Source of the DNA: a virus
IMG/VR virus record: IMGVR_UViG_3300020185_000171
Coordinates: 1-30,874 of that record
Length of the DNA: 30,874 nt
Strand: one strand, 5' to 3'
Made by a program: the position numbers and the translations under genes. Each line of letters begins with the position of its first letter. Position 1 is the stretch's first letter. Positions 1-30,874 of this stretch are shown here, in pieces. The notes under the pieces were generated by a model, which was not told where the DNA came from, searched no databases, and saw only the letters and a list, made by a program, of their open reading frames with translations.

Positions 1-3000
1 GTAAACTTCTTTTTTCCAAGAACTCCTGTTCCATCGGCAAAGAAATTACCAAGTAGAGGGTCAACATTAGTATATATCTCATCGGTTGCAATTATAGTAG
101 ATCCTGTAGAGGTTACATACAATTGATTATCTACCAAATTAGAACTTCTTTCAGTAAATACGACTGAATTATTTTGTAAAGTTGTTTCTAGACTTAAATC
201 ATATCTATTGTAGAATTTAATCTCATCTAGTGTTGGAGGATTTGCAATAGTGCCGCCATTTAAAGAGCTTTCAATATCTGTCCATCTGGTAGCTAGATTA
301 TTCCAAGTATCATTTCCATCAGTACCCGTGTCAAACTCAACATAATATCCTAAGAAATCTTCAATTCTTATAGTTTCTCCTTGAGTGTTTTTTATTACTT
401 TAAATCTAACAGACTCCTTTTTAATCATCGAAATCTTTACGACGTCGTTTGTCTCAGGTGTATTAATTATTTTAAACTTAATATAGTCAGAGTCAGCATC
501 TAGATTACTAATAATACTTGCACTTTCTCCTTTACTAACGACTCCCAATTTAGATTGAACCTCTTCGCTTGTTGCATTTATCGACACATTAAATCTTTTG
601 GCATCATAACTATTAGAAGGATCTAGTGTATAGAATTCTTCTCTGATCTTAGCAAATGCTAGTAGACCTGTTTCAGTAAGAAGTCTATATTCTGGAATAG
701 CATATGTTGTATCGCTACCTCCCATATATGATTCAATAGATCCAAACTTAACAATTCCATTTTGAGTGTACGCGACCTCACCAACGCCTGACTCAAAATC
801 GTCGACATAGAGACCAAAGTATCTGTTGACTGAATAGTCCTCTGCACTCGGATCGTCGAACATAAATTCAAGGTTAATTAAATTTGCGCTTGCAACCTTA
901 TTTCTTCTAAAACCATCTGTTATAAAGTCGTTTGCGTCATGTATAGCAAGGTCACTTCTAACAAAATCATTGTAGATATATTCGCTCTTTTCTACAAATC
1001 CACCCTTTATTAAGTCAATACCATTAAATGTTGACTTTTCTCCTTCTTCCATTGTGATTGTTAATGAAGAGCTTGGGAAGAATTCATCTTGGACGTGAGA
1101 CCTTATATACTTACCAATTGAACTTTGTTTCGACAAATCAAATACTTTAACTATTTTTGAGTTTTTAACAAGCTCAAGAACTCTAGTTAATTTATCGCTA
1201 GCACCATCACCTAAACTTAATTCAGGATTAGGGTCATTAACTCGGTAGATTACAAATTTCTTAGGAACGTTTAAGTCTAGCCAAATAGGAGCCAACATCC
1301 TGTACTCTTCATCATATAGCCTAGAGTCATTTAACTTAGTTCCGTATTGATATTCTTCCTCTAATTGTTTTCTATATTGATCGTGAACCGACAGATCCGA
1401 GTACTCTCTAAGTACTTCGAACGTTGAATCAATTGGAGTATTATTGCTATTATAATATCTTGAAAGATCATATGCATAGCTAGAATCTTTACTCAATTCA
1501 TATCTTTTATATTTTGAGTCTGAAAGATTTTGATTTGCATTAAAAGAATCAAGATATATGTTGTCACTACTATCAACTACAAGCTTAACGTTTGTACTTA
1601 ATTTAGGATTTGTACGAAGTAAAGGCTTAGAAACATTATCTAATTTATAATTCTTTTCGATATCCATATTCGGACCTGGATCTAAAATTTCGGGAGTATC
1701 GTATTCAGGCATTTGATACAATGTGGCGTTATTATCATCTCCACAATCCACACAGTTTGAATACATCTTAACAAGTTGTTCACTTCCAATCCCAATATCA
1801 GCCGGATTAACATCGAATATGTTTGGGTAGTAATTAGATAAAAACGAGAGAGCAGTTCCTATATCTGCCGTATTTAAAGTATGAACATACTCTATACACT
1901 GACAAGATCCTTTAATCTCTCCGGATATAACCCTCTTTCCACTGTTTTTCATTGAAACTATTAGATCCGAAATTGCACTATTCTCTCCAGTTCTATGTAA
2001 ACCATCAACTAAGAAGAATTCATAATTATAAAATCCATAAGAGCTCTGACTTGGAATTGAAGGTTTGCAAGAATAAAAAACATAGAACGTATTAAGTCCG
2101 CCGTCGCTTATTTCTTCATTTAGGTTAATATTAGGCCTGATAACATTACCACATGGTATAGGATTCATTGATGTATTGACTCCTCCTGCGGTTGTTTCTT
2201 CATTACCACCTCTCCATATATGTCCACTAGTGTGTGTTTTATATTCAAAGTATTCATCCTGATCAATACTCGTGTCGCCAGAACCGGCCTTAGCCTGTAT
2301 TAACGCACTGTTTCCAAGTATTAACTTAGAATTATCAGCCGTCAATGCTCCGTCCGGTGTTGTATATAAATCGACGTCATTTTGCGCTATTTGTAGTAAC
2401 GTCAGATTTACACCAGCAATATAATATACCGCAATTTCTTCTAACGGATATTCACAAATTGCAAGCTGAGCACTTGGCACATCACACGTTGGTATTTTAA
2501 TAGATGTAGTCCTTAGCGTAGGATTAGTAAACAGACATGTTGATGTTGGTAACCACGGGCTTAAATTATCTTCTATAGCAGAAGAATTAAATTCATAATA
2601 ATATAATGTTCCTTCACCGTAAAATCCATTAGGTGCTAGATTACTAACGTTTGAATTACAATAGTAATAATCAATAGCGCTTTGTTCATCGGTAAATAGT
2701 GGAATTCCAACAGATAATATTTGTTGGAATGTAAGCGGTAGTTTTCCATTAAAGTAATAGAAAGTTGTCAGTGTTGGGTTTGAACAATATTGACTTCCAG
2801 TAGTAGCATATTGTAAATTAATCTGACTAACTGAAGGGTCAATAGGGTTACATTCCCAAGGCTGCCATGCTGAAGGGCTGACTACTGGATCTGTATTCGG
2901 TACGGAAGTGAAGGAACCGTACTGAAAACTACCAGATTGAGACTGGAACCAATTTCCAGTATCATCTAAAAGATAAAAGCTTGTTAAATCTTGACCAACG

Positions 3001-4367
3001 TAAATAGATCTTCCGATTCCGTCTAGTAGGTCTAAAGGATCTCCACCTGGAAACGGTTGCGCAGGATCTGTGATCAGTGCAGGGTTTGGTGGAGGACATT
3101 TGTCTGAAAAGTAAACGTCTACACTAATCGCATCGCCATAGGTTGTTTGGTATATTAACTCTTCAAGTGTTAAAAATTCTTCATTATACAGATAGTATAG
3201 AGTAATTTCAAATGGTTGTAAGCAATATTGACCATCTAAATCATTCATCTCAGCAGGGCTAGCATATACCTTCAATGATTTTGTAGTAGGGTTCGCATTC
3301 CCATTACCAGTACACGATGACTTTGCTCCTAATAATCCAAATTCCATATAGTAATTATCGAATGTACCTACTTGACTTCCATCAAATGGATTTTCAGAAA
3401 TATATCCAGCCTTTGGAATTCTTTGAAAAACACCTAAAAGTGCGTCGTCTACAGAAAGTTGAATTCCATTCGTTTTAATGTAATCTAAACTTAATCCGGA
3501 ACCAAAGCTACTGTCATAATATAACTTGTACTGTCCACTTATATCTCCAGAATCACCAGTTGTTCCATTAATGTCAGTTAGGACCTCATGTCCTCCTGCG
3601 CACATGTTTTTATTATAGAGTGTATTTATTGTATCGTAGCTCTTATAATATACATTGATTATGCTGTTTCCGTTAGGCGAAGTTAAACCCTCATCATCTA
3701 CTATATTTAGAGTAAATGTAGAAATACCTAAAATTGCTCCGGTCGAAGAAGTTTCAGTTAGGTTAAAAACAGCAATTTCATTAGCACTTCCAGCATCTGG
3801 GTTAAGTTGAACCAGGAATGGCTGTTGACCTTCATTTGCAAACGTTAATGTCCCAATTAATATTGTAATATCTCCCGGCTCTACAGTGCTTGCTCCAGAG
3901 TCTAGTGCAATGCTTACAGTAACGTCAGAATTTGGGTAGTTTTGTAAAGATACTGGAATTGGTACTGGCAATGCTGTATTAGTTTCAGTAACACTGCCTG
4001 AAGAAGTATTAAATCCAACAATACTTGCGGTCACTGGACATGTTGTTGTCGTTGACTGTGTTAAATTTTGATCAAATACAACGGTGTCAGATATCTGAGT
4101 ACCATCAAACGGTCCAGATGCATATGATCCTGGAGGTACTGGTGACGATCCAGAAGTGTCTGCCAATATTTGAATTCCTTCTGAGGAAAGTTCAGATAGT
4201 GTAGCATTATTTCCCAAGCCAACTGATATTGCTTGGGTTTCATTGTAATAGACAATGTATTGATCTCCACTTGCTTGTGTTAATCCAACGGGAACATCAT
4301 GAGGATCTTGACATAATGAAGATGGAGTTTGGTCCTGTTTATAGTATATAAGTGTGCTAAATGCCAT
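1..4367 (-). CDS. Giant fibre/adhesin-like structural protein, C-terminus cut by window edge
   Basis: The frame is open from an ATG at 4367 to the left edge without a stop, giving at least 1,455 residues of a longer protein. Residues about 110-228 read like a Calx-beta domain: a beta-rich stretch with VTVSIALDSG, then LTFANEGQQPF, ending NIVDDEG. Calx-beta domains are common in large adhesins. From about residue 380 to 680 there are loosely repeated blocks of the form YY...LTL..I...(D)..YF/YYC, with many Cys and aromatic residues. Beyond about residue 870 the style becomes less Cys-rich and more like a structural protein (for example KLVVDSSDNIYLDSF). A host-recognition or fibre role is inferred from size, composition and position after the baseplate genes. 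It is preceded by a GATATATA motif and is probably its own transcription unit. I did not recognise a named homologue. Confidence 0.8.
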   Translation of the reverse strand, partial: MAFSTLIYYKQDQTPSSLCQDPHDVPVGLTQASGDQYIVYYNETQAISVGLGNNATLSELSSEGIQILADTSGSSPVPPGSYASGPFDGTQISDTVVFDQNLTQSTTTTCPVTASIVGFNTSSGSVTETNTALPVPIPVSLQNYPNSDVTVSIALDSGASTVEPGDITILIGTLTFANEGQQPFLVQLNPDAGSANEIAVFNLTETSSTGAILGISTFTLNIVDDEGLTSPNGNSIINVYYKSYDTINTLYNKNMCAGGHEVLTDINGTTGDSGDISGQYKLYYDSSFGSGLSLDYIKTNGIQLSVDDALLGVFQRIPKAGYISENPFDGSQVGTFDNYYMEFGLLGAKSSCTGNGNANPTTKSLKVYASPAEMNDLDGQYCLQPFEITLYYLYNEEFLTLEELIYQTTYGDAISVDVYFSDKCPPPNPALITDPAQPFPGGDPLDLLDGIGRSIYVGQDLTSFYLLDDTGNWFQSQSGSFQYGSFTSVPNTDPVVSPSAWQPWECNPIDPSVSQINLQYATTGSQYCSNPTLTTFYYFNGKLPLTFQQILSVGIPLFTDEQSAIDYYYCNSNVSNLAPNGFYGEGTLYYYEFNSSAIEDNLSPWLPTSTCLFTNPTLRTTSIKIPTCDVPSAQLAICEYPLEEIAVYYIAGVNLTLLQIAQNDVDLYTTPDGALTADNSKLILGNSALIQAKAGSGDTSIDQDEYFEYKTHTSGHIWRGGNEETTAGGVNTSMNPIPCGNVIRPNINLNEEISDGGLNTFYVFYSCKPSIPSQSSYGFYNYEFFLVDGLHRTGENSAISDLIVSMKNSGKRVISGEIKGSCQCIEYVHTLNTADIGTALSFLSNYYPNIFDVNPADIGIGSEQLVKMYSNCVDCGDDNNATLYQMPEYDTPEILDPGPNMDIEKNYKLDNVSKPLLRTNPKLSTNVKLVVDSSDNIYLDSFNANQNLSDSKYKRYELSKDSSYAYDLSRYYNSNNTPIDSTFEVLREYSDLSVHDQYRKQLEEEYQYGTKLNDSRLYDEEYRMLAPIWLDLNVPKKFVIYRVNDPNPELSLGDGASDKLTRVLELVKNSKIVKVFDLSKQSSIGKYIRSHVQDEFFPSSSLTITMEEGEKSTFNGIDLIKGGFVEKSEYIYNDFVRSDLAIHDANDFITDGFRRNKVASANLINLEFMFDDPSAEDYSVNRYFGLYVDDFESGVGEVAYTQNGIVKFGSIESYMGGSDTTYAIPEYRLLTETGLLAFAKIREEFYTLDPSNSYDAKRFNVSINATSEEVQSKLGVVSKGESASIISNLDADSDYIKFKIINTPETNDVVKISMIKKESVRFKVIKNTQGETIRIEDFLGYYVEFDTGTDGNDTWNNLATRWTDIESSLNGGTIANPPTLDEIKFYNRYDLSLETTLQNNSVVFTERSSNLVDNQLYVTSTGSTIIATDEIYTNVDPLLGNFFADGTGVLGKKKF

Positions 4368-4399
4368 TCAACTAAAAATATTATTTTGTAGTACTATAC

Positions 4400-4407
4400 T
4401 ATATATC
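4400..4407 (-). promoter_or_regulatory. Candidate late promoter motif GATATATA upstream of the giant fibre gene
   Basis: GATATATA on the minus strand starts 40 bases before the ATG at 4367, in the 55-base gap after the 1202-aa gene. The same octamer lies in three other long gaps of this window at similar distances. It resembles the AT-only late promoters of T4-like phages (TATAAATA) in type but not in exact sequence. Function is inferred. Confidence 0.45.
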
Positions 4408-4422
4408 AACGAAAGCCGTCGA

Positions 4423-7400
4423 TCAGATAGAAAGCTGAGCCGCTCTAACTGAATTCTTGTTAGAACCTGCTGCTTTGTACTTAGCAAATATTTCTAAATC
4501 AAATGAAAATTGTTCTCCGTCCGAGTCAAATACATCAATTCCGATTCTCTTAGCATATGTTAAATTACTAAGATTAGTTCCAATTATTCCACCAACTCTA
4601 CCAGTATCACTTGCTGGGTTATCACCAGCATAGTCTGTCATTCTATATTGGAATACAACATCTATTGAAACTGCATTGGTCTCTCCAGTTGTTACATATT
4701 TCTTACCGAATTTATTATCTCCATCAACTAAGAATGAATCGGTATTAATTGGACTTAAGAAAAGATAGGAACCACATGAATTACCGCCTAATAGATATTG
4801 GTCGTTTGCGTCGAAAGACATCTTTAAGGTTCTGGTCTCTGCTCCATTATTTAGATCAGTACTTCTGTAGCCTAATTGTTTTTTTCCGTCCGTTGCGTCT
4901 CCTTCATAAGTAGCAGGAATTGACATTGTATACAGGGCACTATTATTTATTGAATCAAGTGCTGCGTTCATTTCTGCTTCTGTAACCGCAGAAGAGCTGG
5001 AAGCAGAAGAGACATATGAAGTATATAAATTTTCTAAATCTGGATGATCTTTATGTAAAAATAATCCAGTATCATATACTACACTTGTAAGAGATGATAT
5101 TGATATTGCATCAACAATAGTACCGCTAAAAGCTCCAGATAGGTCATATGGCGCAGTATCACCGTTTACGCCAAAGGTACCATTCCATATATAATCAGAA
5201 CCTGTAGCATTATTTGTTGGTGTACTGAATGGAGAAGCGTACGACACTCCATATTCATAATCAAAGATGTCATTTGTAGGGCTTGTAGGTATTTGATTAA
5301 CCATATAAAGTTCTCTATCATTTGCAATGTCAGCAAATCTAGAATAGATGAATTGACCTCTTCTTTGTGATGACTGATATGGCGCGCCATAATTAAATGT
5401 TGCTCCAGCAAAAGTTTCAGCCTCTTCACCTGCTGTTAAATTCTGGTATTGAATAGGAACTAAATCATATTTACCTTCAGTTGTGTAATAGGTATCATCG
5501 ATTACCTTGCTAGCAATTCCGATAGATGTAGGATCTATACCAAAACCAGAAGGATTAGATGCTGATGACTTATATGCTGGTAAATCTCTATCACCAACGA
5601 TTCTAGCAATTAATTCTAATTGAGTTGCGTTTGTGTTTTCAAGAAGTAATTTAAACGTCTTGGTAACAATGTGTCCTTTCTTAACGGTAAGGTCTGCAAC
5701 TTCTTCTGTATAATATCCGGCAAATACCTTATTGTTAGTATTTTTATTGATATTAATGGTAGTTCCTTCTTCGCTTATTAATTTAACTGAAAGCTCTCCT
5801 TTAATTCCAGAAAGAGTTTCTTGTAGTGACGCTACTTGATTTGTTAGATCAGTTAATTTATCAAATAACGAAATTGGAGTCTGTTCAGGAGAAAGGAATC
5901 CAGAAGAAATAGTATTAGAAGTATGCGCAAAGTACTTTTCATTTGCAATAAATGAATCATCAATATGCGTATAAACTCCTTTTGATTCTAATTCTTCATT
6001 AATTCTTACGATTGCAGATTCTGTCTCATTTGAAGTAACTAGTGTAGATATTTCAGTAGTGTCTAGCGTTCCTTCAGGAAATGATATTCTAACAACATCA
6101 CTCCATTCAGAGGTAATTGGGTTAGAAGGAAATCCAGCCTCTGAGACTGATTTAACTCTAACTTCAACAATTTCACCCTTTTGTATTGGAATATCTAACT
6201 GATTAAAGTTTACCTCTTGGCCATCCTCTACTGAACCTTCAGCCCAGTAGAATTTACCAGTGTTTGCGTCTCTAAGTCTCTGCCTTACTCCAGACTTAAT
6301 CTCATTCCAGTTTGTAAATACCCCAGTCCTTTCAGTGCTACCATCATTAAATTTAATTTGCTCAATCTTAGAACTCTTACCGCTAGTCGATAAGTATCTA
6401 TATTGAATAATAAACTGAACAACTGACTGCGGAATCGTATCAGCAACAATCTTTGGTTCAGGAATTGGCCAAAAGCCTCTTATTCTAAACTTAGGAGTTA
6501 TTGCTGTAATTTGCGAATCGCTTGCAACGCTTCTAATTTGGTTAACTAGAGAAGCATATAACTTAGTCTGTGATGATCTGTTATCAACCAATGACGTAAG
6601 TTCATTTCTATCTCTATCGCGTTCAATCAATGACTTATACTTTTTAGTAGATACTGATGATCTCTTCTTAACGATTGTATCGTCAATTTTCTTAAGAGTT
6701 TCTTCAGTTGCAATCTTATCTGAGCTTAGCTTTTTAACTTTATTGATTGCATCATTTTCAGTTAAGTGTGTATTTATTTGAACTACTTGAAAGTTTTCAT
6801 CGGTGATTAAAGGAGAGTTAGGTGTTTGTCCAAGAGTCGCAGGTGGAATTGCATCTTCCTTTAAGGCTTTAATAAATTGACCAAAGTCAGCTACCTCTTC
6901 TCTATAATAATCAGCGAGCGTTTTCTCTACACCATCCTCTAGTATTGTAGTAAGTTCATTTGAGTATATTGCTACACCTGGTGACCAATTTTCTGAAAGT
7001 ATACTAGACTCAGGGTCTATTGACTTAAAGAATACAACCATACTCTCATTAAATCCAACATTAATCTCTATTTCTGTTGAGATTTGACTTCCTTTATAAA
7101 TTCTTAATGAATCAGCTCCTATCTTAATAGGCTCATATCCTTGCATTAACTGCAGCTCTACCTGTCTAGTTGATGAATTAATATTTTTTATGAGATATTT
7201 AGTACTCTTATTCCCACTATTAACCATTAGTTCATCACCAACCTTTAAGACCTCAGTATTTTTTAGGTCTTTATTAGAGTCAGTATATGTTAATTGGTCT
7301 AATGTATAAAATTTAGCATTCTTCGATACTGAAACAGATTCTAATGCTGCAGTTTCAACCTCTGTTCTTTGAATATTATCAATTGAAACAACATCAAAAG

Positions 7401-8031
7401 TACCATAATACTGTGTGTTTCTATATGGCAAATCTCTTACTTGCTCATCTTCGTAATATGGAATATTGTTTGAGGCTATATTAGATATAAACTCATTGTA
7501 GTCGTTTCCATCAGTTCCTTTATATTCAGTGTCGAAAAATTCTTTAGCAAAATCAAAAGTATTATCAATGATATATCTTTTAATTAAAACCCTTTCAGTA
7601 TCTGCACTTATTTGATTGCTAACATCAAATTTTGTTGTTAGTAGTGGTGTTAAGAAATCTTCAAAGAAATAGTTTGATTTGATTCCAAAATTAACAGGTC
7701 TATTAACATTAACAATGTCATTTGCAGGACCCTTTAATGTTCCTGTGTATATTCTTTGATATGTTCCGTCTGCTAACTTTACCTTTGAAGTCCCATCACC
7801 TAGATCTGTAAGTGCTCTTACGTTTTGATCTAGTCTTTCAAGCTCTCTTTTCATGTAGCCAAAGGATGGAACATATACAGTTTGAGTCCCATCAGAGGTT
7901 AAAAGTTCTAATGGAATTGTTTGCTTATCTGTTGTTACAGCCTCGTTTATTCTCTCAAATGTTTTAAGAGAATTAACATTAATTTCAAGCAATTGCTTGA
8001 TAACGGATGACATTGAATTGTTTGTGTTCAT
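4423..8031 (-). CDS. Large virion structural protein, probable peripheral baseplate or fibre protein
   Basis: 1,202 residues from an ATG at 8031, one base after the stop of the upstream 648-aa gene, so the two are very likely co-transcribed. The N-terminal 150 residues are mixed helix/strand with a segment rich in phage structural style (FFEDFLTPLLTTKFDVSNQ). Residues about 428-500 are highly charged and helical, a possible coiled coil. About 510-650 look like a fibronectin-III-type beta domain (FIIQYRYLST, later EIVEVRVKSVSEAGFPS and SEWSDVVRISFP). A second short heptad stretch lies near 720-755 (KLTDLTNQVASLQETLSGI). The C-terminal 400 residues are Ser/Thr/Tyr-rich and beta-like. It lies after the gp6-like wedge gene and before the giant fibre gene, where T4-like phages place wedge periphery and fibre-attachment proteins. 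Exact role unknown. Confidence 0.8.
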   Translation of the reverse strand: MNTNNSMSSVIKQLLEINVNSLKTFERINEAVTTDKQTIPLELLTSDGTQTVYVPSFGYMKRELERLDQNVRALTDLGDGTSKVKLADGTYQRIYTGTLKGPANDIVNVNRPVNFGIKSNYFFEDFLTPLLTTKFDVSNQISADTERVLIKRYIIDNTFDFAKEFFDTEYKGTDGNDYNEFISNIASNNIPYYEDEQVRDLPYRNTQYYGTFDVVSIDNIQRTEVETAALESVSVSKNAKFYTLDQLTYTDSNKDLKNTEVLKVGDELMVNSGNKSTKYLIKNINSSTRQVELQLMQGYEPIKIGADSLRIYKGSQISTEIEINVGFNESMVVFFKSIDPESSILSENWSPGVAIYSNELTTILEDGVEKTLADYYREEVADFGQFIKALKEDAIPPATLGQTPNSPLITDENFQVVQINTHLTENDAINKVKKLSSDKIATEETLKKIDDTIVKKRSSVSTKKYKSLIERDRDRNELTSLVDNRSSQTKLYASLVNQIRSVASDSQITAITPKFRIRGFWPIPEPKIVADTIPQSVVQFIIQYRYLSTSGKSSKIEQIKFNDGSTERTGVFTNWNEIKSGVRQRLRDANTGKFYWAEGSVEDGQEVNFNQLDIPIQKGEIVEVRVKSVSEAGFPSNPITSEWSDVVRISFPEGTLDTTEISTLVTSNETESAIVRINEELESKGVYTHIDDSFIANEKYFAHTSNTISSGFLSPEQTPISLFDKLTDLTNQVASLQETLSGIKGELSVKLISEEGTTININKNTNNKVFAGYYTEEVADLTVKKGHIVTKTFKLLLENTNATQLELIARIVGDRDLPAYKSSASNPSGFGIDPTSIGIASKVIDDTYYTTEGKYDLVPIQYQNLTAGEEAETFAGATFNYGAPYQSSQRRGQFIYSRFADIANDRELYMVNQIPTSPTNDIFDYEYGVSYASPFSTPTNNATGSDYIWNGTFGVNGDTAPYDLSGAFSGTIVDAISISSLTSVVYDTGLFLHKDHPDLENLYTSYVSSASSSSAVTEAEMNAALDSINNSALYTMSIPATYEGDATDGKKQLGYRSTDLNNGAETRTLKMSFDANDQYLLGGNSCGSYLFLSPINTDSFLVDGDNKFGKKYVTTGETNAVSIDVVFQYRMTDYAGDNPASDTGRVGGIIGTNLSNLTYAKRIGIDVFDSDGEQFSFDLEIFAKYKAAGSNKNSVRAAQLSI

Positions 8032-8032
8032 A

Positions 8033-9979
8033 TTATCTAATAATGTCTACTTCAAACTCGTAAGTTACCGGATTTATACATATAACTTCGATGTAAGGTT
8101 TGTTTGTAATTAATTCTGCTGGAATGATGTCAGCTATTTGTATGTCGTATCCTCCGGAAGTTCTAGTATGAATTTTAATATTATTGCCATTCATATCTAT
8201 TGTTTCGAATGAAATTCTAACAATTTGCCCTTCACTCCAAGAATTAATTGAATCATCTAAGTATATATTAAGGTCATCATTCGCAACACTCGTTGATAGT
8301 TTATCGATAAAACTAATTCTATTTGTAAATGGCTTCAACCTGCTCCAAACTCCATATTGACTTAGACCTGCTCCTGAATCATTAATATCGAATTGTGATG
8401 TTTTTGTAATAGAACCAGAATTTGTTTTTGAAGTAAGATCCCATAGAAAAATATTGAGATTGTTATATCCTTTTACGGTATTATTTACTTTAATTTTATT
8501 TGGAACAGACTTATCAATTTCAGTTCCTAATCCATCATATAATACGTCTGTGTTATATTGTAGTTCTACAGGTATTGTTCCGTCAATTAGAGAGTTAAGC
8601 TTATCATGCGCTTTAGTTATCAATTTCAACAGAGAGTCAGAGTCCTGTAGTTGAGCAGAAGTATTCTGGAAGTCGTCTTCCAGCTCTTTAATCCTTGCTT
8701 CTAAATCTTCGGATGTTTCTGAAGATAAAACAAGCCTTTCCATCTCATCTAGTCTCTTAGAGATGTTTCCATATCTATCGTTCGCTCTTATTAAAAGTTC
8801 AGCAGAATTCTCAAGAAGTGTCGTCGTATCCATAAAGAGATCCATTGAAAACGTCGTAAAATCATTTACATTCGTTTCAACTCCAACGTTATCAAGAGAT
8901 GTGTTAAATTTAATATTTAACTTTAATGAGTATGCATTACCATTAAGACCTGTAACCTCGTTTGGCTTATATTTTATTTGTTCATGTATTCTAGAGCCAA
9001 TACCTCCTAAACTCTTAACATCGTCCAAGATTAAAATTCCATATAGGTTAGTTGACCTTCTTGCAGGAATCGAAGAACTATACAGATCATAATATACAAG
9101 GACTGCATTAAATCTAAAATCTTGTCCTTTTTTAGAATAGTCGTTAAAATTCTTAACTGTAGAATCGTTAGTTATTCCTCGATATGATTGCACATCCCAG
9201 TCGATACCAACTGAATTTGTGCCGTTCGTATTAATATCGTAATATGGGCCGGTAGAAGCATTAAATTCATCAACAACCGGATTTAAGTCTAGGCTTGGAT
9301 CTGGATGTGTCTGATCTTCTCTACCTTCGATCCGCTGTGGGTCTGCAAATAATTTATTCGCTGTTGTATTGTAATCGGATGGCTCAAACAATACAGTTGG
9401 GGTTGTTCCTGCTGAAGAGGGTACATTAATATAAACCTCATGATATGCGTTACCCTTGTATGCGATATCGTTCTCAGCATCGATCGTTCCTAAATATTTT
9501 ACAACTCTATCATAAACTTGACCTGTCAGTTCAGAATTAGGATCTTCAGAATAGTTTCCAACGTTACTCTCTGTTGAATCTGCAGATCTGAATCTAATTG
9601 CACCAGTCGAACTTAACCATTTAAAGAAAAGTTTTTCAGCGTCTGACTTATAAAGAACTGGATCAAAATCATCGTCTTGTAATAAAAGCTCTTCTGCGTT
9701 AAGAGCATAACTTTGGAATGTTTGTGCTAAATCAACTCCTGCTCCATTTCCAGAGGGAATATAATTAGCTCCCGAAGTATCTTTTAATAGAGAATAGTTT
9801 ATTGTATTTGATCCGTTTACTGAGGTTGTAAAGTCAGGCAAATCCAATAGTGCATACCTGCTGAACTCAAACTTAAGGTCTGGGTTATTAAAAGCTCTAG
9901 TAATGTCCCTTGCTGCTGAAGCAAAGGCATACATTGTTCCTCCTTGGGGCTGTGGTATTCTAACTAATGGTGTTGCCAT
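8033..9979 (-). CDS. Virion structural protein with central coiled coil, probable fibre or baseplate component
   Basis: 648 residues from an ATG at 9979; the leader is A/T-rich without a Shine-Dalgarno sequence. The N-terminal half has structural-protein composition (many D, N, Y, S). Residues about 400-465 form a predicted coiled coil (RLDEMERLVL, then LEARIKELEDDFQNTSAQL), which fits a trimeric fibre or a connector. The C-terminal 150 residues are beta-rich and could be a receptor-facing or packing domain. It sits one base upstream of the 1202-aa gene and 39 bases downstream of the 207-aa fibre-like gene. No catalytic motif is visible and I did not recognise a named family. Confidence 0.75.
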   Translation of the reverse strand: MATPLVRIPQPQGGTMYAFASAARDITRAFNNPDLKFEFSRYALLDLPDFTTSVNGSNTINYSLLKDTSGANYIPSGNGAGVDLAQTFQSYALNAEELLLQDDDFDPVLYKSDAEKLFFKWLSSTGAIRFRSADSTESNVGNYSEDPNSELTGQVYDRVVKYLGTIDAENDIAYKGNAYHEVYINVPSSAGTTPTVLFEPSDYNTTANKLFADPQRIEGREDQTHPDPSLDLNPVVDEFNASTGPYYDINTNGTNSVGIDWDVQSYRGITNDSTVKNFNDYSKKGQDFRFNAVLVYYDLYSSSIPARRSTNLYGILILDDVKSLGGIGSRIHEQIKYKPNEVTGLNGNAYSLKLNIKFNTSLDNVGVETNVNDFTTFSMDLFMDTTTLLENSAELLIRANDRYGNISKRLDEMERLVLSSETSEDLEARIKELEDDFQNTSAQLQDSDSLLKLITKAHDKLNSLIDGTIPVELQYNTDVLYDGLGTEIDKSVPNKIKVNNTVKGYNNLNIFLWDLTSKTNSGSITKTSQFDINDSGAGLSQYGVWSRLKPFTNRISFIDKLSTSVANDDLNIYLDDSINSWSEGQIVRISFETIDMNGNNIKIHTRTSGGYDIQIADIIPAELITNKPYIEVICINPVTYEFEVDIIR

Positions 9980-10018
9980 CTATATTTTGATTTTATTGTA
10001 AATAATTTTATTAAGTTC

Positions 10019-10642
10019 TTACGCTCCAAGTAAAGATTCTTCTCCTCCACCACCTAATGATGCATTAACCGAAAATGTAATTTCATGAGAACCGATAATA
10101 TACCAAGTGCCGTCCCCGCTAAAATATTTTAACGTAACTGAAGAATTTATACCATCAAGTGTTAAACTTGCAACCGACAATGTACCTAAAATGTTTGTTC
10201 CTCCAGAAGCTTTACAAATAATTGTTACCTCCTGACCATCTCCTCCAGATCCTAATGTAATACTAGCTTGATCTGTTATTAGTGTGTTACCTCCTGAAAG
10301 ATCAGGACTTGCAGCTTGACTTGGTGCGGTTATACTTCCAATATAACCATTCTTTTGTACCATTCTTGAAAATTCAACGTTCTGTGAAAATGTTGAAGAT
10401 ACTCCAAAAACAGCAGCACTCGAGTCAACTTGTAAAAGTTGAGTTGTTAAGTTACCTACAACTGATGATAATGTAAGTTGCTGTGCCGAGATACTATCAA
10501 TTCCCGTAATAGTTGAAGTTACTGGGTCGATAAGAGCAGTAATATCAGCAATCTCATCATTGATTACTGTAAAATTACTATTGATTGTTGTTCTAGATCC
10601 AGATAGTGAATCTGTTCCTAAAATTTCTGTAATGTTTGCCAT
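10019..10642 (-). CDS. Short fibre-like structural protein
   Basis: 207 residues from an ATG at 10642. The N-terminus (DSLSGSRTTINSNFTVINDE) is of a kind often seen at the start of small phage fibre or virion decoration proteins, where a short helical segment leads into a beta-rich shaft. The rest alternates short strands with Gly/Ser/Thr turns and ends in a glycine-rich stretch (SLGGGGEES). There is no enzymatic motif. It lies between the 917-aa gpI-like protein and the 648-aa structural protein, which supports a role as a tail or baseplate appendage. Assignment to a particular fibre is not possible from sequence alone. Confidence 0.65.
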   Translation of the reverse strand: MANITEILGTDSLSGSRTTINSNFTVINDEIADITALIDPVTSTITGIDSISAQQLTLSSVVGNLTTQLLQVDSSAAVFGVSSTFSQNVEFSRMVQKNGYIGSITAPSQAASPDLSGGNTLITDQASITLGSGGDGQEVTIICKASGGTNILGTLSVASLTLDGINSSVTLKYFSGDGTWYIIGSHEITFSVNASLGGGGEESLLGA

Positions 10643-10654
10643 CTTTATATTTAT

Positions 10655-13408
10655 TTAGTTTACTTTTAGCATGTTTCTATGTACTGATTTAGTGTTTCCA
10701 TTAGTATCTTCAACTTCCAATGAGATTGTATACTCTCCAGGATGCTTAAAAAGATATGTTAACACCATATCACCATAATATATATCACTTTTCTCAGGAT
10801 TAGTATTATTTGTAATCTTCCATTGCTTTAATTTCATGCCTGGCATTTTTGAATTCTCTGCACAAAACGTAATATGGGTTGATCGATTAACACTTCTCCA
10901 AGATGTATAAATTTCAGTGTCATCAAACGTAGGGTTATAAGATACTTGGTGTGTTTTACCATTTACTAATCCGTTTGTTATTGAAACTGTCTCGAAATCA
11001 AAAGATCTAGAGTATCTCTTACCTACTGCCATTATATATAATACCTCATCAGCCGGCGGAGTGTCTAACTCTTTAACTACTAGATTATAAACAAATTTAG
11101 ATATTATTGGATCAGTTGAACCATTAAGTTCGTCTGTTATTGACTGCCAACCAGCAACATCGGTAGAACTGGTAGGAGTACTTGATGTTATCGTTAATGA
11201 AGAACTTAATATAGTATTTAAAACAGGATCCATGTGATCTATCGTTAATACTGATCCATTTTGAACGTCTTGTATTAAGAAAGAGGCAGCAATATCTGAA
11301 CCTATTCTTGTTCCGTCCCACCATAATTGATCGGTCCAATTCCAACTAAAATCGCAATTAGACCAACTATATGGCCCAGCAGTTTCACTATACCCAGTTT
11401 CTGAAAAATCATCAGTATATCTAGAAACAGTAGAAAAGTTAATTCCTTCAGATTCATCATGGATATAATTTGCCCTGTCAAGTCCTAAGTACCAACTTGC
11501 TGGAACGTCTTCGAATTGTATATCATTTTGAAATGGAAGATCCCAAACTCCACCGGCGTCTTTCCATGTTATTGATTCTCTATCAGCCCAAGAATTTTTA
11601 CCAATTCTTTTATAAAGACCATACAATTCAATCTCTTTTAGATTAACGTTGATCATGTCCTTTTTAAAATCATAAGATCTATGTCCAAACAGGTCATACG
11701 TTCTCATCTCAACAGAATATGAACCATCATGTGGTAAGAAGATTGGAAACTTTAAATAGTCTGCAATTGGTCCTCTAAAAGTACCTGACCATCCTCTAGG
11801 ACCTGTAACAATCCATTCAATTTCATATACCCATCTTTTCCACCAAGAATTCCAAGTTACTTGTGGATCTATTGCATCTAACCATGTAAATTCAGCCGAA
11901 TCCCATGTTGTATCAAAAGTTTTTTCGCCATCTAATATAATAGGACAACCTACAGGAACGCTTGTACTTCCGTCTATGTCATAATTGAAAGTATCTAGCG
12001 GTTGATCGTAGTATGTCTGATAGAAAAGAGTGATTGCCTCTCTTAGGTCTTCTAATTGTTGTGATGATAGAGTTCCATAGTCCTCAAACGAAGTATTCAA
12101 AATTGATTGTGTATCTTCGTATCCTGTTCCAGGATCAACTAGATCTGTTGGAAGCTGATTCGGATTGTAAACCTTCTTAAGTATTAATGAAACATCCTCT
12201 ACAAAAAGACTTCTATTTATAGGAAATTCTTCATATTTAATATCAATACCTTCGGTTATAAAAGTAATCGGGTTTTGATTGTTCCAAATATTTTGATTCT
12301 TTTGAGCAAAGAAATCACCTTCACCTGTAATATCAACAATTCTTGCGCTCATTGGCAAGAATTCTCTGTGCAGCTTTCTTTTTAATCCATATAGCTTAAT
12401 CAATACCTCTTCTGGGGTAAAGTCAAATACTTCATCTACTTTAGGTATGTCCCACTCGTCAACCTCTCCGTTTGGGGTATTAATCTTATAGACTAAACTA
12501 AATCTGCTTGTCTTTTTAAGGTTACTATTTGGAATTTCAATAGTCATTCCCTTTCTAATAGCCTCTCCATATTTACTTGAATTAGCTACTGGAATTGCTT
12601 GAAGTTTTCCGAAAGAACTGCTTCCTGTATTAATATTTAGCCAATATTCTTTTAGAGTTAGATTATTGTAGCCAAAGAAGTCAATTGCATTTAGTACGGC
12701 TTTATATGTTCCGATAAAAGGCTTAATGTTCGACATCTCTAACAAAAGTTCTCTCCTCTTTTGGTTTAATAGAATATAGTCGGGCGACATTTCAGTAATA
12801 TCGTGCTCTTTAAATAAGATAAAGTCTTCAGCTTCAAGAGATGCTCCAAAGTTTTGCAACAATATTTTTAACCTCTCGTCTTCACCCACGACTTCACCGT
12901 AGACTAGTAGTTTAGCGATGAGTATTTTATCAACACCATCATTTGCATAAACCAGGAGTGTTCTCTGATGCCTTCCTTCGTCTTGAGATGTTAGAGCTAT
13001 GTTTACTTGAACTGCCTCGTTATCTATGCTCGACACTTCTTTTAGGTCGTTTACAGTTCCGGTAGAAACGGATGAATCAACAATATCTATCGATTGACCT
13101 TTCTTTTCATCTATTTTAATAACGCCATTTTCTAATGATGCGCCATACATTAAAATATCTTCACTCTCGTAGATATTAATGTCCCATTCAAATTCAAAAC
13201 GGGTACTTGTATTAGATTCTGAAATTGGCTTATTTAGATATATGTTACTATTCGAAACAACCTCTTCTAAAATAAAAATATTCGCAGACTCATAAAGACC
13301 GGTAGAAACCTCATCTAAATAAATTGAAGCATTCCACACTCCATTTGAATCTTGGACCGCGTTCAAGTTGTATTCTGTGCCTTTAAATATTTTTAGGTTG
13401 TTGTACAT
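10655..13408 (-). CDS. Baseplate protein with gpI-like motif and PKD-like domains
   Basis: 917 residues. The ATG at 13408 shares one base with the TAA of the 90-aa gene. Residues about 218-247 (RRELLLEMSNIKPFIGTYKA, then the motif FFGY) resemble the conserved core of P2 gpI-type tail proteins, where a 'K-G-T' turn precedes a helix ending in a G-Y pair. gpI normally follows gpJ, and this gene follows the gp6/gpJ-like gene after one small gene, so synteny agrees. Residues about 488-590 form a Trp-rich, PKD-like beta domain (GSYSVEMRTYDLFGHRS). The last 80 residues are a second PKD-like domain (GEYTISLEVEDTNGNT). PKD domains are extracellular protein- or glycan-contact modules. The protein may join the baseplate wedge to peripheral fibres; that last point is inference. 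Confidence 0.75.
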   Translation of the reverse strand: MYNNLKIFKGTEYNLNAVQDSNGVWNASIYLDEVSTGLYESANIFILEEVVSNSNIYLNKPISESNTSTRFEFEWDINIYESEDILMYGASLENGVIKIDEKKGQSIDIVDSSVSTGTVNDLKEVSSIDNEAVQVNIALTSQDEGRHQRTLLVYANDGVDKILIAKLLVYGEVVGEDERLKILLQNFGASLEAEDFILFKEHDITEMSPDYILLNQKRRELLLEMSNIKPFIGTYKAVLNAIDFFGYNNLTLKEYWLNINTGSSSFGKLQAIPVANSSKYGEAIRKGMTIEIPNSNLKKTSRFSLVYKINTPNGEVDEWDIPKVDEVFDFTPEEVLIKLYGLKRKLHREFLPMSARIVDITGEGDFFAQKNQNIWNNQNPITFITEGIDIKYEEFPINRSLFVEDVSLILKKVYNPNQLPTDLVDPGTGYEDTQSILNTSFEDYGTLSSQQLEDLREAITLFYQTYYDQPLDTFNYDIDGSTSVPVGCPIILDGEKTFDTTWDSAEFTWLDAIDPQVTWNSWWKRWVYEIEWIVTGPRGWSGTFRGPIADYLKFPIFLPHDGSYSVEMRTYDLFGHRSYDFKKDMINVNLKEIELYGLYKRIGKNSWADRESITWKDAGGVWDLPFQNDIQFEDVPASWYLGLDRANYIHDESEGINFSTVSRYTDDFSETGYSETAGPYSWSNCDFSWNWTDQLWWDGTRIGSDIAASFLIQDVQNGSVLTIDHMDPVLNTILSSSLTITSSTPTSSTDVAGWQSITDELNGSTDPIISKFVYNLVVKELDTPPADEVLYIMAVGKRYSRSFDFETVSITNGLVNGKTHQVSYNPTFDDTEIYTSWRSVNRSTHITFCAENSKMPGMKLKQWKITNNTNPEKSDIYYGDMVLTYLFKHPGEYTISLEVEDTNGNTKSVHRNMLKVN

Positions 13409-13680
13409 TATCTAATGTTTTTGTTATCTTTTTTAACGGTGTAATTTTTCCATTGTTGTAAACTCTTAACCGAATCTAATATGTGTGTTAAATAGTCATT
13501 GAGAAATGAAATAAAATCCGTCATTGTTTGATTCCTTAAGATATGTCTAGACAGGTTATTTTGCATTAGACTATTAGAATAGTCATGCCCAGTGTTTAAT
13601 CTATTATCCTTTCGGGTTTTCGCGCCTGAATAAAGATTCTTTAGTTTATATTTTAATAAGTTCTTAAATAAAGATTCCAT
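13408..13680 (-). CDS. Small hypothetical protein in the baseplate cluster
   Basis: 90 residues. Its ATG at 13680 overlaps the stop of the gp6-like gene by one base, and its own stop overlaps the start of the 917-aa gene, so it is tightly coupled to both. It is basic at the N-terminus (KNLLKYKLKNLYSGAKTRK) and helical at the C-terminus (MTDFISFLNDYLTHILDSV). No recognisable domain, signal peptide or membrane segment. Its position between the gpJ-like and gpI-like genes suggests a small baseplate or assembly factor, but no function can be assigned. Confidence 0.7.
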   Translation of the reverse strand: MESLFKNLLKYKLKNLYSGAKTRKDNRLNTGHDYSNSLMQNNLSRHILRNQTMTDFISFLNDYLTHILDSVKSLQQWKNYTVKKDNKNIR

Positions 13681-15506
13681 TATAGTGCTTTTCTATTTCC
13701 TGCTTGAATTCTAGTGTAAACTGTTCTAGGTACTGGAGTTTCATCAAATGTAACTGAAAGACTTGCCTCTTCATTAATTGCGGGTTCATCTTTGATTTCA
13801 TCGCCTTCTCGATCTTGCCAACCTCCTCTGAAAACTGCAATCTCCTCTTTTTCCATAATAATGTCTCCCCATTGGTCTAGCCCTGCAACGTCATATGGAA
13901 TAGGATCTCCTTCAGCAATATTAACTTTTTCTACCTCTTCTATCTTTTTAAAGAATACGTATTTTTGCTTACCATTACCAATATCTTCAAGAGTTACTGG
14001 TTCTTGAGCTGCAATTGTTGTTGTAACTGACTCATAATAACCAAGTCTCCTTGCAGTTTCTTCGGTTTCACTTCTAAACTGAACGTTAACCGCGTCTACT
14101 CCTTCTACCTCTTCTAAGATATAGACAATATCACTTTTTGGTAATTTATCTCTTCTTGTAATATTTAACATGTAATTTGAAACAGCGCCTCTAATATCAT
14201 TAAATATCTCCTCCTTGCTAAAGCCTTCAAAATATCTAATAGAAATATCGATTGCATATTTACGAATTTTTGGTCTTACGAATTTAACCTCACTAGTCAC
14301 CATCATCTGACCGCTCTCTTGTAGTACTTCATACATTTTGTCATATTCAGTCTGGTCAAAAAACATCTCCTGCTGTGGTATCGAAAAATAGTCTTGATTC
14401 TTCGCAAGTTTCTTATTAATATCTGGAATCGCAAAAATATAGACAATATTATCATCATCAAGATATCCGTCATCGCTGGTATTGTAGGCATCAATATAGG
14501 AGAATATTCCATATCTTGATAGGAAATACTCATAATTATCAGGAGTGGCCAATACAAATGATTTACTAGCAAACGGAGCAATTAGTTTAGTGAATTCAGT
14601 AGATTCAGGCTCAGCTCCCATTTTAGGAGAGCTTGTTACGGTAACTGTCAATAGTTTATTTAAGTCATAAAAGTTACCTGCAGAATCTTCTCCTTCATCA
14701 ATCCACTTAACCTTTAAGTCTTCTGCGTCTTCAATGTTTCCTTTTGCACCGTCACAGACAATATACTCAACTTCAATCGTTGATCCTAGTGGTGGAATTG
14801 CTCCAAAATTATTAGTTCCAAAATAGATGTCAAGTCCTCCACTAATACCAGTCTTTACAATAAAACCTCGGTCTCCTCCGTTCATTTCATATACTGAATT
14901 GAATTTAGTCCATTGTTCTCCATTAACTGAAACTTTTACCATATTATGATCTGTCTTTCCAGTTTGTATATTAAAAGACTGAAAAGACTCTCCAGTCCCA
15001 GTAAGAGTTTGAGTTTCTACCTTACCCTGTACTATAACTGCCTTTAATTGTTCTTTTTGATTTTTGCCTATTCTAAAGTAATCCTTTGATGTTCTTAAGA
15101 TGTAAGACAGTCCATTTGCTTCAAATTTTAATTCTGCATTTGCTGGGATAGTAATTCCGTCTCCGGCTATTTTATTGAAGTCTCCTGATTCTACATTTAG
15201 TCTTATCGATATTTCACCGGTTGCAGAAAAGCCTCTAGTAGGATCATGTCCCGTTAATCTAGCAAGACCATATATTGATTCAGGTTGTTGCGCTGTATAA
15301 ATATTCTGTTCAACTGTCGAATCTTCGACATAGAATAGTATTAATTCACCAATCTCCGAAAGAACTCTTAGTATTTGAGCAAAAGGAGAGGCGTTCGTAA
15401 ACAGCGTATTAGATCTTTCATAAACTCTAGAAATATATGTTCTAGTGTCTTCGAAGATCTGTTGAGCAGTTGCTCTAGTTTTAGTTAAGAATTTTAATTC
15501 AGCCAT
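13680..15506 (-). CDS. Baseplate wedge protein, T4 gp6 / P2 gpJ family
   Basis: 608 residues from an ATG at 15506. The N-terminal 100 residues (ILRVLSEIGELILFYVEDS, then IYGLARLTGHDPTRG) match the pattern of phage gp6/gpJ baseplate proteins, in which an early helical region leads to an 'a..tGh.p..g' turn. About residues 295-335 hold the typical baseplate-J core (MGAEPES...IAPF...ATPDNYEYFL). About 438-480 hold a late core helix and strand (MLNITRRDKLPKSDIVYILE). In T4 the gp6 ring forms the backbone of the baseplate wedges around the hub. The gene lies immediately after the gp25-like gene, as in many contractile tails. The C-terminal tail of about 110 residues is acidic and less family-like. 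Confidence 0.88.
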   Translation of the reverse strand: MAELKFLTKTRATAQQIFEDTRTYISRVYERSNTLFTNASPFAQILRVLSEIGELILFYVEDSTVEQNIYTAQQPESIYGLARLTGHDPTRGFSATGEISIRLNVESGDFNKIAGDGITIPANAELKFEANGLSYILRTSKDYFRIGKNQKEQLKAVIVQGKVETQTLTGTGESFQSFNIQTGKTDHNMVKVSVNGEQWTKFNSVYEMNGGDRGFIVKTGISGGLDIYFGTNNFGAIPPLGSTIEVEYIVCDGAKGNIEDAEDLKVKWIDEGEDSAGNFYDLNKLLTVTVTSSPKMGAEPESTEFTKLIAPFASKSFVLATPDNYEYFLSRYGIFSYIDAYNTSDDGYLDDDNIVYIFAIPDINKKLAKNQDYFSIPQQEMFFDQTEYDKMYEVLQESGQMMVTSEVKFVRPKIRKYAIDISIRYFEGFSKEEIFNDIRGAVSNYMLNITRRDKLPKSDIVYILEEVEGVDAVNVQFRSETEETARRLGYYESVTTTIAAQEPVTLEDIGNGKQKYVFFKKIEEVEKVNIAEGDPIPYDVAGLDQWGDIIMEKEEIAVFRGGWQDREGDEIKDEPAINEEASLSVTFDETPVPRTVYTRIQAGNRKAL

Positions 15507-15522
15507 TCTTTGGTTTAATTTT

Positions 15523-15876
15523 TTATGGAGTCAATGATATTATAAATGTATTATCGACTGTAATGTCTATATATGCCTCATCTCTAATCTCTCCTCTTAC
15601 GAACACAATATCTGTTTTAACTTTATATTTTGAAGACAAGGGGCAATACCTAGAAATTTGAGACTCTATTTCACTTCTCAGTACGCCTTCATTAGCATTC
15701 AATTCATATAACATATCATTCAAACTACACCCAAAGTCAACATCGCCTAACACTTCTCCTTTATTCGTAAAAAGAATAGTTTCAATCTGTGTTAAAAGCT
15801 GCTTAACCTCATCCTTTGTTTGAACCTCAGTTCCGTTAAAGTTTGGATCATCTATGGTTTTTATGTATAACTCCAT
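15523..15876 (-). CDS. Baseplate wedge protein, T4 gp25 / P2 gpW family
   Basis: 117 residues, the usual size for this family, from an ATG at 15876. Residues 24-60 (EVKQLLTQIETILFTNKGEV, then LGDVDFGCSLNDMLYE) carry the signature of gp25-like proteins: a helix, a short 'G E' turn, then a 'DFG..L...LYE' segment. The C-terminal part (VFVRGEIRDEAYIDITVD) is the usual beta sheet. Despite the family's 'lysozyme-like' label, gp25 acts structurally, joining sheath and wedge. It sits 16 bases before the gp6-like gene, the standard gp25-gp6 order of contractile tails and related injection systems. Confidence 0.88.
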   Translation of the reverse strand: MELYIKTIDDPNFNGTEVQTKDEVKQLLTQIETILFTNKGEVLGDVDFGCSLNDMLYELNANEGVLRSEIESQISRYCPLSSKYKVKTDIVFVRGEIRDEAYIDITVDNTFIISLTP

Positions 15877-15892
15877 ATTCTATTTATTACAT

Positions 15893-16747
15893 TTAGCTAT
15901 GGAACATCCAGTCTACACCTTCATCTCCTTTAATTTCTTCCTCTACTTTTTCAAGTTCTTCGTCTCCCATTGACTTAATCGCATCGTAATCAAAGTCAAC
16001 ATTTCCAGGAAGAGCAAACTTAAAGATTCCAAGTTTGGCTCCAAGGGATTGTTTAATTCTAGCGCTTACATATCTAAAAAAGATTTCATCATTGTATAAT
16101 GCACAGTCGCTAATTGTTTCATAAACTTGCAATATTACATCTCCTTTAGGGGTGTCTCCCATAAACTTTAATTCACCTGTTAATTGTGAATATGAGAATG
16201 AAATTGGATTCTCTAGGATCTGCCTAGCCATATCTACAAGTGAGGCATTAACAACATAGTATTGTAACTCTTCTGCGAATTCAGCCGGACCTGACCCTTC
16301 ATAAGCATCTCTAAATAACATTTTATCGATAGAGAAGTCATTTCCTCCTTCAAAGCGAAGATCCATTCCTCCTCCTCCGCCTTGCCATCCGCTTGTTAGA
16401 TCCCAAAGACCAAACACCGAATAGACTTCTCCTGATCCGTCTTCTCTAGCACCTGGTAGGTGAAGAGCTCGGTGATTTTTAAAATATTCAGACGAGAATA
16501 CATCCTTCGGTATGTGATAAAAGTTCTCAGTTACTGAATATTCATATTTCTTATAGAACCATTTTTTAGCTCTTTTAATAGTATTTAAGATTTCTCTTTG
16601 TGGAAGATTTACCGGAACCATACAAGCTCCTGTAATTTCATCTCCAATTTCGTCTAGAAATGCATTAAGACAATTATCACCAAATTCTCTTGGCGATGTT
16701 AAGTCATTATTATTTCCACTTCTGATTTCTCCCATTTTATTATGCAT
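15893..16747 (-). CDS. Hypothetical virion structural protein
   Basis: 284 residues from an ATG at 16747 that overlaps the upstream stop by eight bases. A second ATG at 16735, just beyond that stop and preceded by an A-rich leader, is equally plausible. The N-terminal 80 residues are helical with basic and aromatic residues (IKRAKKWFYKKYEYSVTENF). A glycine run (GWQGGGGGMDL) lies near 120-130. The C-terminal third (FFRYVSARIKQSLGAKLGIF, then FALPGNVDFDYDAI) has a style I associate with unannotated structural proteins in other large phages. It lies between the amidoligase-like gene and the gp25-like gene, so a neck, tail-end or baseplate role is possible. I cannot name a family. Confidence 0.7.
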   Translation of the reverse strand: MHNKMGEIRSGNNNDLTSPREFGDNCLNAFLDEIGDEITGACMVPVNLPQREILNTIKRAKKWFYKKYEYSVTENFYHIPKDVFSSEYFKNHRALHLPGAREDGSGEVYSVFGLWDLTSGWQGGGGGMDLRFEGGNDFSIDKMLFRDAYEGSGPAEFAEELQYYVVNASLVDMARQILENPISFSYSQLTGELKFMGDTPKGDVILQVYETISDCALYNDEIFFRYVSARIKQSLGAKLGIFKFALPGNVDFDYDAIKSMGDEELEKVEEEIKGDEGVDWMFHS

Positions 16748-18050
16748 TTATTTTTTTGCTAACAACCACTTCAGTGTCGTCAAATCTTGTATTATCATCA
16801 ATAAATCCTTCTCTAAAGATTCCTCCTACCATTTTACCCTTAAAGACTCCATCCCTTCCAAAAACATAGCAATTCGTAGCGTCGCAGCTTCCATGAACAT
16901 ATGAAGATTTAATCTTTGATTCGTGTACTTTAGTTCCTTGATAAAGATTACAATTTTCTAAAGTTGAATTTGTGATATTGCATGAATATATGTTTGAATC
17001 AAAGATATTCCCATTTATTTCACAATCAACCAAATCGTAGCCTCTAATCTCATAACAGAGTGGAAATTTACCATCCTTAATTTGAACAGTTCCCAAATCA
17101 GAGTCATAATTAATTATTCCTTCCGTAAGACCTCCAAATATTAGTAGTTGAATCACTCTTTCTTTAATTCTGTCCCAATGTAATTTTATAATAGACTCAG
17201 TCTCTTGTAGGTCTACCATAATATCGATATCTGGAAAGTATTTTTTAATTTCCTTATAGTCTTTTAAAATATTTCGAAATGGAATATTTTTATTTAAGAT
17301 TTTCTTAAGCTCTAGTTTATTTGACTCAGTAAACTCAGTATGATAGCATGCTTTCCACATTTGGATGATAAATCTATCTAACAAATAGAAAACTTGATCT
17401 TTTTTCTTTTCGTAATCTTTGCCTCCAATATATCTAAACTCAAGATAATTCTTTATTTTTTTATCAAAGTTTATCCCGTAATATTTAGTGTTTGGAAAAT
17501 CAAAGTTATTTATCGAAAAAGAACCTTCATTAAAATAAAATGATTCATGTTTAGGCGTAATCCACTTAATAGACTTAGCATATATTGAATTATTTCTGTT
17601 CGGAAACATCTTATACACTTGGTCCTCATTAAATTCAAGAATGAATTTTAAGGTGTTCATTTTAGAAACCATATTCTTATCCTCTAAGTAGTCTTTTTGG
17701 AAAGAAAGGTTTAGGTGTATTGAAGATCTGTCAGTAGTGTAACCGTTTTCGTTGATCCATCCCAGCATCTTTGAAATCATGATTCTGGCATTTCTGTATG
17801 GAATAGGTCCAGTTACTAATTCTATTAGACCTTTCCCGCCGCTCATATCTGGTTCCATTTTAAAGACCTTATCATCAGGCTGGAAATCAGAATGGGCTTT
17901 ATCCTCTAATTGAATCTTACGACCAAGTAGAGTTGAGACTTGTTTTTGAGTCTCTTCTAAGCTATGGTTAGAATAAAACTCAAACTCTACCCCAACTTGT
18001 GATGCGTTGAGAATAGAGTCTGAGTTTGAGTGTCTGTTTAAAGTTTGCAT
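16740..18050 (-). CDS. Amidoligase-like (COOH-NH2 ligase) enzyme fused to a predicted beta-helix
   Basis: 436 residues from an ATG at 18050; a TTG one codon upstream is a less likely start. Residues 19-25 (VGVEFEF), 75-88 (LIELVTGPIPYRNA), 109-117 (SSIHLNLSF, H112) and 189-210 (KYYGINF...YLEFRYIGG, E204 and R206) follow in order the conserved blocks of the amidoligase_2 family, relatives of glutamate-cysteine ligase that make amide bonds using ATP. The acidic residues E22, E24 and E77 are in metal/ATP-binding positions of that fold. From about 335 to 428, short repeats rich in C, N, S and I (DCEINGNIFDSNIYSCNITN) look like a pentapeptide-type or parallel beta-helix. The substrate is unknown. 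The gene heads a baseplate unit behind a GATATATA motif. Family assignment is fairly firm; the modification role is inference. Confidence 0.75.
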   Translation of the reverse strand: MQTLNRHSNSDSILNASQVGVEFEFYSNHSLEETQKQVSTLLGRKIQLEDKAHSDFQPDDKVFKMEPDMSGGKGLIELVTGPIPYRNARIMISKMLGWINENGYTTDRSSIHLNLSFQKDYLEDKNMVSKMNTLKFILEFNEDQVYKMFPNRNNSIYAKSIKWITPKHESFYFNEGSFSINNFDFPNTKYYGINFDKKIKNYLEFRYIGGKDYEKKKDQVFYLLDRFIIQMWKACYHTEFTESNKLELKKILNKNIPFRNILKDYKEIKKYFPDIDIMVDLQETESIIKLHWDRIKERVIQLLIFGGLTEGIINYDSDLGTVQIKDGKFPLCYEIRGYDLVDCEINGNIFDSNIYSCNITNSTLENCNLYQGTKVHESKIKSSYVHGSCDATNCYVFGRDGVFKGKMVGGIFREGFIDDNTRFDDTEVVVSKKINA

Positions 18051-18080
18051 CAATGATTATAATATTATACTTCTGTTTAG

Positions 18081-18088
18081 TATATATC
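18081..18088 (-). promoter_or_regulatory. Candidate late promoter motif GATATATA upstream of the amidoligase gene
   Basis: GATATATA on the minus strand starts 38 bases before the ATG at 18050, in the 57-base gap after the S1 gene. The same octamer occurs in three other long gaps. Two TATAAT-like strings lie between it and the start codon, so a sigma-70-type -10 element is an alternative reading. Confidence 0.45.
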
Positions 18089-18107
18089 ACAATCAAGGAT
18101 TTTTGAT

Positions 18108-19376
18108 TTATACAGGAAGTTTAAGGAATATCTTTTGAGAGTCCTTATCAATTCTATTAATTTGAACTGTTATCTTGTCTCCAGAATCATAGAGATCCAT
18201 TATATTGTCCTCAAGTTCACTAACATGTAGTAGTCCTACTAATCCTTTATCAATTGTAATAAACAAACCATAGTCTTTCTTAGTTTTTACTGTGGCCTCT
18301 ACATTACATGGAACTTTAAATCTTTTTTCAATATCTTTCCATGGATTATCAATCGTCTCTGCCTTTTGACTTAGAGTAATTTTAGAGTTGCTAATAATGT
18401 CCTTGATCCAAAATTCTACCGGATCTCCAGGTCTAATATCTCTAGCTTTGAATTTAGAAATAGTGTCTTCGTCAAGATCATTTACGTGAATCATACCAGT
18501 TAAGCAATTGTTAAATTCTACAAATACACCGTACTTGGCGGTTCCGGTTACGGATCCTGTCTGTTTTTCTTCAATATTTGCCTTTAATTTTTCAATCTCT
18601 TCAGGAATAAGAGCTTTTAAATAGGCTCGATGTGAAACAACAATGGTTCCTCTTTCGGCAGAGAAAGAAACTGGAACAACATACAATTCTTCATTAATAA
18701 TTGAGTTAAAGTCGTGTAATTTGTTAATTCCTGCTAATGAACCTGGCATAAAGCATTCTACGCCTTGTATATTTACAATATAACCACCGTTTTCGATCAT
18801 ATGAGTTACTTTACCAACCCATGCTGTATTTCCTTCTTCAACACCATCTTGTAAATCTTTGAATACTCTCTGTTTCATTCCTCCGGAAATAGATCCAATA
18901 AAATGATCGTCATGTCCAGTTACTAATACTGAAACAACATCGCCCGCTCTATATTCTTCTAAAACGCTTGCAGGTTCTTTTGAAAGCTTTACGTAAACCA
19001 TCTCTCGATAGTTAACATCAACTGTCATCCATTCTTCACTGATTCCAAATATTTTACCTTCAACAATATCACCTATACTAACTTTAGGTCTTACATTATG
19101 CGTTGTCGAATGTCCATTAAATACATCATATAACTCTTGAGCATAAGATTCTCTTGAGTATACCTTGTCTCCGTTTTGAGTTTTTACATGTGGATTTGGT
19201 TTTCTTGTTTTTGATGGACAAGTGGCTTCATATGCATCCCAGTCGAATTCATCATTAGGGTCCAGCCAATTTTCAATTTTATCAACTGATGGTTCTTTAG
19301 ATGATTTTACAACCGTTTGGTTTGTTGTAGGATTAGGATTTTGGTTCCCAATTCTAGTTCTTTTTTTGTCTGTCAT
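18108..19376 (-). CDS. Phage-encoded S1-domain RNA-binding protein (ribosomal protein S1-like)
   Basis: 422 residues from an ATG at 19376. After a polar, disordered-looking N-terminus of about 95 residues come four S1 (OB-fold) domains: about 98-168 (GDIVEGKIFGISEEWMTVDV), 180-250 (VGKVTHMIENGGYIVNI, then CFMPGSLAG), 270-338 (GSVTGTAKYGVFVEF, GMIHVNDL) and 353-421 (YGLFITI, GLLHVSEL). The second domain's 'GG+.V...G...F+PGSL' and the linker VVSHRAYLKALIPEE are characteristic of bacterial ribosomal protein S1 rather than of single-domain RNases. Bacterial S1 usually has six domains, so this is a shortened relative. S1 binds mRNA leaders and brings them to the 30S subunit. Motifs up- and downstream suggest a separate transcription unit. 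A role in favouring phage late mRNAs is inferred. Confidence 0.9.
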   Translation of the reverse strand: MTDKKRTRIGNQNPNPTTNQTVVKSSKEPSVDKIENWLDPNDEFDWDAYEATCPSKTRKPNPHVKTQNGDKVYSRESYAQELYDVFNGHSTTHNVRPKVSIGDIVEGKIFGISEEWMTVDVNYREMVYVKLSKEPASVLEEYRAGDVVSVLVTGHDDHFIGSISGGMKQRVFKDLQDGVEEGNTAWVGKVTHMIENGGYIVNIQGVECFMPGSLAGINKLHDFNSIINEELYVVPVSFSAERGTIVVSHRAYLKALIPEEIEKLKANIEEKQTGSVTGTAKYGVFVEFNNCLTGMIHVNDLDEDTISKFKARDIRPGDPVEFWIKDIISNSKITLSQKAETIDNPWKDIEKRFKVPCNVEATVKTKKDYGLFITIDKGLVGLLHVSELEDNIMDLYDSGDKITVQINRIDKDSQKIFLKLPV

Positions 19377-19404
19377 TTATTTTTAAATTAAAAGTGTTAC
19401 GTAT

Positions 19405-19412
19405 TATATATC
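19405..19412 (-). promoter_or_regulatory. Candidate late promoter motif GATATATA upstream of the S1 gene
   Basis: GATATATA on the minus strand starts 36 bases before the ATG at 19376, within the 38-base gap between the proline-rich gene and the S1 gene. Spacing and context match the other intergenic copies. No terminator is visible between the two genes, so some read-through from upstream is possible. Confidence 0.45.
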
Positions 19413-19414
19413 TA

Positions 19415-20026
19415 TTAAACCGGCTTAAGTCCATTCCATGGAATAACTACCGGTGCAGGAACTGGAGAGGTACCAGTATATAGACCTGCAAGTGAATTCA
19501 TATGATTTTCAAACCCTGTTCTTATATCTCCTGCAGATTTTCTAAGAGATACATTAAAATCAGTTTCGTTTTCATAGCTAGTGTATGCCTTTTTAAATCC
19601 CTGTGCAACTAGCACTGGATTTCCTGGAAATACTAAAGTAGAGCCGGGGCTTGGGACAAGTGGCGGTGGAGGAGGTGCGGGATTAATTATTCCAGGTGAA
19701 ATAGCAGGAGTCCAGTATGCTACAGTTGCTAGACCAATTGGCATTAGTGTCGCGATGCTTGCCTTGAGGTTTAAGTTATACATTAAACTTAAAGACCCAA
19801 CAATCGCACTTTGTATTGCTGCCTTTCCAGGCTCAAGTGCAGCCTTGTTTAAAATTGAGCGTTGTCCGCTTTCAACAGCGCTAATTGCTGTATTATGATA
19901 GAGTTCAGTTATTTCTTCAGCAAGTGTAGTAAGTTCGGTTATTCTACTAGCTGCAGGCTCATCGGTAGAAGTTACTTTTGCTTTTAATGCCTCGTATAAA
20001 TCGTTTTCAAAGTCTACCCAGTTCAT
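19415..20026 (-). CDS. Hypothetical tail-cluster protein with hydrophobic and poly-proline segments
   Basis: 203 residues from an ATG at 20026, overlapping the 344-aa gene by 20 bases. Residues 1-75 are helical and acidic/neutral. Residues about 81-108 (NLKASIATLMPIGLATVAYW) are hydrophobic enough for one membrane-spanning or buried helix. Residues 117-127 are mostly proline (PAPPPPPLVP). The last 65 residues contain an aromatic/polar helix (FKKAYTSYENETDFNVSLRK) and end in PAPVVIPWNGLKPV. A protein with this layout in a tail operon could be a tape-measure-tip, hub-associated or membrane-contacting component, but I recognise no family. It appears to be the last gene of the transcription unit starting at 26789. 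Confidence 0.7.
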   Translation of the reverse strand: MNWVDFENDLYEALKAKVTSTDEPAASRITELTTLAEEITELYHNTAISAVESGQRSILNKAALEPGKAAIQSAIVGSLSLMYNLNLKASIATLMPIGLATVAYWTPAISPGIINPAPPPPPLVPSPGSTLVFPGNPVLVAQGFKKAYTSYENETDFNVSLRKSAGDIRTGFENHMNSLAGLYTGTSPVPAPVVIPWNGLKPV

Positions 20027-21041
20027 ATATATCAGATTGTTCTTTGTTTAAACTACTTGCCTCTTCCAGATCAACCTGGTACATAATTTTAAGTACATTA
20101 AATGCATTATCATAATAACTTGCATTTTCGTATGGAATTACATTATATTTAGAAACATTACCCTCAGTTCTAAAATCAGATCTCTTTAAAGTATCTCCAA
20201 TTTCCTCTGCTGTTTTATTTTTATTATCTTCTACTATTTTATCAAACTCAACAGGATCCGATGGTATTTGAATATCGTTAGTTAGGGTTTCGGTTAGTAG
20301 GTTTCCTACCTTAAGTTCAATCCCACTAATTCTTACCCGCATTTCATTAGTTGTATTTCTTAAATCGGCAGCCAATTGTTTTAAATTAAACCTATACTGG
20401 TATAATATAGTAGTTCTATCTATAAGACGGGTTTTAATATCTTGCATTCCGGTTTTGTAATTATAATAACTATAATCTTCCTTAACTTCGTATCTTTCGT
20501 ATCTTCTTCGTGAAGTTATCCAATTTGTTCTTGCGTAGAATTTATCAGGGTTTTTATATGGCTGACACTCTGGGTCTAGTGGTATTATATTTGACTTAAT
20601 TCTTAAATCAGATCCTGGTATTAATTGGTCTTCGACAAACTCACCCTTAAATTTACCAACATCAAGTACTCTTGATGGAAGCTTCCACCTAAAAGACCCT
20701 CTTAATCTCTTTCCAGCATCTTTTAATAAATCAATCATATTTTTAACCTGTTGAATGGGTTCAGATGTTATATTAGTGTTCACCCGTATAAAAATAGAAT
20801 CCCAGTTATATTGATCAATTTCAATTAGTGAGAGCCTTTTTCTTCTATTGTTTCCAGTATCAATTATAATTCCTCCATCATAATAATATGCAAGCGCTTT
20901 TTTAAGATCTTCGATAAATCTATTCTCTTGCGTTGAAAGTCTTTCAAGATAACCGGTCTCATATTCGTAGTCAGTATCTCTTATTCGCGATTCAATAATA
21001 TAAAGGTCTCCCCATTTATCTATTAATTCTTCGATCGTCAT
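20007..21041 (-). CDS. Hypothetical protein of the baseplate hub cluster
   Basis: 344 residues from an ATG at 21041 that shares one base with the stop of the spike gene. It is rich in Tyr, Arg, Asp and Ile. An N-terminal helical part (LSTQENRFIEDLKKALAYYY) is followed by a basic middle (WITSRRRYERYEVKEDYSYY) and helical stretches (FNLKQLAADLRNTTNEMRVR). No catalytic motif, membrane segment or known domain is evident. Tight coupling to the spike and hub genes suggests a baseplate component or assembly factor. It ends in TGA, one of only three non-TAA stops here. Confidence 0.72.
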   Translation of the reverse strand: MTIEELIDKWGDLYIIESRIRDTDYEYETGYLERLSTQENRFIEDLKKALAYYYDGGIIIDTGNNRRKRLSLIEIDQYNWDSIFIRVNTNITSEPIQQVKNMIDLLKDAGKRLRGSFRWKLPSRVLDVGKFKGEFVEDQLIPGSDLRIKSNIIPLDPECQPYKNPDKFYARTNWITSRRRYERYEVKEDYSYYNYKTGMQDIKTRLIDRTTILYQYRFNLKQLAADLRNTTNEMRVRISGIELKVGNLLTETLTNDIQIPSDPVEFDKIVEDNKNKTAEEIGDTLKRSDFRTEGNVSKYNVIPYENASYYDNAFNVLKIMYQVDLEEASSLNKEQSDIYELGRL

Positions 21042-21739
21042 TATCTATCTTTTTGTAAAAACGTATTTCTTGTTAAATCAGCCTTTAATCCTGGAACTGC
21101 GTCTACGGATGTAGGAGGAAGTGGAGGACCACTAGGTCCTACCCCAGTCGGGTGAGTATGCGCTAAGTAATCATCTAGTAGTGTATCTAGCCAAGTTTGT
21201 AGATCTACTCCTCGAACTGCTGGCTGACTGTCATCCGCTCCATCGTCAGTCGCGATGAATATATCACCTGAATTTAAAAATATTTGGCCTTCAGGACTAA
21301 ATCTAATCATCGGAGCCTCCGTATTAGAAGTTCCTGTTGTTATTACAAGACCGTCTTCAACTGAATAATAGACTCTTAAGTTTCTCTCTTCGTCATATAC
21401 TATTGAAATTACGTTGTGTGGTTCTTCTGAATTTTCAAGAACTTCACTCTTCAAGGAATCATTCTGATCAACCTGAAACGAATATTCTGGGTGATATATG
21501 TTTCCATTATCAAATCTAACGGCAACCACGTCTCCAACCCTAGGAACTGCGTGAGCTCCTGGTAGATTGCGATTCATTGGAGAAGCCCATGGAACAGATT
21601 CAACCGGAATTAAGTCAAACTTTCCAAACACTTTAATTTTGCATCTACCATTATTTAGCGGATCTTCATTATCTAAAACCTCACCAAGCCAATGTGTATC
21701 TCTTAAATTATCTTTATTGAGTTCTTTGGTAGTCTCCAT
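21041..21739 (-). CDS. Baseplate central spike protein, gpV / T4 gp5 OB-domain family
   Basis: 232 residues. The ATG at 21739 overlaps the upstream stop. Residues 14-93 form the OB-fold of gp5/gpV/VgrG-type spikes: WLGEVLDNEDPLNNGRCKIK, then PWASPM, GDVVAVRFDNGNIYHPEYS. Residues about 105-165 are short beta strands (VITTGTS, IRFSPEGQIFLNSGDIFI) suited to a trimeric beta-helix. The end (about 183-206) is DTLLDDYLAHTHPTGVGPSG, with H194 and H196 in the HxH arrangement that binds iron at the P2 gpV tip. The T4 gp5 lysozyme domain is absent, so it is a non-enzymatic, membrane-piercing spike. It follows the hub and tail genes, as expected. Confidence 0.88.
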   Translation of the reverse strand: METTKELNKDNLRDTHWLGEVLDNEDPLNNGRCKIKVFGKFDLIPVESVPWASPMNRNLPGAHAVPRVGDVVAVRFDNGNIYHPEYSFQVDQNDSLKSEVLENSEEPHNVISIVYDEERNLRVYYSVEDGLVITTGTSNTEAPMIRFSPEGQIFLNSGDIFIATDDGADDSQPAVRGVDLQTWLDTLLDDYLAHTHPTGVGPSGPPLPPTSVDAVPGLKADLTRNTFLQKDR

Positions 21740-22890
21740 TATTCATATACGTTTTCGTTGATTGGTCCTTCACTGTCAAATGGGACACTGTCATGTACGT
21801 TTCCACCGAGAGGCCCTTCACTATCAAGTGCAACTGCATCATGTATATTTTCGTTGATTGGTCCCTCACTATCAAGTGCAACTGCGTCATATGCCTTTCC
21901 GAGCTCTCCACTTGGAGTTGCACCTCTTCGAGAACTATTACCCCTGATAACATTTGCGATTCCATTAACCGAACCAGCTCTTACGGCGTCTTGTATACTT
22001 GAGAGTGTGCTTGCACCGTGTACATTTCCAAGTAGAAGTTTTGCAGTTAAATTTTCAACAGTTCGGTCAACGGCGCTTCCGACTATAGTTCCAGCTTTTT
22101 CTTTTGCAATATCTCCAAGCATCTTTCCAAAACCACCAGTCTCTTCACTGATAGTTGAGTTAGCATATTCACCATGGGTATGTACGCCTTTCCATTTAAT
22201 TTTAATTGATGGGGCTGCAGGTCCCTCTGGGCTTCTATTAAGATCTGCAAAAATAGAACTTGTAGAATCAGGGTCAAATTCACAATGACTTAACTCTACT
22301 TTAAAATAGGGCTTAACTGATTTTACACTACCGTCACCGCCTAATACGTCAAGTGCTGGGTTAGCTTGATTTGCAGCTAGCGCAGAACTTGCAGTCTTTG
22401 ATGTTGACGTCTTAAATGTTCTTACCTCTGAAACCCAGATATGTAGAGAAAATCTTCTTAAATTTGCAGGTATTACTTCTACCCATCTATTAAAATCATA
22501 TGCCGCTCTTTTGTAAAGGTCCATCATTCCTGAAACAGTAAGTTCTACCGTTTCAAGACATCCTATGTCAATTGCTTTATCTTCTCCCCAATAGGGATCA
22601 GCCATATTACCGTATTGTTTAGCAGTTTCAAGACCTGAAACGCTTTGCCAAAACCAAGGATATTCAGAGTTTACCTTCTTTAAGATTTTAATAAAGTTTT
22701 CGAGGGATTCTGCTCTTTTCGTATCGCCTATTACATTTTTCAAATAAGAGACAGCATCTCCATTTAATAAAGGAGAGTGTTCGGTGTAATAGTCAAACAT
22801 AAAGAAGAACGAAAGATATGTTGGATCGTCATATATCGGATCAAAAATCTTAGTTTTCCTAAAGTCTTTTGTGTTTTTAAAATCTTGCAT
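21739..22890 (-). CDS. Tail/baseplate protein with triple C-terminal 16-residue repeat
   Basis: 383 residues from an ATG at 22890. Residues 20-150 are helical and aromatic (YLSFFFMFDYYTEHSPLLNG; ILKKVNSEYPWFWQSVSGLE; MMDLYKRAAYDFNRWVEVIP). A beta stretch follows at 147-240, including FKVELSHCEFDP and IKIKWKGVHTHGEY. The look is that of inner baseplate or tube-end proteins. Residues 255-315 are small-residue-rich. Residues 334-381 are three tandem copies of a 16-residue unit built on DAVALDSEGPINEN. The gene lies between the hub-like and spike genes, so it probably contacts the tube end or hub. I cannot equate it with a named T4 protein; gp48/gp54-like roles are a guess. Confidence 0.75.
   Translation of the reverse strand: MQDFKNTKDFRKTKIFDPIYDDPTYLSFFFMFDYYTEHSPLLNGDAVSYLKNVIGDTKRAESLENFIKILKKVNSEYPWFWQSVSGLETAKQYGNMADPYWGEDKAIDIGCLETVELTVSGMMDLYKRAAYDFNRWVEVIPANLRRFSLHIWVSEVRTFKTSTSKTASSALAANQANPALDVLGGDGSVKSVKPYFKVELSHCEFDPDSTSSIFADLNRSPEGPAAPSIKIKWKGVHTHGEYANSTISEETGGFGKMLGDIAKEKAGTIVGSAVDRTVENLTAKLLLGNVHGASTLSSIQDAVRAGSVNGIANVIRGNSSRRGATPSGELGKAYDAVALDSEGPINENIHDAVALDSEGPLGGNVHDSVPFDSEGPINENVYE
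21748..21891 (-). repeat. Three tandem 48-bp repeats coding for 16-residue units
   Basis: Within the 3' end of the 383-aa tail gene, three adjacent 48-bp units encode YDAVALDSEGPINENI, HDAVALDSEGPLGGNV and HDSVPFDSEGPINENV. The copies differ at both DNA and protein level, so the array is not brand new, and the DSEGP core is fully kept. Two residues (YE) follow before the stop. Confidence 0.9.
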
Positions 22891-22908
22891 CTAGTATATG
22901 TATTTTAT

Positions 22909-24405
22909 TTAGATCGCGCTCATTCTAGCCGGCCATTCTCTTCTGGTAAGTGTAACCTTTTGTGTAAAATTACCAATTGAACTTTTATAAGAAATGTCAA
23001 TTGACTCAATTATATAGTACCCACTTAAGAATTGATCCAATACTTGATCCGGTTCTTCATCATCTCTAGGTCCATTATCAATTGCTGAGTCTGTAAATCC
23101 TTTCTCTTCTTTGGCTTTATCATAATTATGCGCTACTTTAAGAGGCTCTTTGTCGACATGATATATCATCACAGGTATCTTTAAATAGCGATAAAGACTT
23201 GGATTAAAAGTAGGAAGAGTAACTTCTAGTTTAATCTTTTCTAGCTCATCTAGATTTCTTCGATTATGTAATTGAGAAAATATGTAGTTACTATGGACGT
23301 TCCCAAGTCCTTCTTCACCAACATCCTGTCTTCCCATGTATTTGTGTTTCACTAAATCAAGATAGGCTTCACTTTCTCTATTGCCCTTCAATGGTTCTTG
23401 TATGTCTTTTAAGTTTTCTGGATTAGTTGAAAGCGCCTCAACTCTAAATTCATCTAATCTCTCTTCTGCATTATCATCGTAGATTTGGACATCTCTAAAA
23501 TGCCCATGAATCTCATTAATATAATTAGATTGGTTGATTATATTATATTTCCCAATGTAGTTATTACTTGAACTAAAATTACTCTTGTTCGTCAGAAATA
23601 ATTTAGTTTCAATATTATCATTACTCTCACTACTCTCCGCCTCTTCGGCATATGAAACTGGAAGACTACTTAAAGTTTCTTGAAAATCTTCAATGCTTGG
23701 GTTTGAAGCATTAAATATTTTGTTAATATCGATAAAATTTAAGTAATAATAAGAATCAATGAAAAAATGTTGAAACGAATCATCGCTAATATATGAAGTT
23801 GAAACTATCTGGCTTATAAAGTCAAGATAGTTAATGTAGGGCTGAATTCGAGCCTGTGAGTCTGTAGTTTCATCAATATTTGAAGCCAGACCAAGCTTTA
23901 ACTCAGTAGCAACTGTTTTTAAATGCTCTAATGCTGTATTTTCTTCCAAAACTTGACAATTTTCAGAGAATAGCTTAGGAATACTTGCTCTACCAGAAAT
24001 CCTAACTTTATTTAGATCACCTTCCTTAGCACGAGAGGCAGATATGTCAATAATTTCAAAGTCCATATGAATAGACTTATAGGTGCTTTCGTTTTTTGAA
24101 TTAATAAAAACAGTCATCTTGTCACCGTCTCTTGGAAAAGAGTCAACTGTAAATACTTTTCTAGTGTCAACTAATGTAACACTTACTGTAGGATAGGGTC
24201 CTGTAGAAGAAAGTGTAAAAGAAACAACGTCATCTTTTTGAAATGGATACGTATTCACTAAAACAACAGGTCTTTCAATACCAGTAGTCTTTGAAGTTCT
24301 ATCGTTACTACTTGAATCTTCGCCCATCGCGTTGCCCTCTAAAGCCTTTGGCTCTATTGCGGGCTCTACAAGAGCTAATATGTTATTTGATAAATCAACA
24401 GCCAT
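22909..24405 (-). CDS. Baseplate hub protein, gp27 / gpD (late control protein D)-like
   Basis: 498 residues from an ATG at 24405. Residues 50-150 are a beta-rich domain with FTLSSTGPYPTVSVTLVDTR and KMTVFINSKN, as in hub proteins whose first domain binds the tail tube end. Residues about 150-230 (LEHLKTVATELKLGLASNID; LDFISQIVSTSYISDDS; FFIDSYYYLNFID) match the 'L..+a..lgl...sN...t.d' and 'dfI..I' pattern of gpD/gp27-type hubs. The C-terminal 90 residues return to beta structure (LSGYYIIESIDISYKSSIGN). It lies upstream of the spike gene and directly after the LysM gene, the order seen in many contractile tails. The central acidic insert (about 230-330) is not conserved family material as far as I can see. 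Confidence 0.8.
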   Translation of the reverse strand: MAVDLSNNILALVEPAIEPKALEGNAMGEDSSSNDRTSKTTGIERPVVLVNTYPFQKDDVVSFTLSSTGPYPTVSVTLVDTRKVFTVDSFPRDGDKMTVFINSKNESTYKSIHMDFEIIDISASRAKEGDLNKVRISGRASIPKLFSENCQVLEENTALEHLKTVATELKLGLASNIDETTDSQARIQPYINYLDFISQIVSTSYISDDSFQHFFIDSYYYLNFIDINKIFNASNPSIEDFQETLSSLPVSYAEEAESSESNDNIETKLFLTNKSNFSSSNNYIGKYNIINQSNYINEIHGHFRDVQIYDDNAEERLDEFRVEALSTNPENLKDIQEPLKGNRESEAYLDLVKHKYMGRQDVGEEGLGNVHSNYIFSQLHNRRNLDELEKIKLEVTLPTFNPSLYRYLKIPVMIYHVDKEPLKVAHNYDKAKEEKGFTDSAIDNGPRDDEEPDQVLDQFLSGYYIIESIDISYKSSIGNFTQKVTLTRREWPARMSAI

Positions 24406-24407
24406 TC

Positions 24408-24962
24408 TTATGTATTATATTTCTGTCCACCTCGAGTAATGTCATTTATTATCTGCTCGGCAACAGGGTCAGTTTGTGCCTGTTTTCCAAAAATAATCTT
24501 GCCTTCTTTAAAAGCATATGTCTTTTTACCTACTGGAATCACATTTGGTGGCAGTAGATTTTCCTTACCATATTTCTTTTGAAGAGTTTTAATCCTGTTA
24601 GCGTCTTTTTTGCTCAACCTTTTAGTGTCAATAAATTGCTGCTTAACAATATTCTCCTCTATTTCTTTTGGTCTTTTAAATTCTTTAAGATTTGGAGACC
24701 TTGTAGGTATTTTTAATATTTCACCTGACTTAATTGAAAAGGGGTTAGAGATATTATTGTACTTTAGAATAATATCAAGTCCACTAACATCACCGTAATA
24801 TTTTGCCGCTATTAAATCAGGTCTTCCCTCTTCATATGGGCTAACAGTGTGTGCCGACTCAATCAAAGCTACAGTTTCTCTATTTCTAAAAAGAATCGTA
24901 GGTATAGTTAGCAACAGCTTAGTACCGTCGTTTATCTTATTTACTATTGTTCTTAAATCCAT
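24408..24962 (-). CDS. LysM-domain baseplate protein, T4 gp53-like
   Basis: 184 residues from an ATG at 24962. Residues about 48-87 (DLIAAKYYGDVSGLDIILKY, then NNISNPFSIKSGEILKIPT) are a LysM domain of the kind used structurally in gp53-like and related baseplate proteins, with the conserved 'YYGD...L...N...P..I..G..L.IP' pattern. The second half is basic and probably helical (KRPKEIEENIVKQQFIDTKR) with a short C-terminal tail. In contractile tails such proteins clamp the wedge and hub; peptidoglycan binding is the other known LysM role. It is separated by six bases from the upstream 606-aa gene and two from the hub gene, so it is part of the same unit. Confidence 0.8.
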   Translation of the reverse strand: MDLRTIVNKINDGTKLLLTIPTILFRNRETVALIESAHTVSPYEEGRPDLIAAKYYGDVSGLDIILKYNNISNPFSIKSGEILKIPTRSPNLKEFKRPKEIEENIVKQQFIDTKRLSKKDANRIKTLQKKYGKENLLPPNVIPVGKKTYAFKEGKIIFGKQAQTDPVAEQIINDITRGGQKYNT

Positions 24963-24968
24963 AATACA

Positions 24969-26789
24969 TTATCCATTTGCAATATCAGATACTCTAATAT
25001 TCATTTCATCTGCAGTTTTCTCTTTACCATAAGCAGTAATGATTTTTTCGCTGCTTTCCGGGTTATATCCATCAGACTGTAGGTACATTCTGCCTTTACC
25101 AGCGTTAAACATACTTTCAATTTCACCCTTATCTCTGGGTCTTCCAGGCTTAAGTGTTACTGTAACTTTAAGTTTACTAGGAAATCCTTCATAGCCTAAA
25201 GGACCTTCAAATTCGAATTGGGCGTCTTCCATCGCTAAATTACCAACCATCATCATTGGCATCATTGGGTTTCCTATAGTTAAGTGCCAATTTCCAGTAG
25301 GGTCTCCAGATATAAAAGAATTTACAACCGCGGAACCTTGTGGTCCATTCAATAATTTCATCAATCCACCTCCTATAATGTTATCAGCAATCTTAGAATT
25401 ACCAAGACTGCTAAAGAATGCTCCAAAACTATCAGTACTAATACCCTCAGTTGCAGTACTCCAACCTTTCGCAAATTGATCACCTAGGCCTTTAAAATAT
25501 CCTTCATAATCACCAGATGCTAATTTTTTAAAATCACCAAACGGCTTTCCTACACTACCGCTTCCTAAATAACGAGTAGCTCCTCCCCAAAAAGGAGCAT
25601 TATTATATGTTAGTGCTAATAGATTAGACATTGTGTCCATAAATGCTGCTTTCGGGGAAGTATTTCCATATCCTCTAATATCATAATAGAATGTTAGAGT
25701 AAAGTCTTGCTCAAATTTAAGACCCTGCTCTCTTGTCAAAATATTTTTTATCACATTATAGGGTCCAAATACTTTATTAGGGTAAGTTTCTTTCGTTGGA
25801 TCCCATCCAGCTCCCTTGTCTCTAATAGCCGCAGCTTCTGCAGCGCTTTTACCGTTTGAGGCTGCTTCAAGTGCAGAAAGAAGTGGACTTCCGTCGATAG
25901 ATGCTCCTAGTGTTCCTCTACTGCCCGTTGATTTAGTAATTTCCTGTACTTGTGATTCTACGTCTTTCCAATTAAAACCAACCTTAAAATTTAAAATAGA
26001 CTTAATATCATTTCCAAGAGAAGGAGAAAGATACGTTAAGGCTCGAGCAATGTCGGGCTGCTGGGCATCTACTGCTTTTCCCGCAGAGTCAAATACTTTA
26101 GGGTAGAGTATGTCATCTGCTACTGGATATGGAAATCTTCTTAAGGTTATTAAGTAATCATTGCTAATCTCTCCATAATGTTCACATTGAATAAAATCTG
26201 CGAGGTCATAATGAAAACTTGCTTTATCGTAATCTTTATTACCTGCTTTATCTTGTGAATAGGTAACAATATTTCTGGCAGTAGGGTTAAGAATCCTATT
26301 ACCTGGCCCTGCAAGACCCGTAAGAGATTGAGACATTTTATCTTTTAAGTCTCCCTCGCTAGTTTTTCCTTCTCCATCAACATTAGTGGTTTTAAATAGC
26401 GACCATCTATTAAAACGAGAAGCCACTGCAGATCCTGCTGAAACTGGATCTCCTGGGTCTTCTATTTTTGCATTATCGCCAGTTCCAGATATTTTAGGAT
26501 TTACACTGTATATTCTTGACTTTTGTCCTGTCTTAGAGTTATATAGTCCTGAACCACCCACTTCAGATTCTGTTATGCTCTTACCGTCGCCATCGGTGTT
26601 TGTAGGTGATGCTGGAGGATTACCAATAGCACCCTCAATAATACTTGGTGAAAAGAACTCTCCACCGCTTAGAATTTCTCTGTATTTGTACCCAAGAGCT
26701 TCATCTTGTTCTACGAATTGCAATCCAGCATTTTTTACACTATCTAAAGCGTCGGTAGCTTTTTGTTGTATATCTCTAATAGATGCCAT
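24969..26789 (-). CDS. Tail-tube-end / inner baseplate structural protein
   Basis: 606 residues from an ATG at 26789, first gene of the tail unit behind a GATATATA motif. Residues 1-130 are low-complexity, Gly/Ser/Asp-rich. About 190-225 (FHYDLADFIQCEHYGEISND, ITLRRFPYPVADDI) and 365-400 (FTLTFYYDIRGYGNTSPKAA) are structured. The C-terminal domain, about 495-575, holds GNWHLTIGNPMMPMMMVGNL and LKVTVTLKPGRPRDKGEIES, a layout I associate with unannotated baseplate proteins of large phages that sit at the end of the tail tube. A role like T4 gp54/gp48 is plausible from position before LysM and hub, but not demonstrated. The methionine run (PMMPMMM) is unusual. Confidence 0.72.
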   Translation of the reverse strand: MASIRDIQQKATDALDSVKNAGLQFVEQDEALGYKYREILSGGEFFSPSIIEGAIGNPPASPTNTDGDGKSITESEVGGSGLYNSKTGQKSRIYSVNPKISGTGDNAKIEDPGDPVSAGSAVASRFNRWSLFKTTNVDGEGKTSEGDLKDKMSQSLTGLAGPGNRILNPTARNIVTYSQDKAGNKDYDKASFHYDLADFIQCEHYGEISNDYLITLRRFPYPVADDILYPKVFDSAGKAVDAQQPDIARALTYLSPSLGNDIKSILNFKVGFNWKDVESQVQEITKSTGSRGTLGASIDGSPLLSALEAASNGKSAAEAAAIRDKGAGWDPTKETYPNKVFGPYNVIKNILTREQGLKFEQDFTLTFYYDIRGYGNTSPKAAFMDTMSNLLALTYNNAPFWGGATRYLGSGSVGKPFGDFKKLASGDYEGYFKGLGDQFAKGWSTATEGISTDSFGAFFSSLGNSKIADNIIGGGLMKLLNGPQGSAVVNSFISGDPTGNWHLTIGNPMMPMMMVGNLAMEDAQFEFEGPLGYEGFPSKLKVTVTLKPGRPRDKGEIESMFNAGKGRMYLQSDGYNPESSEKIITAYGKEKTADEMNIRVSDIANG

Positions 26790-26823
26790 TAACAGGTTTA
26801 TTTTTCTTTATATATCCCTGTTA
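26790..26823. promoter_or_regulatory. Inverted repeat TAACAGG/CCTGTTA around a promoter-like motif
   Basis: TAACAGG (26790-26796) and CCTGTTA (26817-26823) are perfect 7-bp inverted arms with a 20-base A/T spacer. On the minus strand, the first arm directly abuts GATATATA (26809-26816) and the second arm directly abuts the ATG at 26789. This layout suits a protein-binding operator over the promoter, or an RNA hairpin just before the start codon if transcription begins upstream of it. Confidence 0.45.
26809..26816 (-). promoter_or_regulatory. Candidate late promoter motif GATATATA upstream of the tail operon
   Basis: GATATATA on the minus strand starts 27 bases before the ATG at 26789, in the 42-base gap between the 201-aa gene and the first tail gene. 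It is followed by an A-rich tract. This is the first intergenic copy in transcription order and would drive the eight-gene tail unit down to 19415. Confidence 0.45.
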
Positions 26824-26831
26824 TTATGTTA

Positions 26832-27437
26832 TTACTTCCACTCTCCTAGATCCATCTCTTTAGCAGTAGGATTGTAGAACATATTATCTAACCATTCTTC
26901 ATCAGATGGTAGCCTGTCCCCTAAAAACTTTTTTAAATGTGTAATAAAATCACCCTTAGACTCGTACGCAAAATCACCTTTTGCCTTTCGGTATGGATAT
27001 CGATTCGAAAGCTCAAAGATTTCTTTTATTTTTTGCTCGATCATAAAAGATTGTAGGTTGTTAAATAGAGTTCTTTGCTCATCGAGAGTTTTAGTGCAAA
27101 ATACGGAATCTACAACAATTAAATACTTTTCCCAATTACTACCATCAAAAAGATTTTGCACTAAATCATCAGTATTCTTATAGTTAGTTCGCTTTGCATT
27201 TATTCTAGTTTCACCGCCCTCAAAGTCTCTAATGAACCTTCCACCAAACATATTCTTTTTTAAGAAGTACATAGTATCATAAAACTTCTTAATTCTAATT
27301 TGATATTGTGGATTAACATCATCGAACTTGACATCATATATCATTCCACGTACAGGAATTAAAATATTTGGCTGTTGTGTTGTAGATATTAATGCCTGTA
27401 CATATTCACCTTTATTAAAGACTTTATGCTTAATCAT
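26832..27437 (-). CDS. Hypothetical protein
   Basis: 201 residues from the ATG at 27437, which overlaps the upstream stop by eight bases. A start at 27461 would add eight residues but increase the overlap to 32 bases, so the internal ATG is preferred. The protein is basic and mixed helix/strand (YQIRIKKFYDTMYFLKKNMF; GNWEKYLIVV-like strand at SNWEKYLIVVDSVF; SFMIEQKIKEIFELSNRYPY). No known domain is seen. It is the last gene before the GATATATA-led tail unit, so it may belong to an earlier unit together with the small genes to its right. Confidence 0.65.
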   Translation of the reverse strand: MIKHKVFNKGEYVQALISTTQQPNILIPVRGMIYDVKFDDVNPQYQIRIKKFYDTMYFLKKNMFGGRFIRDFEGGETRINAKRTNYKNTDDLVQNLFDGSNWEKYLIVVDSVFCTKTLDEQRTLFNNLQSFMIEQKIKEIFELSNRYPYRKAKGDFAYESKGDFITHLKKFLGDRLPSDEEWLDNMFYNPTAKEMDLGEWK

Positions 27438-27828
27438 TATCAATAAATTTAACGGAGTCAAAAAGACTTAAAACACCTTTCTTTGGGAAATCACAACGGT
27501 CTATAATAACTAGGTCAATCTGATTATTAGGAAAGGAGTCTTCAATAAATCCTTTAAAATTTAAAACAGTCTCTTTGTCAAGGTGTTTAAATAGAAAGGC
27601 AACATTCATATGGTCTAGAGAATCAAATTTGGTAGGTATTGTTCTAAATAACCTTTGTATGTAGAGTGAGATAATAGTATCGGATGGTTCAGCGTCGTTC
27701 GGATCACTTTTTAGCAGGCGGTTATAGATATCGTTATGTGAGATAACGAGATCATAATCTTTGTTTTTGGTGTGCTTATCAAATTCTTGTCTAGTTTTGC
27801 ACCAAATGCCTGCTATTCTAAGTGTCAT
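27430..27828 (-). CDS. Hypothetical protein
   Basis: 132 residues from an ATG at 27828 that overlaps the upstream stop by one base. Short strand-helix alternation (YDLVISHNDIYNRLLKS; HMNVAFLFKHLDKETVLNF; QIDLVIIDRCDFPKKGVLSL) could reflect a small alpha/beta fold, but no nucleotide-binding or catalytic signature is clear. Neighbours on both sides are also unknown. No membrane segment or signal peptide. Confidence 0.65.
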   Translation of the reverse strand: MTLRIAGIWCKTRQEFDKHTKNKDYDLVISHNDIYNRLLKSDPNDAEPSDTIISLYIQRLFRTIPTKFDSLDHMNVAFLFKHLDKETVLNFKGFIEDSFPNNQIDLVIIDRCDFPKKGVLSLFDSVKFIDND

Positions 27829-28151
27829 TATTTCTTTATCGATGCCTCAAGTCTTTTTATTTCTTGCTTTAGTTCTTTAATCTCGTTTTTAACCTCTTCA
27901 ACATCAACCAAGTTTGGATTTCCAATCTTCATATTAAATACTAATTCATATGGATCTAAATATGAACCAGTCTCCATACCAAGGTCGAGAGTTAAGTCTT
28001 CTAAAAACCTAACTGCAGTTTCTTTTGTTGGATCCTGATCGAAATCATACACAACTCTAGAAATATGTTCTTCTCCAGCACCATTAACGGAGTCGTCATA
28101 TACAATCTTAACGACCCCGTTATCTGCCGGTTCAATAGTAACCGTTATCAT
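27828..28151 (-). CDS. Small hypothetical protein with C-terminal coiled coil
   Basis: 107 residues from the ATG at 28151. The reading frame extends to an ATG at 28253, but that would overlap the upstream gene by 92 bases and add a Lys-rich stretch unlike the rest, so the internal start with its A-rich leader is preferred. The N-terminal 75 residues are acidic with beta character (TVTIEPADNGVVKIVYDDSV). The C-terminus (VKNEIKELKQEIKRLEASIK) is a clear heptad pattern, suggesting oligomerisation. Function unknown. Confidence 0.68.
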   Translation of the reverse strand: MITVTIEPADNGVVKIVYDDSVNGAGEEHISRVVYDFDQDPTKETAVRFLEDLTLDLGMETGSYLDPYELVFNMKIGNPNLVDVEEVKNEIKELKQEIKRLEASIKK

Positions 28152-28161
28152 ATTTTTCTTT

Positions 28162-28551
28162 TTATCTGTTTCTTCTAGAAGCTTCAGCCTCTTTTTGTAG
28201 TGATAGTCTCTTTTTCTTATCTTCACGATAAGTTTCTTTATTTTTAACAGCACCTATTGCCCATGCTTCTTCAAGCATATCAATCTCTTCTTGGTTATAA
28301 CCAGAAGCCTTCCAATTCTCTTTAGCGATAGCTAATCTTTCCTCTAAACCACTATGGTGTATAGTCTCTAAGTGATCAACCCATGCTTCATGTCTTTTTC
28401 TACCATCTTCGCGATTTTGCTCACGAATTTTAGTCTTTGTCTCTGAAAAAAAAGACATCTTAGAAATTGCTCGTAGAATTCCTCTCTGTCTTAGCATTTC
28501 TCTTCTCTGTCTCCTGTTTAGGAAATTTGGTTTTTGTGTTTTTTCGCTCAT
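28162..28551 (-). CDS. Small basic hypothetical protein
   Basis: 129 residues from an ATG at 28551 that overlaps the upstream stop by four bases (ATGA). Very rich in Arg, Lys and Glu, with an Arg-rich N-terminus (NRRQRREMLRQRG) and C-terminus (REDKKKRLSLQKEAEASRRN), and predicted to be largely helical. Such composition suits a nucleic-acid-binding or scaffold-type protein, but no domain is recognised. Confidence 0.65.
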   Translation of the reverse strand: MSEKTQKPNFLNRRQRREMLRQRGILRAISKMSFFSETKTKIREQNREDGRKRHEAWVDHLETIHHSGLEERLAIAKENWKASGYNQEEIDMLEEAWAIGAVKNKETYREDKKKRLSLQKEAEASRRNR

Positions 28552-29093
28552 TTTGTGTAATAATTAGTAATAAAACTTTGAATTTGAGACCTTAACTGGT
28601 CTTGTAGATTATTTATCTGATTTTCTATAAGCAATCCGATCTGTTCGTTTAAATCAGAATCTTCTAGATCCATTTGTTCTTTAAGCATCTCATATACTTG
28701 ATTTGATGGTATATTAACTAGAACTGGCATTTCGGCCTGGTTCTTAGTACTCATCTTCTTTAGCATCTCCATCATTACATTAATCTCAGGATCAGGTGCT
28801 GATTTACCATCAGTTATTCTACGTTCGGTTTTTTGTGATTTTTTTTCAGTAGAAGTCTTTTCAACTTCTCCTCCAATTCCACCGAATGTTTTTGAAATTT
28901 CTTTTGCATCCTCTTCGTCTTTAGCTGGAATAAGAACCTCATTCAATACTTTTGACCCTACTCTAGTTCCATCAGTAAAGTAAATCCATTCTTCACTCTC
29001 TTGTTTCTCAGCTAATTGGACTATTGTTCCGGCCTTTTCAGTTTTAGTCCAAACATAAATTTGATTTTCTGTTTTTACCTCGCTCATTGTCAT
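28548..29093 (-). CDS. Hypothetical protein with possible SH3-like N-terminus
   Basis: 181 residues from the ATG at 29093; a second ATG lies two codons downstream at 29087. An ATG at 29171 in the same frame would overlap the upstream gene by 44 bases and is less likely. Residues about 8-55 (NQIYVWTKTEKAGTIVQLAE; WIYFTDGTRVGSKVLNEVLI) look like a small beta barrel. A charged, probably disordered linker follows (residues 75-100), then a helical C-terminus (QVYEMLKEQMDLEDSDLNEQ, INNLQDQLRSQIQSFITNYY). No known family. It lies between the helicase and the tail genes; an assembly or chaperone role is only a guess. Confidence 0.65.
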   Translation of the reverse strand: MTMSEVKTENQIYVWTKTEKAGTIVQLAEKQESEEWIYFTDGTRVGSKVLNEVLIPAKDEEDAKEISKTFGGIGGEVEKTSTEKKSQKTERRITDGKSAPDPEINVMMEMLKKMSTKNQAEMPVLVNIPSNQVYEMLKEQMDLEDSDLNEQIGLLIENQINNLQDQLRSQIQSFITNYYTK

Positions 29094-29127
29094 TTTATTT
29101 TTAATCTTTATTAATGTTCTAATCAAT

Positions 29128-29331
29128 TTACCGAGTAGATTCAATACGGTTGCTCTCATATTCTTTCTCAATGAATTGTTTAATGAATTCAGAAGAATCT
29201 TCAGGTCCGATTATTGCATCGCTTTTAGCATATCTTCTAACCCAGTGTTTTGCGAACTCTTCATTTCCATCCTTTAATAGCTGCTCCTTGAGTCTATCAA
29301 GGTCAGGTAGCATTAGTTTATTAAATCCCAT
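29128..29331 (-). CDS. Small hypothetical protein
   Basis: 67 residues from an ATG at 29331 that overlaps the helicase stop by one base, so it is translationally coupled to it. Helical and charged throughout (LDRLKEQLLKDGNEEFAKHW; SEFIKQFIEKEYESNRIEST). No recognised domain. The close coupling is the main evidence that it is real. Confidence 0.6.
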   Translation of the reverse strand: MGFNKLMLPDLDRLKEQLLKDGNEEFAKHWVRRYAKSDAIIGPEDSSEFIKQFIEKEYESNRIESTR

Positions 29332-30874
29332 TATCTTATTGTTTTAACTCTTTCAGTGAATGTTGGTGGAAATAGTTCTGATTTATTTATCAGATTCATA
29401 AAACTACCATCTATAATATATGTAATTGCCCAATCTGTTTCGCTTCTTACACTTCTTCCAACTCCCTGCATGATAGTAATTCCAGTCTTCCAATCATACC
29501 AACCTGGCATTTTTTCCATCTTTGCCTTAATGAGAGGGTCTCTTAAGTTTGGGTATGGAACTTTAAAAAAGACTTGAAATCTACTGATATCGTCCTTTAA
29601 GTCAAGCCCTTCTAAAAGAGATGGGCCCATAAATACAGCATCTTCCTTTTGTTTAAATAGTTCTAATAGATCTCCTTTCTGTTTAGAATTCTCATAGTCC
29701 ATTAATCTAAACGTATGCTTGCTGTTGCTCTTAATATAATTTGTAAACTCATAGGATCCTGTATGGATTATTCCACGCTGTCCTTTGTGCTTACTAATGA
29801 TCTTGTCAAGTATTTCGACAACCTTCGGTAAACTCTTCTCTTTGTGTCGATATGATAACTTATGCTTGTTAACAAAGATAACAGGTGACTTCTCGTAATT
29901 AAAGGCATTGTCTAATCTGATAAACTTAGCACTTTTAATTCCCATCACCTTTGCATATTCTCTTGGTCCTCCAATTGTAGCGCTCATAAAGACTTTAAAT
30001 CCAGCTTGGGCATGGAGATACTTTTGAATCATAATCGCCTCTTCAGTACACATAAATTTAACCTCATCATTTCGCTGATCCCAAACCATTGATTCAATTC
30101 CAACCTCTCTTATTAATTTAGTGTAGTCCTCGATCTTACAATGAATGTCCTTGATTCTATCAAATCTTCCAAATGCCTTCTTCCAATTAGGAGTCATCGT
30201 CTTCTCATTGAATTGGCCAAACATCCGCTTAACAATATTTTCAGCAGCCGGTCTACTTGCAAGATATTGAACAAGTATTTTCTCCAATTCTTTTAGTTTT
30301 CCAAGAAGTTGATTACGATCCTGGACTCTAATTAGGTCCTGAACAATGTCGTTTAAATAGGCCTTACTTATTGAAGGCGCCTCTACTCCTGATTTAATTA
30401 AAAAGTTAGATTGAGCACTTAACAGGTCAGGAAGGAAATTATCTACCTGAGGAGAAAAATGATTTTGTACAATATCGTCAATCTTATGCGCTTCATCAAA
30501 AAATACAAAGTCTCTCTTTTTAAAAGGAATAGGACGTTCACCAGCCTCCATCTTTGGAGCAACATAGTTTCTTTGAATTAACCAGAATGCATAGTTAAGA
30601 ACTGTGATTGGTGAATCAATAGCCCTTCCTCTTAGTTGCAAATATTCACAAGTATTAGCGCAGTCAAGTTTTGCCATTGCCTGATCGTAGCCCATATTTC
30701 TCATTCGGCATTCTCCAAGAGAAAATGGAAGACCATTAACATGACAATTATAATTATCAATACCTTTAATTGAAGGCCATCTCAGTCTTAGTCTATTAAT
30801 ATCAGACTCATATTGATCCTGTAGTGAAATATCAGAAGTAATCAAATATCCCTTCTTTCCAAGCTCTTTTAGGA
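29331..30874 (-). CDS. XPD/DinG-like superfamily 2 helicase with Fe-S cysteines (N-terminus outside window)
   Basis: 514 residues are visible and the frame stays open to the right edge; a TTG at 30845 is an internal Leu (GYLITSDISLQDQY), not the start. The nucleotide-binding Walker A motif must lie outside the window. Counting from that Leu, cysteines at 34, 46, 62 and 66 have the four-Cys spacing of an iron-sulfur cluster as in XPD and DinG. FFDEAHKIDDI at about 115-125 is helicase motif II (DEAH). MSATIGG is motif III. MQGVGRSVRSE near the C-terminus is motif VI with the arginine finger. Such helicases unwind DNA 5' to 3' in repair or replication. It probably belongs to an earlier-expressed unit than the tail genes. 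Confidence 0.85.
   Translation of the reverse strand, partial: LKELGKKGYLITSDISLQDQYESDINRLRLRWPSIKGIDNYNCHVNGLPFSLGECRMRNMGYDQAMAKLDCANTCEYLQLRGRAIDSPITVLNYAFWLIQRNYVAPKMEAGERPIPFKKRDFVFFDEAHKIDDIVQNHFSPQVDNFLPDLLSAQSNFLIKSGVEAPSISKAYLNDIVQDLIRVQDRNQLLGKLKELEKILVQYLASRPAAENIVKRMFGQFNEKTMTPNWKKAFGRFDRIKDIHCKIEDYTKLIREVGIESMVWDQRNDEVKFMCTEEAIMIQKYLHAQAGFKVFMSATIGGPREYAKVMGIKSAKFIRLDNAFNYEKSPVIFVNKHKLSYRHKEKSLPKVVEILDKIISKHKGQRGIIHTGSYEFTNYIKSNSKHTFRLMDYENSKQKGDLLELFKQKEDAVFMGPSLLEGLDLKDDISRFQVFFKVPYPNLRDPLIKAKMEKMPGWYDWKTGITIMQGVGRSVRSETDWAITYIIDGSFMNLINKSELFPPTFTERVKTIR

Follow-up and report, generated by a model that had tools for sequence, protein, structure and literature searches.

Why should a virus carry, among the genes for its tail, one whose product resembles an ATP-dependent amide-bond-forming enzyme? 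The question is raised by IMG/VR virus record IMGVR_UViG_3300020185_000171, the 30,874 nucleotides of which were analyzed as a whole and are referred to here as the window. Pfam and PHROG scans showed that the minus strand of this 30.9-kb record encodes a T4-like tail module. The genes surrounding the putative ligase gene are as follows.

13680 to 15506, minus strand: gp6-like baseplate wedge protein (phrog_219, 7.1e-35)
15523 to 15876, minus strand: gp25-like baseplate wedge protein (PF04965, 8.7e-6, just below its cut-off; phrog_261, 5.4e-6)
15893 to 16747, minus strand: head-tail adaptor (neck)-like protein (phrog_211, 3.8e-9)
16740 to 18050, minus strand: amidoligase-beta-solenoid coding sequence, 436 residues (ATG at 18050, stop codon at 16740 to 16742)
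18108 to 19376, minus strand: RNA-binding protein with three S1 domains (Pfam S1, 2.1e-22, three stretches)
21041 to 21739, minus strand: gp5-like baseplate OB protein (PF04717, 6.6e-6; phrog_430, 9.5e-11)

The open reading frame of the ligase gene extends from 16740 to 18053 on the minus strand, and the ATG at 18050 agrees with the starts of the homologues. A reading of the DNA made from the sequence only had placed this gene in a baseplate operon, directly upstream of gp25- and gp6-like genes. The operon location was borne out by loci selected through gp6 and by a census of 151 loci (see below). Direct adjacency was not, since the head-tail-adaptor-like gene, the start of which overlaps the 3' end of the ligase gene by 8 bases, intervenes and is followed by gp25 and then gp6. 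A T4-type late promoter upstream of the ligase gene was considered and dropped, because TATAAATA and TATAAATC were no commoner than in shuffled sequence.

Several other features of the module were recorded. The gene of the S1-domain protein immediately precedes the ligase gene, though its neighbors are tail genes. The product of the gene at 21739 to 22890 contains three near-repeats of the type DAVALDSEGPINENIH in its C-terminal part. A LysM-domain protein, possibly gp53-like (24408 to 24962), is kept beside hub genes in related phages, in which a 917-residue protein that carries a PKD-like domain at its C terminus and weakly matches Tail_P2_I (10655 to 13408 in the window) follows gp6. A helicase gene of the DEAD_2/Helicase_C_2 type (29331 to 30845) marks the edge of the tail module.

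Fold and family of the ligase-solenoid protein

The domains and motifs of the protein, with the conservation of the motifs in an alignment of 72 family members (mean column identity, 46%), are as follows.

17313 to 18029, minus strand: glutamine synthetase (GS)/amidoligase-fold catalytic domain, about residues 8 to 246 (AlphaFold2, VIA-align, hhalign)
17979 to 17993, minus strand: motif 1, G20-V-E22-F-E24 (GxExE, predicted metal ligands), invariant in 72 of 72 sequences and in >97% of 196 homologues
17811 to 17849, minus strand: motif 2, residues 68 to 80, D68-x-S70...E77-x-x-T80, with D68, S70, E77, and T80 in 72 of 72
17703 to 17717, minus strand: motif 3, H112-x-N114-x-S116, in 72 of 72
17433 to 17486, minus strand: motif 4, residues 189 to 206, K189-Y-Y-G-x-N194...E204-F-R206, with K189, Y190, N194, E204, and R206 in 72 of 72
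16743 to 17129, minus strand: right-handed beta-solenoid, residues 308 to 436, pentapeptide-like (domain model, fold matches)

The window protein taken alone gave no amidoligase match in the Pfam or PHROG scans. Its membership of Amidoligase_2 (PF12224) is therefore by family: PF12224 matched 27 of the 72 members at an E value of 0.1 or better (best, 1.3e-8), one relative (L032) scored 30.4 bits against a cut-off of 22, and the relative from Agrobacterium phage Atu_ph07 was also above the cut-off. An unnamed PHROG (phrog_33777) was matched by 13 members and the PHROG named amidoligase enzyme by one. Profile-profile comparison by hhalign with 12 annotated phage amidoligases gave a probability of 96.2% (P = 2.5e-9) with all four motif blocks in register, and reversed and column-shuffled controls gave 0.5% or less. 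A sequence search of the PDB with the family profile returned mainly pentapeptide-type proteins and no ligase.

The AlphaFold2 model of the window protein had a mean pLDDT of 91.2. The best 50 matches of this model in VIA-align consisted entirely of glutamine synthetases and GS-like enzymes (Z of 11.4 to 10.3), the best of them superimposing 181 residues, within residues 8 to 240 of the model, with an rmsd of 3.3. Foldseek matches in the PDB were weak (best E value, 1.8e-3), and glutamate-cysteine ligases were listed among them, weakly. In BFVD, phage proteins named amidoligase matched, including that of Atu_ph07, the top entry being an uncharacterized full-length match. Amidoligase-like proteins of similar fold were also seen there in two giant eukaryotic viruses, Catovirus and Hyperionvirus (A0A1V0S9H8 and A0A3G5ADB8_2). 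The amidoligase- or GS-like fold proposed from the letters was thus upheld by the PF12224 matches of relatives, by hhalign with its null controls, and by AlphaFold2 with VIA-align, and the profile and structure comparisons place a ligase fold with conserved motif residues in a confident model. The order of motifs within the first ~330 residues was as described. The predicted ligase fold covers about residues 8 to 245 and is joined to the solenoid by a helical linker reaching about residue 306. These analyses confirmed, at the level of the predicted structure, that the window gene encodes a divergent Amidoligase_2 domain of the GS/glutamate-cysteine-ligase superfamily joined to a beta-solenoid.

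All four motif blocks named in the reading of the sequence were present and correspond to the invariant columns of the 72-sequence alignment (G20/E22/E24, D68/S70/E77/T80, H112/N114/S116, K189-Y190-G192-N194, and E204/R206). The acids, His, and Arg of the motifs were found in about 97 to 99% of 196 distinct homologues, fragments being counted as absent, and retention of the catalytic residues extended down to about 30% identity. Motif 2 aligned with D66, S68, and E81 of known amidoligases, motif 3 with H117/H119 in the alignment of these enzymes, and motif 4 with their RY..NL..IEFR. We take E22/E24, E77, H112, and E204/R206 to be the counterparts of the GS residues that bind metal and phosphate (E129/E131, E220, H269, and E357/R359), a mapping drawn from known GS residues, not from an extracted structural superposition. 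From the chemistry of the family and the conservation of these residues, ATP-dependent formation of amide bonds would be expected.

The C-terminal domain is, according to the models, a right-handed solenoid with a pentapeptide-like sequence. Modeled alone from 63 sequences, it was a beta-solenoid from end to end (pLDDT of 95.7), with conserved cap residues (G409-G410 and R413). A C-terminal beta-helix had been predicted; the fold was as predicted and the length was not, the domain comprising about 129 residues (308 to 436) instead of ~95. The fusion to a beta-helix was thus supported. Among the pentapeptide-repeat models (PF00805/PF13599), Pentapeptide_4 matched 39 of the 72 members at an E value of 0.1 or better; the best score listed was 26.8 bits against a curated cut-off of 38 bits. 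The nearest solved folds were mixed (Z of 8 to 10) and included Ag43-type and synthetic pentapeptide-like solenoids, AlbG, MfpA, NP275/276, and pectate lyases. A role of the solenoid as a DNA mimic, as for MfpA and Qnr, was considered and not supported, the domain being only mildly acidic (about -3.6 on average).

Distribution and linkage to tail genes

A search of viral contigs for relatives yielded at least 547 homologous stretches. Six megaphage records of 462 to 735 kb carry relatives, two of which (LR756501 and LR756503) gave identical matches, and four of these megaphages (634 to 735 kb) have been assigned to the Mahaphages, their hosts being predicted to be Bacteroidetes (PMC7162821). 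Among 80 loci picked by gp6 alone, 72 contained the ligase gene. Of the remaining eight, four lie on contigs that end before the expected site, one (L247) is on the same contig as another locus (L189), with the copy further upstream, and three (L243, L244, and L263) have no ligase gene in the available sequence. A tail gene was present within 5 kb in 146 of 151 distinct ligase loci, and the neck gene lay no more than 1.5 kb away, on the same strand, in 113; within 5 kb it was found in 120. Gene order and orientation are altered in the megaphage clade, where the ligase gene still lies beside gp5-, LysM-, and hub-like genes or beside neck and gp25 genes. Across a wide group of huge T4-like phages, represented by hundreds of contigs, the ligase gene belongs to the core of the tail module.

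Distant relatives in Atu_ph07 and Salicola phage SCTP-2 lie outside the gp25-gp6 block. The Atu_ph07 relative (L038:7524-9026; AUZ94978.1) adjoins the portal gene and is probably gp196, counting from the portal gp198. The cluster of CDS 170 to 215 of this phage, which contains that place, is rich in virion proteins identified by mass spectrometry (PMC6102473). In SCTP-2, the adjacent genes 125 and 124 (L039:6924-8741 and 8741-10684) both match the ligase profile; the Asp of motif 2 differs in both, and E22/E24, H112, and E204/R206 are kept. A direct cellular origin of the gene was also considered and set aside: relatives occurred on only two bacterial MAG contigs, one of which (L193) carries neck, gp25, and gp6 genes and is therefore phage DNA in a bin.

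The S1-domain gene lies on the same strand within 1.5 kb of the ligase gene in 116 of the 151 distinct loci, and phage S1-domain proteins have been proposed to redirect translation (PMC7162821). The two proteins might accordingly act together in modifying ribosomal or translation-factor proteins in favor of late phage mRNAs. This explanation appears highly improbable, since the ligase gene of the megaphage clade lies near tail genes in loci devoid of an S1 gene, which makes the tail module its constant partner.

The place among tail genes could also reflect late expression only, the enzyme modifying host peptidoglycan peptides or, in the infected cell, producing a small amide, with a block to superinfection as one possible purpose. 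Such an envelope or metabolite enzyme would be like the phage amidoligases of the phiEco32/LUZ24 type. Phage amidoligases already known from this Pfam family mostly sit with genes for COOH-NH2 ligase, gamma-glutamyl cyclotransferase, glutamine amidotransferase, or ATP-grasp enzymes, and a role in cell-wall modification has been proposed for them (PMC11945000 and PMC10580990, citing Iyer 2009). No such partner (COOH-NH2 ligase, GATase, GGCT, or ATP-grasp) was present among the scanned genes of the window, the search for COOH-NH2 ligase being run without a positive control, and GATase_6 was found in 0 of 11 phage records, all 14 control genomes being positive. A gene of the gamma-glutamyl cyclotransferase family did occur in 4 of the 11 records (the megaphage records W02 to W04 and G002), away from the ligase gene. 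In addition, the tail-gene linkage survives rearrangement across families about 32% identical, none of the 12 amidoligases in the alignment of known members showed a beta-solenoid fusion, and selected copies without an active site, described below, fit a metabolic enzyme poorly. We therefore regard an envelope or metabolite enzyme as unlikely.

Copies without the catalytic residues

Two full-length copies at the same place in the operon (L286:7496-8794 and L291:7383-8762), 30 to 31% identical to the window protein, lack E22, D68, E77, H112, and E204; they represent two lineages, both from metagenome assemblies. Residue losses in these copies were enriched at motif positions (Fisher P values of 0.028 and 0.006, the motif grouping having been chosen after the alignment had been seen). 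Invariant residues outside the active site (P150, R152, E142, G209, G210, and N314) were retained. The L286 type was found in three contigs, and two copies of this type differed by 52 synonymous and 9 nonsynonymous changes (dN/dS of 0.038). The L286-type copy is thus under strong purifying selection. No second ligase copy was found in the 161-kb L286-type contig, which may be incomplete.

A single origin of the two copies was considered and rejected: the ligase tree grouped them (SH-aLRT of 95), but the gp6 tree rejected L286 plus L291 as a single clade (p-AU of 0.0004). This discordance implies that the active site was lost twice or that an inactive gene moved; one loss followed by transfer of the inactive gene is possible. 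Retention of these copies in the same operon indicates that catalysis is not the sole job of the protein, and purifying selection on a copy devoid of the active site points to a noncatalytic role. These observations suggest that the protein also helps to build the tail, beyond catalysis.

Taken to its limit, this argument would make the protein a purely structural one, the amidoligase fold serving as a tail-assembly factor that binds nucleotide or metal for stability. The linkage to tail genes, the two lineages without catalytic residues, one of them under purifying selection, and the invariant residues kept even there would all be accommodated. We nevertheless consider a purely structural protein quite unlikely, because the catalytic acids, His, and Arg, needless for a scaffold, are present in about 97 to 99% of the 196 homologues.

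Proposed role and relation to known systems

We favor, with a probability of about one in two, an ATP-dependent ligase whose target during assembly is a protein of the tail or virion and which has an additional structural role through its solenoid. The enzyme would be made together with the neck and baseplate wedge proteins, and the solenoid would dock it onto a nascent tail, neck, or baseplate component. The N-terminal domain would bind ATP and metal through E22, E24, E77, H112, E204, and R206; a carboxylate would be phosphorylated and attacked by an amine, so that a protein of the tail or virion would acquire an amide bond. This bond may attach an extra amino acid or link subunits as an isopeptide, and the substrate is probably a co-expressed neck or baseplate protein. 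The structural or assembly role in the tail would be independent of catalysis, which could explain how two lineages lost the active site and kept the protein. The reading of the sequence had suggested a virion or cell-envelope peptide as the target; the data lean to a role in tail assembly rather than in envelope modification because of the constant tail linkage, the lack of adjacent envelope-module partners, and the selected inactive copies. Against a tail-protein substrate, operon position alone is no proof of substrate, and the T4 baseplate, with its gp25 and gp6, is to our knowledge built without such an enzyme. More tentatively, the GS-fold ligase may be an integral bifunctional part of tail assembly that carries out isopeptide modification or cross-linking of tail proteins and has a second, structural role. 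If so, cross-linking of a phage tail through enzyme-made amide bonds would represent a new way in which virions mature.

The enzyme family is already known, and phage genes are often annotated as amidoligases. The window protein belongs to the same family as the Amidoligase_2 proteins of Porphyromonas, Bacillus, Arthrobacter, Pseudomonas (PaP3/O4), and Salinivibrio (CW02) phages, with which it shares, in order, GxExE, D-S...E, H, R/K-Y..N, and E-F-R. HxH of the known enzymes is replaced by HxN in the window family, and conserved Trp and Cys by Phe and Ala. Unlike known phage amidoligases, the window family has a fused beta-solenoid, is encoded in a tail operon, and lacks the usual partners next to its gene; the adjacent partner genes of the phiEco32/LUZ24-type module are absent from the scanned window genes, GGCT being nonadjacent in the four records that have it. 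A protein of an uncultured Caudovirales phage (A0A6J5PQ40 in BFVD) is a full-length structural match (TM of 0.89, 25% identity) and is uncharacterized. In our survey of the literature, coverage of which was partial, we found no report of the solenoid fusion as a core huge-phage tail-operon gene or of the pseudoenzymes, and a survey of jumbo phages contains the word amidoligase in a reference title only (PMC7824862). The context, the fusion, and the pseudoenzyme forms thus look new.

The predicted fold is shared with the catalytic domain of glutamine synthetase, whereas sequence identity is 10 to 15% and the N-terminal domain of GS was not seen in the window protein. Pup ligase PafA and related GS-fold ligases, which join a peptide to a protein lysine, provide a precedent for the proposed reaction; the likeness to PafA is one of fold, and membership of that group is not claimed. 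The C-terminal domain resembles MfpA, AlbG, and Qnr in its right-handed beta-solenoid and pentapeptide-like sequence but is short, scores below the Pfam cut-off, is fused to a ligase, and lies equally near the pectate-lyase and Ag43 solenoids.

Amidoligases are widespread in phages, and no tested function was found for them in the literature surveyed. Linkage to the tail module, seen in hundreds of contigs of huge phages, limits the candidate substrates to a few co-encoded proteins, for which the natural versions without an active site offer built-in controls. Amide bonds in virion assembly have so far been mainly self-catalyzed capsid cross-links, as in HK97; a tail-protein substrate, if confirmed, would add amide bonds made by an enzyme.
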